DNA of 64,000 nt. Source: a bacterium (GTDB taxonomy: Bacteria; JAJVIF01). Location: the NCBI GenBank assembly GCA_022072165.1, contig JAJVIF010000004.1:64262-128261 (forward strand), in the 5' to 3' direction. Under the pieces are notes generated by a model. It was given only the letters and a program-made list of their open reading frames with translations. It did no database searches and was not told the origin of the DNA. The first letter of the stretch is position 1, and each line of letters opens with the position of its first letter. The translations under genes and the position numbers were made by a program. Positions 1 to 64,000 of the stretch are shown in pieces.

Positions 1-120
1 GCGGTCAGGGAGGGCGGCTGTTCGCTGGAGTGCCCAGCGATTTGCCGAGTCGGCTATGGGGTTCCTGGCAAGCGCTGCAGCGCCAGTTTTTCTTTGCATC
101 CATGGAGCAGCGCGAGAGTC

Positions 121-1446
121 CTACTGCCCCAGGCTGTACGTCATCGCCTGGGCGTCTTTCAATCCCTGTTCCGGACGCCCCGCCGCTTCCCACTCGTCCT
201 TCATCCGCTGGATCTCCTCCACCAGCGAATCGACCATCTGCGCTTCGTTCATCCGCGCCACCTGGTCACCCCCGCGGTAGATCATCCCGATGTTCTTGCC
301 CCCAAAGAGGGCGACATCGGCCTCCGCCGCTTCGCCCGGGCCGTTCACCACACAGCCCATGATCGAGACCTTGAGGGGGAAGTCCAGGGTCCCGACCCGG
401 GCCTCCACTTCGGCGGCGATTTTCTCGACATCGATTTCAATACGTCCGCAGGTGGGACAACTGATGATGGTGACGCCGGGCTTGCGGAGGCCCAGGGACC
501 GCAGGATCTCGATGCCGACCCGGACCTCTTCCTGGGGCTTGGTAGTGGTGAGGCTCACCCGGATGGTGTCGCCGATCCCTTCCGCCAGGAGGGCCGCCAT
601 ACCGGCGGTGGAGCGGATGGTACCGACCCAGGGGGTCCCGGACTCGGTGACCCCCAGGTGGAGCGGGTAGTCGGTGGCATCGGCCATGGCGCGATAGGCG
701 CGGATCATGGTCGGAACATCCGAGGCCTTCACCGCCACGATGATGTTGCGGAAGCTCTCGTCTTCCAGCAGGCCAATGTGACGCCGTGCGCCTTCGATCA
801 TGGCGGGGATGCGATGGCCGTTGTACTTCTCCAGCAGGTCCTTGGGGATGGAGCCCGAATTGATGCCGACCCTCATGGCGATGCCCGCTTCCCGGGCTTC
901 CCGGGCGATCTGCCGCACATACTCCGGCTTTTCGATATTGCCAGGATTGATCCGGAGCTTGTCGACCCCGGCTTCGATGGCCTTCAGGGCGATGCGATGG
1001 GCGAAGTGGACATCGGCAATAAAGGGGACCGTCATGCCGTTGCTTTTGAGGAACGGCACGAGGTCCACCGACCATTCGAACGGCAGCGACACGCGGATGA
1101 GGTCGACCCCGGCTTCCTGCATGGCGAGGACTTCGCGCAGGGTCCCCGCCTTGTCCGCCGGATCGCTCTTGGTCATGGTCTGGACACTGATCGGTGCGCC
1201 GCCCCCCACGGGGACCTGGCCCACCATCACCTGCCGGGTCTGCCGACGGGGGTCCTTGTACTCCTCGGAGCCCTGGATGCAGTCGAAGGTCAGCGGCGGG
1301 AAGGCGTACTGCGGTGGGGGGCCCCCTTCATCGGCGGGACGTCCGGTGGCGGCGTTGAAGCCCCCCGGATGGTCTCCCACTTCATTGCCCAACAGGTCGC
1401 GTTTGACGACTGGCGGGGTGTCGCCGTTGGCGAGGGGATCGGACAT
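121..1446 (-). CDS. ispG: 4-hydroxy-3-methylbut-2-enyl diphosphate synthase (IspG/GcpE)
   Basis: Penultimate enzyme of the methylerythritol phosphate isoprenoid pathway: a [4Fe-4S] enzyme that reductively opens methylerythritol cyclodiphosphate to HMBPP. The core begins near RRQTRQVMVG and runs through IPFIADVHF-like and RINPGNI segments. The C-terminal cluster ligands are visible as CPTCGR followed by GCVVNGPGEA, so both parts of the C-x2-C...C motif and the conserved Glu are present. The bacterial short form is ~360-400 aa; this one has ~60 extra N-terminal residues from the ATG at 1446. An in-frame TTG at 1494 would add 16 more; neither start has a good ribosome site, so the start is uncertain. 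It stands alone, and the terminator at 1547-1576 separates it from the lipoprotein gene upstream. Confidence 0.95.
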   Translation of the reverse strand: MSDPLANGDTPPVVKRDLLGNEVGDHPGGFNAATGRPADEGGPPPQYAFPPLTFDCIQGSEEYKDPRRQTRQVMVGQVPVGGGAPISVQTMTKSDPADKAGTLREVLAMQEAGVDLIRVSLPFEWSVDLVPFLKSNGMTVPFIADVHFAHRIALKAIEAGVDKLRINPGNIEKPEYVRQIAREAREAGIAMRVGINSGSIPKDLLEKYNGHRIPAMIEGARRHIGLLEDESFRNIIVAVKASDVPTMIRAYRAMADATDYPLHLGVTESGTPWVGTIRSTAGMAALLAEGIGDTIRVSLTTTKPQEEVRVGIEILRSLGLRKPGVTIISCPTCGRIEIDVEKIAAEVEARVGTLDFPLKVSIMGCVVNGPGEAAEADVALFGGKNIGMIYRGGDQVARMNEAQMVDSLVEEIQRMKDEWEAAGRPEQGLKDAQAMTYSLGQ

Positions 1447-1546
1447 GACGAGTACAGCCTGCTTTCCGCTGGCGATCGTGCGTGCTGGGACCAAGTATAG
1501 CCAGCCGCAGCGTGGTGCTGGTGCTGTCCTGCATTAGCGGGGCTGC

Positions 1547-1576
1547 AAAAAAGTGCGGCCCCCTGCTGGGAGCCGC
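1547..1576 (-). terminator. Rho-independent terminator after the first giant lipoprotein gene
   Basis: Read on the minus strand, a GCGGCTCCC / GGGGCCGC-type stem (1555-1576) is followed by six T (A run at 1547-1552). It lies 37 bases beyond the stop codon at 1613. Confidence 0.8.
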
Positions 1577-1612
1577 ATGTTGAACATTGTGCCGGGCGGT
1601 TGTCTATCCGCC

Positions 1613-4600
1613 CTAGAAGGCCAGGGTGCCGCCGTTGAGCCGGACCGCGTAGGCGGTGAAGCTCCCGACCCCAGGGCGCGACTGTGTGCCGGGTCCGGGG
1701 TCGTAGTCGACCGTCCCTTGAGTCACGCCGCCGAGTACCGGATCGCACTCACCGGCGAGGGTCACCGCATAGGCGATGTCGGAGGTCGTCCCGCCGATCC
1801 GCCCCGCGCCCTGGAAGATGCCGTAGCGTGACTCAAAGCTCGCGACAAAGGCATCCATCGCGCCGGCGGCCGACATCAGGAAGGTGCCGGGTCCGGGATC
1901 GAAGTCGACATTCGAGTCGCCGAACTGCCCGCTCCAGAAGACGGTGTTGTGATTCGCCACGACATCCCGGCCCCCATCCACATTGGGGTTGATGTCGTTG
2001 CCGTTGATGGTGGTGAACCACTTGAAATCGCCGATCTGGGTATAGGCCACGAGGAGGGCATCGTGAGTCCCGACCAGGGCCGGCACGATGGCGGTGCCGG
2101 GTCCGGCATCGACATCGCCCGTGGGGGTGAAGGCATACGAGCAGGAGAAGTAGACATCGCCGGCGGGGTCGGTGGTGAGGTTGTACCAGGTGAGCCCCAT
2201 GGGGACCTGGACCTCCAGATGCGCCACCCAGTCGAAGGCGAAGGTCGCGGCGTTCAGCTTCAGGATGTAGGTCTGTCCCGCAAAGGTGGAGGTGCGATTC
2301 ACCACGCCCGGTCCAGGGTCCATGTCCATGGTGAGCTGGAACGCACCGGAGAGATAGAGCCCCCCGACCGCGTCGTAGGCGATGCTGTGGAAGTTGTCCG
2401 CCACGTTGTTGCCCATCACGAAGGCCGTGTCGTAACTCCCATCGGAGGGGAGGAGCCGGAGGAGATAGGAGTCATCGCCGCCCGGTCCGGCGAGGTTCAC
2501 CACCCCGGGTCCGGGGTCATAGTCCACGGTCCCGCTGGTGCGTCCGACCATCGTGGGACGTCCGCTGGTATCCAGCGCCATGTCGAAGACCCAGTCGGCT
2601 CCCGCGCCGCCCCAGGTTGCCGCCCAGCGGAAGCCGCCGGTGCTGTCGAGGGAGATGGTGAAGCTGTCATAGCTGCCGACCGATGAGCGCAACGCTGTTC
2701 CAGCGGTGGGGTCGAAGTCGATGCTGGCCCCCTCGAAGCGTCCGCCGATGTACGAATTCCCGGCGGCATCGACAATCACTGTGCTGGCGAAGTCCTGTCC
2801 TGATCCGCCCCAGTGGCGTCCCCACTGGTAGACGCCGTTGGCATCGAATTTCGAGACAAAGGCATCCCAGTTCCCGAATCCGGTTTTGGTGTCGACTCCT
2901 GCGCCCGGATCAAGATCGGCATTCCCCTGGAAGTAGCCGCAGACAAAGATGTCGCCGTTGGGGGCAGCGGTGATGTCATAGGTCTGGGCGCTGGTCGCGC
3001 CCCAGACATTGACCCACGGGTTGGGAATCGTGATGACTCCGGTCAGCGGCTGCGGTGCGGAGATCACCGGCATCAGGGTGCCGCTGGTGCCCGGATGGTC
3101 GGCATCGTTGGCGTAGACCTGAAACACCACGCTACTGACTGAAGGATTGGTCCAGGGGCCGGTGGCAGCGTTGCTGATGGGAAAGGCAGTGATGCCGGAA
3201 ATGATCACCGGTGCGCCGACATTGGGAGTCGCCACGACGGTATAGGTGATGGTGTCATTCTCGGGGTCGGTGACCACGACATCGCGGTTTTCGATGACGA
3301 AGGTCGCGGCGGTGGGAAGACAGGGTTGCTGGAGCTTCAGACCGATGGTGCCATTGACCTCCGGCGGTTCATTGGTGGAGACCAGCGACATCGCGACCTG
3401 AAAGGCCTGATAGCTCACTGGCAGCGGCAGGTTGCCCGACAGCGGGGCGAGGGTCGTGCCATCCAGGGGGATGACGAGTCCCGGCGGCTCGGGATCGGTC
3501 GCCCGGGCGAGGCCGGTGTAGGTCCCGTTGACCTGTCCTGAACCGGCGGTCTTGGTGATCGCCCGGGAGAAGAAGAGGGCATCGCCCGGACGTCCACTGT
3601 CGGCCTCCGGATCGCCCCCGACGATGGTGTCATCGTCCTGGAGGTCGCCGGCGGCGAAGGTCTCGACCACGGTCGCATCCCCCAGGACGCCGGGGATGCA
3701 GACTGCCAGCGACGGGATGCCACTCTCGCCCTGCGCGACCATCGTGACATCGGGATCCTGTGCCAGGTCCGTGAAGGTGCTCTCGGTGGCCCGGGCATCC
3801 CAGTCCACCACCTGAAATCGAAGAGTGCTGGAAGAGATGGTGTTCGGCAGGAAGCCGCCGGTTTCACCAGCGAAGGTCAGGCGCTCGACATCCAGCGCGC
3901 CGTGGGGCATCCGGTAAGCGAAGCGGGTGGCATCCGGCGCGGCGGGGGGGAGGCGGTTGCCCCGCTTTTCAACAGAGGTCAGCCCGCCCCGGGGGTCGTT
4001 GTATTTGGCCAGCACGCCGATAGTGAGGCTGGTCGGCGCGGCGAGTTCGCTCAGCGCCAGCGCAAAGGTGCCCGCAGCGATTTGTCCCTGATGCAGCACG
4101 CCAAAGCCGGTCCAGCCATCGTTGGTGGCTCCGAACTCTGCGCGGGTCCAGCCGTCGGTCCCGAAGTTGCCGGTGGGGTCGCCGCCATTGCTGCGACCAA
4201 CCCGGCTGCCGTCAGGGCCTGCTTCATCGACCAGCACCTGATAAGGAAAAGCGTTCGCGGTGGCGGTGAGTGTCAGGAGTCCTTTGGGCTGGTAGTACCC
4301 GGCCGGATTGGTCACCAGCGCAGTGTTCGCGACGACATCGGTGAACCAGGTGTTACCGCTGGCGGCAGCGACATCGGCGAGCACCAGGAGACGTCCGGCC
4401 ACCCCCAGGTCGGCGCGGTTGGTGGAGCCGTTAGGAGTCCCGGCGGGGTCCGCCGGGGCAGGGAAGGGATGGGCGAAGGTGTAGGCGACTTCCAGCGTCT
4501 CGGCGGTCCGGGTGACCCCCCGCACGCGAAACGAATCCCGCTTCAGGAAGTTGGTAATGGAGAGCTCGTAGAGGTCATCGTTAGCCTGCAGCCCCCGGGT

Positions 4601-4834
4601 CGCCAGCAGCTCCGTCGAAGCCTGCAAAGCGGAGGGGTCGATGGTGAGCTGATAGAGCCCGATGGCGGACTCGGTGACCCCCTGGTGTCCTACCAGGGCC
4701 CCGAGAGTCGCCGGGATGGCGGTCGCTGAAGGCGGAGCGGTCGAAGGGAGGAGCGGCGACTGGTTGCCGCCGGCGCAACCCACCAGCACCAGCAGGGGGA
4801 GTGCGAAAGCGACAGGCACGGATCGACGAGGCAT
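1613..4834 (-). CDS. giant lipoprotein paralogue A with C-terminal seven-repeat beta-propeller
   Basis: Predicted envelope lipoprotein of 1073 aa. The ATG at 4834 has a GAGGAG site ten bases upstream and opens a signal peptide ending in the lipobox LVGC (cleavage before Cys about residue 20). Residues ~50-490 are the module shared with the genes at 5047, 8697 and 45470 (PNGSTNRADLG, NDGWTGFGVLHQGQ, YNDPRGG, YRMPHGALDVE, DSGRPGD). A short Ig/cadherin-like linker (PPEVNGT, VVTDPENDTITY) follows. The last ~370 residues hold seven repeats, each with an acidic loop: DLDPGAG, DFDPTAG, DYDPGPG, DMDPGPG, DVDAGPG, DFDPGPG, DYDPGPG. This matches SBBP-type beta-propeller repeats, and seven copies suggest seven blades. 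Function is unknown; binding or adhesion at the cell surface is an inference. Confidence 0.85.
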   Translation of the reverse strand: MPRRSVPVAFALPLLVLVGCAGGNQSPLLPSTAPPSATAIPATLGALVGHQGVTESAIGLYQLTIDPSALQASTELLATRGLQANDDLYELSITNFLKRDSFRVRGVTRTAETLEVAYTFAHPFPAPADPAGTPNGSTNRADLGVAGRLLVLADVAAASGNTWFTDVVANTALVTNPAGYYQPKGLLTLTATANAFPYQVLVDEAGPDGSRVGRSNGGDPTGNFGTDGWTRAEFGATNDGWTGFGVLHQGQIAAGTFALALSELAAPTSLTIGVLAKYNDPRGGLTSVEKRGNRLPPAAPDATRFAYRMPHGALDVERLTFAGETGGFLPNTISSSTLRFQVVDWDARATESTFTDLAQDPDVTMVAQGESGIPSLAVCIPGVLGDATVVETFAAGDLQDDDTIVGGDPEADSGRPGDALFFSRAITKTAGSGQVNGTYTGLARATDPEPPGLVIPLDGTTLAPLSGNLPLPVSYQAFQVAMSLVSTNEPPEVNGTIGLKLQQPCLPTAATFVIENRDVVVTDPENDTITYTVVATPNVGAPVIISGITAFPISNAATGPWTNPSVSSVVFQVYANDADHPGTSGTLMPVISAPQPLTGVITIPNPWVNVWGATSAQTYDITAAPNGDIFVCGYFQGNADLDPGAGVDTKTGFGNWDAFVSKFDANGVYQWGRHWGGSGQDFASTVIVDAAGNSYIGGRFEGASIDFDPTAGTALRSSVGSYDSFTISLDSTGGFRWAATWGGAGADWVFDMALDTSGRPTMVGRTSGTVDYDPGPGVVNLAGPGGDDSYLLRLLPSDGSYDTAFVMGNNVADNFHSIAYDAVGGLYLSGAFQLTMDMDPGPGVVNRTSTFAGQTYILKLNAATFAFDWVAHLEVQVPMGLTWYNLTTDPAGDVYFSCSYAFTPTGDVDAGPGTAIVPALVGTHDALLVAYTQIGDFKWFTTINGNDINPNVDGGRDVVANHNTVFWSGQFGDSNVDFDPGPGTFLMSAAGAMDAFVASFESRYGIFQGAGRIGGTTSDIAYAVTLAGECDPVLGGVTQGTVDYDPGPGTQSRPGVGSFTAYAVRLNGGTLAF

Positions 4835-4989
4835 GTGGACGATGCTCCTCAGGTACTCAACGACTGGGATGGGACAACACCGCACCTGGTGACTGCACAC
4901 AATGCTGGCAGCCAGACTCAGGGGGGAACGACTGGCGAAGGACATTATGCCACGCAGCCTGAGAGCCCAGGCTCCTGGTAACGCGTAAC

Positions 4990-5019
4990 AAAAGCGCCCC
5001 CCGGAGTCCGGGAGGCGCC
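4990..5019 (-). terminator. Rho-independent terminator after lipoprotein paralogue B
   Basis: A GC-rich hairpin (AGGCGCC.CCGG / CCGGGGGGCGC) is followed on the minus strand by TTTTG. It lies just past the stop codon at 5047. Confidence 0.8.
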
Positions 5020-5046
5020 TGCATGTTGGTGGAATCAGGGGAGGGC

Positions 5047-8000
5047 TTACTGCCAGCCGGCGGGGGCGCCCGGGTAGCGGTAGTAGTCCCACTGGGTGTA
5101 GTTGTTGTTCCCCTTGGTGAAGAACCCGTTGTTGTAGCTGATGGTGCCGGTATGCATACGCCGGTTGTTGTTCAGCGACGCGGTGATTTCGAGGTTCGCA
5201 TTCAGGATCCGCAGTTCGGGCTCGGACCCCTGGTTGTTGTAGGAGACGACCACGAGCTGGGCATCCTGCGGACCAGTCAGCAGCGTGCCGGAGGCATTGT
5301 GCTGATCGATGAGGATGTCAGCCCCGATGTTCTGCGTGATACTGGTGTTCAGGGTCATCTGGCGGGGGTTGGTGTTCGGTCCCACCAGGTTTGAGTTGTA
5401 GGTGCCATCGCACTCGATGCGATAGACATACCCGTTGCCCGGAGCTGCCGCCGCAGCGCGGCTCTGGACCAGGACATAGAACGCGCCGTTGTGGGCATTG
5501 ATCACGAAGTCGTGGACCTTGCGGTTCGTATCACCGGTGCCGGTGTTGGCGCCGATGATGGTGCTGATGTCCATCGTGGCGGAGGGGACAGCCGTGTAGG
5601 CGGTCGCACCGTTGCGAACATATTTCCGCAGGACATGGAGGGCATCCAGGGTCCAGACCGCGTAGTCGGGACCGCGGGGGTCGATGGCCATCGCCACCGG
5701 CGCTTCGGTCGTGGTGATGGTCCCGGTGAGGGCGGTCACGATGGGGCTGGTGTCGAAGTCGTAGTCGAAGAACTTCACGTCGGTATGGATGTTCCCGTTG
5801 ACTTCGTAAATGCCTGTGTTGGTGCCACCAGCGCCGTTGCCGCCAATCGCGCGGTAGTCATCCGCGGCATGGCGGGTCAGGAAGAGGACCCGACCCAGGG
5901 GATCGACCTCGATCTGATGCGGCATCAGGTTGATGAAGTCACGACCCGTGGTGGCGTCGATGACATACGCACCGGCGAAGTTGGTCATGTTGGCCTTCAC
6001 CGGAGCACCGGTCGCCGGTGCGGTCAGGCGCTGGAAGTGCTGGGTCAGGAAGGGGAAGTACGGAGCGCCACCAGAGTCGGTGTCGGTGACTACCACCGCG
6101 CCGTTCTCACCCGTGTTCGGGAAGGTCACGCCACCGAAGTCGAGCCAGCCCCACTGGGAGTTGGTCAGACTGTCGGTCTGGCGATTCAGGCTATCCCAGA
6201 CGGTCGTGATGTTGCTGGCAGTCAGCGGCGCCACCGGGCAGACTTGGAGGTCCGCCGACTGCACCGGATAGGCGACTGCGCTGTCGGGCTGCGCCGGCGT
6301 CAGGTTCTGGTGATTCGCATCCCGAGCATAAAGCGTGATGTTCACCGTGCCGGGGGTGTTGAATGGGCCGATACCACTGAGGGGCAGCGCCGACACCGGA
6401 CCGAAGGGACCGTTGGGGGCCATGCTGGCCGTGGCCACGAAGGAAATGACATCCCCTTCCGGATCCGTGGCGGTGATCGTGCCAGCGGTGAGGGAGAGGG
6501 TAGCCGGAATCTGCGCCTGGGTCAGGTTCAGCGCCGGAGCACCACTGACCTGCGGAGGCCGGTTCGGACCAACCATCAGGGGCAGCGTGCCAGCGCTGAT
6601 CGGCGTGCCGATGAAGCCATCGGAGAACCGAACGCCGATGTTGATGACATCATCGACCAGATCAGCGTTGTTGTAGTTCGCGGGCGAGTTGACCGGCACC
6701 GGCGCGCCGCCGGTCCCGGGGAGGACCATCGCCGCCGCTTCCCCGGCATCGAGGAAGTCGCCATCACCGTTCCAGTCGATGTCGACGGTGATGTTGTCGC
6801 CATCCGCGTCGCTGTAGGTCAGCGCGAGGATAGTCGCGCCAGTCGCCGACAGGATCGGGCTCGAGGCCAGGGAGAAGGTCGCTACCGGCGGGTCGTTGGG
6901 AGTAATCATCTCCACATCGAACGCCTGATAGGTCACCGGGCGGGGGAGATTGCTGGTGAGCAGCCCGAGGTTGCCATCCAGCGAGAAAGCGAGGGCGGGA
7001 TCGAGGGCATCCTCCACATCGACCGCGCGGAGCATCCCGCGATAGGTGCCATCCGCCTGGCTCCCCACCGCGTTCTTGCTGACCGTCTTGGTGTAGTAGA
7101 GGCTGTCGCCGGGGCGCCCGGAATCCTGGCCGGGGTCGCCACCGCGGAGGGTGTCGTCGTCCACGAGGGTCCCCACGACATCCCAGACATCGATCACTGT
7201 CGCATCACCGAGGACACCGGGAATGCAGACGGCCAGTGACGGTGCACCGCTCTCTCCCACGGCGACCGTGGTGAAGTCCGCATCTTCGGAGAGATCCGCC
7301 GCAGCGGTCTCAATGCCCCGGGCATCCCAGTCGGTGACCATGAAGTCCAGGGTGCTGGCGGAGACCAGATCCGTCCAGAACTCATCGGTCTGACCCACGA
7401 AGCTCAGGGCTTCGACATCCAGTGCGCCGTGCGGCATTCGGTACGCGAAGAGGCTCGCATCGGGGGCAGCGGAAGGCAGGCGATTCGCCTTTTTCTGTCC
7501 GGGGGTCTGGCCGCCGCGGGGGTCGTTGTACTTGGCAAGCACTGCGACATCGAGGGAAAACCCACCGGAGAGGGCGCTGCGGCGCAGGGCCACGGTCCCC
7601 TGGGAGATCTGGCCCTGATGCAGGACACCGAACCCGGTCCAGCCGCTGCTGAGCTCATCGCGGGTCCAGCCATCGGTGCCGAAGTTGCCGGTGGGATCGC
7701 CGCCGTTGCTGACGCCCACACGGGAGCCATCACCGGACTCATCCACCAGCAGCTTGTACGGGAAGGTGTTCGCGGTCCCGGTCAGCTCCAGCAGTCCGGC
7801 CGGGGTGTAGTACGCGTCGGCGTTGGCCACAAGGTCGGTGTTGGCGACAACCGCGTCGGTGCCATCATCAAAAAAGGTGTTGCCGCTGGCCGAAGGGACA
7901 TCGGCCAGGAACAGGACGCGCCCGGCGATACCGAGGTCGGCGCGGTTGGTGGACCCATTGGGCGTCCCGGCGGGGTCACTGGCCTGCGGGAAGGGATGCT

Positions 8001-8388
8001 CGATGGTGTAAGTGAGGTCCACCGTCTCGGCGGTGGCGCTGATGCTCTTGATCTTCAGCGAGTCGGCCCGCAGGAAGCTGTCGATGGACAGGTTATAGAG
8101 ATCATCGTTCGCGGCAGCGGCCCGGGTCGCTTTGAGCGAGGCGGTGGCGCTGAGGGAGACGGGATCGATGTCGAGGGTGTAGATGGCGAGGGTGCTCTCC
8201 GTAATGCCCCCATACGCGGCCACTCCGCCCAGACCTGCCTGGACAGAATTGATCGTGTCGGGAACCACTGGGCTCGCAGCCGGCAGGGCCGGATTGACGG
8301 GGGCCAGGGGAGATTGCGCACCGCTGCCACCGCAGCCCAGGGCCACCAGGGCCAGGGTCGCGGCGAGAGAAGGGACGAAGTAGCGCAT
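5047..8388 (-). CDS. giant lipoprotein paralogue B
   Basis: Lipoprotein of 1113 aa; the ATG at 8388 has a CAGGAG-type site upstream and a signal peptide ending in ALGC. Residues ~50-495 are the shared N-terminal module (PNGSTNRADLGIAG, GWTGFGVLHQGQ, YNDPRGG, YRMPHGALDVE, DSGRPGD). Then come two Ig/PKD-like domains, the first with a calcium-loop-like DIDWNGDGDFLDAGE. The C-terminal ~400 residues differ from the paralogues: they contain phrases such as IEVDPLGRVLFLTRHAADD and FVINAHNGAFYVLVQS, which look like irregular propeller strands (inference). The last residues are aromatic-rich (YYRYPGAPAGWQ). It is the middle of three tandem same-strand copies, each separated by a terminator and so probably transcribed independently. 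Function is unknown. Confidence 0.82.
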   Translation of the reverse strand: MRYFVPSLAATLALVALGCGGSGAQSPLAPVNPALPAASPVVPDTINSVQAGLGGVAAYGGITESTLAIYTLDIDPVSLSATASLKATRAAAANDDLYNLSIDSFLRADSLKIKSISATAETVDLTYTIEHPFPQASDPAGTPNGSTNRADLGIAGRVLFLADVPSASGNTFFDDGTDAVVANTDLVANADAYYTPAGLLELTGTANTFPYKLLVDESGDGSRVGVSNGGDPTGNFGTDGWTRDELSSGWTGFGVLHQGQISQGTVALRRSALSGGFSLDVAVLAKYNDPRGGQTPGQKKANRLPSAAPDASLFAYRMPHGALDVEALSFVGQTDEFWTDLVSASTLDFMVTDWDARGIETAAADLSEDADFTTVAVGESGAPSLAVCIPGVLGDATVIDVWDVVGTLVDDDTLRGGDPGQDSGRPGDSLYYTKTVSKNAVGSQADGTYRGMLRAVDVEDALDPALAFSLDGNLGLLTSNLPRPVTYQAFDVEMITPNDPPVATFSLASSPILSATGATILALTYSDADGDNITVDIDWNGDGDFLDAGEAAAMVLPGTGGAPVPVNSPANYNNADLVDDVINIGVRFSDGFIGTPISAGTLPLMVGPNRPPQVSGAPALNLTQAQIPATLSLTAGTITATDPEGDVISFVATASMAPNGPFGPVSALPLSGIGPFNTPGTVNITLYARDANHQNLTPAQPDSAVAYPVQSADLQVCPVAPLTASNITTVWDSLNRQTDSLTNSQWGWLDFGGVTFPNTGENGAVVVTDTDSGGAPYFPFLTQHFQRLTAPATGAPVKANMTNFAGAYVIDATTGRDFINLMPHQIEVDPLGRVLFLTRHAADDYRAIGGNGAGGTNTGIYEVNGNIHTDVKFFDYDFDTSPIVTALTGTITTTEAPVAMAIDPRGPDYAVWTLDALHVLRKYVRNGATAYTAVPSATMDISTIIGANTGTGDTNRKVHDFVINAHNGAFYVLVQSRAAAAAPGNGYVYRIECDGTYNSNLVGPNTNPRQMTLNTSITQNIGADILIDQHNASGTLLTGPQDAQLVVVSYNNQGSEPELRILNANLEITASLNNNRRMHTGTISYNNGFFTKGNNNYTQWDYYRYPGAPAGWQ

Positions 8389-8696
8389 GTTGCCAGGAGT
8401 CTCCTGTGTTGAAGGTCACTAAAGCTCCGGAGCTCGCCAGGAGTCCGGAAGTGGACCGCGCCTGCACGATCCAGCGGGAGGTGCCCAGCACTGCCAAAGG
8501 CTGTACACACTCCAGATACTTAAGATGCGAAGGGCTGGTGTTTCGTGAACTCTTGAAGCCTCTTTAGGCGTATAAATCCCACTTATGTCACCTCGCAGAA
8601 TCTGAATGGGCAGCTCCGGGCTCTTGTCAAAAAGTCCAACAAAACGCCCCCCGGACTAGCCGGGGGGCGTGGGAGTCTGATGCTCTGGAGGGCGGG
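8389..8696. other. intergenic region upstream of paralogue B
   Basis: No gene is seen. It holds the leader of paralogue B and, at 8638-8670, the terminator of paralogue C. A TTGACA on the minus strand (8627-8632) has no convincing -10 at the right distance. Confidence 0.5.
8638..8670 (-). terminator. Rho-independent terminator after lipoprotein paralogue C
   Basis: Perfect GC stem ACGCCCCCCGG / CCGGGGGGCGT with a 4-5 base loop; on the minus strand it is followed by TTTTG. Confidence 0.85.
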
Positions 8697-11600
8697 TTAG
8701 TAGACGATCCAGGCGATGTCGTCGTACCGGATGCCTTCGACTCGGGAGTTGTCAGCGGTCGCAGAGCACATGAAGATGAAGTCATGGTTCAGGGAACCAA
8801 ACGTGCCCGGGGAAGCATCAAAGGCGCTGAACCCCGGAGGATGCATCGGTGCCGGCGGCGCAGCGAGATCACCGAAGTGGAAGACGGTGGAGCCGGAGAC
8901 AACGCTGCCGCCGGCGACGCTCGTGATGTTGGGGAAGCAGTTTGTCGTAAACGATGACGCGTTGTTGTCGGTGTACGTCCGACCGGTCAGGGCCGGTCCG
9001 GGGACCCAGCGCCAGGTGTTGGGTGCTGCCGGCAAGGGCAGACCATCCGTGGGGCGGGACGCGTTTGTCAGGAAGGTGTACCCGGAGGTGCCAGAGAAGT
9101 CATTACCACCATGGTTGAGTTCCAGGCGAGACACTCCGATGTTCGGGAAGTTGGCACGATCATTCAGGCCGGGAGGAGAGAAGGCCTGCCAGCCCTGGGT
9201 GTTGCTGGGCGAGCTCTCATGGACTTCCGCAATGTACAGTCCCCGGGCACCGCTGATCGCGCCTCCTGCGGCATCGACGATGCTGACTGTGGAATATGGG
9301 ACCGTAGGAGCCACATTAGCGGTGGCACTGTTGAGACGCCAGTCATTGCCAAGAACCGTCGCGGGGAGGGCATTGTTCAGTACAGCGAGGGACTCCGACT
9401 CAAAGTTCTGCAGCGCCACCATCGCCATCTGGGAAGGCGTGGCGATGTCCGGACCGCCGATCGCACAGCGCGGCATCACGCGATACAGATAGCGGTTTCC
9501 GCTTGCGTTCACCGTCGTGTCATCGTACGACGTGGCATTCGCTACGGCGGTGCCAATGGTGGCCCAGGAAACCGAGGCGATAGTCGCACCGGCGGTCCAT
9601 GTCGCACGCTGGATGCCGTACTGCGCCTCCCCAGCGATATCAGTCCAGGTGAGGCGGATGCCAGTGATCGGCTGCACCGCTACCCCGCTTCGGACCACGC
9701 TCCCTGTGGTGAGCGTGGCAAGCGCCAGATCGACCGCGCTCATGGTCAGAGCGCATCCACCGGCTGTAACCGTCCCGTTGAACGGGCTCGTTGGCACCAG
9801 CGTCCCGGCTGCACCCGGACGCAGGGGATCATTGGCTCGCACGTTGAAAGCGATCGGGGAGTTGACCGCGTTCCAGGCACCCATCACCGGCGCAGCGTTG
9901 TAGCCGTTGAGTGCGCCGGCAGCGATGCCGGTCGCCTGCTGCGCGCCACCCGAGGTGGGATTCGCAAAGACCGAGTAGGTGATGGTGTCCCCTTCGGGAT
10001 CCGTGACGACCAGCGTAGATGACAGGCTAAAGGTCGCCGGCTGGACCAGGCTGCTGGTGGCCAGCCCGACGGACCCACTGGTGACCACCGGAGCCTGATT
10101 GGCCCCCAGGGTGAAGTCCACGGAGCCGCTGATCGCGGTGTTGATGTTGTCGGTGTACTCGTAGGGGACCGTCCGGGTCTCCGTGGAAAGCGTCGCGTTG
10201 TTGTAGAAGACCGGGCTGTTGAAGGCGTCAGGCGGGGTGCCATCGAGGGTCTGGAAGCTCTCGCCGGCATCCGCGAAGTCTCCATCGTTGTTCCAGTCGA
10301 ACCGGACCTGGATGGGATCGGCATCCGGATCGTTATAGGCGCTGACCGTCAGGGTCAGGACGCCATTCCCGGAGTCCACTGCTGCTCCCGGTGCGGTGAT
10401 CGTGGCGGTGGGGGGGAGATTGGGCGACACGAGGTCGATGGTGAAGACCTGATAGCTCACCGGTTCGGGCTGGTTGCTGGTCAGCGGTGACAGCGAGCCA
10501 TCGAGGGCGATGGTGAGGGGAGTCGAGAGCCCCGCCTCCACATCGGTGGCCCGGACCAGGCCGGTGTAGGTGCCGGGGGTCTGGCCGCTGCCAGCGCCCT
10601 TGGTCACCAGGCGGGAGTAGAAGAGACCATCCCCCGGACGTCCGGAGTCGGTGTCGACATCCCCACCAAACCCGGAATCATCGTCCGCCAGGTTTGTGGG
10701 CTCGAAGTCATCGCTCACGATGCCCGGCACATCCACGGACAGCGCGGGAGTCCCACTTTCGCCCTGGGCGACATTGGTGAAGCTGGCATCGTTGGCGAGG
10801 TCCGTTTCAGCAGTCTCAGTCGCCCGGGCATCCCAGTCGGTTACCCGGAAGCTGAGGGTGCTGGCGGAGATGGTGTCCGCCAGGAAGCCACCGGTTTCAC
10901 CGAGGAACTCGATCCGCTCGACATCGAGGGCGCCGTGCGGCATCCGGTACGCGAACAGGCTGGCATCCGCAGACGCGGGCGGGAGACGATTCGCCTTCTT
11001 CTGCGCGGGGGTCAGGCCGCCGCGCGGGTCGTTGAACTTCGCGAGGACCGCGACATCCAGGGAGAAGCCGCCGGTGAGGGCTGCCCGGTCGAGGCTGAGA
11101 ACCCGCTGGGTCCGTTGTCCCTGATGCAGGACGCCATAGCCGGTCCAGCCATCGTTGGTCGCGCCGAACTCGCTGCGGGTCCAGCCATCGGAGCCAAAGT
11201 TGCCCGTAACATCGCCGCCATTGGAGATGCCGATACGGGAGCCGGTCCCCCCGGCGGTCTCGTCAATCAGGGTCTGATAAGGAAACGCATTGGCAGTCGT
11301 GGAGAGAGCGAGGAGCCCGGCCGGCTGCAGATAGGCATCAGCGTTGGTGACCAGGGAGGTCTCGGCGATGACATCACCGAAGTAGGTGTTCCCGGTGGCC
11401 GTGGCCACATCGCGCAGGAAGAGGACCTGGCCGGCGATCCCGAGGTCCGCCCGGTTGGTGGAGCCGTTGGGCGTGCCGATGATGTTGTTCGGTGCCGGGA
11501 ACGGATGCGCCAGCTGCCAGGTGAGGTCGATGGTGCTGGGAGTGGCGGCGATCCCGACCACTTTGAGGGAACTGCTGGTGAGGAAGGAGTCGATGCTCAG

Positions 11601-11879
11601 CAGATACAGATCATCGTTGGCGGCACCCTGACGGGCGCTCTTCAGTGTGGTCGTGGCGGTCAGTGACGCGGGATCCAGGTCGATGGTGTAGAGCGCGAGG
11701 GCAGACTGACTGATACTGCCCTGCTGCAGCGCGACTCCCAGGGCGGACTGTGATGCGGTCGGGGCAAGAGGAGCGGGAGCGGCGGACGGAGTCGCCGGAC
11801 CCTGCGCGCCGGATGAGCAGGCGACGACCCCAAGGGTCGCCGTCGCCACCGCCGCGAGCGTGAGTGTGTGTCGGAACAT
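8697..11879 (-). CDS. giant lipoprotein paralogue C
   Basis: Lipoprotein of 1060 aa. I place the start at the ATG at 11879, which has GGAGG five bases upstream; an in-frame ATG at 11903 lacks one. The signal peptide ends at the lipobox VVAC. Residues ~45-488 are the shared module. After it come a PKD/Ig-like domain with the calcium-loop-like FDWNNDGDFADAGE, a second Ig-like stretch (VVTDPEGDTITYSV), a fibronectin-III-like segment (GIRLTWTDIAGEAQYGIQR) and a C-terminal region of ~220 residues with no recognised family. That region ends in HDFIFMCSATADNSRVEGI and reads like a lectin or jelly-roll domain, which is only a guess. The first of three tandem copies in transcription order. Confidence 0.82.
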   Translation of the reverse strand: MFRHTLTLAAVATATLGVVACSSGAQGPATPSAAPAPLAPTASQSALGVALQQGSISQSALALYTIDLDPASLTATTTLKSARQGAANDDLYLLSIDSFLTSSSLKVVGIAATPSTIDLTWQLAHPFPAPNNIIGTPNGSTNRADLGIAGQVLFLRDVATATGNTYFGDVIAETSLVTNADAYLQPAGLLALSTTANAFPYQTLIDETAGGTGSRIGISNGGDVTGNFGSDGWTRSEFGATNDGWTGYGVLHQGQRTQRVLSLDRAALTGGFSLDVAVLAKFNDPRGGLTPAQKKANRLPPASADASLFAYRMPHGALDVERIEFLGETGGFLADTISASTLSFRVTDWDARATETAETDLANDASFTNVAQGESGTPALSVDVPGIVSDDFEPTNLADDDSGFGGDVDTDSGRPGDGLFYSRLVTKGAGSGQTPGTYTGLVRATDVEAGLSTPLTIALDGSLSPLTSNQPEPVSYQVFTIDLVSPNLPPTATITAPGAAVDSGNGVLTLTVSAYNDPDADPIQVRFDWNNDGDFADAGESFQTLDGTPPDAFNSPVFYNNATLSTETRTVPYEYTDNINTAISGSVDFTLGANQAPVVTSGSVGLATSSLVQPATFSLSSTLVVTDPEGDTITYSVFANPTSGGAQQATGIAAGALNGYNAAPVMGAWNAVNSPIAFNVRANDPLRPGAAGTLVPTSPFNGTVTAGGCALTMSAVDLALATLTTGSVVRSGVAVQPITGIRLTWTDIAGEAQYGIQRATWTAGATIASVSWATIGTAVANATSYDDTTVNASGNRYLYRVMPRCAIGGPDIATPSQMAMVALQNFESESLAVLNNALPATVLGNDWRLNSATANVAPTVPYSTVSIVDAAGGAISGARGLYIAEVHESSPSNTQGWQAFSPPGLNDRANFPNIGVSRLELNHGGNDFSGTSGYTFLTNASRPTDGLPLPAAPNTWRWVPGPALTGRTYTDNNASSFTTNCFPNITSVAGGSVVSGSTVFHFGDLAAPPAPMHPPGFSAFDASPGTFGSLNHDFIFMCSATADNSRVEGIRYDDIAWIVY

Positions 11880-12063
11880 GTAGCCTCCAGAGATCGGGAC
11901 CAAAGCGGATGAGTACCCAGCCGTGGCGACAGCCCACGGGCGTCGCCGGGTAGGCCGGCAACGCGGTCCCTACAGTGCAGAAGCTGTGTTGCAGTGGTAT
12001 TGCGGCCGCGTTACAGCGCGGTATCAGTCAGATCGCTATCGCCGATGTGCCCAAACAGGCGTG

Positions 12064-13041
12064 CTAAATCCAGCCGCGACGCGCAAAGTACCAACGGCTG
12101 AGCCATGCTAACGTCACCATCAGGACCACCAGTCCCCAGAACGCCCCCTGGCTGTGCAAAAAGGGCATGAACTCGAAGTTCATCCCGAAGAACCCGGTGA
12201 GGAAGTTCAGCGGAATGAAGAGTGTCGAAATCGCGGTCAGGAACTTCATGATCTCGTTGAGCCGGTTCGAGGTCTGGCTCAGGTAAGCATCCATGATGCC
12301 GGTCAGCTCATCCCGCATCTGCTCGGCCTGGTCCAGCACCCGGGTGAGCTGGTCCCAGATGTCGCGATAGTAGATCGCCATTTCCGGACCGATGGCACTG
12401 TGCGCGACCCGGGAGAGGCGCGCCAGGACATCCCGCTGATAGACCACGATCCGACGGATTTCCAGCAGTCCCCGCTTCAGCGCAAAGAGCTGCTGCATGG
12501 TGGCAGGCGTAGGGTCGCTGAAGACTTCATCTTCCAGCGCCGTGATGGACTCCTCCAGCTGATCCAGCAGGGGGTCGTAGCCCTCCATGAGCCGGTCGAT
12601 GAGCTGGTACGCCAGGTAGCCGGGGGAGCGTTCGAAGTAGAGGGGATGATGCCCGCAGGCTGCCCGGGTTTTGTCGACAGCAGCGAGGGGAGTGGAGTGG
12701 TGGGTCACCAGCCAGCGCGCACTGATGAAGAAGTCGAGTTCGGTCCCCTCATCCGCTTCGGGATCTTCCAGGGGCGGCGCGGCATGCAGAATGAGAAAAA
12801 GATGCTCCGGCCCCTCATCGAGCTTGGGGTGATGGACATCCTCCAGGGCGTCTTCCACTTCCAGTCGATGAAAGTGAAAGTGGTCAGCGAGGAGCGCGGC
12901 TTCCTCCGGGGTGGGGGCTTCCAGATCGAGCCAGTAGAAGCCCTCGTCGGGCAGGGCCGCGAGGCGGGCCGGAGCCCCGGCGGCGGTCAGGGACTCGGTA
13001 CAGATACCCGCATCGGGGTCGCGATACAGCAGCGTCAGCAT
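12064..13041 (-). CDS. corA: CorA-family magnesium/divalent cation transporter
   Basis: Inner-membrane channel for Mg2+ (possibly Co2+/Ni2+/Zn2+), normally a homopentamer. 325 aa, the usual family length. A long acidic cytoplasmic domain (LEVEDALEDVHHPK near the N-terminus) leads into a stalk helix and two C-terminal membrane helices. The signature GMN is present at the end of TM1 (GFFGMNFEFMPF), followed by a periplasmic loop and TM2 ending in RRGWI; the positively charged tail is typical. Divergent from the gene at 13143. It sits beside two proton-coupled cation antiporters, making a small ion-homeostasis cluster, though they are not one operon with it. Confidence 0.93.
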   Translation of the reverse strand: MLTLLYRDPDAGICTESLTAAGAPARLAALPDEGFYWLDLEAPTPEEAALLADHFHFHRLEVEDALEDVHHPKLDEGPEHLFLILHAAPPLEDPEADEGTELDFFISARWLVTHHSTPLAAVDKTRAACGHHPLYFERSPGYLAYQLIDRLMEGYDPLLDQLEESITALEDEVFSDPTPATMQQLFALKRGLLEIRRIVVYQRDVLARLSRVAHSAIGPEMAIYYRDIWDQLTRVLDQAEQMRDELTGIMDAYLSQTSNRLNEIMKFLTAISTLFIPLNFLTGFFGMNFEFMPFLHSQGAFWGLVVLMVTLAWLSRWYFARRGWI

Positions 13042-13078
13042 GACAGGGGATGGTACAGGCCCCGGCTCTGGCAGTCCC

Positions 13079-13084
13079 TATAAT
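13079..13084 (+). promoter_or_regulatory. consensus -10 box
   Basis: A perfect TATAAT sits 58 bases upstream of the ATG at 13143. No good -35 hexamer is found 16-18 bases further up, so the promoter call rests on the -10 only. Confidence 0.4.
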
Positions 13085-13142
13085 CGCGGGCAGGCTGCCC
13101 GAGATCCTGAAAACAGCCAGGCAGCCGCTAAAGGAGCCCCTG

Positions 13143-13646
13143 ATGGACTCGTCCCCGGGTAAAGAGCAACGTAGAGCCCCTGTGCAGCCCGACGCTGAGC
13201 ATGTGTACGGCGTCATTAAGCGGATGAAGATCGACGAGCCCGAGGTCGCGGAGCAGCTCGAGGGCTTTTTCGATCTCTTCCTGGGCTTCGGCTTCCCCAT
13301 GACCTTCTCTGCCGCGTCGCTGCAGACACTCGATGAAGCCTTCCCTTCCCTCATGGAGCAACTCGACGAGGAGGCCGGGGGGACCGAGGCCGAAGGCGAG
13401 GGGCTCATGCTCCTGATCCAGGCCTGCGGTTTCTGGCTCGGCACCATGCTCATCGAGCATCTGGGGGGACGCTGGGAGCATGATGACGATGCCGGGTCGC
13501 TGGTCGTTGGAATGGATGGCGCCAGCGATGAGGCGTTCGATCCCTTCGATCCCTTTGTCCGGAAGGCGAATGTCCCCCGGACGAACCTCGTCAAAGAGGT
13601 CGAGAAGGCGACCGGAACCTCTATCCAGCAGCTGATGGACCTGTAG
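13143..13646 (+). CDS. conserved-looking acidic protein of unknown function
   Basis: 167 aa from the ATG at 13143, which has AAAGGAG seven bases upstream; an earlier in-frame start at 13050 has none and would give a hydrophobic extension. The protein is soluble, acidic and largely helical, with a central hydrophobic helix (MLLIQACGFWLGTMLIEHLGG) that looks buried rather than membrane-spanning, and Asp-rich DAFDPFDPF-like turns near the end. I do not recognise a family. Its 3' end overlaps the convergent antiporter gene by 26 bases. Confidence 0.7.
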   Translation: MDSSPGKEQRRAPVQPDAEHVYGVIKRMKIDEPEVAEQLEGFFDLFLGFGFPMTFSAASLQTLDEAFPSLMEQLDEEAGGTEAEGEGLMLLIQACGFWLGTMLIEHLGGRWEHDDDAGSLVVGMDGASDEAFDPFDPFVRKANVPRTNLVKEVEKATGTSIQQLMDL

Positions 13647-14865
13647 CGACAGTCGTCCGGGTGATGGCACCAGGCGCGCCCGGCTGCGGCACCCCGTCCA
13701 GCAGCCGTCGCACCATGAGGATGAAGACGCCGGTGAGCAGCAGATTCAGTGCGAGGCTGAGGACCGCGATGGTGACAATGGGCCCGCCGATGCCATAGCT
13801 CACCGACACCAGGAGCACCCCCGCGCCGACTTCCCCGCGGGGCCACATCCCGATGGCGAGGGCGAGTCGCTCCCGCCAGTGCGCCTCTTTGTGGTAGGTG
13901 AAGGCGGGATACATCTTTCCCAGATTCGAGAGGATCGTCACGGCCAGCACATGCCAGGCGATGGTGCTCCAGGGAAGCGGTGGCTGCTGGGCAGTGATGG
14001 TGGTGGCGGTGGCGAGGTCCTGGAGCCCGGAGGTGAGCTGCGGCATGCTCAGGCCCACGAGCACCATGAAGATGGCGGAAATGATGGTGGCGACACGGAT
14101 CTCCAGGGGTGTCTCGACATGATGGTCGTGGCCTTTGGGGTGCTTCAGGACACAGCCAAGGACGAAGGCGGGCAGCAGCACCTCAATGTGGACTGGCACC
14201 GAGGGATCGATCTGAAGTGACAACCGGTACAGCATCTCGGAAGTGCCGGCGATGAGGGTGGCATAGCCAAGTATCCAGGGCCAGCTGGAGGGCAGGGAGA
14301 TCGCCCGCAGATAGCGCCAGGCGATCCAGAGCTGGCCCAACATGATCAGTACCACGACCCCCAGCTGCCAGGCCAGGCCGACCATCGCCATCTTGAGCGG
14401 AATCATCAGCAGGACCGTGTCAAGGTCATCGAAAATCGCGAGGATGTGCGCTTTGCGATAGAGCCAAGTCGTGCCCAGACCTGCCGCAACCAGCATAGAA
14501 AAGAGGACCCCGGCAGAGGTCGGCGCTGCGAACCGGCCGGCGAGTGCGGTCTCCTTCCAGGCTTCCCAGTTTCCGATGCTGCCGGGAGGCAGGAGGACAA
14601 AAAGAAAGTAAAACGTCACCAGGATCCACGGAAAGGCCGCCGCAGTCATGGCGACTACATAGTCCCAGCCGTACTGACGCAGGTTAGTGCGGTCAAGCTC
14701 AAACTCCCGTCCGACCCGAATCATAATGAAGGAGAGGGCGACCAGTGTCAGGAACTGAATCGCCGGCTGAACGAAGGCATAGATCGCGCCGCCCCAGATG
14801 GGGAGCAACTGCGACCCGGCGAGTCCGGCGACGAGGAGTACTGAGTAGAGCAGAACCTGGTGCAT
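13621..14865 (-). CDS. cation:proton antiporter (CPA/NhaP-KefB-like)
   Basis: Polytopic inner-membrane protein of 414 aa, start at 14865 behind a GGGGGG ribosome site. About 11-12 hydrophobic segments are visible. Family marks are the paired acidic residues in a mid-membrane helix (IFDDLDTVLLMIPLK) and PRGEVGAGVLL near the C-terminus, both typical of the Na+/H+ exchanger domain of the CPA2 group. It probably exchanges Na+ or K+ for H+. A His-rich cytoplasmic loop (HPKGHDHHVE) might bind metal or sense pH; this is speculative. It lies 70 bases downstream of nhaA on the same strand with a hairpin between. Confidence 0.85.
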   Translation of the reverse strand: MHQVLLYSVLLVAGLAGSQLLPIWGGAIYAFVQPAIQFLTLVALSFIMIRVGREFELDRTNLRQYGWDYVVAMTAAAFPWILVTFYFLFVLLPPGSIGNWEAWKETALAGRFAAPTSAGVLFSMLVAAGLGTTWLYRKAHILAIFDDLDTVLLMIPLKMAMVGLAWQLGVVVLIMLGQLWIAWRYLRAISLPSSWPWILGYATLIAGTSEMLYRLSLQIDPSVPVHIEVLLPAFVLGCVLKHPKGHDHHVETPLEIRVATIISAIFMVLVGLSMPQLTSGLQDLATATTITAQQPPLPWSTIAWHVLAVTILSNLGKMYPAFTYHKEAHWRERLALAIGMWPRGEVGAGVLLVSVSYGIGGPIVTIAVLSLALNLLLTGVFILMVRRLLDGVPQPGAPGAITRTTVATGPSAAG

Positions 14866-14907
14866 GAGATCCCCCCTGACTGGTGCCAAATGGGTCCTGA
14901 CACCAGC

Positions 14908-14936
14908 GTAACGCCCGGCTTACCGCCTGGCGTTAC
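14908..14936 (-). terminator. hairpin immediately after the nhaA stop codon
   Basis: Perfect 8-bp arms GTAACGCC / GGCGTTAC around a 13-base loop, directly abutting the nhaA stop. There is no T-tract, so it may be a weak terminator or an mRNA-end stabiliser. Confidence 0.4.
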
Positions 14937-16322
14937 TCAGGAGACGGGCGTCGGGGCCGGAGGTTGCACGCTTTCGACGATTTTCGGGGTGCTGGTGCAG
15001 GCATGGATCAGCCAGGCCCCCACGATTGCCGAGATGACAGAGGCCATGAGGATGCTGAGTTTCGCCGCATCAAGGGTCTCGCCCTTCCCGAAGGCCAGGC
15101 CCCCGACAAAGAGCGCCATGGTGAACCCGACTCCTCCGAGGGCGCCAGCCCCGGCAATCTGCTTGTAGGTGACGCCCCGGGGGAGGGTGGCCCAGCCCGC
15201 GCGGATGGCGACCCAGGACATCGTGAAGATGCCGATGGGCTTGCCGAGGACAAGGCCCAGCATGATGCCCTGCGAGAGGGGGAGCTGGAGAATCGCCCCG
15301 AGGTCGCCTGACAGGGTCACGCCGGCGTTGGAGAGCGCGAAGACCGGCATGATGCCGAACGCGACGATCGGCTTGAGGGCGTGCTCCAGGCGCTGCAGCG
15401 GCGGCGCGACCTGGGCGCAGGCGACTTCCAGATGGTGGATCGCTTCCTGCATCGCGGGGCTCTTGATGATCAGCAGTTCGCGCTCAGCTTCCTTGCTGAA
15501 GTCATCGATGGCGTGACGCACCCGCTCCAGGAACTCTTCGGGGTCAATGCGGGTCCGGGTGGGGATAGTCATCGCCAGGATCACCCCGGCGACTGTGGCA
15601 TGAATGCCCGACTGGAGCATCGCCAGCCAGAGGAAGAATCCGAGCACCATGTACGGGGGAATCCGCTGAACCTGCAACGCGTTGAGGATGCCGAGCCCGG
15701 CCGTGAGGAGTCCCACCATGCCGAGGGCACCCCAGTTGAGGTCGGTGGTGTAGAAGATGGCGATGACCGCCACCGCGCCCAGGTCATCGACAATCGCCAG
15801 GGCTGTGAGAAAGACTTTGAGTCCCAGGGGGACCCGGGGACCGAGGAGCGCCAGGATGCCGAGGGCGAAGGCGATGTCGGTGGCCATGGGGACCCCCCAG
15901 CCACGCTGGTACTCGCCCCCCTGGTTTACCAGCAGGTACAGCCCCGCTGGCAGCAGCATCCCGCCAATGGCGGCGGCAATCGGTAAGGCCGCCTGACGAG
16001 GTGAGGCGAGTTCCCCCACCTGGACTTCCCGTTTGATCTCCAGCCCCACAAAGAGGAAGAAGAGGACCATCAGGCCATCGTTGATCCAGTAGTGCAGATC
16101 GTGGGCCAAATGGAGCTTCATGAAGTGGATGTCGAGATGGGTGTGCCACAGGTCGTGGTAGGACTGCGCGAAGGGGGAGTTCGCCCAGATCAGCGCCACG
16201 ATGGTGCAGAGCAGCAAGAGCATGCCGCTCGCTGACTCGGTGGCGAAGAACTCCTGGAACGGATTGGAGGGGCGACTCAGATGAAGGGGAACTTCCCCGG
16301 TCGTGGCACTGGATGAGCCCAT
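14937..16322 (-). CDS. nhaA: Na+/H+ antiporter NhaA
   Basis: Electrogenic inner-membrane antiporter that exports Na+ in exchange for protons. 461 aa, longer than E. coli NhaA (388) because of an insert of ~60 charged residues (RIDPEEFLERVRHAIDDF...HLEVACAQVAPPLQRLEHAL) between the two halves, a form common outside the Proteobacteria. Hallmarks are VGLEIKREV, ATDIAFALG in the unwound helix and TALAIVDDLGAV, which carries the two catalytic Asp residues. The start at 16322 has only a distant GGAAGG; no better one is seen. Confidence 0.96.
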   Translation of the reverse strand: MGSSSATTGEVPLHLSRPSNPFQEFFATESASGMLLLLCTIVALIWANSPFAQSYHDLWHTHLDIHFMKLHLAHDLHYWINDGLMVLFFLFVGLEIKREVQVGELASPRQAALPIAAAIGGMLLPAGLYLLVNQGGEYQRGWGVPMATDIAFALGILALLGPRVPLGLKVFLTALAIVDDLGAVAVIAIFYTTDLNWGALGMVGLLTAGLGILNALQVQRIPPYMVLGFFLWLAMLQSGIHATVAGVILAMTIPTRTRIDPEEFLERVRHAIDDFSKEAERELLIIKSPAMQEAIHHLEVACAQVAPPLQRLEHALKPIVAFGIMPVFALSNAGVTLSGDLGAILQLPLSQGIMLGLVLGKPIGIFTMSWVAIRAGWATLPRGVTYKQIAGAGALGGVGFTMALFVGGLAFGKGETLDAAKLSILMASVISAIVGAWLIHACTSTPKIVESVQPPAPTPVS

Positions 16323-16415
16323 GGAGTACAGCAGCCTTCCGTGGCGGGGTTGCGCGCCTCTCTGCGCGGGGCCATTCTACATATCCCTTAATCAGCCTAA
16401 AACGTTGCCTGTCTT

Positions 16416-16961
16416 TCAGCCCTGTAGCGGCCAGCCGAGACGGTCCATCAGCGCGACTTCCCAGGTGGGATCAGTGAGGGGCCAGTGCGATGCGAGGACA
16501 GCGAGGTCACCGGTCTCCAGCGCGGTCCACATCAGCTGTCCCGGACTGCCGGGTTCCCCGGGACATTCCCAGCGACTTCCCGCCACCCGCTGATACCACG
16601 CCAGCAGTGTCGGGCAGCCTCGCGCTGCGGCTTCGGTCCGTACTCGCGCCATCAGTTCTTCCGCCGCGAGCGACTCTGGTGCGTGGGGAAGCAGGGCGCA
16701 TTGCACCTGCCAGCCCTGAAGGTGTCCGGCAACCTGTTGCGCGAGACCGAGTATGTCAGGCGATGCTGATGCCAGCACCCGCGCGGGCAAGTCCGACGAC
16801 AACAGGTAACCGTAGCGACGCGCCATCGCCCGAAGAAGCCTGGAGGGCAGCCGCCAGGACCGGGGGTCCTGGCCGGTCGTGGCGAGTTCACGCTCCAGTG
16901 CCTGCAGTTCTTCCGCGACCTCGGCGATGCCGGCACACAGCACCATCAGCGCACGCCATCC
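16416..16961 (-). CDS. hypothetical protein
   Basis: 181 aa from the ATG at 16961; a start at 16943 is also possible and neither has a clear ribosome site. The protein is helical, rich in Leu, Ala and Arg (LQALERELATTG, PSRLLRAMARRYGYLL), and ends MDRLGWPLQG. No domain recognised. The reading frame upstream of 16961 stays open to 17141 but loses protein-like composition, which is why I cut it. Divergent from the small HTH gene at 17080. Confidence 0.55.
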   Translation of the reverse strand, partial: GWRALMVLCAGIAEVAEELQALERELATTGQDPRSWRLPSRLLRAMARRYGYLLSSDLPARVLASASPDILGLAQQVAGHLQGWQVQCALLPHAPESLAAEELMARVRTEAAARGCPTLLAWYQRVAGSRWECPGEPGSPGQLMWTALETGDLAVLASHWPLTDPTWEVALMDRLGWPLQG

Positions 16962-17079
16962 CATCGCGAATCCGGCGCAAAAAAGTTGGGATGTCGGCGC
17001 AGATTTGTGGCGAGTGGCGGCATCACTCCTCCTGCATACGCCCCCGCAGTGAAACAGGGGCCGCCAGGGGAGGGACGCC

Positions 17080-17301
17080 ATGTCGACATCACAGTCCACC
17101 AGAGAATGCGATCCGGAAGGGGAGGAGTGGTCGGGGTACACCCAGGATGCTGAGGTTCTGCGCCAGTGCCGACTGGTGCTGCGTCAGGACAGCTCCCGGG
17201 ACTGGAGCATCGGAGCGCTGGCGCAGCGTCTCCACATCGCACCGGGACGCATCGGGCAGATTCTGACGGCGGCAGGCTTCGATCTCCCTGCTGAGGGCTA
17301 A
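17080..17301 (+). CDS. small helix-turn-helix-like protein
   Basis: 73 aa, with a strong GGGGAGGG site just before the ATG at 17080. The C-terminal half (WSIGALAQRLHIAPGRIGQI) looks like one helix-turn-helix unit: helix, tight turn, recognition helix. It is too short for a full repressor domain, so DNA binding is plausible but unproven. Its TAA stop shares the bases CTAA with the stop of the convergent MerR-like regulator gene at 17298. Confidence 0.6.
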   Translation: MSTSQSTRECDPEGEEWSGYTQDAEVLRQCRLVLRQDSSRDWSIGALAQRLHIAPGRIGQILTAAGFDLPAEG

Positions 17302-18350
17302 GCCTGCCCACTGTCGCCAGACGCCTCGTCGCGCTTCTTGGGTTTGCGCCCCCGCTTCCCGATGCCCTTCACGTCCTTGACTTCCACGAAGTTCAGGATG
17401 GTGGAGAGCTTGAAGCGTCGCTGATTCCCCGGAGTCCGGATGCACTCCAGGAGTCCCTGGTTGGTGTAGCGGCGGACCGTGGTCTTACAGACATTCAGGA
17501 TAGTGGCGGCTTCTTCCAGAGAGACGACGGGGTCGAGGAGTTCCTCGATCAGCTCTTCGCGCTTTTGTTTGGGGGAAGGGCGTCGGGTTCGGCGCGCTTC
17601 CTCTTCACGACGCGCCATGTGCTCCGTGTCGAAGAGGGTCGTTTGCTCCACTGCGGTGGCCACGACCGTCGGGGCTGGGAGAGGTGCCTCCACCGGCACA
17701 TAAGCCGCCTCTTCCACCTCCGGGAGCGCTTCGACATACTCGTCATCGACTCCGGGCACCATCGCGAGGGCGGCCGTCTCCGTGGGGAACTCGACCATAG
17801 CGGGTGCTACAGAGAGCGCTTCAGCGCGTGGGACCTCAGTGGCTTCCGGTGGGGCGGAGGCCTGGCGCAGCAGGGCTGCTTCATCGTGGGGCGCGATCCG
17901 GGGCGCGGTCTGCTGCAGGAGGACTTTCCGCTCCCGCTCGATTTCCGCCTGGACTTCCGGGGTTAGGGGCTGGATGTCGGAGTCGAGTTCCGCCAGGTCA
18001 TCAAGTCGCAGTACCCGGGGGGCCGGGTCGGCGGTGTCGCGACGCATAGGGCGTGGCGGCGCAGTCTGCGGCTGCGGTTCCGGCCGGGCAATGACATCGC
18101 TCAGGCGTGGTGCATGGTCCGGGGCGGGATGCGGTACCCGATGGGCGCTATCGGGCGTGGCGGGGCTGGGCTGTTCCAGGGCCTGGGCCGGCAGGGGGAG
18201 TCCGGAGGTGGGGTCCTTCGGCATCGCCGGGGCCTCCCCACGCGCCACCGCCTCCTCCTGCTTCTGCAGCATCCGCCGTGTCTCACGCTGGACATAGCGT
18301 CGCCATTCACTGATGGAGACTGGTTCCGGCTTCGGATCACGTCCCGCCAT
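17298..18350 (-). CDS. MerR/excisionase-type helix-turn-helix protein with long disordered N-terminus
   Basis: 350 aa from the ATG at 18350 (AAGGGG upstream). Residues ~1-270 are low-complexity Pro/Ala/Glu/Arg with no fold visible. The C-terminal ~70 residues carry a MerR-type winged helix: VSLEEAATILNVCKTTVRRY, then a wing with GLLECIRTPGNQRRF, the pattern of the HTH_17 DNA-binding family. A basic tail KRGRKPKKRD could add non-specific DNA affinity. No metal-binding or dimerisation domain is seen, so the regulator's input is unknown. It has a promoter-like TATACT 62 bases upstream of its start and is divergent from the lipoprotein gene at 18600. Confidence 0.75.
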   Translation of the reverse strand: MAGRDPKPEPVSISEWRRYVQRETRRMLQKQEEAVARGEAPAMPKDPTSGLPLPAQALEQPSPATPDSAHRVPHPAPDHAPRLSDVIARPEPQPQTAPPRPMRRDTADPAPRVLRLDDLAELDSDIQPLTPEVQAEIERERKVLLQQTAPRIAPHDEAALLRQASAPPEATEVPRAEALSVAPAMVEFPTETAALAMVPGVDDEYVEALPEVEEAAYVPVEAPLPAPTVVATAVEQTTLFDTEHMARREEEARRTRRPSPKQKREELIEELLDPVVSLEEAATILNVCKTTVRRYTNQGLLECIRTPGNQRRFKLSTILNFVEVKDVKGIGKRGRKPKKRDEASGDSGQA

Positions 18351-18411
18351 CGTTGCACCCCTTCGCGTTAGTCCCTGGCACCCCGCTGGCAAAGTGCGGG
18401 GCTGGGAAAAT

Positions 18412-18440
18412 AGTATAAGGTTGCCCCGAGTCCCGTGCCA
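18412..18440 (-). promoter_or_regulatory. candidate promoter of the HTH protein gene
   Basis: Minus-strand -10 TATACT (18412-18417), 17-base spacer, then a poor -35 TGGCAC (18435-18440). Confidence 0.4.
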
Positions 18441-18462
18441 GCCAAATGCCCGTTACAAGCAC

Positions 18463-18492
18463 TTGCACTTTCCACAGGCCTTGTCGTAAAAT
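18463..18492 (+). promoter_or_regulatory. candidate sigma-70 promoter of the lipoprotein gene at 18600
   Basis: TTGCAC (18463-18468), 18-base spacer, TAAAAT (18487-18492): four of six and five of six consensus bases. It would give a leader of about 100 bases. Confidence 0.55.
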
Positions 18493-18599
18493 CAAACCGC
18501 TCCCACAGTATTTCGTGGTTCCCGGCCGGTGGCACTGGCCACCAGCGGGTATCATGTAGCTACCGCGCCGTGCGGCATCGCTGAGTCTTCGAGGGCATC

Positions 18600-19238
18600 A
18601 TGCGTAGCCTGACATCATGGCACTCCCGGACCCTCCTGCTAGGCGTATGCGCCCTGCTGCTGGCGGGTTGTGGGGGCGAGAAGCTCGCGATCACGTCGCC
18701 CGACGTGCCTGGGCAACAGTTGACCAATCCTGATCCGGGGAATGGCGTGGATGGGACTTTTATCCCGTACATCCCGCCGCCCACCGATCAGGGAGGCAAG
18801 GACCCCATCCCGGCCTTCACCGATCCGGGCATGACGAGCCAGTCGGGGCAGAACTCCGACGGCACCGGCCTCGGCAATCCGGTCTACACCCCGAATGATT
18901 CCGGCCTCGACCTCCTGCTGGATGTCCAGTTCCCGGCAGGTGGTGGCTTCACGGTTGATGTCGAAGGCTCCGATGGCAAAACCCGCCTCTTCAACAGCGA
19001 GGATGGCGGCCTCGTCGGACCCGGCTTCACCACCGGCGGTGCGCCTGGGCCCTCCTTCGACCCTGGCACCGGGGTCCTCCAGATCCCCCTCACCATGGGC
19101 ACCGACGCGAGTGTCTACCTGACGGTCACCATTTCCACCGGCCAGGAGCAGACAAACGAGTCGCATACCATCCGGCTGCCGCAGGGCTGGACGCCCCTCG
19201 ACCCGAACATGGGTGGGACTGGCGCCCAGATGTTCTAG
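18600..19238 (+). CDS. small lipoprotein of unknown function
   Basis: 212 aa. The signal peptide ends in the lipobox LAGC at residue ~24. The mature part starts with a Pro/Gly/Asp-rich linker (NPDPGNGVDGTF, YIPPPTDQGGKDP), then a beta-rich domain of ~110 residues (GLDLLLDVQFPAGGGFTVDVEG, VYLTVTISTGQEQTNESH) with an Ig-like look. No family recognised. A monocistronic unit: its own promoter at 18463 and a strong terminator 45 bases after the stop. Confidence 0.8.
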   Translation: MRSLTSWHSRTLLLGVCALLLAGCGGEKLAITSPDVPGQQLTNPDPGNGVDGTFIPYIPPPTDQGGKDPIPAFTDPGMTSQSGQNSDGTGLGNPVYTPNDSGLDLLLDVQFPAGGGFTVDVEGSDGKTRLFNSEDGGLVGPGFTTGGAPGPSFDPGTGVLQIPLTMGTDASVYLTVTISTGQEQTNESHTIRLPQGWTPLDPNMGGTGAQMF

Positions 19239-19282
19239 CGCTCCCGAGCGCCAGGACCTTGTGGCAACGCAAGAGTTGTTTA

Positions 19283-19324
19283 CAACCTCGCCCCCCGGAT
19301 CGCCGGGGGGTGTTGCTTTTGCTG
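19283..19324 (+). terminator. Rho-independent terminator after the lipoprotein gene
   Basis: CAAC plus CCCCCCGG / CCGGGGGG plus GTTG with a 4-base loop, followed by CTTTTG. Confidence 0.85.
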
Positions 19325-19377
19325 GGTGATGGCACGGCACTGCGACAGATGTCTGACACTCCCCGGAGGGCTTGGCG

Positions 19378-19650
19378 ATGTCCTGGGATGATGAATGGCA
19401 GCAGTTGTTGCCGATGCTGGGGAGTCTGCCGGAGCTGATCGCGCTGGTGTGCCTGTTCGTGCTGAACAACGCGCTCTGGATGCGACTTCTCTTTCAGTGG
19501 CAGGACCAAGGGAGTCGGGCACTCTGGGAAGGGGTCCGGCAACTCACACTACTCACTCAAGAGGTGAGTCAGATCCGGGAATGGCTGGTGTTTCAGACAG
19601 AAATGCTGGAGGCGGGTCAGGAGGCGGTGGAATATGAGGACAAATTGTGA
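19378..19650 (+). CDS. small single-pass membrane protein with coiled-coil tail
   Basis: 90 aa from the ATG at 19378, which has GGAGGG seven bases upstream; a TTG at 19372 is too close to that site. One hydrophobic helix (ELIALVCLFVLNNALWMRLLF) is followed by an amphipathic, Leu/Gln/Glu-rich helix (LWEGVRQLTLLTQEVSQI) likely to form a coiled coil. It resembles small scaffold or sensor-anchor proteins in layout only. It precedes the helicase gene by 85 bases on the same strand. Confidence 0.6.
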   Translation: MSWDDEWQQLLPMLGSLPELIALVCLFVLNNALWMRLLFQWQDQGSRALWEGVRQLTLLTQEVSQIREWLVFQTEMLEAGQEAVEYEDKL

Positions 19651-19735
19651 CCGTTTGTGGAGAGGATCAGGGCTATCGTGCTGTCATCGCCATCGGAAGA
19701 CTTCGCACTAAACAAATGCGTAGTACCTTTGGTGC

Positions 19736-22700
19736 ATGACGCCCATGCTTGACCATCCCAGACTCCTCCTCACCCTCGACCCCGACCAGGCCCAGGCCGC
19801 CGCCATGGTGGACCGGCACCTGCTGGTTGTCGCGGGACCGGGAGCGGGCAAAACCCGGGTGGTCATCGGACGCATCCAGCACCTCCTGACCCACGGTGAT
19901 GCCGCCGGGCAGCCGGTGGCCCCCTCGGAAATCTGCTGCATCACCTTTACCAACAAAGCCTGCTCCGAAATCGTGGCGCGCATCCGCGACCACTTCCCCG
20001 CTGAAGCGGAAGAGATTACAGTCCGGACGTTCCATGGCCTCGCCCGGGAGATCGTGCAGCGCTTCCACGAAGTTGCGGACCTCCCCCGGCATTTCCACAT
20101 CATCGACGAGGCCACGCAGGACGACATCCTCCAGTTCGCCTGCCGCAAACATCAGTTACGTCGCGACCCGCTGGTGCTGCGTCGCCTGAAGTCCCATCTG
20201 GATCTTGAAAAGAGCGCCATGCGCTATCCCCTGACGCATCCCCAGGCGAAGGGGGCCGCCCTGGAGGAACTCCCCCGGCTCTATACCTACTACCAGTCGT
20301 TCTTGCGGGATCATGGGATTCTCGATTTCAACGACCTGCTGCTGGCGGCGATCCAGATTCTGATGGGCTCCCGGGAGGCGGTCCGCTGGGTGCAGGGACG
20401 CTGTCGGTTTTTGCTGCTCGATGAGTTCCAGGATGTCAATCAGGCGCAGTACGAGCTGATCCGGTTGCTGGCGGGACCCTCAATGACGGTCCTGGCAGTG
20501 GCCGATGGCAACCAGATGATCTATGGCTGGCGGGGGTCTAACTCGGCGTACCTGCATCTGTTTCGCCGGGAGTTCGAGGCGGAAGTCATCGAACTGACTC
20601 GCAACTACCGGGCGGCGGAGGACCTGCAGGTCCTGGCGCGTCAGCTCATCCACCACAACACGCCGGATCGGCCGGTGCCGCCGCTGGCACCGACCCTCAC
20701 AGACAAACATGCCACGCACTTCCAGTTGCTCGATGAAGACGAGGAAGTCCTGGCGATTCGCAAGGTGATCCAGGCAGCGCTCAAGAGCGACCCGACCCTG
20801 CAGTATCGCGACATCGCCATCCTCTACCGGACCCACGACATCGCGGATCGGCTGGAGCGGGATCTCGCGTTGGCCGACATTCCGGTGCAGCGGGTCCGGA
20901 AGCAGACCGAGGAACTGGCTGGGGGCATCGAGCATCTGGTGGCCTACCTGCGGCTGTCGCAGCATCTGTTTGACTGGGACCTCTATCGCGCGATGGAGTA
21001 TCCGCGTCGGCTCCTCTCCCCCTGGGAAAATCTCTGGGTGAATCAGGCGCATCAGGCTGCCGAACTGCCGCTGCTCGATCTGCTCAGCGGCGAATTGCCC
21101 TCCACCATCAGCCCGCTCTCACAGGGGAAGCTCCGCCGGTTCGCGACTCTGGTGCGGGAGCTCCACGCCCACGAAGCGACTCAGGCGCCCTCTGCCTTTT
21201 TTAAACAACTGGTCGCTTCATTGGGTGAGTTTCGCTCACCCTTCACCGAGGACGAAGAAAACGCACTGCTGGAGCGCCTGCAGCAGGGAGATGGGCAGGA
21301 GCAGGAGACCATCGCCGGGATGCATCAGTTCCTTCGGGAAAGTCCCACCGGACGCTTCCTGGTGGTCCACAACGGCACGGTTACCGGCTTGCTGGCCGCG
21401 CTGATCAGTCGGGAAGCGATCCGGGAGTATCTTCATCGGCAGATGGCTGTCGGGACCTGCGAACTGATGCATCAGTCGCAGTGGGAAAAGCTTGCCGCCG
21501 ATGCCAGAGGTGCGGAAGTCTGTGTCCTGACCCTCGGACTCTCAGCGGAGCAGGACACGCTGATGCGTCAGCGAGCCGGCGAGGCGAGTCTCAGCGGTCC
21601 CTGGCTGACGCTGGCCCCGCAACCGCCGTTTCCGGGGGAGTCGTTTGAGGTCGCCCTCGATGTCTGGGGCTGGTGGGCGTGGTGCCTGGCGCAGCCGCTC
21701 ACTCCCCTGACCGGCGATGGGGTCTACATCGATCTGGAAACCACCGGCAAAGAACCTTACCGCTGTCACCTGCTGGAAGTGGCAGCCCTGCGAGTCGATC
21801 TGGCGACCGGCGCAGTCCGGGATCGGTATCAGACATTCGTGCAACCACCGGGCACGATTCCCTCGAAGGTCCAGGAAATCACCGGCATTACCGAGGCCAT
21901 GGTGGCCGAAGCGCCGCAGGCCGGGCGGGTGCTGCCGCAGGTCCTGGAGTTCATCGGGACCCTGCCGCTCATCGGCCATAACCTCGAGGGCTTCGACCTG
22001 CCGATCCTGCGTCGGTACGCCCAGCATCTGGCGCAGGTCGAGCTGACGAATCTCCCGGTCGACACGCTGCGCTGGGCGCGGGAGTTGTTGCCGCGACAGA
22101 GCCATTCCCAGGAAGCCCTCTGCCAGCGTTTCGGACTCGCCCCGCCGGAGGGAGGGCAGCACCATCGCGCGATGGTCGATGTGGAGTTGCTGCATCAGTT
22201 GGTGCCGCATCTGACCCGACTGGATGCCATCAAGCGGGGTCTTCTCTTCAGCCAGACCGCCCTCGTCCTGCTGGCCCTGGCGAGCTACCAGGATGAAACC
22301 GCGCCGGATGCCCTTCGCATCGCGATCCGGGAAGCTGGCAAGCGGATTCTGCAGCGTCATGAAGAAGACGACCGGGATCTGGCGATGCTCATCGGACGTC
22401 ACTTCACGGAATTCCAGGCGGCGCGACTCGTGGCGCTTCTCAAGCTCCTCCAGGAAGAGCCCCTGGGGGATGATGCGGCGTATGACCGCTTTGCGCGGCA
22501 TGTCGCGGCGTTGCGGGAGCAGATGCTCCGCTTCGAGGAAGCGCATCCGACCGAAGGGGTCCGGGAGTTCCTGCAGTTTCACTATCTCCTGAGTGATCAG
22601 GACTTTCTCTCCAGCGAAAACACGGTCAAGCTCCTGACTGTTCATGCGGCGAAGGGCCTGGAGTTCGAGGTAGTGATCATTGTGGGCCTGGAGCAGGGGA

Positions 22701-22927
22701 GCTTCCCGCATCACCTTGCGATTCGGCATCTGTCCCGCATCGAGGAAGAACGTCGCCTGCTCTATGTCGCCCTCACCCGGGCGCGACGCAAGGTCTATCT
22801 CACCAGCGTCGAGACGCGACACGGACGGTATCGTCCGCCGAGCATGTTTCTGCGGGAGCTGCCGCGTCAGGTGTTGCGACGCTTCCGGTCAGACAAGCTG
22901 AACCGTCGACGGGGCCGTGCGGCCTGA
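19736..22927 (+). CDS. UvrD/PcrA-like superfamily 1 helicase with inserted DnaQ-like exonuclease domain
   Basis: 1063 aa. SF1A helicase motifs in order: Q-like LTLDPDQAQA, Walker A GPGAGKT (~residue 37), Ia ITFTNKA, Walker B LLLDEFQDVN, III GNQMIYGWRG, IV LTRNYRA, then near the C-terminus Va TVHAAKGLEFE and VI LLYVALTRARRK. Between IV and Va, at residues ~660-830, lies a complete DEDDh 3'-5' exonuclease: DLETTG (~666), HNLEGFD (~748), HHRAMVD (~809). So one chain should unwind DNA and trim 3' ends. Usual UvrD/PcrA is 650-750 aa; the extra length is the exonuclease plus linkers. Likely in DNA repair or recombination. Start at 19736 has no clear ribosome site (ATG at 19745 also possible). No partner gene adjoins it. 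Confidence 0.92.
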   Translation: MTPMLDHPRLLLTLDPDQAQAAAMVDRHLLVVAGPGAGKTRVVIGRIQHLLTHGDAAGQPVAPSEICCITFTNKACSEIVARIRDHFPAEAEEITVRTFHGLAREIVQRFHEVADLPRHFHIIDEATQDDILQFACRKHQLRRDPLVLRRLKSHLDLEKSAMRYPLTHPQAKGAALEELPRLYTYYQSFLRDHGILDFNDLLLAAIQILMGSREAVRWVQGRCRFLLLDEFQDVNQAQYELIRLLAGPSMTVLAVADGNQMIYGWRGSNSAYLHLFRREFEAEVIELTRNYRAAEDLQVLARQLIHHNTPDRPVPPLAPTLTDKHATHFQLLDEDEEVLAIRKVIQAALKSDPTLQYRDIAILYRTHDIADRLERDLALADIPVQRVRKQTEELAGGIEHLVAYLRLSQHLFDWDLYRAMEYPRRLLSPWENLWVNQAHQAAELPLLDLLSGELPSTISPLSQGKLRRFATLVRELHAHEATQAPSAFFKQLVASLGEFRSPFTEDEENALLERLQQGDGQEQETIAGMHQFLRESPTGRFLVVHNGTVTGLLAALISREAIREYLHRQMAVGTCELMHQSQWEKLAADARGAEVCVLTLGLSAEQDTLMRQRAGEASLSGPWLTLAPQPPFPGESFEVALDVWGWWAWCLAQPLTPLTGDGVYIDLETTGKEPYRCHLLEVAALRVDLATGAVRDRYQTFVQPPGTIPSKVQEITGITEAMVAEAPQAGRVLPQVLEFIGTLPLIGHNLEGFDLPILRRYAQHLAQVELTNLPVDTLRWARELLPRQSHSQEALCQRFGLAPPEGGQHHRAMVDVELLHQLVPHLTRLDAIKRGLLFSQTALVLLALASYQDETAPDALRIAIREAGKRILQRHEEDDRDLAMLIGRHFTEFQAARLVALLKLLQEEPLGDDAAYDRFARHVAALREQMLRFEEAHPTEGVREFLQFHYLLSDQDFLSSENTVKLLTVHAAKGLEFEVVIIVGLEQGSFPHHLAIRHLSRIEEERRLLYVALTRARRKVYLTSVETRHGRYRPPSMFLRELPRQVLRRFRSDKLNRRRGRAA

Positions 22928-23031
22928 GTCCGGTTCAGGGTCGATTAGGTTTGTTGAATCGCAGGCGGACCGCTGGCTGGATGGTATGGATGTCGTTCGC
23001 GACGCACTCTCACGCAAAGGGGTATCGACCC

Positions 23032-23145
23032 ATGAAGAACTGGTCTCCTGAACGCAAGCGCATCGTGATTCTCATCGGCGCGCTCGCCCTGCTGGTCATG
23101 ACGATGCAGGTAGTGACGGTGGGGCAACGCCTCGCCAGTCTGTAG
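23032..23145 (+). CDS. 37-residue single-pass membrane peptide
   Basis: From the ATG at 23032 (AAGGGG 9-14 bases upstream): short basic N-terminus (MKNWSPERKR) then one hydrophobic helix (IVILIGALALLVMTM) and a short tail. The positive-inside layout is right for a membrane peptide. No homologue recognised. A GC hairpin follows at 23174-23199. Small size makes this uncertain. Confidence 0.4.
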   Translation: MKNWSPERKRIVILIGALALLVMTMQVVTVGQRLASL

Positions 23146-23173
23146 CTCCAGGGCTGTCAAGTATCTGAATCAC

Positions 23174-23199
23174 GCCCCCCGGGCTTGCTGATGGGGGGC
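23174..23199 (+). terminator. weak terminator-like hairpin
   Basis: GCCCCCC / GGGGGGC with a 12-base loop, 28 bases after the small ORF stop; no T-tract. Confidence 0.35.
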
Positions 23200-23319
23200 C
23201 GGTCACCCGGCATGACTGCCCGCGATCAAGGGTCGATGGGTCCATGAACTCCCGGTGGCTGGTCCGGCCCGTTGTCAGCGCCTGGGGGCGCGTGCTGTTT
23301 TGTGCTGCTGATGTGTGAT

Positions 23320-23740
23320 GGTGTCGCAGCAAGCCACGCCGTTACCGCTGAGGGACTGCTCTGATGGACCGCGGCGCTTGCGCCGCTTCTTCAAAAATGC
23401 GATCCCCTAAGTGGCCCCCGGTCGCTGCGCCATTCCCCGATCAAGCCCCCGGTCGCTGCGCGACCACCCCCTAAGCGGCCCCCGATCGCTGCGCGACCAC
23501 CCCCGCAAGCGGGGGGGGGGAGGGAAGGTGTGCAAAAGCTCAGAGGGGCGACCGGGGGTCGCCCCTCCGAAAGTCGATGAATCATCTGGTGGGTCGACCT
23601 CCAGGTCGATGGGTGCTGGGACTTCAGTCCCCGACACACCAGCGCATGGACCCGTACGGACCAGACATCACGTCCCAGGTCTAAAGACCTGGTGTCCGGC
23701 GCAGCCGCCGGGGGCCTCCTGTCGTGACCGCACCTACGCC
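23320..23740. repeat. intergenic hairpin array, copy 1
   Basis: Non-coding stretch in the 690-base gap before leuD. It begins with an arm-like sequence (GTCGCAGCAAGCCACGCCG) and a GCGGCGC/GCGCCGC hairpin. Three imperfect ~32-base tandem units sharing GCCCCCG(G/A)TCGCTGCGC follow at 23411-23504, then a C5/G10 hairpin. After that come separate perfect hairpins: arms of 11 bp with a GGG loop (23543-23567), TCGACCT-CC-AGGTCGA (23594-23609), GGGACT-TC-AGTCCC (23618-23631) and CCAGGTC-TAAA-GACCTGG (23675-23692). The same parts recur in reverse orientation at 43.9-44.4 kb. No ORF with protein-like composition lies here. Confidence 0.8.
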
Positions 23741-23833
23741 ACCTGCAGCAACCCATGGCGCTTGTATACTCGGGGGACGACACCAGCAGCCTGTCGGAGC
23801 GACAGCCTGCCTGCCAGGGGAGGGGACACCACC

Positions 23834-24349
23834 ATGAGTCTGCGCGGCAAAGTCATCAAGCTCGGTGACAACATCGACACCGACCTCATCATTCCGGCCC
23901 GCTACTGCAACATGTTTAAGGAAGAGGAACTCGGACCCCATGCGCTGGCCGGGATCGAAGAGCAATATGTCGCGAAGCATGTGGCGCGGGGCGACATCCT
24001 GGTGGCCGGCAGCAACTTCGGCTGCGGGTCCTCCCGGGAAGCCGCGCCGGTCAGCCTCAAGGGGGCCGGTTTCGCCTGTGTCATCGCTGATTCCTTCGCA
24101 CGCATCTTCTACCGCAACTCCTTCAACATCGGGCTGCCGATTCTGGAGTGCCCGGAGGCCGCGATAGGGATCAGCCAGGGGGATGACGTCGAGATCGATC
24201 TCGCCTCCGGGGTCATCACGAACCACACCACCGGTACGAGCTACCAGGCCGCACCCTTTCCCCCCTTCATCCAGGAGCTGGTGCAGGCGGGGGGCATGGT
24301 CAACTATGTGCGTCAGCGCCTGGAAGCGCAGGCGGTCCCGGCAGAGTAA
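23834..24349 (+). CDS. leuD: 3-isopropylmalate dehydratase small subunit
   Basis: Small subunit of the aconitase-like enzyme that isomerises 2- and 3-isopropylmalate in leucine synthesis (or of a related hydro-lyase). 171 aa from the ATG at 23834, with GGGGAGGGG upstream; the long in-frame extension before it is the repeat array. Marks are DNIDTDLIIPARY at the N-terminus and GSNFGCGSSREAA, the swivelling-domain substrate loop. The length and motif are of the short, archaeal/Thermotoga-like LeuD type, whose partners also include homoaconitase and 2,3-dimethylmalate dehydratase. No leuC or other leu gene is adjacent. Confidence 0.93.
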   Translation: MSLRGKVIKLGDNIDTDLIIPARYCNMFKEEELGPHALAGIEEQYVAKHVARGDILVAGSNFGCGSSREAAPVSLKGAGFACVIADSFARIFYRNSFNIGLPILECPEAAIGISQGDDVEIDLASGVITNHTTGTSYQAAPFPPFIQELVQAGGMVNYVRQRLEAQAVPAE

Positions 24350-24665
24350 TCCGTCGACGCAGCCCGGCGGCCATCAGGACAGGTCCCTAACAACGCACAT
24401 CGCCCCCGGGGAGTCATCCGGGGGCGATGCTGGTTCTCAGGCCGGGCTTATGGGGCTCCCTGTCAGCCTGGTGCGGGTGGCAGCGCAAGGAGGCGTGGAT
24501 CATCGCCGGGTGCAGGAAGTCGGGAAGGTCAGGCACAGACTGCATCCCTGCTCCTGGCGTGTCCCACATGAGGAACCTACGGGGGCGGCGCTTAATATGT
24601 CAAGAGAGTTGACACGAATTTTGGCGGCAATGGCCCTTTCAGCGCCTGTGCTTTAATCACTCTGA
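24350..24665. other. intergenic region between leuD and mlaF
   Basis: No gene seen. It contains the leuD hairpin at 24398-24429 and the leader of mlaF; no clear promoter was identified. Confidence 0.5.
24398..24429 (+). terminator. strong hairpin after leuD
   Basis: Perfect 12-bp arms CATCGCCCCCGG / CCGGGGGCGATG with an 8-base loop; followed by CTGGTTCTC, so the T-tract is weak. Confidence 0.55.
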
Positions 24666-25532
24666 ATGCCAGAGAGTGCCTCATTGCCGCCGGCGCCGCC
24701 GCCTCTTGATCCGCACCGGCCGCAGCCGGTGATTCAGCTACGCCATGTCACCTGCGGCTATGGGACGGTCCCGATCCTGCGGGATCTTTCCTTTGACATC
24801 TGCGAGGGCGAAGTCTTCGTCATCATCGGGGGGTCCGGGAGCGGAAAAACCACGCTATTGCGGACCCTCATCGGCTTTGCCCAGGTGCTGGAGGGGGACC
24901 TCTGGATTCTGGGGCAGCACGTGACGACCCTGCGGGAGTCGGCCTGGAGTCGCATTCGCGAGCGGATGGGCATGGTGTTCCAGAAGGCCGCCCTCTTTGA
25001 CAGCCTGACGGTGTACGAAAATGTCGCCTTCCCTCTGGTCGAGCGCTACCCGAAGATGAAGCCCAAGGAAGTGGCGCAGCGGGTCTTCGACATCCTGGAC
25101 AGTGTCAATCTCGGCGGGACCGAATCGCTCTATCCCAATGAGATTTCCGGCGGTCAGGCCAAGCGGGTCGGGCTGGCCCGGGCACTCATTGATAAGCCAA
25201 AGATTCTGCTGTACGACGAGCCAACCTCGGGCCTCGACCCGGTGATGACCGCGAATGTCGATGGTCTGATCCTGCAGGCGAAGGCGCAGTACGAGGTCAC
25301 GAGTGTGGTGGTGAGTCACGACATGAACAGCGTCTGGCGCATTGCCGACCGCGTGGTGGTCCTGCATGAGCGTCGGCTGCTCGCACTGGGGACACCGGAA
25401 GACATACAGTCGCATCCGGACGACGAATTGCAGCAGTTCATCGGGGGGCGACTCCCGTCGGACAATCCGCTGGGACAGGTGCTGGAGCAGTACGGTCATC
25501 AGCGACCCTCCATGAGGGAGCGTCGGCTATGA
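24666..25532 (+). CDS. mlaF: MlaF-type phospholipid ABC transporter ATPase
   Basis: Cytoplasmic ATPase of an MCE lipid transporter. 288 aa: a Pro-rich N-terminal extension of ~20 residues, then Walker A GGSGSGKTT (~58), Q-loop MVFQKAALFDSLTV, ABC signature ISGGQAKRVGLARAL, Walker B ILLYDEPTSGLDPV and H-loop VVSHDM. The FQxxALFDSLTVxENV segment and AKRVGLAR are typical of the MlaF/Ttg2A branch rather than of importers. It is followed after 85 bases by the MCE gene and then tamB, forming one envelope lipid-transport operon. No MlaE permease gene lies beside it in this window. Confidence 0.92.
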   Translation: MPESASLPPAPPPLDPHRPQPVIQLRHVTCGYGTVPILRDLSFDICEGEVFVIIGGSGSGKTTLLRTLIGFAQVLEGDLWILGQHVTTLRESAWSRIRERMGMVFQKAALFDSLTVYENVAFPLVERYPKMKPKEVAQRVFDILDSVNLGGTESLYPNEISGGQAKRVGLARALIDKPKILLYDEPTSGLDPVMTANVDGLILQAKAQYEVTSVVVSHDMNSVWRIADRVVVLHERRLLALGTPEDIQSHPDDELQQFIGGRLPSDNPLGQVLEQYGHQRPSMRERRL

Positions 25533-25617
25533 CGCCAGTGCGGGAAGTCTGCGACAATCGCCTGCACTGGGTGCCAGCCGCGGCCTGCTGGAAGGCCGTC
25601 GCCGGGAAGGAGTCCCC

Positions 25618-27255
25618 ATGAGCTCGCGCGCGGTTCTGTCGCCCAGCGCCAAAGTCGGCATCACCACCGTGGCGGTCACCATCGTCGTGATCATGGTGGG
25701 CTTTTTCTTTGGCTGGTGGACCCGCAAGAGCAAAGATGGTTTTGAGCTCTGGATTCACTTCGACAACATCCGCGGTCTGACCCGGGACGCCGAGGTGCTG
25801 ATTAACGGAGCTCCCGTAGGGCGGGTGATGTACTGGGATCCCGCCGAAGACAAGGGTCTGAATGTGCAGGTCCGGATCAACGACCCGAAGCTCCGGATTC
25901 ATCAGAACGCTTCGGTGGTGATCACGGCGGAAAGCGTCCTGGGGAAAAAGGTCATCTCCATCACCCAGCCGACCTCCGGGATTCCGGTCTATGTTGAGGA
26001 GCCCGGTAAACCGCGACGCTGGTCAAATCCGCAGGAGCCGGTCTACCGCTTCGAAGCCGGGACGATGGCAGTCGGTAATCAGATTTTCCGGATGCTGGGG
26101 GCGAAGCCGATACGGCTGGGCGAGGTCATCTCGGTGACGCCCGACTCGCCGGGGCACGACCGGGTGACGCTGCGACTGGAAGGGGAGCCGATTCAGTCTG
26201 AGGAGTCGCTCTTTCCGAGCCGGATTGCGGGCGTGCCGGGGACGGTGGGGATGCTGTATCCGCCCGTGCCATCAGGGGAATATCTAAAAGGGACCAAAGA
26301 GCCGGAGGCTTCGGACATCATTTCGTCGGTGAACGATGTGGTCCGGGAGATCAACGGGCTCATCAGCACACTTTCGCCGCAGATTCAGTCCATCACAGGA
26401 CACCTTGATGAGGTGCTGGTGAGTGTCCGGGACATGCTGGACAAGAATCAGGTCGATGCCCTGTTTACCGCGCTTGAGCGCGAACTGACCGATACCGGAC
26501 GAAACATTGATCTCATCACCAACGACCTGCGGGGGCTGATCTCCTCGACGGAGCCCGGGTTGCTGCGGACCCTGGGACATGCCGAAGCTTCGGCGGCCAA
26601 TGTGGAGTCCATCACGGGTGAGATGAGCAGCTTCATCGCGGATCCGGCCAAGCGGGCGCAGATCGAGAGCATGTTGACACAACTGGAGCAAAGCTCCGCG
26701 CGGATCAACGCCATCCTGGAGGACATCGAGTCGCTGACCGGCGATGAGCAGGTTCAGACCGATCTCAAAGGGACCATTTCCACCGCCCGGTCGGTGCTGC
26801 AGCAGGCAGACACCACGCTGCAAAAAGTGAATCAGGCCACCGCCTCCCTGGGGGGGCATGAGCTTGGGGTGATGCTGCGACAGCGCTACGAAGTGGAGTC
26901 CCGGCAGTCGTACACCGATGCCCGGATCATGCTCGACAAGCCGAAGGAGTATCAGCTCTACCTGGGAGCGTCAGACATCGGCGAAGGGGGGAAGCTCGAC
27001 CTGGGGTACGGGTGGTACCTGGGCGAGAACGTCGTGGCGCGCGGCGGGCTGCGACGGGGCAAGCCGGGTGTCGGGGCTGACCTCTACTTTGACCCCTTCC
27101 GGCTCTCCACGGATCTATATGACGCCAACGATCTGCGCCTCGACATCAACGGCACCTGGTTTTTCGATGACCAGCTGGGGCTCTATGTTGGGCTGGATGA
27201 TGTGCTGGACGAGGGGACCGACCGGGTGAATGTCGGTGCGACGCTGAAATTCTAG
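25618..27255 (+). CDS. mlaD: MlaD-like MCE-domain lipid transport protein with barrel-like C-terminus
   Basis: 545 aa; ATG at 25618 with GAAGGAG upstream. Residues ~14-32 form one N-terminal membrane anchor (TVAVTIVVIMVGFFFGWW). The MCE domain follows (IHFDNIRGLTRDAEVLINGAPVGRV at 40-65, then VLGKKVISI). Residues ~220-420 are a long helical region, predicted coiled coil (VREINGLISTLSPQIQSI). The last ~115 residues alternate polar and hydrophobic in short strands (LDLGYGWYLGENVVARGGL, LGLYVGLDDVL) and end in Phe, like an outer-membrane beta-barrel. MCE proteins fused to a C-terminal barrel are known from diderm Firmicutes such as Veillonella, where one chain spans the envelope. It should carry lipid between membranes with MlaF. 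Confidence 0.85.
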   Translation: MSSRAVLSPSAKVGITTVAVTIVVIMVGFFFGWWTRKSKDGFELWIHFDNIRGLTRDAEVLINGAPVGRVMYWDPAEDKGLNVQVRINDPKLRIHQNASVVITAESVLGKKVISITQPTSGIPVYVEEPGKPRRWSNPQEPVYRFEAGTMAVGNQIFRMLGAKPIRLGEVISVTPDSPGHDRVTLRLEGEPIQSEESLFPSRIAGVPGTVGMLYPPVPSGEYLKGTKEPEASDIISSVNDVVREINGLISTLSPQIQSITGHLDEVLVSVRDMLDKNQVDALFTALERELTDTGRNIDLITNDLRGLISSTEPGLLRTLGHAEASAANVESITGEMSSFIADPAKRAQIESMLTQLEQSSARINAILEDIESLTGDEQVQTDLKGTISTARSVLQQADTTLQKVNQATASLGGHELGVMLRQRYEVESRQSYTDARIMLDKPKEYQLYLGASDIGEGGKLDLGYGWYLGENVVARGGLRRGKPGVGADLYFDPFRLSTDLYDANDLRLDINGTWFFDDQLGLYVGLDDVLDEGTDRVNVGATLKF

Positions 27256-27284
27256 CGCCGCCCGAGTCGGAAGGAGAGACGGTC

Positions 27285-30200
27285 CTGGCGACGCCAGATG
27301 CCACCGCTGCCGCCCCGCCTGTCCCCACCAGACGTCCCTGGGGCGTGCTGCTCTTGCTGCTCGGGCTCCTGCTGGTTGGGGGCCTGACCTGGCGTCTGTT
27401 GATCTCGCCTCAAGCCGTGATTCGCGCGCTCATCGCCCAGGGAGTGCCGATGCTGGAAGCCCAGACCGGACTCCTCTGGGAATACAACCCGCAGTCGGTG
27501 ACAGTCTTCGGCAACACCATCACGCTCCAGCAAGTACGCCTTCTGCTACCGGAAGATCGCACTCCCGTAGCGGAAGTAGACCGGCTGGTGATTCGGCTGC
27601 GGTGGCGGTCGCTGATTCAGCGGGATCCCCTGACTGGCAGCGCAGAGGTCGCCCGGAGTCTGCGGGGTGTCACGCTGGACGGCCTGCAGGTGCATGTGCG
27701 ACGTACTGATGCGGGATTTGATCTGGTCGAGCATTTGCGACAACGTCCGCGCACCGGACCGACCCAGCCACTGACAGCATCGATCAGCATCCGTGGCGCA
27801 ACGCTCCATTACACCGACTTTCCGCTGTTGCCTGATGGGTCGCGGGACTGGACCACGCCCCTCTCTTTCGCTGTGGGCTGGCAGGCGGATGGCCGACTAC
27901 AGCAGGGAGTGCTGACCAACAGTGTGCTGCGAGTGACACCGGTCAGTGCGCGAGATGACGTGCTGCTGCTCGCGACGGGGGGTGCTGATTTCCAGCAGGG
28001 CTACAGCTTCACGCTGAGTCCTGATGTCTCCGTGGCTGACCTGGGGCGGGAGGGTTGGCTTGGTCCGTTGCTCCAGGTGCTCGGACCATCCGCAGAGTCC
28101 TATGGCGCGATGTTCACTGGCGGGAGTCTGACAGGGCAGGTCCTGGCGGTCGGGGATGTCAGCGGAGGGTTGCCTGAGACTGCCGGAGACCTCCGGGTGC
28201 GCAACCTCGTGGTGCGTCATGCCCTGCTGGGGGCCGAGGAAGCGCAAGTGGCGCTGGATGTCACGCTCCAGCCTGGTAAGTGGCGCATTACGCATGGCAC
28301 ATTGCACTACGGCTCGTGGGAACTGGCCTTTTTAGGGGCGGTGGACCCGACATCCGGGGACTGGCCAGTCGATCTGCGGTTTACCGCCATGGGGTTCGAG
28401 TTGCCTGAGATTCCGGTCCCGCTGCCCTTTGCGGAGAGCATCGGTTACCACGGACCCCTCACCGCCGCCGGCCAGGTGCAGGGGCCGATTGGCGATCCGG
28501 AAATCGTGGCAACCGTCCTGGGACCCCGGGTGCTGCTGGCGGGACAGCCCTTCGAGCTGTTGCCATCGACGGTCCGTTACCGGCGGCAGATTCTGCGCCT
28601 GCAGGCCACCGCCAGGAGCGCAGGGCGGCAACTACTGGTTGCCGGGAGTGCCGACCTGGCAGGCCAGACATCAGGCTTTCAGATAGAGGCCCGGGAGCTG
28701 GAGGCGATGCTCGTGCGCAAAGCATTGCCGGCGTTCAGCACGGTGCCGCTGGAGGGGCCGCTGAATGCCGCCATCACTATCCTGAACTCGCCAGGGGAGC
28801 CGACCTGGACGGATATCCAGCTGGCGAGTCGACAGGGGACCTTTGCTGGTGCCCCCTATGGCGCGATGCTCGGCAAGCTCCGTCTGGCGGGGGAAGCAGT
28901 AGATATCCAGCGGGTCATGCTCACACTCCCCGATGGAGCCCCGGGTGCGATTCACGCGCAGGGGACCTGGACACCCGGGGGAGATCTGCAGCTGCATGCG
29001 GAGTGGGGTGGTCTTGACCTCGCACGCTATCTGCCGGGAGGGTACCTCCGGGGTGAGGGCTTCGGGAGACTGGACCTGCGCGGCACCGACATCGCGCCGG
29101 AGGGCGACTTCACCCTCCAGGTGCTCGATGGTTCGCTGGGCAGCTTTCCGTTTCAGCGTCTACGGCAGACTGGACGATTGTCGGAAAGTCGACTGGAGCT
29201 GACTGATGGGACGCTCGTGCTGGAGCGGGGCAATGTGTCGCTGCATGGCGTGATTGATCTGGCGGCGACTGAACAGGTGTCGCTGCAGCTGGATTGCTCG
29301 CAGCTGGGCGGGCTGAGCTTCGGGCCAGTCGATGTGCGATCCGTGTCCGGCGAGTTGACGCTCCGTGGTCCCCTGACGAATCTGAAGCTGGAGCAGCGAG
29401 TGCATGGGGAAATCGAAGTGGCCGGGCTGGAGTGTACGGCGACTGCGGCGCATCCACTGGAACTGACGCTGTCGCAGATGGGGATCCAGACCGCCATGAC
29501 CCCCATGTCCTGGCTGGGACTGTATGACCAATGGAGCCGTGTGGCCCCAACTATTCGTCAGGACTGGGTGCTGAGCCATCAGGGAGCGATTCATGTCGCC
29601 CCCACCGGGATGAACACAACATTTGATCCGCACTTGTCCGCCGCGATTCGCAAGGCCGCTCCCACCCTGGGACATCTGATGCTTGAGGCAGATGAGGAGT
29701 CCGCCGACGTGTTGCCTGTCACAGGCGATGTGATCCTGGCGGGAGGCTGGGAGGGTCGCAATGGGGTCGCCCTGGGAGAGACATCGCTCACCAGCGAGCT
29801 GCTTCAAATTGGTCCCACGCGACTGACGCAGGTAACCGGGAGACTGGGGCGCGAGGAACCGGGGCCGCTGCAGGTTGCGCTCCGGGGATCGCGGGAGGAG
29901 TCGGCGTTCAGCGTCGAGGGGACACTGACACCGGCGGCGATCCTGGGGGAGAGTCCGCTGGACCTTCACCTCGCGCTGGATCACTGGCCCCTGTCAACCG
30001 TCGTCGCCCTCACCGCGCCAGGAATCGCCCCGCAGATTGATGGGCTCCTGACGGGCGGCGGACGCCTGCAGGGTCCGCTGGCAGCGCTGGAAACCACACC
30101 CGCCACGGCAGGGGCTCCGGGGCATCTCCATTTCGCGCTGCATGATGGACGGCTGGGCGAGTTGCGCGACATCACCGGAGATCTCGTGATGGCGTTGCGT

Positions 30201-32279
30201 GAAGGGGAGTTTCGTTTACACGAGCTGGCCCTGACCGGAGCAGAGGACTTCCGGGTCCGGGGACAGGGGACCATTTATCTGGCGTCGGACCGTTTCAGTG
30301 ATTCCCGGGCAGTGTTCAACATGAGCGGGTTGCCGCTGGAGCGACTCCGTCCGCTGTTCGGCGAGAACCCACCGGAGATGAGCGGGCTGCTGGAATGCAG
30401 CGCGCAGTACGCCTCCCTCAACGGGATTCCCGGGATCCAGGGGCTTCTCAGCATTCAGGCCCCGCGAATCGGATTACTACAGCTTGATCGTCTCCAGGCC
30501 CTGCTGCTGTACAACCCATTCACGCGACGACTCACCATCGAGCGGGAACGTCCGCTGTTTGTTGAGAAGCAGAGCTACCGGCTCCTGATGCACGGGCGCG
30601 TGGATTTTCCGGAGGATCAGTCGCCGCAGCTGTCGCTGGAACTGGAGACACCGGCATCACAGGCGATGCTGCCCGTAGCGGCGGTCATCAAGCCGAACGA
30701 ATACTACTCCGCGCAAGGGGGGATGGAGTCGCTCTTCCTGAGAGTTCGCGGCACCCTGCTACAGCCTCGACTCTATGGCGACGCCGAGATCAGCCTGAGC
30801 GATATCCGGTGGCTCGGCCAGCCGGTGCTGGCGAAAGCGGAGGGGACGCTCCACTTTGATGAACAGGTCCTGCTGCTGGAGGACCGGCAGTTCTGGATCG
30901 AGAACAGTGATGGTGGAAAGACCGGGCGTCTGGCACTGGAAGGACGCCTGGACCTGGGGGCGTTGCTCGGCGCACAGGCGACCCGGGAACTCGGCGCGGT
31001 CCGCCTGCGCCCCGCATCACCGGGGGCGGTCCTGCCGCTAACCGGTTTCGGTCTCCACGCCGGACTCATGGTGCCCGAGCCCGGAGCCCCAGGGGCGGGA
31101 CGTCCCCTGGGACTCCGGCTCTCCGGGGAAGAATTGCTGCTCACTGGCGACATCGCGCTGGGTTCCGGCAGTGTCGACATCGGTGGCCTCACACGCCTAG
31201 CGGCGACGCCGGCAAATCTGGCGAGCCGGGAAGGGGTCGCGGGCAGCAGCGCCACGCGAGTCCCCGGCCCGATGGTGTCGTTCGATGTTGGGATGTCGAT
31301 TCCCGAAGGCTTTCAGGTGACTGGTCCGACGGGGCTCAAGATGACTTTGGCGGCAGGACGGGTGCAGGTCACTGGTAACCTGTTGACTCCCAGCATCGTG
31401 GGAACCATCTCCGCCCGGAGTGGGAGTCTGGGAGTGCTCGGGAAAGAGTTCCGTCTGGTGGAACCGGCGGTGCTGACCTTCAACAGCCTCTACGGTCTCG
31501 ATCCGCTGATCCAGGCCCGGGCAGAAACCCGGGTGGATACGACAGACCCCTCATCGCTTGGCGGACGACGAACGGTCATCATCACGGTCACAGTGAACGC
31601 CCAGTTCCAGGACCTCGGGGAGAGCAACACGCCGGGGTTGTCGTTCAGCAGCAACGATCCGCAGTACGGCACCGCAAGCCAGATTCTGGCACTCCTGGCG
31701 GGCTTCGGTGGAGATCGTCCGCAACTGGCTGGCGTGGATGATCCCCTGGGAGAGCGGCTCCTCAAGGGCTTGGGAAATGCCGCAGTCAGTATTCCGGGAC
31801 AAGTGGTGGGTCAGTTCTTTGAGGAAGAGGGCTTTCGTCGGTTTCTCATTGGCACCAATGTCGATGGGGACCTCTTCATCGATGCTGAGTACGAGCTGTA
31901 CAAGCAATTCTCCGTGGACTACCGGCAGGAGTTTGGGGTGGACCGCGACTGGGAAGCGGGAGTCCGCTATGAGTTCCGGAATAACTCGTACTTCCGGCTC
32001 GGGACCAACGAAGACTACGACTTCATCGCCGCGCTGGAATACCGGATTCCGTTGGGGACCCGTCAGGTGAAGGCGAGTCGGCGAGAGATAGCGGAAGAAG
32101 AGGCCGCACTGGCGGCTCGGGAAGCGGACCGGGATGCGGCGGCGCAGGCACCAGTCGATCCAGCGGGCGTCCGGGATGACAATGCCACGATCGAGGAGTT
32201 GCCCGGCGCCCCAGAGGTGATCTCTGAGGCGCGGGAGCAGACCGAACGTCATCTGGAGGAGATACAGGAGCAGGAATGA
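27285..32279 (+). CDS. tamB: TamB/DUF490 family translocation and assembly protein
   Basis: Very large AsmA-like bridge protein (1664 aa) anchored in the inner membrane, thought in other bacteria to conduct lipids or help assemble outer-membrane proteins. One N-terminal membrane helix (WGVLLLLLGLLLVGGL) is followed by ~1250 residues of repetitive beta-strand sequence. A C-terminal DUF490 region (~last 330) contains SGSLGVLGKEFRLVE, TNVDGDLFIDAEYELYKQFSVD and YRQEFGVDRDWE. A charged, Ala/Glu-rich tail ends it. Start: no ATG precedes the helix. A GTG at 27345 would remove the basic flank; a CTG at 27285 has AAGGAG eight bases upstream and keeps TRRPW before the helix, so I prefer CTG. Same operon as mlaF and mlaD, 29 bases after mlaD. 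Confidence 0.9.
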   Translation: MATPDATAAAPPVPTRRPWGVLLLLLGLLLVGGLTWRLLISPQAVIRALIAQGVPMLEAQTGLLWEYNPQSVTVFGNTITLQQVRLLLPEDRTPVAEVDRLVIRLRWRSLIQRDPLTGSAEVARSLRGVTLDGLQVHVRRTDAGFDLVEHLRQRPRTGPTQPLTASISIRGATLHYTDFPLLPDGSRDWTTPLSFAVGWQADGRLQQGVLTNSVLRVTPVSARDDVLLLATGGADFQQGYSFTLSPDVSVADLGREGWLGPLLQVLGPSAESYGAMFTGGSLTGQVLAVGDVSGGLPETAGDLRVRNLVVRHALLGAEEAQVALDVTLQPGKWRITHGTLHYGSWELAFLGAVDPTSGDWPVDLRFTAMGFELPEIPVPLPFAESIGYHGPLTAAGQVQGPIGDPEIVATVLGPRVLLAGQPFELLPSTVRYRRQILRLQATARSAGRQLLVAGSADLAGQTSGFQIEARELEAMLVRKALPAFSTVPLEGPLNAAITILNSPGEPTWTDIQLASRQGTFAGAPYGAMLGKLRLAGEAVDIQRVMLTLPDGAPGAIHAQGTWTPGGDLQLHAEWGGLDLARYLPGGYLRGEGFGRLDLRGTDIAPEGDFTLQVLDGSLGSFPFQRLRQTGRLSESRLELTDGTLVLERGNVSLHGVIDLAATEQVSLQLDCSQLGGLSFGPVDVRSVSGELTLRGPLTNLKLEQRVHGEIEVAGLECTATAAHPLELTLSQMGIQTAMTPMSWLGLYDQWSRVAPTIRQDWVLSHQGAIHVAPTGMNTTFDPHLSAAIRKAAPTLGHLMLEADEESADVLPVTGDVILAGGWEGRNGVALGETSLTSELLQIGPTRLTQVTGRLGREEPGPLQVALRGSREESAFSVEGTLTPAAILGESPLDLHLALDHWPLSTVVALTAPGIAPQIDGLLTGGGRLQGPLAALETTPATAGAPGHLHFALHDGRLGELRDITGDLVMALREGEFRLHELALTGAEDFRVRGQGTIYLASDRFSDSRAVFNMSGLPLERLRPLFGENPPEMSGLLECSAQYASLNGIPGIQGLLSIQAPRIGLLQLDRLQALLLYNPFTRRLTIERERPLFVEKQSYRLLMHGRVDFPEDQSPQLSLELETPASQAMLPVAAVIKPNEYYSAQGGMESLFLRVRGTLLQPRLYGDAEISLSDIRWLGQPVLAKAEGTLHFDEQVLLLEDRQFWIENSDGGKTGRLALEGRLDLGALLGAQATRELGAVRLRPASPGAVLPLTGFGLHAGLMVPEPGAPGAGRPLGLRLSGEELLLTGDIALGSGSVDIGGLTRLAATPANLASREGVAGSSATRVPGPMVSFDVGMSIPEGFQVTGPTGLKMTLAAGRVQVTGNLLTPSIVGTISARSGSLGVLGKEFRLVEPAVLTFNSLYGLDPLIQARAETRVDTTDPSSLGGRRTVIITVTVNAQFQDLGESNTPGLSFSSNDPQYGTASQILALLAGFGGDRPQLAGVDDPLGERLLKGLGNAAVSIPGQVVGQFFEEEGFRRFLIGTNVDGDLFIDAEYELYKQFSVDYRQEFGVDRDWEAGVRYEFRNNSYFRLGTNEDYDFIAALEYRIPLGTRQVKASRREIAEEEAALAAREADRDAAAQAPVDPAGVRDDNATIEELPGAPEVISEAREQTERHLEEIQEQE

Positions 32280-32334
32280 ATCGGGTACGATGCCCGAGGT
32301 CCTCACTCCCCCGCTGTCCGGAGCGCCAGTCGCC

Positions 32335-32649
32335 ATGATGATCATCTTCTCGGTCACGCCCTTTGGGGTCGGTGAGCATCTTTCGGAGCAGGTCGCCCGG
32401 GCGGTGAAAATCGTGGCGGAGTCCGGGTTGCCCTATCAGGTGACGCCCATGGGGACGATCATCGAAGGGGAGTGGGACGCGGTGATGGCAGTGGTGAATC
32501 AGTGCCGGCTGGCCATCCTGGAGGAATGTCCGCGGGTCGCCATTAAATGCTGGATCGATGATAAACAGGGTGTCACAGACTCCATGGGCCACAAAACTCA
32601 GGTCTTGCAGGAGCGTCTGGGGATGCCCCTGAAAGTCACCCCCGGGTAG
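32335..32649 (+). CDS. MTH1187/YkoF-like thiamine-binding domain protein
   Basis: 104 aa, DUF77-type small protein. It begins MMIIFSVTPFG and contains VARAVKIVAESGLPYQVTPMG and TIIEGEWDAVMAVVNQC, the classical pattern of this ferredoxin-like-fold family, some of whose members bind thiamine or hydroxymethylpyrimidine. It is probably a cytosolic oligomer. The start could also be at 32290, which would nearly touch tamB; family length favours 32335. Its function in vivo is unknown for most members. Confidence 0.88.
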   Translation: MMIIFSVTPFGVGEHLSEQVARAVKIVAESGLPYQVTPMGTIIEGEWDAVMAVVNQCRLAILEECPRVAIKCWIDDKQGVTDSMGHKTQVLQERLGMPLKVTPG

Positions 32650-32654
32650 GCCGC

Positions 32655-32660
32655 TATACT
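32655..32660 (+). promoter_or_regulatory. candidate -10 for khpB
   Basis: TATACT six bases after the preceding stop; no good -35. If used, khpB would have a ~200-base leader (32650-32868), in which I see no convincing gene. Confidence 0.3.
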
Positions 32661-32868
32661 GTCAGGCCGCGATGACGGCAGGCGCGATTTCGGGCGGTGG
32701 CCCATGTCTGGTGCAGACAACGCTGCCATATCGTCAGGACACCGACCGCACTTCCCGGTGTCGAGGCGCGGGACCACAGCGCTCTCCAATGCGAGCGTCG
32801 CGCAGCAGCAGCCTTCTGATTCCACGTACTGCCGGCGGATCAACCGGAGCCGGCGATGAGGAGCATGC

Positions 32869-33621
32869 ATGACCGAGGGAACGCACGAGGATCAGTTACG
32901 GGAAGCCGTACTGATGCTCAAGGGGTGGCTGGAGCATCTGGATCCGACTGTCGAGATTGACGGTCTGGAGACAGATGAGGAAATCGTGCTGGATGTCGAT
33001 GCGGACCAGATGGGTCTGGTGATCGGCCGTAAGGGGAGCGTGCTGGAGTCCCTCCAGTACCTGATGAACGTCATCATGTTCCGGCGCTACGAGAATCCAA
33101 AGCCGATTCACCTGGATGCCCAGGGCTACCGCGCCAAGAAGGAACAGTTACTCAAGAGCCAGCTCCTCGATGCCCGGGACCAGGTGATGGCCCGCAATCG
33201 TGAGCAGGCCCTGCCACCTATGAGCGCAGCGGACCGCAAGCTGGTCCACTCGCTGGCCCGGGATATCCCCGGCATCGCGACCGTCTCCAAGGGGCTGGGG
33301 GCGAATCGCCTCCTCTTCGTGGTCCCCGAAGCGATGGAAGAAGAATTCACCAATCTGCCGGATCACAAAGTCCGCTTTCCCCGCTTCGATGATGATCGCG
33401 GTCGGGGAGGACGTCCTGGCGGTCGTCCTGGTGGCGGTGGTGGCGGCTATCGCGGTGGTGGTGGCAGCTATCGGGGCGATGGCTCCGGTGGGGGCTACCG
33501 CGGCAGTGGCGGCGGTGGCTATCGCGGCGGTGGGGGCGGCGGACGTCCCGGTGGGGGCGGCGGGTACCGCGGCGGCGGTGGTGGTGGCTATCGCGGTGGC
33601 GGCGACCAGGGTCCCCGCTAG
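32869..33621 (+). CDS. khpB: KhpB/Jag RNA-binding protein with glycine/arginine-rich tail
   Basis: 250 aa; ATG at 32869 with GAGGAG six bases upstream. The usual N-terminal Jag_N domain is absent. Residues ~25-85 are a KH domain with the GxxG-type loop VIGRKGSVLESLQYL; residues ~100-160 match the Jag R3H domain (MSAADRKLVHSLARDIPGI). Residues ~170-250 are a low-complexity tail of GGGGYRGG-type repeats, with Arg regularly set in Gly, plus RPGG units: an RGG-box-like segment. KhpB with KhpA binds many RNAs and affects cell elongation in Firmicutes. Such a tail is known from eukaryotic RNA-binding proteins and cyanobacterial cold-shock RRM proteins, and is unusual in KhpB as I know it. Confidence 0.88.
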   Translation: MTEGTHEDQLREAVLMLKGWLEHLDPTVEIDGLETDEEIVLDVDADQMGLVIGRKGSVLESLQYLMNVIMFRRYENPKPIHLDAQGYRAKKEQLLKSQLLDARDQVMARNREQALPPMSAADRKLVHSLARDIPGIATVSKGLGANRLLFVVPEAMEEEFTNLPDHKVRFPRFDDDRGRGGRPGGRPGGGGGGYRGGGGSYRGDGSGGGYRGSGGGGYRGGGGGGRPGGGGGYRGGGGGGYRGGGDQGPR

Positions 33622-33650
33622 CGATCCACACACAATCGACTCAGTGGCAA

Positions 33651-33671
33651 CGGCAGGAGTTACTCCTGCCG
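33651..33671. terminator. palindromic hairpin between convergent genes
   Basis: CGGCAGGAGT / ACTCCTGCCG, 10-bp perfect arms around one base. It lies between khpB and the convergent gene and covers the latter's stop codon. No T-tract; it could act on both strands. Confidence 0.45.
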
Positions 33672-35102
33672 TGGCGCGTTTATCGAGACCTGCTCAGCCG
33701 CGGCCAGGGTCATGGGCCAGGTGAGTCCCCACATGCTCGCCTGCGGTGCAGCAACCTGGATGCTCCCGCTCCCTTCTTCCGGGAGCGACACAATCTGACG
33801 CTGAAACAGCACGCTCGCCTGCGTTCCATTAAAGGCCAGGTCCAGCGGGTAATCGCGACGTTGCGCGTTGTAATCCCCCATCAGCACCGCTGGCGTTGAC
33901 CAGGTCGCGCCGGTATCGCTACTCCGGGTCCACTGCAGCTGATGAGCGTCCGGAACCACGATCTCGTTGGCATCGAGGGCATACACCAACAGCAACTGTT
34001 GCTGACTGCGTGCGAGTTGCGGCTGAGCAGTCGCGATGCCAGTGATGCTGCTTAACGGTGAGGCGACCTCTCGCCAGGGCCCCGGTCCATCGGCGACCAG
34101 GACCGTCAGGTCGTAGCCGCGCAGTTCCCCCGCTTGCGGTGGTCCCCAATGACCAATGGCGACCGCCCAGCCCCCCTGGGCATCGACCGCCGCGACCGGT
34201 CGCTCGGTGAATTGCCCCGGGATGACCGGCATCAGGATCTCTGGCGAGTCTGGTGGAGTCTGGTGCCAGTCGAAGCGCCAGGCGAGGACCGCACTGTCGA
34301 CTTCCCGCTGGCTCGACTCGACCCGTGGTGGCGCTTCGGCCCGGAGGGTGAGGAGAGTCGTACCCGCCGGTCCGATCCGGACATCGGGAGGTTGCCAGGT
34401 CTGCCAGTCGCTGGAGCGTCGCAGGCCCGGTCCCGGCACAAACTCGACACTCGCCGCATCAGCGGTGAAGCACTGGATGCCTGAAGCTCCGAGGTTGTCG
34501 GTCCAGGGGATCACCAGCATCACCAGATCGTGATTTGTCGCGAGGATGGGGAACGTCGGAGTCCCGGGGAGCGCGGAGTCCGGGATGCTCCACGACTGCC
34601 AGGCATCGCCGGGAGCGCCACGAAAGACGGTCACTTGCGATTGCCCCTCCCGCATCTCCCGAACCGCCACCCAGGTACGCGGAGATTCATCCGCGCTGGC
34701 GCCGTGAGTCCAGATCACCGAAGGCTGCACCTGTCCAACAACCGGTCCGGGCTCCGGGTGGCTGGTGACCGGCTCGCGCCTGGTGGCGGTGGCTGTTCCG
34801 AAAGCGACCGTCGTCTGATCGAGGGCCAGATACGCCGTCAGCAATCGGCCATCGGGGAGGGCGGCGAACTGTCGACGGGGATACCGGGCGGCCAGCAATG
34901 CCGGAGGCAAATCCGGGTCGGTGAGCTTCAGCAGGAGGCCCCCCGGAGGGACCAGCGCGACTTGCATAGTCGTGGGGACCACGGTGGCGGACATTAGCCG
35001 GGTATGACCACGTTTGCGCTCGCGATCCGTACGCACCACCAGCATGGCGAGCAATGCTACGAGCAGGAGCGGCACACCGAAGGCGAGGAGCGAGCGCTTC
35101 AT
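33660..35102 (-). CDS. membrane-anchored sialidase-like (Asp-box) protein
   Basis: 480 aa. One N-terminal membrane helix (LLAFGVPLLLVALLAMLVV) with basic residues on both sides; no lipobox, so a signal anchor or uncleaved signal. The extracytoplasmic part is beta-rich with at least one clear Asp-box, WTRSSDTGATWSTP (~residue 405), and related VAVREMREGQSQVTVFRG blade-like phrases. The Asp-box propeller fold occurs in sialidases and in many non-enzymatic surface proteins; the sialidase Arg triad is not identifiable by eye. A neighbour with the same layout follows upstream nine bases away, so they form a pair. Confidence 0.72.
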   Translation of the reverse strand: MKRSLLAFGVPLLLVALLAMLVVRTDRERKRGHTRLMSATVVPTTMQVALVPPGGLLLKLTDPDLPPALLAARYPRRQFAALPDGRLLTAYLALDQTTVAFGTATATRREPVTSHPEPGPVVGQVQPSVIWTHGASADESPRTWVAVREMREGQSQVTVFRGAPGDAWQSWSIPDSALPGTPTFPILATNHDLVMLVIPWTDNLGASGIQCFTADAASVEFVPGPGLRRSSDWQTWQPPDVRIGPAGTTLLTLRAEAPPRVESSQREVDSAVLAWRFDWHQTPPDSPEILMPVIPGQFTERPVAAVDAQGGWAVAIGHWGPPQAGELRGYDLTVLVADGPGPWREVASPLSSITGIATAQPQLARSQQQLLLVYALDANEIVVPDAHQLQWTRSSDTGATWSTPAVLMGDYNAQRRDYPLDLAFNGTQASVLFQRQIVSLPEEGSGSIQVAAPQASMWGLTWPMTLAAAEQVSINAPRQE

Positions 35103-35111
35103 GGAGGGGCA

Positions 35112-36488
35112 TTATGGAGTCGTGGGCGGTGCGATGTGCGCGAGGATAAGCTCATGCGCGTCGGGACGCCCTTCGGTGGCATCGCGATAGAGCGCCAGCC
35201 AGCCGCCATCCGGGCTGGCGGCCAGTCCCAGGAGGAGCTCCATCCCGGTGTCCCCATCGCCGAGATTCAGGAAGCTGGTGCGAGTCGGACGCTGGGAGCG
35301 GGAAGTGAGGAGGACGAAGCGGAGGTCCGGTGCCGCAGCAACCGGACGGCTCTCGCTCCAGGCGAGCAGGCGGGTCGGGCCTTGCCGTGCCAGCATGACC
35401 GAATGCGCGCGGGATTCCGTCTGATGGTCATTGAAGTCCCCCTCGGAATCCCAGGACCCATCTGGCCGCAGTCGCCAGAGGACCGGCTCCCGCGACCAGG
35501 CATTGATCTCATGGAGGCCTGCGATCTTGTGTCGCTTCAGCTTGTCCCGCCAGGCCGCCGACTGGAAACGGACCACCGCCTGTGTGGCGGCGATGCTGAC
35601 TTCGCCGCTCGGACCGACTGTCAGTTGTGGTTCAGCCTGCCAGAACCGCTCCTGCGGCTGATCGAGCATCCGGCTGGGCTCGAACGCCAGGGTCGCCAGC
35701 GGAGCGCGTGTGACATAGAGAAAGAGTCCTCGGTCGGGAAAACGACGTCCATCGGTGTAGGCGACATAGAGCCAGTCGCCGGTGACCCCGGCGCTGAAGG
35801 CCCCTTTCGACGCACCGGTGGGGTCATCATCGACTGGCAGCAACGCCGCAGGTTGGTCGCCTGCTGGCAGCGCCCGCCAGCAGCGGAGGTGATCGCGGGT
35901 CCGCTCCTGAGTTTCCTGCAGCAGCACCGCAACCTGACCGGGTCCCAGAACCACAGGTAACGGGAGACTCAGGCTCTGTCCCGGAGTGGCTATCAGATCA
36001 GGACAGGCGCGACTCCAGGCCGCACCGGCGTCATCAGACCGCAGCAGGGCCATGGAGGTGGTGCCGGTACTGCCGGGGGGCATCTGGTCTGGGACCGCGA
36101 CCAGCGCCAGGAAGAGGACACCGTCCGCTGGATCCCGGGTCAGGGAGCCGTGAATCACCCGCTGTCGGGCGATGAGGGCCGAGGCCTCGATCGCCTGCGC
36201 GAACGTCTGCCCGCCATCGGCAGAGTGGGTGATCCAGATACTGCTTCCTGAGGGTCCCGACAGGGAAAACAAGACCCAGGCATCCTCGCCAGCGACCAGC
36301 AACTGGGAGCCCAGTCCACTGGTCGCGCAGATGGCCTGTGCGCCCGTCGGCTCCTGGTGCAACAGGAATCGCCGGGTGACCGGCGGCGGATCGGTGCGGG
36401 ATGGGGTGGGGAGGAAGTCACTAAAAAGAGCCAGCGTCAGGGCGCAGAGCAGGAGTAACGTCGCGATGACAGGTCCGCGCCAGGCCAT
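35112..36488 (-). CDS. membrane-anchored sialidase-like (Asp-box) protein
   Basis: 458 aa from the ATG at 36488; an ATG at 36545 is possible but would overlap fmdB, and neither has a ribosome site. One N-terminal helix (GPVIATLLLLCALTLALFSDF). Two Asp-boxes are visible: ITHSADGGQTFAQ (~residue 85) and LLRSDDAGAAWSRA (~150). The rest is propeller-like (WLYVAYTDGRRFPDRGLFLYV). Same architecture as the gene at 33660 and in operon with it (nine-base gap). Substrate or ligand unknown. Confidence 0.72.
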   Translation of the reverse strand: MAWRGPVIATLLLLCALTLALFSDFLPTPSRTDPPPVTRRFLLHQEPTGAQAICATSGLGSQLLVAGEDAWVLFSLSGPSGSSIWITHSADGGQTFAQAIEASALIARQRVIHGSLTRDPADGVLFLALVAVPDQMPPGSTGTTSMALLRSDDAGAAWSRACPDLIATPGQSLSLPLPVVLGPGQVAVLLQETQERTRDHLRCWRALPAGDQPAALLPVDDDPTGASKGAFSAGVTGDWLYVAYTDGRRFPDRGLFLYVTRAPLATLAFEPSRMLDQPQERFWQAEPQLTVGPSGEVSIAATQAVVRFQSAAWRDKLKRHKIAGLHEINAWSREPVLWRLRPDGSWDSEGDFNDHQTESRAHSVMLARQGPTRLLAWSESRPVAAAPDLRFVLLTSRSQRPTRTSFLNLGDGDTGMELLLGLAASPDGGWLALYRDATEGRPDAHELILAHIAPPTTP

Positions 36489-36543
36489 ACAGCATTGTAC
36501 GGGAGTGCTGGTGCTGCCGGGGGAGAGGGAGTACGCTTGAGTC

Positions 36544-36840
36544 ATGCCGATCTACGTCTACGAAACCGAAGACGGAAAGTGCGCGGACTGCGGGGGTCGC
36601 TTCGAGATGTTCGAAGGGATCCACGATCCGCCGCTCACCGCCTGTCCGGCCTGCGAGCGGGCGGTCCATCGGGTGATGGCTCCGGCACAGGTGCTGATCC
36701 GCAGCGGCAGCAGCGACCCGATCGCCCGGGCTCAGGAAAAGGGCTTCAAGGCGCTGAAGCGGGATGATGACGGGTCGCTGGTGGACATCAAGACCGGGAA
36801 GAAGTTTCAGGGGCCCCTGCCGGACCTCGATGGGGCCTGA
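36544..36840 (+). CDS. FmdB-family zinc-ribbon protein
   Basis: 98 aa. Starts MPIYVYE, the family signature, with a zinc ribbon formed by Cys13-x2-Cys16 and Cys34-x2-Cys37. The tail is charged and unstructured (RDDDGSLVDIKTGKK). FmdB-type proteins were named as putative regulators of formamidase expression; their true role is largely unknown. Divergent from the sialidase-like gene; followed by tRNA-Val. Confidence 0.9.
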   Translation: MPIYVYETEDGKCADCGGRFEMFEGIHDPPLTACPACERAVHRVMAPAQVLIRSGSSDPIARAQEKGFKALKRDDDGSLVDIKTGKKFQGPLPDLDGA

Positions 36841-36882
36841 AGCTGTGGTATTTTCTCTGTCCCCCTGATGGGGAAGGGCCGT

Positions 36883-36959
<77 letters not shown>

Positions 36960-37052
36960 TGCTGTTTTTAATGGATGCTGCTGCCCTGGGGCTCAGCTTT
37001 GCTACACTCCCTGAGCTTGCAGTAACCCGGAGCCCGCAGGAGGCCCCTCGCT

Positions 37053-37934
37053 TTGGCAACGCTACGCGCCATCAAGAACCGCATCCGGTCGGTCACCAAC
37101 ATCCGCCAGATCACCAAGGCTATGGAAACGGTGTCGGCCACTAAGCTCCGACGCGCCCAGTCGCGGGCGGAGCAGGGTGCCCCCTACGCCGACAAGATGG
37201 GCGAAATCCTGGCGAATCTCGTGGCCAGCCTCCCCAAAGGGACCCAGGTCCAGCATCCGCTGATGGAAGTCCGCAGCGAGGTGAAGACGGTCTGCCTCGC
37301 CGTCGTGGCATCAGACAAGGGGCTCTGTGGCTCCTTCAACACCAACGTGGCCCGCGTGGTCAAGCAGGAAGCCGCCCAGTGGGAAGCCCAGGGCGTGAAA
37401 GTCCTGATTCTCCCCATCGGCAAGAAGATGCGGGAAGTCTTCAAGCGCGACCCCCGGGTGATCGAGGGCTACGCCAATCTCGACCAGACCATTCCGTTTA
37501 GCGAACTGAAAATGATCACGGACCGTCTCACCGGACTCTTCACCTCCGGCGATGTGGATCGTGTGGACTTCATCTTCACCCGCTTCATCAATGCGGCGGT
37601 CCAGCGGGTGGTCTCTGAGCCTTTCCTCCCCCTGAGCCGGGTCTCGGCAGATGATGCTGGCGGGACAAAGGAACGGGACTATGTTTTCGAGCCGGATCCC
37701 CAGACGCTGTTCGTAAGTCTGCTGCCGGCCTATGCCCGGGTGAAGGTCTTCTTTGTGCTGGCGCAGAACTATGCGTCGGAACATGCGGCCCGTATGGTGA
37801 GCATGAAGAACGCCACCGACAACGCATCGGACCTGATCAAGAATCTGACCCTGCAGCGCAACAAGGCGCGTCAGGCCGCGATCACCAAGGAACTCTCGGA
37901 AATTGTCGGCGGCGCGGAGGCCCTGAAGGGCTAG
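37053..37934 (+). CDS. atpG: F-type ATP synthase gamma subunit
   Basis: Central rotor-shaft subunit of F1. 293 aa with a TTG start at 37053 behind AGGAGG (9 bases). Opens with the conserved MATLRAIKNRIRSVTNIRQI and KAMETVSATKLRRAQ; has SDKGLCGSFNTNV in the Rossmann-like domain; ends with the conserved helix MKNATDNASDLIKNL and RQAAITKELSEIVGGAEAL. All expected segments are present. In most bacteria atpG lies between atpA and atpD; here the upstream neighbour is a tRNA and atpD is 4.4 kb away. Its TAG stop shares CTAG with the convergent amine oxidase gene. Confidence 0.97.
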   Translation: MATLRAIKNRIRSVTNIRQITKAMETVSATKLRRAQSRAEQGAPYADKMGEILANLVASLPKGTQVQHPLMEVRSEVKTVCLAVVASDKGLCGSFNTNVARVVKQEAAQWEAQGVKVLILPIGKKMREVFKRDPRVIEGYANLDQTIPFSELKMITDRLTGLFTSGDVDRVDFIFTRFINAAVQRVVSEPFLPLSRVSADDAGGTKERDYVFEPDPQTLFVSLLPAYARVKVFFVLAQNYASEHAARMVSMKNATDNASDLIKNLTLQRNKARQAAITKELSEIVGGAEALKG

Positions 37935-39589
37935 ACGCTAACCCCGCGTCGACGCTGCATTCTCAGGACCTGCTGCTGTCGCGCGCTTCGGGCGCGCTGC
38001 ATGATGCGCGCGGCAGGAGCCCCGGCAACCCACCCGACTCCCGTGCGTCCGAGATCGCTGAGGATCTCGTCCGCTGCCATCGCGCCGGTGAGTGCGCCCC
38101 CTTCCATGTAGCCCTGGAAATCGACACTGCAATGCTCGCCGCAGAAGTGGACATTTTCGAAGCGCTCGATCTCCAGCCCCGAAATGGTGCTGTACTGCCC
38201 TGGCCGATAGGCGCTGTAGGAGCCCCGGGTGAGGGGATTCCCCGGCCAGTATTCACGCAGGACCGTCCCGGTGCTCTCATCCGTGAGGCCATTGAAGACT
38301 GGCTCCAGTTGCGCCAGACAGGCCGCCTGGGCCTGCGCGACTGCAATCTGACCAATGGCGACAGCCGGTGCGCCGCCGGTGTAGTTGGTGAGGATGCCCG
38401 CCGTGCCGGGCTGCAGCCGGCTCGTGTCCCAGGTGCACTGATACCCGGCATCCGAATAGGTTTCACCCGTCGCGCCCTGGTCGCGCCAGAGTCGTGACGC
38501 AAACCCCATCATCAGCTTCGTGTTTTGGCCATAAGCCAGGTCGCGAATGGCCGCGACTTTCTCCGGCGGGAAGGCGAGGAAGTTCTCGACCGACCGCAGC
38601 ACACTGAAGGGGATGGCCAGGACCACATGCTCGACGGAAACGACGAGAGTCGAGGTACCCGGCCGCTCGAAGAAACAGCGGGTCCGGCCATCGGCCCGGC
38701 GGTCCAGCGCGACCAGACGGGCTCCCAGGGTGATTTGCCCGTCCTGTAACCCCTCGGCAAGTCGCTGCGGGAACTGGTCGTTGCCCTCCGTGGCATGGAA
38801 GCGTTCATCGGATTCTCCGAAGAGGCTGAGCTCTGTGGTGTCCGTGCCGACGAGGTAAATGAGATTCAGGCAGTTGGTGTCATTGGCATCGAGCCCGTAC
38901 TCGATGACATACGCCACTTCCAGCAGCTTGCGGATGGGTCCGGATGCGCCGACTTCATCGAGCCACTCGCTGAGGGACAGGGCGTCGAGACGGGCGAAGC
39001 CCGCATCGGTCTCCGCCTCGGCGTATGCGTCCTCGATACTGGCTGCCAGTGGTGCGAACGCCAGCAGGAGTTCATCCGGTGTCTGAATGGCGTTGTTGAA
39101 GTACGCCGTGAAGGGGGTGAGATCCTCGGGATCCGTGTCGAAGTCCGTGAGGGCGATGCCGAGTTCCTGCGCCAGATCGAGCATAGTCTCGTGGCCCGAG
39201 TCGATGAACTCACCCCCCCGTTCGCAGACCAGCCCGGCGAACGTGGAGCGGTCGGACCACATCCGTCCGCCGATCCGCTCGCTCGCTTCGTAGACCTGGG
39301 CGATGACACCCGCCTGCCGCAGGCGATAGGCGCAGTGGAGACCAGCGATGCCGGCCCCGATCACAATCACGGACTGTTCGATATTGGTGTAGGTAGCCCC
39401 AGTCCCTTCGCTCGTGGCACATCCGGCACCGAAGAACGCGCCAGCGCCCAGCGCGAGGCCGGTCTGCAGGATCTGACGACGCGGGAGGATGGGTCCGTGG
39501 TCGTCGGCGGTGGCCTGGCTTGTGGCTGGAGCCTTTGCTGCCAATTTCAGAAGCTGGGTGAGGCGTCGGAATAGCGCGGTATGTGCCAT
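37931..39589 (-). CDS. FAD-dependent amine oxidase, Tat-type lipoprotein signal
   Basis: 552 aa flavin monoamine-oxidase family. The dinucleotide-binding motif is VIVIGAGIAGLHCAYRL followed by EASERIGGRMWS; the C-terminal FAD signature is FCGEHCSVDFQGYMEGGALTGA. The N-terminus has a long polar lead, then PRRQILQTGLALGAGAFFGAGC: a twin-arginine signal ending in a lipobox-like GAGC. A folded, flavin-loaded export to the outer face of the membrane fits. Substrate (polyamine, tryptophan, other amine) cannot be told. Start at 39589 by signal layout; an ATG at 39598 is equally possible. Lies inside the otherwise contiguous atpG-atpD region. Confidence 0.88.
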   Translation of the reverse strand: MAHTALFRRLTQLLKLAAKAPATSQATADDHGPILPRRQILQTGLALGAGAFFGAGCATSEGTGATYTNIEQSVIVIGAGIAGLHCAYRLRQAGVIAQVYEASERIGGRMWSDRSTFAGLVCERGGEFIDSGHETMLDLAQELGIALTDFDTDPEDLTPFTAYFNNAIQTPDELLLAFAPLAASIEDAYAEAETDAGFARLDALSLSEWLDEVGASGPIRKLLEVAYVIEYGLDANDTNCLNLIYLVGTDTTELSLFGESDERFHATEGNDQFPQRLAEGLQDGQITLGARLVALDRRADGRTRCFFERPGTSTLVVSVEHVVLAIPFSVLRSVENFLAFPPEKVAAIRDLAYGQNTKLMMGFASRLWRDQGATGETYSDAGYQCTWDTSRLQPGTAGILTNYTGGAPAVAIGQIAVAQAQAACLAQLEPVFNGLTDESTGTVLREYWPGNPLTRGSYSAYRPGQYSTISGLEIERFENVHFCGEHCSVDFQGYMEGGALTGAMAADEILSDLGRTGVGWVAGAPAARIMQRARSARQQQVLRMQRRRGVSV

Positions 39590-39635
39590 GGGCGGCATTC
39601 TAGCCCGTCCGGTCCACCCGGTACACTGGTGCGTC

Positions 39636-40499
39636 ATGAGCCTGACCGACGCCCTGCGCCACGCCATTGCTGAGGACGCTGCATTGCAGGCGCTGGATCA
39701 GGCCGATGCACCGCGGCTCGAACTTCTCCTGCGCTTTGTGGTCGAGGCGTTTCCGACCGGGTCGCCCGCTGAGGCCGTGCGGTTCGCCCAGCGGGTACTA
39801 AATCAGCAGTCGCTGGTGATGAAGCGGGATGCCCATGGGAATCGCGACCAGTGGCTGAGTCCGGAAGAGCGTCTGCTCCTGGCGCAGCAGGAGGTCGACT
39901 GGACTGCCCTCGGACATCTGGTGCGCGCCGCTTTTCGCCGGTCCCAGGGAGAGCCGGCGGAACTGGCAGCGCAGCGACAGCCCCTGCCCCTCAGCGCCAG
40001 TGACCACCATCACCCGGCGGAGCTGGATCCGCATCAGCCATGGATGGCACAGGCCGGCTGGATCGAGGCGCTGGTCGGGCGTGCCGAACAGCTGGTGCAG
40101 AAGTGGGAGTCGGGGGATTTGCGCGAGTCGCCCTGGGAGCAGCGACATACCCTGGTGCCTGAGGTGCTGACGCTTCTGGCACGACCAGGCGAAGGTGCAT
40201 TCCCGCACCGTGGGCTCGTCTGGGGCTACGCCGGGTTCCTCGCACGGCTGGAACGCCTCGGGCAACTGCGGACCACCGCGAATCACATGCTCGATCCCGC
40301 CACTATTCTGGAGCATCAGCAGCAGCGTCGGTGGGTCCCGCCGACGCTGGCGCTGGTGCAGTACCTAAGCGCTCTGGCGATTGCTGCGGGCAGTGCTGGC
40401 GATGGGGCTGCTGGCGAGCTGTTAGCTGGCATCGAGGCGGGGTATGCGACCGGCGTTCTGGAGGATGCCGCGACCAGTCCGATGCCTGCAGGACGGTAG
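39636..40499 (+). CDS. hypothetical protein
   Basis: 287 aa from the ATG at 39636; the frame is open further up to 39489 but that part overlaps the amine oxidase start and is not protein-like. Helical and soluble, rich in Leu, Ala, Gln and Arg, with a His-rich turn (SASDHHHPAELDPHQPWM). No family recognised. It precedes the lipoprotein gene by 22 bases, probably in one operon. Confidence 0.65.
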   Translation: MSLTDALRHAIAEDAALQALDQADAPRLELLLRFVVEAFPTGSPAEAVRFAQRVLNQQSLVMKRDAHGNRDQWLSPEERLLLAQQEVDWTALGHLVRAAFRRSQGEPAELAAQRQPLPLSASDHHHPAELDPHQPWMAQAGWIEALVGRAEQLVQKWESGDLRESPWEQRHTLVPEVLTLLARPGEGAFPHRGLVWGYAGFLARLERLGQLRTTANHMLDPATILEHQQQRRWVPPTLALVQYLSALAIAAGSAGDGAAGELLAGIEAGYATGVLEDAATSPMPAGR

Positions 40500-40521
40500 C
40501 GACGGGCGTACACTTTCGCGC

Positions 40522-41013
40522 ATGACAACTCGCACTTCCGGCCTCCGCGCCCTCATCGCACTCTGTCTCACCTCGCTGCTGCTGGTGGCCGCCTGTGATG
40601 GCTCTACACCTAAGGAAGAGCCGAAGGCCGAGCCCCCAGCGGGTGGTGCGGCCCAGACCGATCCGTCGCAGGTCCAGCAGCCGGGCGACCCCAATCCAAC
40701 CAACACACCCGCCGGTCAGGTGCCAGCGCAGCAGCCGGTCGATACGCCGCTGGCCACGGTCGAGGTCCCGGAGGGGACCCCGATGGAGAGTGATCAGGAG
40801 CAAGCGCTGGCGCTGCTGAACTACATGGAGCGGAACAGCGATGCCCCGCGCTGGGTCATCACCTGGCAGGGCGGGGCGGCGTCGCTGGACCTGGACAGCG
40901 TCACGGGGATCCTGCAGCGACGGCTGCCGGACGGATCAACCGCACGATTTGAGGGGATCGACAAGGGGACGGTCGAAGAGGTCGCGAATGGCAAGCGCGG
41001 CTGGGGCGGTTAA
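40522..41013 (+). CDS. small lipoprotein
   Basis: 163 aa. Signal peptide with lipobox VAAC at residue ~25 (LLLVAACDGS). The next ~70 residues are a Pro/Gln/Thr/Glu-rich linker, then ~80 residues with a small folded look (ALALLNYMERNSDAPRWVI, ASLDLDSVTGILQRRLPDG). No family recognised. Its TAA shares TTAA with the stop of the convergent fic gene. Confidence 0.72.
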   Translation: MTTRTSGLRALIALCLTSLLLVAACDGSTPKEEPKAEPPAGGAAQTDPSQVQQPGDPNPTNTPAGQVPAQQPVDTPLATVEVPEGTPMESDQEQALALLNYMERNSDAPRWVITWQGGAASLDLDSVTGILQRRLPDGSTARFEGIDKGTVEEVANGKRGWGG

Positions 41014-42158
41014 GAAGGCGCCGGTTCAAGGACCTGGATGATGCCGTTGGCAAAGTAGACCCGCTCCCGGGTGTGGGTGGGTGATTCCGTAAGGATTCCA
41101 AGCTCCACCAGGCGGAGAGTGTGCTCTTTGACCGCGTTGTAACTCTTGCCGGTGATCTTTGCCATCGACGGGATGCTGATCCAGGGCGATTCGAAGAGCT
41201 GATCGACAATCTCGTACGCCAGCCCGGCCCGGGTCTGGGTTTGCAGCAGGACCTGGTAACCCTTACGCAGTGCCAGTAGCTCCTGCGCCAGGAAGCGCGC
41301 CCGGCTCGCCTGCTCCGCAAAGCCGGTGAGCAAAAACTCAAGCCACGCCTGCCAGTCTCCGCTCATCGACACTCCCGTGAGCAGGTCGTAATAGGTCTGA
41401 CGATTCCGCTTGATGTAATCGCTCAGGTCAAGCGCCGGGAAGCTGAGGACCTGGTCCTGTACCAGGTGCAGCAGCATCAGGAGTCGGCCTGTCCGGCCAT
41501 TTCCATCCAGGAACGGGTGGATCGCCTCGAACTGGTAATGGGCGATGGCGATTCGTGTCAGCAGCGGAAACTCGCTCGGTGCATGCAGGAATTGCTCCCA
41601 GTTGCTGAGCAATGCAGGGAGTTCATCAGCAGGAGGAGGAACATACCGGGCTTCCGCTGGAGTGCGTCCCCCGATCCAGACCGGAAGGCGTCGGAGTTCA
41701 CCCGGCGAGGCGGAGTTGCCCCGGACATCCGCCAGCAGCATCCGGTGCATTTCCCGGACGATCCTCAGACAAAGCGGAAGCTCCTGCAGCAACTCCATCC
41801 CCCGATGCAGCGCAGTGACATAATTGAGTACCTCCTCGGCATCGGGGTTAGCAGCACCAACTCCGCCGGTCGCTTCGAATTCCAGGAGTCCACGGTAATC
41901 AGTTGTCGTTCCTTCTATCCGACTCGACTGCACCGCTTCTCTTCTGGCGAACGCATGGGTGAGCAACATCGGGTTGGACAGGTTTTGCAGCAACCCATTG
42001 AGTTCCCGCAATTCGCCCTGCGCTGTTGCTTCCAGCCGGGTCAGACTCCAGGAGGCCGACAGGGTGGGGGGGAGCATTGCCGGGACAAACGCCCGGTAGT
42101 TTTCCAGCTGTCGCCAGCTGCCTGCTGCTGATCCAGGAGAAACGGGAGTATCTGCCAC
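41010..42158 (-). CDS. fic: Fic-domain AMP-transferase with winged-helix C-terminus
   Basis: 382 aa from a GTG at 42158 (GGGGCG upstream); a TTG at 42194 lies inside the inverted repeat and is less likely. Order: Fic_N-type region (FVPAMLPPTLSASWSLTRLEATAQGELREL), the inhibitory helix motif SSRIEGT at ~80, then the catalytic loop HPFLDGNGRTGR (~215), intact with His, Asp/Asn and Arg residues, so AMPylation activity is expected. The C-terminal ~90 residues hold a winged helix (ISIPSMAKITGKSYNAVKEH). The inhibitory motif upstream of the core makes it a class II (SoFic-like) autoinhibited protein. No antitoxin gene adjoins, as usual for class II. A perfect inverted repeat lies at its 5' side, a possible autoregulatory operator. 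Confidence 0.93.
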   Translation of the reverse strand: MADTPVSPGSAAGSWRQLENYRAFVPAMLPPTLSASWSLTRLEATAQGELRELNGLLQNLSNPMLLTHAFARREAVQSSRIEGTTTDYRGLLEFEATGGVGAANPDAEEVLNYVTALHRGMELLQELPLCLRIVREMHRMLLADVRGNSASPGELRRLPVWIGGRTPAEARYVPPPADELPALLSNWEQFLHAPSEFPLLTRIAIAHYQFEAIHPFLDGNGRTGRLLMLLHLVQDQVLSFPALDLSDYIKRNRQTYYDLLTGVSMSGDWQAWLEFLLTGFAEQASRARFLAQELLALRKGYQVLLQTQTRAGLAYEIVDQLFESPWISIPSMAKITGKSYNAVKEHTLRLVELGILTESPTHTRERVYFANGIIQVLEPAPS

Positions 42159-42183
42159 CGCCCCATTATTGCAGAAATCAACT

Positions 42184-43784
<1,601 letters not shown>

Positions 43785-43810
43785 CAGGCGCGCCGGATCA
43801 AGCTTTGAAG

Positions 43811-43843
43811 CGACGGGACTCCAGCGGGTCCCGTCGTTTTTTT
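43811..43843 (+). terminator. Rho-independent terminator after atpD
   Basis: CGACGGGAC / GTCCCGTCG, perfect 9-bp arms with an 8-base loop, followed by seven T. Confidence 0.95.
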
Positions 43844-43869
43844 GTGTGACGCGATGAAGTGCCCCACAC

Positions 43870-44410
43870 ACGGACCCTCTTCCGGAGCCCGGGTCTTTAG
43901 ACCCGGGACGTGATTCTTGGCCCGCACAGCCCTATGTGTCGAAGCGTTAGGGACTGAAGTCCACCGACCCATCGACCTAGAGATCGACACCCCGGTCGAC
44001 CATGAGGTCAACCCACCAGACCAATCGATTTCCTCCCTCCCCCCCCGCTTGCGGGGGGGGGGCGGCGCAGCCGCCGGGGACTTTCTCGGTGGGAGCGCAG
44101 CAACCGGGGGCTTCTGCGCCGCTCGCGCCGCAGTCCATACCGGAGAAAATTCGCATTGCACTCGACTCGGAGGGGCGACCCCCGGTCGCCCGGTGCCCCG
44201 ACGCCCGCGTCGGTGGGGGCCGCGACGCCCCGTCGCGGATATGAAGATGTTGGTTGAAGAGCGGAGCGGCGCAGCACGCCACGCCGCTACGTTCTGTTCG
44301 TGAATTGCCCGGTCGGCACGACTGATCAGCAACTCCCCCCACATAGGCCCCCGTCAACGCACTGATCTGCACCGGCGGTAGTGGCGCGGCGTGCTGCGCC
44401 GCTCTGGCTT
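43870..44410. repeat. intergenic hairpin array, copy 2 (opposite orientation to copy 1)
   Basis: Fills most of the 715-base gap between atpD and the gene at 44500. Read on the minus strand it shows the same words as 23.3-23.7 kb: a C8/G10 hairpin, CTGGTGGGTNGACCT, CGATGGGT, GGACTTCAGTCC, TCACGTCCCGGGTCTAAAGA. Perfect hairpins: CCCGGGTC-TTTA-GACCCGGG (43888-43907), GGACT-GA-AGTCC (43951-43962), GGGCGACC-CCC-GGTCGCCC (44173-44191), CCGACGC-CC-GCGTCGG (44198-44213), CCGCGACG-CCC-CGTCGCGG (44220-44238). Only the order of some modules differs from copy 1. No gene seen. Confidence 0.8.
44264..44404. repeat. 141-base element bounded by 27-bp inverted repeats
   Basis: Left arm 44264-44290 and right arm 44378-44404 are inverted copies over 27 bases with two mismatches; the outer 17 are perfect (GAGCGGCGCAGCACGCC / GGCGTGCTGCGCCGCTC). 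87 bases lie between, with no ORF. No target-site duplication is evident. Sits at the edge of hairpin array copy 2. Confidence 0.7.
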
Positions 44411-44429
44411 CATGTGTTGATTGCTGGCC

Positions 44430-44460
44430 AAAACAAGACGGCCCCCGGATGGGAGCCGTG
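44430..44460 (-). terminator. Rho-independent terminator for the gene at 44500
   Basis: On the minus strand CACGGCTCCC / GGGGGCCGT followed by CTTGTTTT. Confidence 0.75.
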
Positions 44461-44499
44461 CGTCCGTTGCATACAGCGTTGCAGATGTCAGCGACCCTG

Positions 44500-45084
44500 C
44501 TACAGCAGCGTCTGATGCTCCTCATTGCCGACCACGTCGGCCTTGGCAGCGTGGTGGAGCATGTCGGTGTTGTCGACGAAGTCTGATGGTGGACCCGCGA
44601 CCGGCATGGGAGCATTCCGCTCCACCGACGCGAGTTCCTGATGCCGGATCCGCTGGGCATAGCCCTCGTAGGTCGCGATCATCGGCAGATCATGCGCGTC
44701 TTTCGCCGTCTGCAGGAGCCCGTAGAGGGCTTCCTTCGCTTCTTTGAGCTTGCCCCGGTCGATGAGGCGTTCGATATAGGGATCCCGCAGGTCCGCCGAA
44801 GCTTTGGACGCGAGATCTGTCTCAGGTCGTGTCGCCTCCCGCGTGAAGCCCATGTGCAGGGCCGAAGCCCCGACGGTCTCCGCCGTGTCGATGACCGGCC
44901 CGCTGTATTGCGGCTCCCGGTCGGCGGTCACAGCGCAGGCGATCCAGGCGATGGGGCCGGCGACCAGTGCGAACAGCCCCCAGAGGCTGCCGTTGCGTCC
45001 CTCCCCTTCGGCCCGGGAATATGTCAGGGCGGCACCGATCAGCCAGATCAGGCCTACCAGCCCGTACGCGATATATGAATTCAT
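44500..45084 (-). CDS. two-helix membrane protein with cytoplasmic helical domain
   Basis: 194 aa from the ATG at 45084, GGGAGGT five bases upstream. Two membrane helices at the N-terminus (YIAYGLVGLIWLIGAALTY; LWGLFALVAGPIAWIACAV) with a short basic/acidic turn between, then ~120 residues of soluble helix (DPYIERLIDRGKLKEAKEAL, AKDAHDLPMIATYEGYAQRI) in a TPR-like pattern. No family recognised. The earlier in-frame start at 45288 has no ribosome site. Monocistronic, with its own terminator. Confidence 0.7.
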   Translation of the reverse strand: MNSYIAYGLVGLIWLIGAALTYSRAEGEGRNGSLWGLFALVAGPIAWIACAVTADREPQYSGPVIDTAETVGASALHMGFTREATRPETDLASKASADLRDPYIERLIDRGKLKEAKEALYGLLQTAKDAHDLPMIATYEGYAQRIRHQELASVERNAPMPVAGPPSDFVDNTDMLHHAAKADVVGNEEHQTLL

Positions 45085-45469
45085 GGCACCTCCCTCGAGT
45101 CGTACGTCGAGCGCACGTAATACGAGCGCATAGGCAGCAGTCCCGCGGCTGACAGGTAGCATCAGACGCGGCGCGGCAACGCGCTTTTGGTGACCCTGGT
45201 CGTAACTTCGGAGTCTGACAGTCCCCTGCGAGTTCACGCCGCCTAGCGTGACCCGGCTGGGGTATGGGTCAGTATACCATCCTGACATTCGCCATAGGTG
45301 CGACCTGGCCTGATTTCATCAGGGTCCCGGTACAATGAAGGTATCGCCCGGCACTCCAGCGGGAGCTGGCGTGAAGGGACGGGTCGCTCAGGCCCCCTCG
45401 CTCATCTTCTGGACATCGCGGAGCTGCCACGATCCCCCACGGATGGTGCACGCTCCCAGGGACCCTAAC
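45085..45469. other. divergent intergenic region
   Basis: No gene seen. On the plus strand TACAAT at 45331-45336 is a candidate -10 for the lipoprotein gene at 45470; a small inverted repeat CTGAT-TTC-ATCAG (45310-45322) lies just upstream of it. No good -35. Confidence 0.4.
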
Positions 45470-48220
45470 ATGCGCTTCGCTGCTCTCCTCGGACTCAGTC
45501 CGCTTCTGCTGCTTGCGGGATGTACCTCGACCGCCGACTCACTTGCGGTGCCTGCTGACGTTCCGCTACCTGGTAACGTCGCCAGTACGGTGGCCGCTGG
45601 AGTGTCGGGACTCTGGGGGCTCTATGACCTCACCATCGATGCGGAGTCGCTGAGCGCGGCCACGATCCTGCTGTCGCCCCGGTCGCTCCAGGCGAATGAC
45701 GATCTGTACCTCCTTTCGATCGATGCGTTCCTGCAGCCCGGGTCGTTTCAGATCCGGCAGGTGACGGTCAATGGAGGGGACCTGGTCCTGACCTGGCGTC
45801 TGACCCATCCCTTCCCAGCCCCCCAGGACCCGGCTGGGACACCGAATGGCTCCACGAACCGGGCGGACCTGGGGATCGCCGGGATGCTGGCGTTCCTGCT
45901 GGATGCCCCCGCGACCGGTAACACGTACTTCACCGACGTCATCGCCAACACCGCGCTGGTCGCGAACCCCGATGCCTATGTCCGACCTGCCGCGGTGATC
46001 GTGGACCCGGGCATGACCGCGAATACTTTTCCGTATCAGGCCTTTGTGGATGAAAGCGGCAACGGCAGCCGGGTCGGCATCTCCAATGGCGGCGATGTCA
46101 CCGGCAACTTCGGCAGTGATGGCTGGACCCGGGCGGAGCTCGGTGCGGGCAACGATGGCTGGACCGGCTACGGTGTTCTGCATCAGGGGCAGGCGAGCGA
46201 GCGGGAAGTCCGGGTCCCCCTCGCGGCACTGCAGGCAGCGGGTCCGGTGTCACTCAAAGTCGCGCTGATCGCGAAGTACAACGACCCCCGGGGCGGACTG
46301 ACTCCCGCTGAGAAGAAGGCGAATCGCCTCCCCCCCGCGAGTCCAGACGCGAGTCGCTTCGCCTACCGGATGCCGCATGGTGCCCTGGATGTTGCGGCCA
46401 TCGAAGCGCTGCCCGAGTCGGGCGGGTTCATCCCCAATACCATCAGCGCGAGCACCCTGCGCTTCCGGGTGGTGGACTGGGATGCCCGGGCGACCGATAC
46501 GACCTTCCCGGACCTGAGCGACGATCCGGCCTTTACGACGGTCGCCCCGGGCGAAAGCGGGATCCCGAGTCTGGCTATCTCGATCCCCGGCGTGCTGGGG
46601 AGTGCCGCGGTCGAGGACCTGTGGGATGCCAGCACGCTCACCGACGATGACTCAGCGTATGGTGGCGACAGCACGGCGGACAGTGGCCGTCCGGGTGATG
46701 CCCTGTATTTCGAGAAGGCAGTCACCAAAGCGGCGGGATCGGGGCAGGTAAGCGGCAACTTCACCGGACTGGTGCGGGTGTCCGATCCGGAGCCCACTAA
46801 TCTCATTACGGCGCTCGACCCCGCGTCCCTGCTGCCCCTCACCAGCGGCCAACCGGCGAATGTCACCTATCAGGCGTTCCAGGTCATGATGGCCCCCTCC
46901 GCAACTCCAGGCTGGGCCGTGCAGCATGGGGGGACCGGGAATGACCTGCTCTATGCGGTCCATGCGACTCCCACGGGGGACTGCTATGTCGGCGGGGCAT
47001 TCCTGGGAGCTGTTGACTTTGGGTTCGGCTCAGTCTCTCCCTCCGGGAGCAGCGACGCCTGGCTGCTCAAGCTGGATGCCGAGGGTGCGCCGGTGTGGGT
47101 CCGGACTTTCGGCGGGACCGCCGGCGACCAGGTGAATCGCATCGCCACTGATCCGGTCACCGGTGATGTCGTGGTGACCGGGCTCTTCAACAACAGTTGC
47201 GACTTCGGTAACGGGACGCCCCTGGCGGCGGTCGGCAGTACCGACATCTACATCGCAAAGTACACCCCCACCAACGCCTTCGTCTGGGCCCGGGCTTATG
47301 GGACCGCCGGGGCAGATTCCGGACGGGGCATCGCGGTGGATGCCGCCGGTGAGGTGGTGGTCAGCGGCTCAGCGGTCGGGACCCTCGACCTCGGCGGAGG
47401 ACCCGTGGCGGGGGCCGGACTCGCGGATGGCTGGCTCCTGAAGCTAACCAGCGGCGGGACCCATGTCTGGGACCGCCGCATCATGGGCTCGAGCATCGAT
47501 TTCGCCCAGCGCGTGGCGGTCAACAGCAGCAACGAGGTCTATCTCGCCGGCGAAGCGCGTTCGATTGATCTCGGCGCGGGGGTTATCTGTTCTGCCGGTG
47601 GCGCGGATGGCTATGTGCTCAAGTACACCAGCACCGGGACCCTCCTCTGGACGCACTGGTGGGGGAGCAGCACCAATGATCTGGTGGATGACCTGGCGGT
47701 CGACAGTACGGGGGCGGCCTATGTTTGTGGCCCCTTTGGTGGGTCGCTCTCCCTGGGAGGTCCGGTGATCACCAACGCCGGCGGCTTTGATGGCTATCTC
47801 GTCAAAGTCAGCAACAGCGGTGTCTACCAGTGGGATTACACCATCCGGACCAGTGCAGTCACCCAGGATCGCATTCAGGGACTCGCCGTGAGTCCCACGG
47901 ATCAGGTCACGATCTGCGGCGTCTTTGGCAACGATGTCGACTTTGGCGGCGGTCCACGGACTCACTCCACCAGTGGCGAGGATGCCTTCGTCGCCCGCCT
48001 TGCCTCCGATGGCACCTGGTTGTGGGATGCCATTTACACCGGGACAGGCAATCAGTCGCTCATCGATGTCGCCTCGGATAACGCGGGGGATGTCCGGAGT
48101 GGGGGGACGTTCCAGAACAGTGTCGATGCCGATCCAGGGGTGGGGGTCCAGACCTTCACGGCGGTCGGCGGGATCGATGCCTGGACCACGAAGCTCAAGG
48201 CGGCAACCGGCCGCTTCTAG
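45470..48220 (+). CDS. giant lipoprotein paralogue D with C-terminal seven-repeat beta-propeller
   Basis: 916 aa from the ATG at 45470; signal peptide ends at the lipobox LAGC. Residues ~40-470 are the shared module (QANDDLYLLSID, PNGSTNRADLGIAG, NDGWTGYGVLHQGQ, YNDPRGG, YRMPHGALDV, DSGRPGD). The linker Ig domain of the other three is missing: the propeller follows directly at ~475. Seven repeats are marked by V/LDxGxG loops and DAW/DGY-type strands: GAVDFGFG, CDFGNG, TLDLGGG, SIDLGAG, SLSLGG, DVDFGGG, SVDADPG. So it resembles A in its C-terminus, with fewer acidic loops. It lies 34 kb from the other three and on the opposite strand, and ends sharing CTAG with the yqeG stop. Confidence 0.85.
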   Translation: MRFAALLGLSPLLLLAGCTSTADSLAVPADVPLPGNVASTVAAGVSGLWGLYDLTIDAESLSAATILLSPRSLQANDDLYLLSIDAFLQPGSFQIRQVTVNGGDLVLTWRLTHPFPAPQDPAGTPNGSTNRADLGIAGMLAFLLDAPATGNTYFTDVIANTALVANPDAYVRPAAVIVDPGMTANTFPYQAFVDESGNGSRVGISNGGDVTGNFGSDGWTRAELGAGNDGWTGYGVLHQGQASEREVRVPLAALQAAGPVSLKVALIAKYNDPRGGLTPAEKKANRLPPASPDASRFAYRMPHGALDVAAIEALPESGGFIPNTISASTLRFRVVDWDARATDTTFPDLSDDPAFTTVAPGESGIPSLAISIPGVLGSAAVEDLWDASTLTDDDSAYGGDSTADSGRPGDALYFEKAVTKAAGSGQVSGNFTGLVRVSDPEPTNLITALDPASLLPLTSGQPANVTYQAFQVMMAPSATPGWAVQHGGTGNDLLYAVHATPTGDCYVGGAFLGAVDFGFGSVSPSGSSDAWLLKLDAEGAPVWVRTFGGTAGDQVNRIATDPVTGDVVVTGLFNNSCDFGNGTPLAAVGSTDIYIAKYTPTNAFVWARAYGTAGADSGRGIAVDAAGEVVVSGSAVGTLDLGGGPVAGAGLADGWLLKLTSGGTHVWDRRIMGSSIDFAQRVAVNSSNEVYLAGEARSIDLGAGVICSAGGADGYVLKYTSTGTLLWTHWWGSSTNDLVDDLAVDSTGAAYVCGPFGGSLSLGGPVITNAGGFDGYLVKVSNSGVYQWDYTIRTSAVTQDRIQGLAVSPTDQVTICGVFGNDVDFGGGPRTHSTSGEDAFVARLASDGTWLWDAIYTGTGNQSLIDVASDNAGDVRSGGTFQNSVDADPGVGVQTFTAVGGIDAWTTKLKAATGRF

Positions 48221-48774
48221 CGGGTCGCTGTTTTCTTCGGATCGGCAGGTTCAGCGGGCGCAGGATCGCTGGCCAGCGTCGGCATGGCCCCGACTTCCCG
48301 CCGCCCCAGGGCGTACTCCAGTCGCCGGAAGCCCCGGGTGTGCGCCCATTCGCGACGGGAGAGCGGCTCGATCAGGATGGCGGTCATCCCCCCCCACTTG
48401 GCGGCCAGCAGGTCGGTGAAGAGCTGATCGCCACATAGGGCGACCTGTGTCGCGGGGAGCCCGAGTGTCCGGAGATTCCCCCGCAGGCCGATGTTCAGCG
48501 GCTTGTAGGCCCTGGGGGTCTCGGGGAGCTCCAGCAGCGTGGCCATGCGACGGATCCGGTTTTGCTGGGCATTGGAATAGAGGGCGATCCGGAAGCCGCA
48601 ATCTTTCGCGTCCTGCAGCCACTGCCGGGCGGCGGGGGTGAGGTCGTATTGATCGTGATGCGCGAGGGTGTTGTCGAGGTCGAGGAGGAGCCCCCGGAGT
48701 CCCTGCTGCCAGAGGTGGTCCAGGGGCACCGCTTCAAGCGCGTCGCAGTGATAGTGGGGCTGAAAGAGGGTCAT
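48217..48774 (-). CDS. yqeG: YqeG-family HAD-superfamily IIIA phosphatase
   Basis: 185 aa from the ATG at 48774, giving the family N-terminus (MTLFQPHYHCDALEAV). HAD motif I is LLLDLDNTLA with nucleophile and acid Asp residues; motif II is YSNAQ; the motif III/IV area reads KPLNIGLR and ALCGDQLFTDLLA. YqeG is a soluble phosphatase, often next to genes of ribosome assembly (yqeH) in Firmicutes; mitochondrial and cyanobacterial homologues act on phosphatidylglycerophosphate, so a role in phosphatidylglycerol synthesis is possible. No such neighbours here. Confidence 0.88.
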   Translation of the reverse strand: MTLFQPHYHCDALEAVPLDHLWQQGLRGLLLDLDNTLAHHDQYDLTPAARQWLQDAKDCGFRIALYSNAQQNRIRRMATLLELPETPRAYKPLNIGLRGNLRTLGLPATQVALCGDQLFTDLLAAKWGGMTAILIEPLSRREWAHTRGFRRLEYALGRREVGAMPTLASDPAPAEPADPKKTATR

Positions 48775-48887
48775 CGGTATGGTAAGGGGATGATAGCCGA
48801 CCCGGAGATCGCTTCTTTGAAAACAGGCAGAAAGGGACCCCGCCGTTGCTGGTGGGGTCATAGTTGGAAGCACCTTGTGATGGCGGC

Positions 48888-50186
48888 TTAGTAGTTCCAG
48901 AAGTCGGAGTACTCGATGGCTCCAAGAGGGGTGATGAGGTGATTGTGATGCGGCAAGCCTACTCCTGGCATGGCGACGACACCCTCAAAGTCGACTGGCT
49001 GTGACGAGCCATCATGGATCAGCGTGCCATCGTAGGTCAGATCGTCATAGAATCCGTCGTCGTCTGTGTCTTTCAGCTCCACGATCATCTCAAAGACTGG
49101 AGCGTTCGACTCCCAGGTGTCTGGCTCGGGCTCTACGAACGGATGTCCGTCGGCATAACAACAACCGACGGGTGCGATGGTCCCGGTGTTGGTCCGAATT
49201 TTCGCGTGATAGATCAGCGATGACTTGTGCTCTTCGATCGTGGCTGTCCCAAAGGTGTTGAGATAGAAGGCGTCGGACCACAGGAAGAGATCCGGGGCGG
49301 TGGTCGACGGAATCGCGGCATTGCCAAGCATGGTGGACAATCTGCCGTATTCTCTGAGCCCAAAGGCGACAGTGGTTCCGGCCAAACCGTCTGCGACTCC
49401 CTGGCGATACACCTGCTCTGCCTGAGAGTGAGGGCCCCCTTCCGCATTGAATTCCTGGATCCAGCTTTTTAGAACCTGGCCGATCTGAATCCAGTTTCCG
49501 GTATGGGGCCGGGCGATCAGGAGATCGATGTAGGTCTCTTCAAGTTTCTGCTGCAGGGCCAGATCGTAGTCAGCATACGGAAACACGGACTTATCCAGCC
49601 GACCAGACTCCACGGCGATTCGCAGAAAGTCGCCATAAACCGTGATCAGTGGCAGGATTTGGACACCATAACGCTGTCGCTTCGTGGCTTCTCCAGCGAA
49701 GGACCAGTTGTCGAACTGGGGACCCGCCACCACTGGCTTCTTCCACTTGGCGGTGTGGTCCGCTGCATCGGTGGCGACGAGCTCCAGCATAAGGTTGCCC
49801 TCGCCTAACCGCTTGTCCGCCGTGAAATCGAGGCGAAAGGCGCCAGTCTGATGGTCGAAGTAAGAATTCGGTGCGGCCTGTAACAGGTGATCCAGGTTCA
49901 ACTCTACGGACTGCTGTGTCGAGATGTTCAGCACATGCAGCTTCAGGGCATTCGGGTCGCCAGGCGAGAGCCCCGCCTGAGACTGCACTGATCCCTCGAA
50001 GAGGGTGAAGCCGTGAGGGAGAAACTCCCAGGCGCCTGGAGTGGATGTCATGATGAGTTCGATAGGACCCGTTCCTGCCAGGCGGTCGGGCGTGGGGCTG
50101 GTCTGATTGGGTTTCCCAGCCTGACAGCCGAAGAGACTCAGGCCAGCCAGGCACAGGAGGAACCAGAGGGATGTCGTGGCCTTCAT
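48888..50186 (-). CDS. lipoprotein of unknown function
   Basis: 432 aa; signal peptide ends with lipobox LFGC (residue 21). Mature part: a beta-rich N-terminal domain (PIELIMTSTPGAWEFLPHGF, FRLDFTADKRLGEGNLMLELVA), a helical middle (LQQKLEETYIDLLIA), and a C-terminal part with GCCYADGHPF and an acidic turn KDTDDDGFYDDLTYDGTL that looks like a calcium-binding loop. Ends NHLITPLGAIEYSDFWNY. No family recognised. Base composition is less GC-rich than its neighbours. Its ATG overlaps the stop of the small lipoprotein gene upstream (TAATG), so translation is likely coupled. Confidence 0.78.
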   Translation of the reverse strand: MKATTSLWFLLCLAGLSLFGCQAGKPNQTSPTPDRLAGTGPIELIMTSTPGAWEFLPHGFTLFEGSVQSQAGLSPGDPNALKLHVLNISTQQSVELNLDHLLQAAPNSYFDHQTGAFRLDFTADKRLGEGNLMLELVATDAADHTAKWKKPVVAGPQFDNWSFAGEATKRQRYGVQILPLITVYGDFLRIAVESGRLDKSVFPYADYDLALQQKLEETYIDLLIARPHTGNWIQIGQVLKSWIQEFNAEGGPHSQAEQVYRQGVADGLAGTTVAFGLREYGRLSTMLGNAAIPSTTAPDLFLWSDAFYLNTFGTATIEEHKSSLIYHAKIRTNTGTIAPVGCCYADGHPFVEPEPDTWESNAPVFEMIVELKDTDDDGFYDDLTYDGTLIHDGSSQPVDFEGVVAMPGVGLPHHNHLITPLGAIEYSDFWNY

Positions 50187-50452
50187 TAACAGATACCTCC
50201 TCTCAGCGCGACCTGTCGAGCCGCTTCCCTACAGAGGTCGTTGACTGCTGTTGCTACGCCGGAGGGGACCTGACCACCACTATTGGTGCGAATCCAGTTC
50301 ATGGGATTTTGCAGGACGGTACCGATGCTGCCAACAACCCCGTTCGCTGCTCCCCCTGGCTGTGAACTGCATCCGGCCCACAGCAATGCGAGGACGAGTA
50401 CGCTCACTACAGGCCAGCTGTCACGGGGCCGCAGCTTGGTATGCTGTTCCAT
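50186..50452 (-). CDS. small lipoprotein, first gene of a coupled pair
   Basis: 88 aa from the ATG at 50452 with AGAGGG upstream. Signal peptide VVSVLVLALLWAGC gives a lipobox WAGC; the mature part is ~62 residues (GVVGSIGTVLQNPMNWI, VNDLCREAARQVAL) with two further Cys. No family recognised. A perfect (GT)10 tract lies 40 bases upstream of the start, next to a TAAGAT -10-like hexamer. Confidence 0.72.
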   Translation of the reverse strand: MEQHTKLRPRDSWPVVSVLVLALLWAGCSSQPGGAANGVVGSIGTVLQNPMNWIRTNSGGQVPSGVATAVNDLCREAARQVALRGGIC

Positions 50453-50486
50453 GTTGTTCCCTCTGTAAAGGGTTAGAGTGAATGCA

Positions 50487-50511
50487 ATCTTACACACACA
50501 CACACACACAC
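50487..50511 (-). promoter_or_regulatory. (GT)10 dinucleotide tract abutting a -10-like hexamer
   Basis: Plus strand (AC)10 at 50492-50511, i.e. (GT)10 on the coding strand. It runs directly into TAAGAT (50487-50492; four of six consensus bases, T1 A2 A5 T6). No good -35 is seen at 17-19 bases. The hexamer is 34 bases before the ATG. Confidence 0.55.
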
Positions 50512-50709
50512 GACTGCCTGCGATGAAAATCTCAAAATTTTCTCTGGAGTTCCGCACTGCCCGACTGCCGGACAGTTTTGGGTACTGAAACGCAGAATTC
50601 CGCTGAAACTAGGGTAGAGTGTGTGCTTGTGTCCCGGCACTGGTTCGCCGGGCCAAACTGGGGTGTCCTGACCCTTGGACCACCCCCGAAAGTCAGGTTC
50701 CGGAGCATC

Positions 50710-52548
50710 GTGGCCACTACCATCGAGTCCGCGTCAGCGCAGAGTGCCGGCATCAAGCTAAATGACCTGGTGATTCGCCTCGCCGGGGAAGGGGGCGAAG
50801 GCGTCGTGTCCACCGGCCGGATGCTGGGCGACGCATTTGTCCGTTGCAACCTGAAGATTTTCACGTTCCAGACCTTCCCGGCAGAAATCAAGGGTGGGAC
50901 GGTGATGTACCAGCTGCGGACCAACGCGCAGCCGATCCGTACCCAGGGCGATGTCGCGGACTGCTTCGCGGTTTTCACCCAGGAGGGGTACGACAAGTAC
51001 GCCGCGCAGATGCCCTCCGACAGCTATGTCCTGTTCAATGCCGATGAGGTGAAGGGGGTCTCGGACCGCTTCACTGCGACTTATGGGGTCCCGATGACCG
51101 CCCTTGCCCGCGAGGTGGGGGATGTCATCACGAAGACGACCGTGGGTGCCGGTGCCATCGCCGCCATGCTCCACATGGATCTGTCGATCTTCGAGGACCT
51201 CCTCCGCAAGCGTTTCGCCAGCAAAGCGAAAAAGCAGATTGCCGAGGCCCAGGCGAAAGGGACCTGGCAGGAGGGGCAGGAAGCGCCCATCGTCGCGGTC
51301 AACCTTGCCGCGCTCCGGGTCGGCTATGAATTTTTCCGGAAGCTCGAGGCGGAGAGCAACGCCACGACGCCGTTCCGGATTGAGCCAATCGCCGGCGAGC
51401 AGAAGATGATCGCCACCGGGAATCGCATGATTGCGCTCGGTGCCCTCGCCGCGGGTTGCCGCACCTACGCCGGCTACCCCATCACGCCCGCCACGGACAT
51501 TATGGAAGAGCTGGCGAAGTTCATGCCGCAGTTCGGCGGCTCCGTGATGCAGGTGGAGGACGAAATTGCCGCGCTGGGGGTGGTGGTCGGGGCCTCCTAC
51601 GCTGGTCAGCGGGCGTTCACCGCGACCTCCGGACCAGGTGTCAGCCTCATGATCGAGATGCTGGGGCTCGCCTCCATGCTGGAGCTCCCCATCGTGATCG
51701 TCGATGCCATGCGGGCGGGACCCTCTACTGGGATGCCCACCAAGACCGAGCAGGGCGACCTCTACATGGCAGCCTTCGCGGGGCATGGGGATTCCCCGCG
51801 CATCGTGCTCGCGCCCCGCACGGTCACGGACTGCTTCTGGGTGATGGTGGAAGCCTTCAATCTCGCCGAGAAGTACCAGGTGCCGGTGCTGGTGCTGACT
51901 GACCAGTCGCTGGCGGCCCGCAACGAGTCCGTGGATCGTCCCGACCTCTCCCTCATCGAACTGGAGCCCCGGCTGGTGCCCACCACCGAGCAGCTGGAGC
52001 ACTTCGCCCGGTACGAGATCACCGAATCCGGCGTCTCGCCCTTCGCGGTCCCCGGCACCCCCGGTGGGATGAACTTCTCTACCGGTGTGGAGCACGATGA
52101 GGGGGGCAACATCAAGCACGACCCGTGGGTGCACCGGGAAATGACCCAGAAGCGGTTCCGCAAGCTGCAGACCGCTATTGCCGCCGGCGATCTGAACAGC
52201 ATCGAGCCCTATGGCGACCCGGCAGCGAAGCTGGGGATCCTCGCCTGGGGATCCAACTACGGGATCATTCAGGAAGCGGTCGACCTGGTGGCGGCGAAGG
52301 GCGTGGTGGTGGAGTTCCTCTGCCCGCGCACGCTCTTCCCGGTGGTCCGCCCGGAACTGGAGCCATTCCTCCAGAAGTACGATCAGGTCCTGGTCCCGGA
52401 GAACAACTTCCAGGGGCAGTATCTGACCATCCTGCGGAACGAGTTCCCCGAGCTGGCCAGCAAGCTCAAGCCAGTGCATAAGTACGAAGGGCTGCCTTTT
52501 ACCCCGTCGGAGATTGCCGACGCCATCATGGAAGCGGTGCAAGCATGA
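50710..52548 (+). CDS. korA: 2-oxoacid:ferredoxin oxidoreductase, fused gamma-alpha subunit
   Basis: 612 aa. A GTG at 50710 with GGAG just upstream is the best start. The N-terminal ~190 residues are the gamma domain (VIRLAGEGGEGVVSTGRML, FQTFPAEIKGGT); the alpha pyrimidine-binding core follows (YAGYPITPATDIMEEL, VEDEIAALGVVVGASYAGQR, TSGPGVSLMIEMLGLA) and a C-terminal region (LVPENNFQGQYLTILRNE). With KorB it oxidatively decarboxylates a 2-oxoacid, most likely 2-oxoglutarate, to the CoA thioester and reduces ferredoxin, replacing or supplementing the dehydrogenase complex. Overlaps korB by four bases (ATGA). Confidence 0.93.
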   Translation: MATTIESASAQSAGIKLNDLVIRLAGEGGEGVVSTGRMLGDAFVRCNLKIFTFQTFPAEIKGGTVMYQLRTNAQPIRTQGDVADCFAVFTQEGYDKYAAQMPSDSYVLFNADEVKGVSDRFTATYGVPMTALAREVGDVITKTTVGAGAIAAMLHMDLSIFEDLLRKRFASKAKKQIAEAQAKGTWQEGQEAPIVAVNLAALRVGYEFFRKLEAESNATTPFRIEPIAGEQKMIATGNRMIALGALAAGCRTYAGYPITPATDIMEELAKFMPQFGGSVMQVEDEIAALGVVVGASYAGQRAFTATSGPGVSLMIEMLGLASMLELPIVIVDAMRAGPSTGMPTKTEQGDLYMAAFAGHGDSPRIVLAPRTVTDCFWVMVEAFNLAEKYQVPVLVLTDQSLAARNESVDRPDLSLIELEPRLVPTTEQLEHFARYEITESGVSPFAVPGTPGGMNFSTGVEHDEGGNIKHDPWVHREMTQKRFRKLQTAIAAGDLNSIEPYGDPAAKLGILAWGSNYGIIQEAVDLVAAKGVVVEFLCPRTLFPVVRPELEPFLQKYDQVLVPENNFQGQYLTILRNEFPELASKLKPVHKYEGLPFTPSEIADAIMEAVQA

Positions 52549-53420
52549 CAGACGTGATGACGCCAGAAGTCGTGGCCAAGAAGCCGAACGACTACAAGAC
52601 CAGCATGAAGCCGATCTGGTGCCCCGGCTGTGGGGACTTCGGTGTCCTTTCCAGCCTCTATAAGGCCATGGCGGACCTCAACATCGAGCCGCATCAGGTG
52701 GCCACCGTCTCCGGCATCGGCTGCTCCGGTCGATTCCCCGGCTTCGTCTCCAGCTACGGCCTGCATACGGTGCATGGTCGCGCTCTCACGGTCGCGACCG
52801 GCGTGAAGGTCGGCAATCCCGACCTCCATGTCATTGCACTGGGGGGCGATGGCGATGCCTTCTCGATTGGAGGGAATCACCTGGCCCACGCCGCGCGCCG
52901 TAATCCGGACATCACTTACGTCATCATGGACAACGAAGTCTATGGGCTCACCAAGGGGCAGTATTCCCCCACCACCCATGGTGGCTGGCTCTCCAAGACG
53001 GATCCCTATGGCGAAACCGAAGGAGCGTTGAATCCGGGCGAGCTCCTTATCAGCTATGACACCGCCTGGTATGGACGGGGCTACTCCGGCAAGCCGAAGC
53101 AGCTCACCGACCTCATGAAGGAAGCGATCCAGTTCCCCGGCTTCGCGGTGGTTCATGTCATCAGCCCCTGCACGACTTTCCGGGGCCTGAACTATCAGCA
53201 TGAGTTCGCCACCAAGCTCCGGGATCTGCCCGAAGGGTACGACCCCACCAACAAGCTGGAGGCGTATCGCATGGTGCAGGATCGTGACGAGTGGTACATG
53301 GGGTGCATTTACAAGAACCCCAACAAGCCGACCCAGCAACAGCGCCTGGATCATGTGAAATCGAAGGCCACACAGGTGGAGCAGAGCCTCACCGCGATCT
53401 TCGACTCGATGACCCATTAG
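52545..53420 (+). CDS. korB: 2-oxoacid:ferredoxin oxidoreductase beta subunit
   Basis: 291 aa. WCPGCGDFG supplies two of the cluster-binding cysteines and GIGCSGRFPGF a third; GGDGDAFSIGGNHLAHAARR followed by VIMDNEVYGLTKGQ is the thiamine-diphosphate/Mg2+ binding motif. Near the C-terminus TTFRGLNYQHEF is usual in the family. The 4-base overlap with korA implies translational coupling in a two-gene operon ended by a strong terminator; no ferredoxin or third subunit gene is adjacent. Confidence 0.95.
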   Translation: MTDVMTPEVVAKKPNDYKTSMKPIWCPGCGDFGVLSSLYKAMADLNIEPHQVATVSGIGCSGRFPGFVSSYGLHTVHGRALTVATGVKVGNPDLHVIALGGDGDAFSIGGNHLAHAARRNPDITYVIMDNEVYGLTKGQYSPTTHGGWLSKTDPYGETEGALNPGELLISYDTAWYGRGYSGKPKQLTDLMKEAIQFPGFAVVHVISPCTTFRGLNYQHEFATKLRDLPEGYDPTNKLEAYRMVQDRDEWYMGCIYKNPNKPTQQQRLDHVKSKATQVEQSLTAIFDSMTH

Positions 53421-53445
53421 CGTCTGGCATCGGCCGTTACGCAAC

Positions 53446-53477
53446 AGCGCTCCCGGACCTCCGGGAGCGCTTTGTTT
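53446..53477 (+). terminator. Rho-independent terminator after korB
   Basis: Perfect 11-bp arms AGCGCTCCCGG / CCGGGAGCGCT, 4-base loop, then TTGTTT. Confidence 0.9.
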
Positions 53478-53534
53478 CAGGCGGCGCGATGCGGTGTGAC
53501 TACAGGACGCCTGTGTCGATGGTGTAGCGGGCGG

Positions 53535-55160
53535 TTAGTAGGTGCACTCCAGCTCGCCATACCAGGGCGACCGGAGCGCCGAGGGAAGCGTCACTTTCGC
53601 CCCGAGCATGACATGGGGGTAGTACATCCGCTTTGGGAAATTCTCGGGGTTGCGTGCCTGATGGACTGTCACCACGAGAGTGTCTTCAAAGACCGCGACC
53701 CGCCAGCGGATTAGTTCGATGATCCGCTCCTGGAGCTCCTCCGGGAAGGGGACCCAGCCATGCCAGGTGAGGCTCCCGTTGCTGGAGTCGAAGAGTCCGA
53801 GTCGCAGGATGGGTTTGCCCTGATTGACGCTGGCCGGGGGAAAGATGACGACATGCAGCACCAGGAGTTCCGTATCGCTCCAGCCGACCAGGCGATACGG
53901 CGGGGTGGCGGTGATGGGCAGCTCGTTCTGGACCGCATCGATGAGTGACCGGTCCGTGATTGTGCTCGTGGACCCGGTGTCGACCCGTTCGATCTGGATA
54001 CTGTGGACCTGGGCACCTTCCACGATCTTCCACATCGCCAGCTCGGTGCCCCCTTTGCGCTCTTCCAGCCAGCCCTGGGCATACGACAGCAGCTCATTCG
54101 GTATGGGCCGCGCGGTATGGGCATAGCGATGTGCCGGATAGCCGGTGGACTCGAGGCTCACGACGATGGGAGGCTGACGCAGGGGCTCGGTCCAGTGCCG
54201 ATGAAAGTGCGTGGGGCCCTGGGCTTGCGTGGTCCGCTCCCTGGCGGCTTTCAGATCGATGCGGGCGGTGGGGTCGGTCAGCGCGACACCTCCTGGTACC
54301 TGCAACGTCCCCAGCGCGCTCTCTCCGCGCATGGTCGGGCGGATGCGGAGTACGCCGGCGCGATCGCTGTGTGCCAGCCAGGTGGAAATCACCGGAGGCA
54401 GAGGATTGCGCTGATACATGGCGTAGTCGGAGAGTTCGACGGTCACCGGGAGTGGCACCCGGGAGGTTCCGGTGCCGGTCTGGGGGTCGACCCAGGCGAA
54501 CTCGGCCGGGGCGAGTCCTTCCTTCCGCTGCTGGATGGCAGCTTCGGTCTTCGGCTCCACCAGGAGTCCCAGACGGGATCCGGTGGTGGGCAATAACTCG
54601 ACCCCATGCATCACTTCTCTGGTGAGGAGGGCGGGGTCCAGCAGTACCCGGTGTTCTTCGACGAGGGTGTCAGGATTCAGGGCCAGGAGGGCTGGCGTGG
54701 TGCCCTGATCCGTCCCGATAAACCAGAGCCGTCCCTTTTGCCCGGTGCCGTGATAAGCCCAGAACTTGTCAGGGATGTGCTCAGCGTTCTTGGTGCCGTC
54801 AGTCCAGCGCTCAATGCGGACCTGATGCTTCTCCTGACCGAGGAAGTAGGGCCCATCGGGGGTCAGGATCCAGGGGGAAATCGTGAGTTGCTCGTGGCCG
54901 ATTTCCCGCGATGTGGGAATCGACCAGGTGGCGTCGAGTTGCGGGCCGCCGACCGCCCAGGTAGCGGGGAGTGGTTTGGGCTGCGGGACGGGGATGCGCC
55001 ACCACCACCAGAGGGCGAGAATCGGCCCGACTGTCAGCGCCAGCGCGGCGAAGGCGCATCCTCCGCAGCAGGAGCGGGGACGTGTCGTCGCCGGGGGGCC
55101 GGGGACGGTGCCCTGGGCAGAAAAGGGAGCGGCTGGTGGCGGGATCGAGGTACGGCTCAT
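53535..55160 (-). CDS. membrane-anchored protein of unknown function
   Basis: 541 aa; AGGAG five bases before the ATG at 55160. A Pro/Ala/Thr-rich N-terminus with RSCCGGC, then one membrane helix (AFAALALTVGPILALWWWW), then ~480 extracytoplasmic residues, beta-rich and Pro-rich, with phrases such as GRLWFIGTDQGTTPALLALN and TPDGPYFLGQEKHQVRIERW that look like propeller blades. No family recognised; layout recalls the two sialidase-like proteins but no Asp-box is seen. Confidence 0.72.
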   Translation of the reverse strand: MSRTSIPPPAAPFSAQGTVPGPPATTRPRSCCGGCAFAALALTVGPILALWWWWRIPVPQPKPLPATWAVGGPQLDATWSIPTSREIGHEQLTISPWILTPDGPYFLGQEKHQVRIERWTDGTKNAEHIPDKFWAYHGTGQKGRLWFIGTDQGTTPALLALNPDTLVEEHRVLLDPALLTREVMHGVELLPTTGSRLGLLVEPKTEAAIQQRKEGLAPAEFAWVDPQTGTGTSRVPLPVTVELSDYAMYQRNPLPPVISTWLAHSDRAGVLRIRPTMRGESALGTLQVPGGVALTDPTARIDLKAARERTTQAQGPTHFHRHWTEPLRQPPIVVSLESTGYPAHRYAHTARPIPNELLSYAQGWLEERKGGTELAMWKIVEGAQVHSIQIERVDTGSTSTITDRSLIDAVQNELPITATPPYRLVGWSDTELLVLHVVIFPPASVNQGKPILRLGLFDSSNGSLTWHGWVPFPEELQERIIELIRWRVAVFEDTLVVTVHQARNPENFPKRMYYPHVMLGAKVTLPSALRSPWYGELECTY

Positions 55161-55206
55161 GCGGCTCCTGCTGGTTGGTCAGAGTCCGGAGTGAGGAGAA
55201 GGCGGC

Positions 55207-55530
55207 CTACGGTGCCGCGGCAGCAGGAGGGCCACCGCCCATCATGTTTTCGCGCTGATAGACCGAGTGCCGGGGGGGACCCGCCAGGATCTCCATGCCC
55301 CAGCGCTGCGCGGCCCGGAAGGCATCGGACTGGATGAACGCCATGAATTGTTCCCGGGTCTCCCAGTTGCTGTAGATCATGTAGGAACCCTGCTGATTGA
55401 CATCGACATAGAGCCGGGTTTCCTGGTGTCCCTCCATCCCCTGCATGGCGGTGATAACGTCTTTGGTGTAGTTCTCGAAATCCGTCTCGTGGCCGGGTTT
55501 CACGTCGTAGTTAAGTCCGAAGGTGAGCAT
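55207..55530 (-). CDS. antibiotic biosynthesis monooxygenase (ABM)-like protein
   Basis: 107 aa from the ATG at 55530. A dimeric alpha+beta-barrel fold is suggested by FGLNYDVKPGHETDFENY, TRLYVDVNQQGSYMIYSNWE and REQFMAFIQSDAFRAA: the strand-helix-strand with NWE/W positions typical of ABM/Dabb proteins. Members range from haem degraders to oxidases and many of unknown function. The Gly/Pro/Ala tail is not part of the domain. Confidence 0.8.
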   Translation of the reverse strand: MLTFGLNYDVKPGHETDFENYTKDVITAMQGMEGHQETRLYVDVNQQGSYMIYSNWETREQFMAFIQSDAFRAAQRWGMEILAGPPRHSVYQRENMMGGGPPAAAAP

Positions 55531-55617
55531 GGATAAGCCTCGTGCGTAGGGTCTCTCTCTCGTAGGGGCCGGACAAAACCGGCGGCTGAGGATAGTGCAT
55601 CCTCCACGCCGCAAATG

Positions 55618-56400
55618 TCACCGTTTCGCAGCGACCGGGGTCGCCTGCTTGCGGGGTGCGAGCAGGAGACGCTCGCCGGGATAGTCGATGTGACAGGTGT
55701 AGCGGCTCAGGATGCCGAGCCCCAGACGCCCCATCAGGACCGCACCAGTCTGTGGGACATGCACCGCTGGCCAGGAGGGGAGCGCCTGTTGTCGGCAGCG
55801 CAGGCCGGTGGTCTCAAAGCGGACCGGCCCACCAGACTCCTCCGGACTGGCGAAGCGCTCGATGTCAAAGCTCTCCGCTTCGATGAGGAGTCCTCCGGCG
55901 TACGCCGTCTCCAGTCGGACCTCCAGCGCTTCACCTGCCAACTGGAGCGGAATCAGAGCCTGTCGGTCTTCCAGGCGCAAGGGGAGCTCGTGCGTGACCT
56001 CAAAGGGGGGAGGGCCATCGAGAATCAGGGTCTGCTGATCCCAGTCGATCGTGAGGGCGATCTCGGCGAAGAGGGGATAGCCCAGGAGGCCCTGGATTGG
56101 CTGGCCGGTGGTAGCGCGATAGGGGAGGTCGACTGCCAGCACCTGGTCGGGCTGCTGCCGGAAGCGTCCCAGTTGCAGCAGTTCGCCCTCGAGGGTGTCC
56201 GCCTCGACTCCTTCCCCCTCGATGTCCACGCAAAGGGACTCCACCGCTTCCCCCTGCTCGATGGGGTGCATCCCCCGATGCAGGACATGCCAGCCAGCGG
56301 CGGAATCGAGGAGCCAGGGGCCACGACGTCCGCCATAGACCACCTGCACTTCGATGAGATTGCCCGGTCCCCGGGCAAAGCCGACTGACAGCGGCGCCAT
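55618..56400 (-). CDS. retropepsin-like aspartyl protease-fold protein, catalytic residues altered
   Basis: 260 aa with two similar halves. First half: PWLLDSAAGWHVL where DTGA/DSGA is expected, and GLLGYPLFAEIALTIDWDQQ, the usual G-x-D-F-L...-D-Y block. Second half: VRLETAYAGGLLIEA in the place of the second active Asp, and GRLGLGILSRYTCHIDYPGE. So the fold is plausible but the first half reads DSA and the second lacks the Asp. Either a catalytically altered protease or a binding protein. No signal peptide. Near neighbours give no hint. Confidence 0.6.
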   Translation of the reverse strand: MAPLSVGFARGPGNLIEVQVVYGGRRGPWLLDSAAGWHVLHRGMHPIEQGEAVESLCVDIEGEGVEADTLEGELLQLGRFRQQPDQVLAVDLPYRATTGQPIQGLLGYPLFAEIALTIDWDQQTLILDGPPPFEVTHELPLRLEDRQALIPLQLAGEALEVRLETAYAGGLLIEAESFDIERFASPEESGGPVRFETTGLRCRQQALPSWPAVHVPQTGAVLMGRLGLGILSRYTCHIDYPGERLLLAPRKQATPVAAKR

Positions 56401-56436
56401 AGCGCTGATGATACGGATGTCTGGCGGTGATGGTCG

Positions 56437-57894
56437 TTAGCGGCTCTGCTGATAACGGGCGAGGATGAGCTGGCGCTGGGCGGCCCGGTCGATGATGGGG
56501 GCGGGGTAAGAGAGTCCGGCGGGGTGCCGCAGCGGATCGTGGATCACCGCGTCGGGCAAATGGGCCAGTTCCGGCAGCCAGCGTCGCAGGTACACCCCAT
56601 GCGGATCAAACTTCTGCGCCTGCGTGACGGGATTAAAGATCCGGAAGTATGGCGCTGCATCGGTACCGATGCCCGCAGTCCATTGCCAGCCCAGGGTGTT
56701 GTTGGCGAGACTCCCATCGATGAGATGCGCGAGGAACCAGTCCGCTCCGAGTCGCCAGTGGAGGCCCAGGTCCTTGGTGAGGAAACTCGCGGTGAGCATC
56801 CGGGCGCGATTGTGCATGGTGCCAGTGGCCCCAAGCTCCCGCATGGCGGCATCGATGACCGGATAGCCCGTCTGCCCCTCGCTCCAGGCCGTGAAGGCGA
56901 TGGGGTCATCGCGCCAGGTGAGGGTGCGGTAGCGCTCCTGAAACGCATCCCGGACAGTCTCGGGAAAGTGCCAGAGGATCGCGTGGGCGAAGTCGCGCCA
57001 GGCTACTTCCTTGATGAACTTCTCCAGACTCGCTGCGGGACTCCCGGGTTGCCACATCCGTGCTGCTGACTGCGCGATGACCTCCCGCGAGGAGAGGCAG
57101 CCGCTCTGGAGGGCCGCGCCGAGACGTGATGTCACATCGCGGCCGAGGAAGTCGCGACCGTCAGCGTAGTCCGCCACCGGACCCTCCAGGAACGCGGTCA
57201 GCTGCCGCCGCGCCGCGCCTTCGCCGCCGGTGAGATTGGTCGCGGCATCACCGGGGTTCCGTCCGAGGGAGTGCAGGGTCGGGAGCGGATCGGCGGGAAC
57301 CGAGGCGATCCAGTCGGCGGATCCGGCAGGCAATCGTGGAGGCGGCAGGATGGCGGGGGGATCCGCCTGCCAGCGACCCCAGAGGTTCCGCCAGAAGGGG
57401 GTGTAGACCCGGTAGGGTTCCCCGGACTGTTGCGCGAGTGACGCCAGTGGCAGAGTCGTGGTGGACTCGATGGCGTGGACGGCGACACCGTGGCGCGTAC
57501 ACCAGTCGCGGATGGCGCTGTCCTGACGCACAAAGCCCGGTTCCACCTGGGGCGTCAGATAGAGCGCATCGGCCTGGACTTCCCTCAAGAATGTGCAGAC
57601 CGCGTCCTGGTACTGCGCCAGCGGGTCTGACATCAGCATGTCATCGGTGGGGATCAGGCGAAAGCAGAGGCCCCCATCGAGACGTTCCAGATTGCGCTGC
57701 AGCGCCGCGATGGACTCCAGGAGAAAGCCCGCCCTCAGTGGCGCGGTCAGCGGGTGTCGCATCCGGTGCTCGTGCATCAGAAAGACCGGCAACACCAGGT
57801 CACAGTCGCGGGAGGCAGCGGTGAGGGCGGGGTGGTCAGCGGTCCGCAAGTCGAGGCGGTACCAGACGACACCGCGTCGGTAACGGGAGATCAT
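56437..57894 (-). CDS. phr: deoxyribodipyrimidine photolyase (cryptochrome/photolyase family)
   Basis: 485 aa from the ATG at 57894 (weak CAGG). N-terminal photolyase antenna domain VVWYRLDLRTADHPAL; helical FAD domain with LEKFIKEVAWRDFAHAIL, YPVIDAAMRELGATGTMHNRARM and SLANNTLGWQWTAGIGTD...PYFRIFNP. It repairs UV cyclobutane dimers in blue/near-UV light. Class I-like CPD photolyase is the best fit; a (6-4) type is not excluded. In operon order after a zinc-ribbon gene. Confidence 0.95.
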   Translation of the reverse strand: MISRYRRGVVWYRLDLRTADHPALTAASRDCDLVLPVFLMHEHRMRHPLTAPLRAGFLLESIAALQRNLERLDGGLCFRLIPTDDMLMSDPLAQYQDAVCTFLREVQADALYLTPQVEPGFVRQDSAIRDWCTRHGVAVHAIESTTTLPLASLAQQSGEPYRVYTPFWRNLWGRWQADPPAILPPPRLPAGSADWIASVPADPLPTLHSLGRNPGDAATNLTGGEGAARRQLTAFLEGPVADYADGRDFLGRDVTSRLGAALQSGCLSSREVIAQSAARMWQPGSPAASLEKFIKEVAWRDFAHAILWHFPETVRDAFQERYRTLTWRDDPIAFTAWSEGQTGYPVIDAAMRELGATGTMHNRARMLTASFLTKDLGLHWRLGADWFLAHLIDGSLANNTLGWQWTAGIGTDAAPYFRIFNPVTQAQKFDPHGVYLRRWLPELAHLPDAVIHDPLRHPAGLSYPAPIIDRAAQRQLILARYQQSR

Positions 57895-57968
57895 CGCCTG
57901 AGGATAGCCGCCCGGCGGGTCAGGTGGGGCAGGCTGATGTGTGAAGGCAGCGCAGCCGCGAGGCGGCC

Positions 57969-58328
57969 TCAATAGCCGACGATCCGGACCCCGCAGAACA
58001 CACAGTAGCGACGTCGCGAGGGCTGCTCTTCCCCGCACGAGGGGCAACGGGGGAGGGGCGTCCCTGCAGTGGGCGAACTCCCGTCCACCTTCTGGCCACA
58101 GCCGACACAGAAGCAGGCCCCCTTCAGGAGCGGAGTCTGGCAGGCAGGGCAGTCGAGGCCGGAGCACTGACGAAAGACCGTTTCGCAGGCGGCACACAGT
58201 TCATCGGATTCCCGGACGCCTTCGCCACAGACTGGGCAGGGGAGCAGGGTCCCGGTGCTGCAGGCAGGACACCAGGCGGCCCCCTCGGGGATCAGCGCGC
58301 CGCATTCCTGGCAGGTCGGGGAACTCAC
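57969..58328 (-). CDS. multi zinc-ribbon protein
   Basis: 119 aa with a GTG start at 58328. Six paired CxxC-type knuckles: CQECG, CPACS, CPVCG, CAACE, CPACQ/CVGCG, CPSCG/CVFCG. They make about three zinc ribbons of the DZANK/zf-ribbon type separated by short Pro/Gly linkers. Partner (DNA, RNA or protein) unknown. 74 bases before the photolyase gene, same strand. Confidence 0.75.
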   Translation of the reverse strand: MSSPTCQECGALIPEGAAWCPACSTGTLLPCPVCGEGVRESDELCAACETVFRQCSGLDCPACQTPLLKGACFCVGCGQKVDGSSPTAGTPLPRCPSCGEEQPSRRRYCVFCGVRIVGY

Positions 58329-58381
58329 CAGCGGGAGGATACAGGGTTGAGACGCAAGCCCAGGCAGGTGCTGGACTCGAC

Positions 58382-59395
58382 TTACAGGTCGAGGAGTCCT
58401 GCAGGGAGCTTGCGCCAGACACCAGGCTGGTCGGTCTTGTACTGCCAGACCAGCGAGTTTTGCGAATCCAGCAGGGACTCATGGACGATCATTGCAAACC
58501 GCTGGTTCCGAAACTTCTTTCCGGCCGAAGGTTCCCCTCTGGTCAATTGTGCCTGCCGCTTGGGCGCTTCGCCCTTCTCCGATGATGGAGGGGTGGCGTA
58601 CTCGATGATGTAGTTTTCTGAGGTGGCGAACATGACCCACCGGGTATTGTTCACCTCATAGTGAAAGCGCCATTGGCCGGCCTGCGAATGCCAGACTTCC
58701 ACCGGTCCGACTTCCTGCTCAATGATCTCCAGTGTCTGGGGGGGAATCCGGAGCCCGAGTTGTTTTTCCAGCCACTGCCCGCCAGGGACTTCGGACGCGG
58801 GGGCGAAAAGCAGTCCCCGGGCGATCCCGTGCAGCAGCTGGAGACCCAGTGGGTCGTGGATACTGAAGCGCAAAATGTGTGGCAGCTCCAGTTCATCCTT
58901 GGGGCGGGGACCCACATTGTGAAACCAGGTACCCTTCGTTTTGCCTTCAAACGGGGCCTCGACATACCAGAGTCCATTGGTGGACTTGTAGCAGCGCCAG
59001 CCGTGGGGTGGCATGACGTCCAGGCGGATGGGCATCAACTCCCCCTGGGCATCGAAGGGTACCAGCGGTAGCGGACTTTCCAGCTCGGGCTGACCGCCCC
59101 CGAGCCAGGCATGAATCACGTCATCCTGGTTACGGGTCGCCGTGCCGATGGCTATCGCAAACGCCTGCAACGAGTTGAAGAGACGTTGCTCCTCAGACTG
59201 ATTGAGCCGCTGGGCTATGAACGCCTCCTGCTCTCGTGCTGCTTGCTGGCTTGCGGAGGCGCAACCGCAGCCCAAGATGACACTCAGCATCAGCAGGAGC
59301 ACCCAACCGGAGCCCACGTGGACTGGCAAGTTGCCTGAGCCATACGGCTGCTTCTGCCTATTCACAGCAGCTGCACAGGAAGAGTCTGTGAGCAT
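58382..59395 (-). CDS. lipoprotein of unknown function, last gene of the Cys-rich operon
   Basis: 337 aa. The ATG at 59395 has GGAGG six bases upstream and lies inside the previous gene, overlapping it by 38 bases, so translation is coupled. A polar lead of ~30 residues precedes the hydrophobic stretch VLLLMLSVILGCGCAS with lipobox ILGC. Mature part soluble, with MPIRLDVMPPHGWRCYKSTN, HILRFSIHDPLGLQLLHGIA and a C-terminal AMIVHESLLDSQNSLVWQY. No family recognised. Confidence 0.75.
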   Translation of the reverse strand: MLTDSSCAAAVNRQKQPYGSGNLPVHVGSGWVLLLMLSVILGCGCASASQQAAREQEAFIAQRLNQSEEQRLFNSLQAFAIAIGTATRNQDDVIHAWLGGGQPELESPLPLVPFDAQGELMPIRLDVMPPHGWRCYKSTNGLWYVEAPFEGKTKGTWFHNVGPRPKDELELPHILRFSIHDPLGLQLLHGIARGLLFAPASEVPGGQWLEKQLGLRIPPQTLEIIEQEVGPVEVWHSQAGQWRFHYEVNNTRWVMFATSENYIIEYATPPSSEKGEAPKRQAQLTRGEPSAGKKFRNQRFAMIVHESLLDSQNSLVWQYKTDQPGVWRKLPAGLLDL

Positions 59396-59900
59396 CTTTA
59401 TCCTCCTCGGTGGGTTCAGGCCAGCAATGCAGGTGTTCCTGGCGGGGGCAGCAGGCGTCACAAATCTGATCGTCACCAGTCCAGATGGGCGGACTGGCCT
59501 CCTCTCTCCACGTAAAGCGTGCATCAACCCCTAGTTCCCCACACGGGATGGGTGGGAAGTTCCCAGGGTGCCCAGGATGCTCGTTCTCTATCTCCTCGTA
59601 AAGGCGCTTAAAGTCTTCACAGGTTTCCTGATTCACGCAGGCATACATAGCAGAGTAACCACCGTATTCCGCAGCGCCCCCAGAGATAGCGATGGGTTCT
59701 GAGCAGCTCGGAATCGGAAAGGTGTCACAACAGCAGATGAACTCCGAGAGTTCAAAGTCGAGCGTGGTGTAAAGCGAGATCGCGATCGGGACGCAGCACC
59801 CATCTGGCACGTTTTGCGCCTGGGAAGTCTTCGCGGGGGCTAGCTGTGTCGCGGCCAGCAGTAGCAGCAGCACTGAAAAGTGAAGGGACTTGTGTTTCAT
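59358..59900 (-). CDS. secreted cysteine-rich protein
   Basis: 180 aa. Signal peptide MKHKSLHFSVLLLLLAATQ with likely cleavage after KTSQA (no lipobox). The mature part has 16 Cys in ~152 residues, including DGCCVP, ICCCDTF, DACCPR and the C-terminal CSCCE, implying several disulfides or metal sites. No family recognised. Overlaps the gene upstream by four bases (ATGA) and the next by 38. Confidence 0.75.
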   Translation of the reverse strand: MKHKSLHFSVLLLLLAATQLAPAKTSQAQNVPDGCCVPIAISLYTTLDFELSEFICCCDTFPIPSCSEPIAISGGAAEYGGYSAMYACVNQETCEDFKRLYEEIENEHPGHPGNFPPIPCGELGVDARFTWREEASPPIWTGDDQICDACCPRQEHLHCWPEPTEEDKDAHRLFLCSCCE

Positions 59901-60913
59901 CGGTTTTCATTCCTTTCTGGTGCAGACTCCAGACGTGGGACCTCGACATAATCCCACTGATGGGCGGAGAGATCTTCCCAGAGGACCATCTCCTGCAATT
60001 GCTGGGCGATGTGGGCCGACAGGCCTGACTTTCCATAAGGAATGGCAGGACGGTAGTTCAGCAACTTCTTTTTGGGATGAATCTGGAGGTCGTGCCACAA
60101 GTCAGGTATACCTGGACCTGTGAGATGGAGTGCCACTGCGGTGTTATCTGGACGTTTGTACGCCATGATCGAGGGATAGAGAGCCAGCAGGGCTTCCCAG
60201 GGCTCCTGCTGCATTTTGAGATGGAGCGCGTCGAATGCCTGCGACGGCGATTCAGGCATTTGTTTGTAGTACCAATGGTAATGAGTGATGATGCTTGCCA
60301 GACTTCCGGCCCTTCGTGCGCAGAGGTCCTCAGCATCTGGTTCGTGCTCGAAGCCCGGCTTATACTCGCCGGCCAGCGGACGCATAGGCTCATAGCCCTC
60401 CCAGCCGCCGTGAAGGGCCACCCCGAAGTGATCCTCAACCGGGTAGACCGCGATGCTCAACAGGGGCACATCCCCATGTGTCTGAACTACCGGCCAGGGC
60501 TCTCCACTTTCAAGACAGGGCCAGTAAAGAACCTCAGACGCCAATTCGTTCCAGTTGTTTGGTGCAGTCAACCGGGCCGCTGATGGCACCGCAATTGGGC
60601 CAAAGTAGTAGTTCACCAGGGCCGAATTGACTTCCGCAAAAGTCAGACGTGCCTGGACTTTGGTGATCCCGAGTGGACCATAAGATCTGGCGACCTTCCA
60701 GAAGTCGAAGTAATCGACAGGTTTTTCCTGACGTTTGGTCGCAGTAGAATTCGCAGGCACTTGAGCCAAATCAGTTAGTTTTCCACTATCGCTGACCTGT
60801 ACCGATTTTTCGGCTGAGTTGACCCCGCTGCACCCCATCAGGTACTGGCAGGCCAAGGCAGTCATGAGAGCGACCGTGAGCACGTTCTGACGGGTATTTG
60901 TGCGCTGAGTCAT
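59897..60913 (-). CDS. lipoprotein of unknown function in the Cys-rich operon
   Basis: 338 aa from the ATG at 60913, five bases after the previous stop. Lipobox LMGC (~residue 28). Mature segment VDYFDFWKVARSYGPLGI, then a beta-rich domain with PVVQTHGDVPLLSIAVYPVE and HGGWEGYEP, and a basic C-terminus. No family recognised; parts of its C-terminus (EMVLWEDLSAHQWDYVEVP) recall the last gene of the operon, a weak resemblance. Confidence 0.75.
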   Translation of the reverse strand: MTQRTNTRQNVLTVALMTALACQYLMGCSGVNSAEKSVQVSDSGKLTDLAQVPANSTATKRQEKPVDYFDFWKVARSYGPLGITKVQARLTFAEVNSALVNYYFGPIAVPSAARLTAPNNWNELASEVLYWPCLESGEPWPVVQTHGDVPLLSIAVYPVEDHFGVALHGGWEGYEPMRPLAGEYKPGFEHEPDAEDLCARRAGSLASIITHYHWYYKQMPESPSQAFDALHLKMQQEPWEALLALYPSIMAYKRPDNTAVALHLTGPGIPDLWHDLQIHPKKKLLNYRPAIPYGKSGLSAHIAQQLQEMVLWEDLSAHQWDYVEVPRLESAPERNENR

Positions 60914-60918
60914 AGGTT

Positions 60919-61428
60919 TCAGCTCGCTTTCTTGTAAGGGCAAGGTGGCAAGTCTGTTTCACACCGCATTCGCGCTTCATGCGGGCAGAAGGGCTCATTG
61001 GGACTTTGTGGAATCGGACAGTCCACAAAAATCTGACCTGGGCATGGAGGTTGGCCTTTTTCTGCCGGCTCTATTAATGCAACAACGTTCCCATAACAGA
61101 GTTCCAGACACCAGCCTTGTCCATCCCTGATGCAGTCAGTGAAGCCTGGTGCAGCTTCAGCGCAATCACCGCAGCGGCACGCTGATCCAAAGGACTCGTT
61201 ACATTTCTTGGAGCTTTGGGAAGAGATACCAATCCAGTAGGTCAGCCCGTTGGCGGCACAGTCGCAGGAGTATACTTCTTGGTCATTGCACGGTTCATCG
61301 TCTTCAGTACAAGTCAGGCAGCAATGGCCATAGGCATGAGCCTGACTGACATAACCTGCTTCCGGAGTCGTCCACAAGCTGCCGCACAGGAGCGCCAGGA
61401 CGATCACCATGAGACGTCTGATCTGCAT
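60919..61428 (-). CDS. secreted cysteine-rich protein, first gene of the operon
   Basis: 169 aa from the ATG at 61428; the GGGGG site lies 7 bases upstream of it, whereas the in-frame ATG at 61434 would directly abut it. Signal peptide RLMVIVLALLCGSLWTTPEA. The mature part has 18 Cys in ~145 residues with GHCCLTC, SCDC, CRCGDC and CPHEARMRC, again pointing to a disulfide-rich or metal-binding secreted protein. No family recognised. It is behind a TTGACA promoter with an (AG)10 spacer. Confidence 0.75.
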   Translation of the reverse strand: MQIRRLMVIVLALLCGSLWTTPEAGYVSQAHAYGHCCLTCTEDDEPCNDQEVYSCDCAANGLTYWIGISSQSSKKCNESFGSACRCGDCAEAAPGFTDCIRDGQGWCLELCYGNVVALIEPAEKGQPPCPGQIFVDCPIPQSPNEPFCPHEARMRCETDLPPCPYKKAS

Positions 61429-61470
61429 CGTCATCCCCCAAGAATGCTGGGGACTGCATACTAATGCACA

Positions 61471-61501
61471 AGGTTACTCTCTCTCTCTCTCTCTCTGTCA
61501 A
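61471..61501 (-). promoter_or_regulatory. promoter with (AG)10 spacer, predicted phase-variable
   Basis: Minus strand: perfect -35 TTGACA (61496-61501), 19-base spacer made of AG repeats (plus-strand (CT)10 at 61477-61496), -10 TAACCT (61471-61476; T1, A2 and T6, the most conserved positions, match). The optimal spacer is 17; losing one AG unit would give exactly that. The -10 is 42 bases from the ATG at 61428. Confidence 0.7.
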
Positions 61502-61541
61502 GGCGATGCCGGAAAATTATTGGCGATGAGCCGACACGCGG

Positions 61542-64000
61542 TTACTCCAGCGAGACGGCGGGGGTGAAGAGGTCGCCGGTCACGGCCAGCCAGGCATTGG
61601 CGGGCTGGAAGTACGTCGTCGCGACCCGGTTCGCCTCCTCCACCGTGACCCCGGCCATCCGCTGGAGGAGCTGCCAGTCGAAGTCCCAGGGGAGATCCCG
61701 GGCGACATTGAGCGCCATCGCCTGTGATTGCGCCTGCATCCCAGCCAGCGACATCAGGGTTTGCCCCCTGCTGTAGGTGACAGCGGTTGCGAGCTCTTCG
61801 GCTGTGATGCCCTCGGTGGCGATGAGCCGAAACTCCCGCTGCAGGCCGGTGATGGCCTGCTCCCACATTTCAGGCCGTGTCCCAATCCGGGCCGACAGGA
61901 TGCCGCCATCACGATACGCCTCCACCCGGGAATAGGTGCCATAGGCCAGCCCTTCCTTGCCCCGCAGCCGGTCAAACAGCCGGGAGAGCCAGCTGCCTCC
62001 CAGCACCATGTTGACCGCCTGGATCGCCGGGAGGTCCGGGTCATGCAGGGCGACGCCGGGGAGTCCCAGCACACTCATCGTTTGGGCCTTGGCGGTCTGC
62101 TGGACAATCCGCTGCAGGCCCGTGGCGCTCCGGGGGATAGCGGGAGAGAGCACGGTGCCGGTCTGACGTTTCCGCACCGGTAACCCTCCAAAAATGGTTT
62201 CCAGCTCAGGCTGCACAGTGGCGGGATCGATGTCACCTGTCAGGGTCAGGACTAACGTAGAGGGATCAAAGATGTGCACCGCGTGATCCAGCAGATGCTC
62301 CCGGGTCAGAGCACTGACCGCCGCAGGGCGTCCCAACGGCGGACGGCCGTACGCCACGTCCTGGCCCCACATCGCCAGCGTCAGCTGATCATGTGTGGTG
62401 TTGTACGACTCATCGGCCCGGGCGGTGATCTCCGCGAGAAGGATGTCGCGGGCGACTGCCACTTCCTCTTCGGGGAAGGTGGCCTGACTGATGAGATCGG
62501 CGATCAACGGCAATGCTGTGGCGAGGTCATCGGCGGCATAGAGTCCGCTCAGCGAGGTGGTGTCGTAGCTGACACTCACTTCGAAGCGTCCGCCGAGGTG
62601 GTCGATGAGTCCCAGGATGTCATCGGCAGAACGGGTGGTCGTCCCCTTGGTCAGGGTCCGCTCCAGCAGCGCGCCGAGTCCGTTGGTCTCCCAGGACTCC
62701 AGATCGAGTCCCTGCGGCGCGGCGAGAGTGAGCCCCACCGTCCCGGTCCCAAGGACCGGCTTCACCAGCACCCGCATCCCGTTCCGGAGCGTCAGCGTGG
62801 TGGGTGCCGCCCCCGCTCCGGCGGCCTGACTGGCGGGATAGATCGGCTGTGTGGATGTCCCCAGCCGGCCGATGTCGCCAGGTCGCTCCAGGGGAGCGGC
62901 TGAGGGGTCCAGCAATGACCAGTTCGGGGTCAGGGGAGCCGCACCAGTCTCGGCGGTGGCGAGGCCGAGGGTGATGTGCGCGGCGGGGAGGAAATGCTGC
63001 GCCGCCCACTGGACATCCGCAGCGTTGACCCCCGCCAGGCGAGCGGCATAGTCTTCGAAGAAGAGGGGAGACCCGGTGGCGTTGATGTAATAGCCGAGGG
63101 TGTAGGCCTGACTCTGGACATCCTCCCCCAGGAACAAATGCTGGAGCATCAGCTGTCGGCGCGCGCGGTCAAGCTCGCTCGCGGTGGGGCCCTGCTCCTT
63201 GAGCTGCCGAATGACCCTGAAGATTTCCTCGGTAGCAGCGAGGGTCTGCGCGGGGTCCGCCATCTCCGCGCTGAGCCAAAAGGCGGACTGCGTGATCAGT
63301 TCTTGTGTGCTGGTAGAGATGTCGGAGACGAGCCCGAGCTCGTCGCGCAGACGTCGCACCAGCCGACTTGCATCCCCCTGTCCGAGAATCGCGGCCAGCA
63401 CCTGCAGAGCATAGGTTTCATCGGCACGGGCGGCGGTTGTGGGCCAGACAGCAGCGATGTGATTGGTGGCGTAGTCCCGGACTCCCACCAGCGACTGCGG
63501 CGCAGTCTGGGAGTAGGGAGTCGTGCCGGGGTCCGGGGCGATTTCAGTCGGCTGCCAGGCACTGAACTCTTCGGTGAGGATCTGCAGCGCATCCTCCGCG
63601 TTAAAGTCACCGACGGCAATGGTGAATGCGTTGTTGGGACCATAAAAGCGACGGTAGTACTCCCGCATCTGCTCATTGGTCTGGGCATCGAGGGTCGGGG
63701 CATCGCCGATGACCGGATGCCGATAGCCAGCGTGGGCCATGGCTGCCGGGAGCACCAGATCGCCCAGGAACCAGCCGGGGTTGTCGAGTCCCTGCCGGAG
63801 CTCTTCCTTCACGACTTCGCGCTCCCGTCCGAACTCGCTGTCCAGGAGCACGGGCTGGCTCACGAGGAGGGCGGTCATATGCGCGATTTCCCGGAGCTTG
63901 TCGGCGGGTCCGACATGGAAGTAGTTGGTGTTGTCCTGATCCGTGGAGGCGTTGTTGTCGATGGCGTTCTGAAACAGGATGCGGTTGAAGTCATCCAGGG
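61542..64000 (-). CDS. M16-family (insulinase-like) zinc peptidase, 5' end beyond the window
   Basis: At least 818 residues are visible; the frame stays open from 63878 to the window edge (QNAIDNNASTDQDNTNYF matches the conserved M16 segment after the active site), so the HxxEH zinc motif is outside. Two tandem M16 units: the first with FGREREVVKEELRQGLDNP and HPVIGD; the second from ~residue 370 of the visible part (LRNGMRVLVKP), where the HxxEH position reads ALLERTL and is inactive, as in typical pairs. Ends ANAWLAVTGDLFTPAVSLE. Whether it has a signal peptide cannot be seen. Confidence 0.9.
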   Translation of the reverse strand, partial: LDDFNRILFQNAIDNNASTDQDNTNYFHVGPADKLREIAHMTALLVSQPVLLDSEFGREREVVKEELRQGLDNPGWFLGDLVLPAAMAHAGYRHPVIGDAPTLDAQTNEQMREYYRRFYGPNNAFTIAVGDFNAEDALQILTEEFSAWQPTEIAPDPGTTPYSQTAPQSLVGVRDYATNHIAAVWPTTAARADETYALQVLAAILGQGDASRLVRRLRDELGLVSDISTSTQELITQSAFWLSAEMADPAQTLAATEEIFRVIRQLKEQGPTASELDRARRQLMLQHLFLGEDVQSQAYTLGYYINATGSPLFFEDYAARLAGVNAADVQWAAQHFLPAAHITLGLATAETGAAPLTPNWSLLDPSAAPLERPGDIGRLGTSTQPIYPASQAAGAGAAPTTLTLRNGMRVLVKPVLGTGTVGLTLAAPQGLDLESWETNGLGALLERTLTKGTTTRSADDILGLIDHLGGRFEVSVSYDTTSLSGLYAADDLATALPLIADLISQATFPEEEVAVARDILLAEITARADESYNTTHDQLTLAMWGQDVAYGRPPLGRPAAVSALTREHLLDHAVHIFDPSTLVLTLTGDIDPATVQPELETIFGGLPVRKRQTGTVLSPAIPRSATGLQRIVQQTAKAQTMSVLGLPGVALHDPDLPAIQAVNMVLGGSWLSRLFDRLRGKEGLAYGTYSRVEAYRDGGILSARIGTRPEMWEQAITGLQREFRLIATEGITAEELATAVTYSRGQTLMSLAGMQAQSQAMALNVARDLPWDFDWQLLQRMAGVTVEEANRVATTYFQPANAWLAVTGDLFTPAVSLE

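Follow-up and report, generated by a model that had tools for sequence, protein, structure and literature searches.

A pure run of ten AG dinucleotides lies upstream of an operon for secreted proteins in a bacterial genome, bracketed by hexamers that resemble the -35 and -10 elements of a promoter. Does this run serve as a promoter spacer, and could changes in its length switch the operon on and off? Promoters with a repeat in the spacer are known from isolated cases, mostly in host-adapted pathogens. In Neisseria meningitidis, the porA promoter carries a poly-G tract between -35 and -10 (PMC3899988, PMC3639595). The hifA/hifB promoter of Haemophilus influenzae contains (TA)9-11, in which each unit is proposed to alter the distance between -35 and -10 by 2 bp (van Ham 1993 and Geluk 1998, as cited in PMC2651432 and PMC3899988). 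Here, we analyze the locus in a 64,000-nucleotide stretch of contig JAJVIF010000004.1, termed the window, and follow the arrangement through the genome of the organism.

Results

On the minus strand of the window, a -35 hexamer TTGACA (61501-61496) runs directly into an (AG)10 tract (61496-61477), the first A of which is the last base of the hexamer. A -10-like TAACCT, which fits TAnnnT, follows at 61476-61471, and the 19-nt spacer (61495-61477) consists of (AG)10 less the A counted in TTGACA. The arrangement given in the preliminary description is thereby read directly and exactly from the sequence, and places a repeat tract between the two promoter elements, as at the hif and porA loci. The tract sits in the 107 nt that separate an M16 peptidase gene (Pfam match, stop at 61542) from a four-gene operon; transcription would start near 61464, leaving a predicted 5' leader at 61464-61435 (minus strand). 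No other AG tract of at least 14 nt occurs in the window, and dinucleotide shuffles yield 0.01 expected tracts of (AG)7 or longer per window. Taken alone, the TTGACA/TAACCT site is weak evidence for a promoter because TTGACA is common (14 found in the window vs. 17.6 expected) and TAACCT matches TATAAT at three of six positions. A computed fold additionally places a hairpin CCCCCA...TGGGGG, CCCCCAGCATTCTTGGGGG (window 61425-61455), over the region where ribosomes would bind to the operon's first gene and where it could limit translation.

The operon, encoded on the minus strand, comprises two pairs of genes. Gene A (60919-61434, ATG at 61434) encodes a 171-aa Cys-rich secreted protein with 19 Cys, gene B (59897-60913) a lipoprotein with the lipobox LMGC, assigned by eye, gene A2 (59358-59900) a 180-aa Cys-rich secreted protein with 16 Cys, and gene B2 (58382-59527, start uncertain) a second lipoprotein. 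The earlier claim that these proteins lack a recognised family holds: neither Pfam nor NCBIfam returned a significant family for the A and B proteins, A2 and B2 have no Pfam match, and a PDB sequence search yielded no match. An Imm72 match in the family scans (E = 0.025) was rejected as not significant. Single-sequence structure models were uninformative (mean pLDDT 37 and 33). A search of 58 other genomes returned no match to gene A, and contig scans with gene A and with a neighbouring 2-oxoacid oxidoreductase found no relative.

Pattern searches and targeted stretches of the 3.26-Mb genome (four contigs, of which C1 to C3 are named below) revealed 11 pure AG/AC tracts of at least 12 nt; AT tracts of at least 14 nt are absent from the genome. 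TTGAC directly precedes nine of the 11 (chance ~6e-23 at the measured TTGAC frequency). These nine are (AG)11 at C1:1545071 (locus 1, spacer 19-22 nt), (CT)10 at C2:315474 (locus 2, 17 nt), (TC)10T at C2:427644 (locus 3, 21 nt), (AG)8 at C2:551968 (locus 4, 16 nt), (AG)9 at C3:163531 (locus 5, 15-18 nt), the tract at window 61496-61477 (locus 6, 19 nt), (GT)13 at C1:1587188 (locus 7, 25 nt), (GT)9 at C1:1590683 (locus 8, 17 nt), and (AG)7 at C2:53936 (locus 9, 17 nt with GAGAAT), where a one-unit assembly error is possible at any single locus. A tenth, (GT)10, lies in the window itself (locus 13, 50492-50511, minus strand), with CAGTCG in place of TTGAC at the -35 position and a spacer of 18 nt. 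The remaining tract, (CA)6 at C2:574788, departs from the pattern.

Seven of the ten tracts other than (CA)6 have a TAnnnT box at or overlapping their end (TATAAT, TACAAT, TATTGT, TAACCT, TACTTT, TAGCGT and TAAGAT; P ~1e-14, or 2e-10 at a fourfold higher base rate). The -10 element is strong at loci 2 (TATAAT) and 3 (TACAAT), weak at locus 6, and ambiguous at loci 1, 5 and 9 (GAGAAT, GAATAT or AATATC). The recurrence of the arrangement throughout the genome is what makes the promoter reading convincing: both the promoter and the genome-wide pattern are statistically shown. Units (AG, CT, GT) and tract lengths (14-26 nt) differ between loci; the shared property is therefore length, not sequence. 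That AG, CT and GT replace one another at equivalent positions, with purines or pyrimidines on either strand, also bears on the notion that the tract acts not through spacing but by binding a protein or by adopting an unusual DNA structure (GA/CT being triplex-prone and GT Z-prone). GA/CT and GT runs can form non-B DNA, but their interchangeability favours spacing over one structure or one protein, and we consider such a role very unlikely.

Each of the ten tracts is followed, 12-71 nt downstream, by the gene for a small secreted protein (A) and then by a lipoprotein gene (B), the same kind of cassette as at locus 6. The A proteins measure 150-195 aa with 11-19 Cys, except for that of locus 13, and the B lipoproteins about 310-435 aa; a second pair, A2-B2, follows at loci 3, 6, 7 and 8. 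At all ten loci, both the A and the B protein show an N-terminal secretion signal or lipobox, judged by eye, in keeping with the secreted or surface products of hif/porA-type loci. One B family unites loci 4, 5, 9 and 13 (E = 1e-45 to 1e-116), and further B families are 1B/1B0/2B, 7B/8B and 6B2/7B2/8B2. Within the last of these, B2 of locus 6 matches B2 of loci 7 and 8 with E = 1e-9 to 5e-12, and A2 of locus 6 is related to the A2 proteins of loci 3, 7 and 8. A single family for all cassettes was ruled out by profile comparison, which separates several A/B families with no detectable relation.

At locus 13, a -10-like TAAGAT (50487-50492, minus strand) overlaps the end of (GT)10. Behind the tract, on the same strand, are genes for a short lipoprotein of 88 aa with 3 Cys (50186-50452) and a 432-aa lipoprotein (48888-50186) homologous to B of loci 4, 5 and 9 (E = 1e-45 to 1e-69). 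Locus 13 is probably a decayed copy, because its -35 element is missing and its A protein is short and without the Cys-rich centre. Elsewhere in the window, imperfect 31-33-bp tandem repeats (GCCCCCGATCGCTGCGC...) are found at 23402-23512.

An alternative is a translational switch, in which the tract would be part of the coding region and slippage would shift the reading frame. At loci 2, 7, 8 and 13, the tract can be read through in the frame of gene A, and the GT tracts contain GTG codons. At loci 1, 3, 4, 5, 6 and 9, however, an in-frame stop separates tract and start at any tract length, which excludes a coding-frame switch at six of the ten loci, the one in the window included. Good ribosome-binding sites precede starts located 39-71 nt past the tract at loci 1, 2, 4, 9 and 13, and a translational switch would leave TTGAC and TAnnnT unexplained. 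We rate it the least probable of the alternatives. At loci 3, 7 and 8, a stretch of 12-14 nt separates the tract from an ATG, as would fit leaderless transcription from a -10 element abutting the tract.

Further cassettes came to light in the genome through profile searches, which also gave distant B-like matches in G003 and G002, two other genomes of the same phylum. As a control, we read the promoters of eleven siblings lacking a pure dinucleotide tract, ten from this genome and one from G003, chosen for a visible TTGAC; a further cassette (C3:172k) shows none. Eight siblings from this genome share a spacer of 17 nt: TTGACA-17-GATAAT (C1:1389k), TTGACA-17-TATTTT (C1:116k), TTGACA-17-TATAGT (C1:1803k), TTGACT-17-TAGTAT (C1:651k), TTGACA-17-TAGGTT (C2:38k), TTGACG-17-TAAGCT (C3:72k), TTGACG-17-CATATT (1A0) and TTGACA-17-GAGAAT (C2:339k). 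That of G003 reads TTGACA-17-TATATC and that of C1:650k TTGACA-16-TAAAAT. At C3:105k (L111:4570-4590, minus strand), TTGACC is followed by A8 in the spacer and the promoter reading is unclear; this locus, whose A gene seems split between two frames, is possibly a mononucleotide version or a decayed copy. When matches to TATAAT were summed over all eleven siblings without choosing -10 boxes, they peaked at spacer 17 with 40/66 (next best 27; 0/20,000 shuffles). The standard spacer of this promoter class is 17 nt, and the dinucleotide tract therefore replaces a spacer of that standard length. A second A2-B2 pair at C3:72k (L117, about 2105-2963 in reverse-strand coordinates, minus strand) looks broken, with a short A2 and a TAA stop in the B2 match, which suggests turnover of cassettes.

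Compared with the sibling value of 17, spacers at the tract loci spread over about 15-25 nt and, in comparison between loci, straddle the working length in unit steps, as in hif/porA-type promoters. Locus 6, with 19 nt, is one dinucleotide unit from the standard. The earlier assignment of 17 as the working length and of 19 and 21 as off-standard thus agrees with the siblings. The promoters could also be real with a spacer that is repetitive by happenstance, its length effectively fixed and no switching taking place. In favour of this view, no variation within any one locus was seen, and among the four genomes of the phylum compared, this one included, the three others contain no such tracts and thus reveal no past variation. 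Against fixed lengths stand ten pure tracts of 14-26 nt in three units placed precisely in the spacer of one gene class, siblings that manage with non-repeat 17-nt spacers, the wide range of spacers between loci as for an unstable tract, and long pure dinucleotide runs that are unexpected by chance in ~64% GC sequence. We regard a fixed spacer as unlikely.

Five siblings with 16- or 17-nt spacers carry a different repeat. Perfect tandem arrays of 8-10-nt units, beginning within about 10 nt of the -10 element, extend over the expected transcription start: (TCTCCCTA)4.9 at C1:116k (L110:2475-2513), (CGGGTAACAG)3.8 at C2:38k (L112:4356-4393), (CGAGTAACAG)6.4 at C3:72k (L117:5422-5485), (CTGCATCCTC)4.4 at C1:1389k (L089:2695-2738) and (AGTTCCTGC)2.6 at C1:650k (L113:2734-2756). 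The 10-nt units CGGGTAACAG and CGAGTAACAG, from two loci, are nearly identical. Changes in copy number would alter the leader length or the start region. The preliminary description had missed these arrays, the (GT)10 tract in the window, and the roughly ten promoters of this kind in the genome.

Discussion

We put at about 80% the probability that a sigma-70-type promoter drives the A-B-A2-B2 operon with the (AG)10 tract as its spacer, and that it is one of about ten slippage-tuned copies. Replication slippage that adds or removes one dinucleotide would shift the -35/-10 distance by 2 bp. At a spacer of ~17 bp, RNA polymerase would contact both boxes and the cassette would be transcribed, while at 19, 21 or 25 bp transcription would be weak or off. 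The operon in the window, at its assembled 19, is predicted to be weak or off and to reach the standard length after loss of one unit. With ten independent tracts, each cell would express a random selection of the secreted protein/lipoprotein cassettes, which might benefit cells facing predators, phage, hosts or competitors by varying their exposed proteins. We infer slippage, reversible switching, an ON or OFF state for each length and the surface role of the proteins from sequence comparison.

Related systems differ in where and what they repeat. The tracts in the promoters of Mycoplasma hyorhinis and Bordetella pertussis surface proteins are homopolymers at different positions, and the T-tract of Helicobacter pylori sabA is located upstream of the core promoter. 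The present loci share with sabA a promoter repeat that tunes transcription of a surface adhesin in H. pylori (PMC4081817) and is proposed to tune transcription here. With the phase-variable M. hyorhinis and B. pertussis promoters, as cited in PMC3899988, they share promoter repeats, and M. hyorhinis uses them for a surface lipoprotein family; unlike here, neither of these systems is known to involve Cys-rich protein/lipoprotein cassettes. As in porA, the tract lies inside the spacer, and porA expression depends on spacer length and yields a surface protein, but the porA tract is mononucleotide and changes in 1-bp steps. The hif promoter likewise has a dinucleotide in the spacer, a 2-bp unit and a similar copy number, and serves surface-structure genes. 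It differs in its TA unit (AG, CT or GT here) and its shared divergent promoter; here there is one direction and about ten loci in one genome. The window does not hold a hif fimbrial locus proper: the unit is AG, the promoter faces one direction, its four genes have no Pfam match, and Pfam detects no fimbrial or chaperone homologs in the operon. By analogy, these promoters would work like the hif/porA type and appear unusual in scale, unit diversity and lineage; within partial literature coverage, no other genome turned up that uses dinucleotide-spacer promoters on such a scale for a single type of cassette.

The sequence evidence suggests that slippage-driven on/off switches for small, mostly Cys-rich secreted proteins are spread through the genome as a set. 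About ten promoters of one architecture with interchangeable units, in a barely sampled phylum, come with non-repeat siblings as built-in controls that allow spacer length to be compared directly with output. Broader still, and in our view an even bet, is a combinatorial system of about 20 cassettes, most of them with a tandem-repeat tuner, at ten loci the dinucleotide spacer of the promoter and at five an 8-10-nt start-site array, so that each cell has a random repertoire. If true, this would represent a phasome with two modes, from a phylum of which little is known, in which promoter-spacer switching dominates over reading-frame switching. The set would also help in finding out what the undescribed pair of Cys-rich protein and lipoprotein does, a pair that apparently benefits from random diversification.
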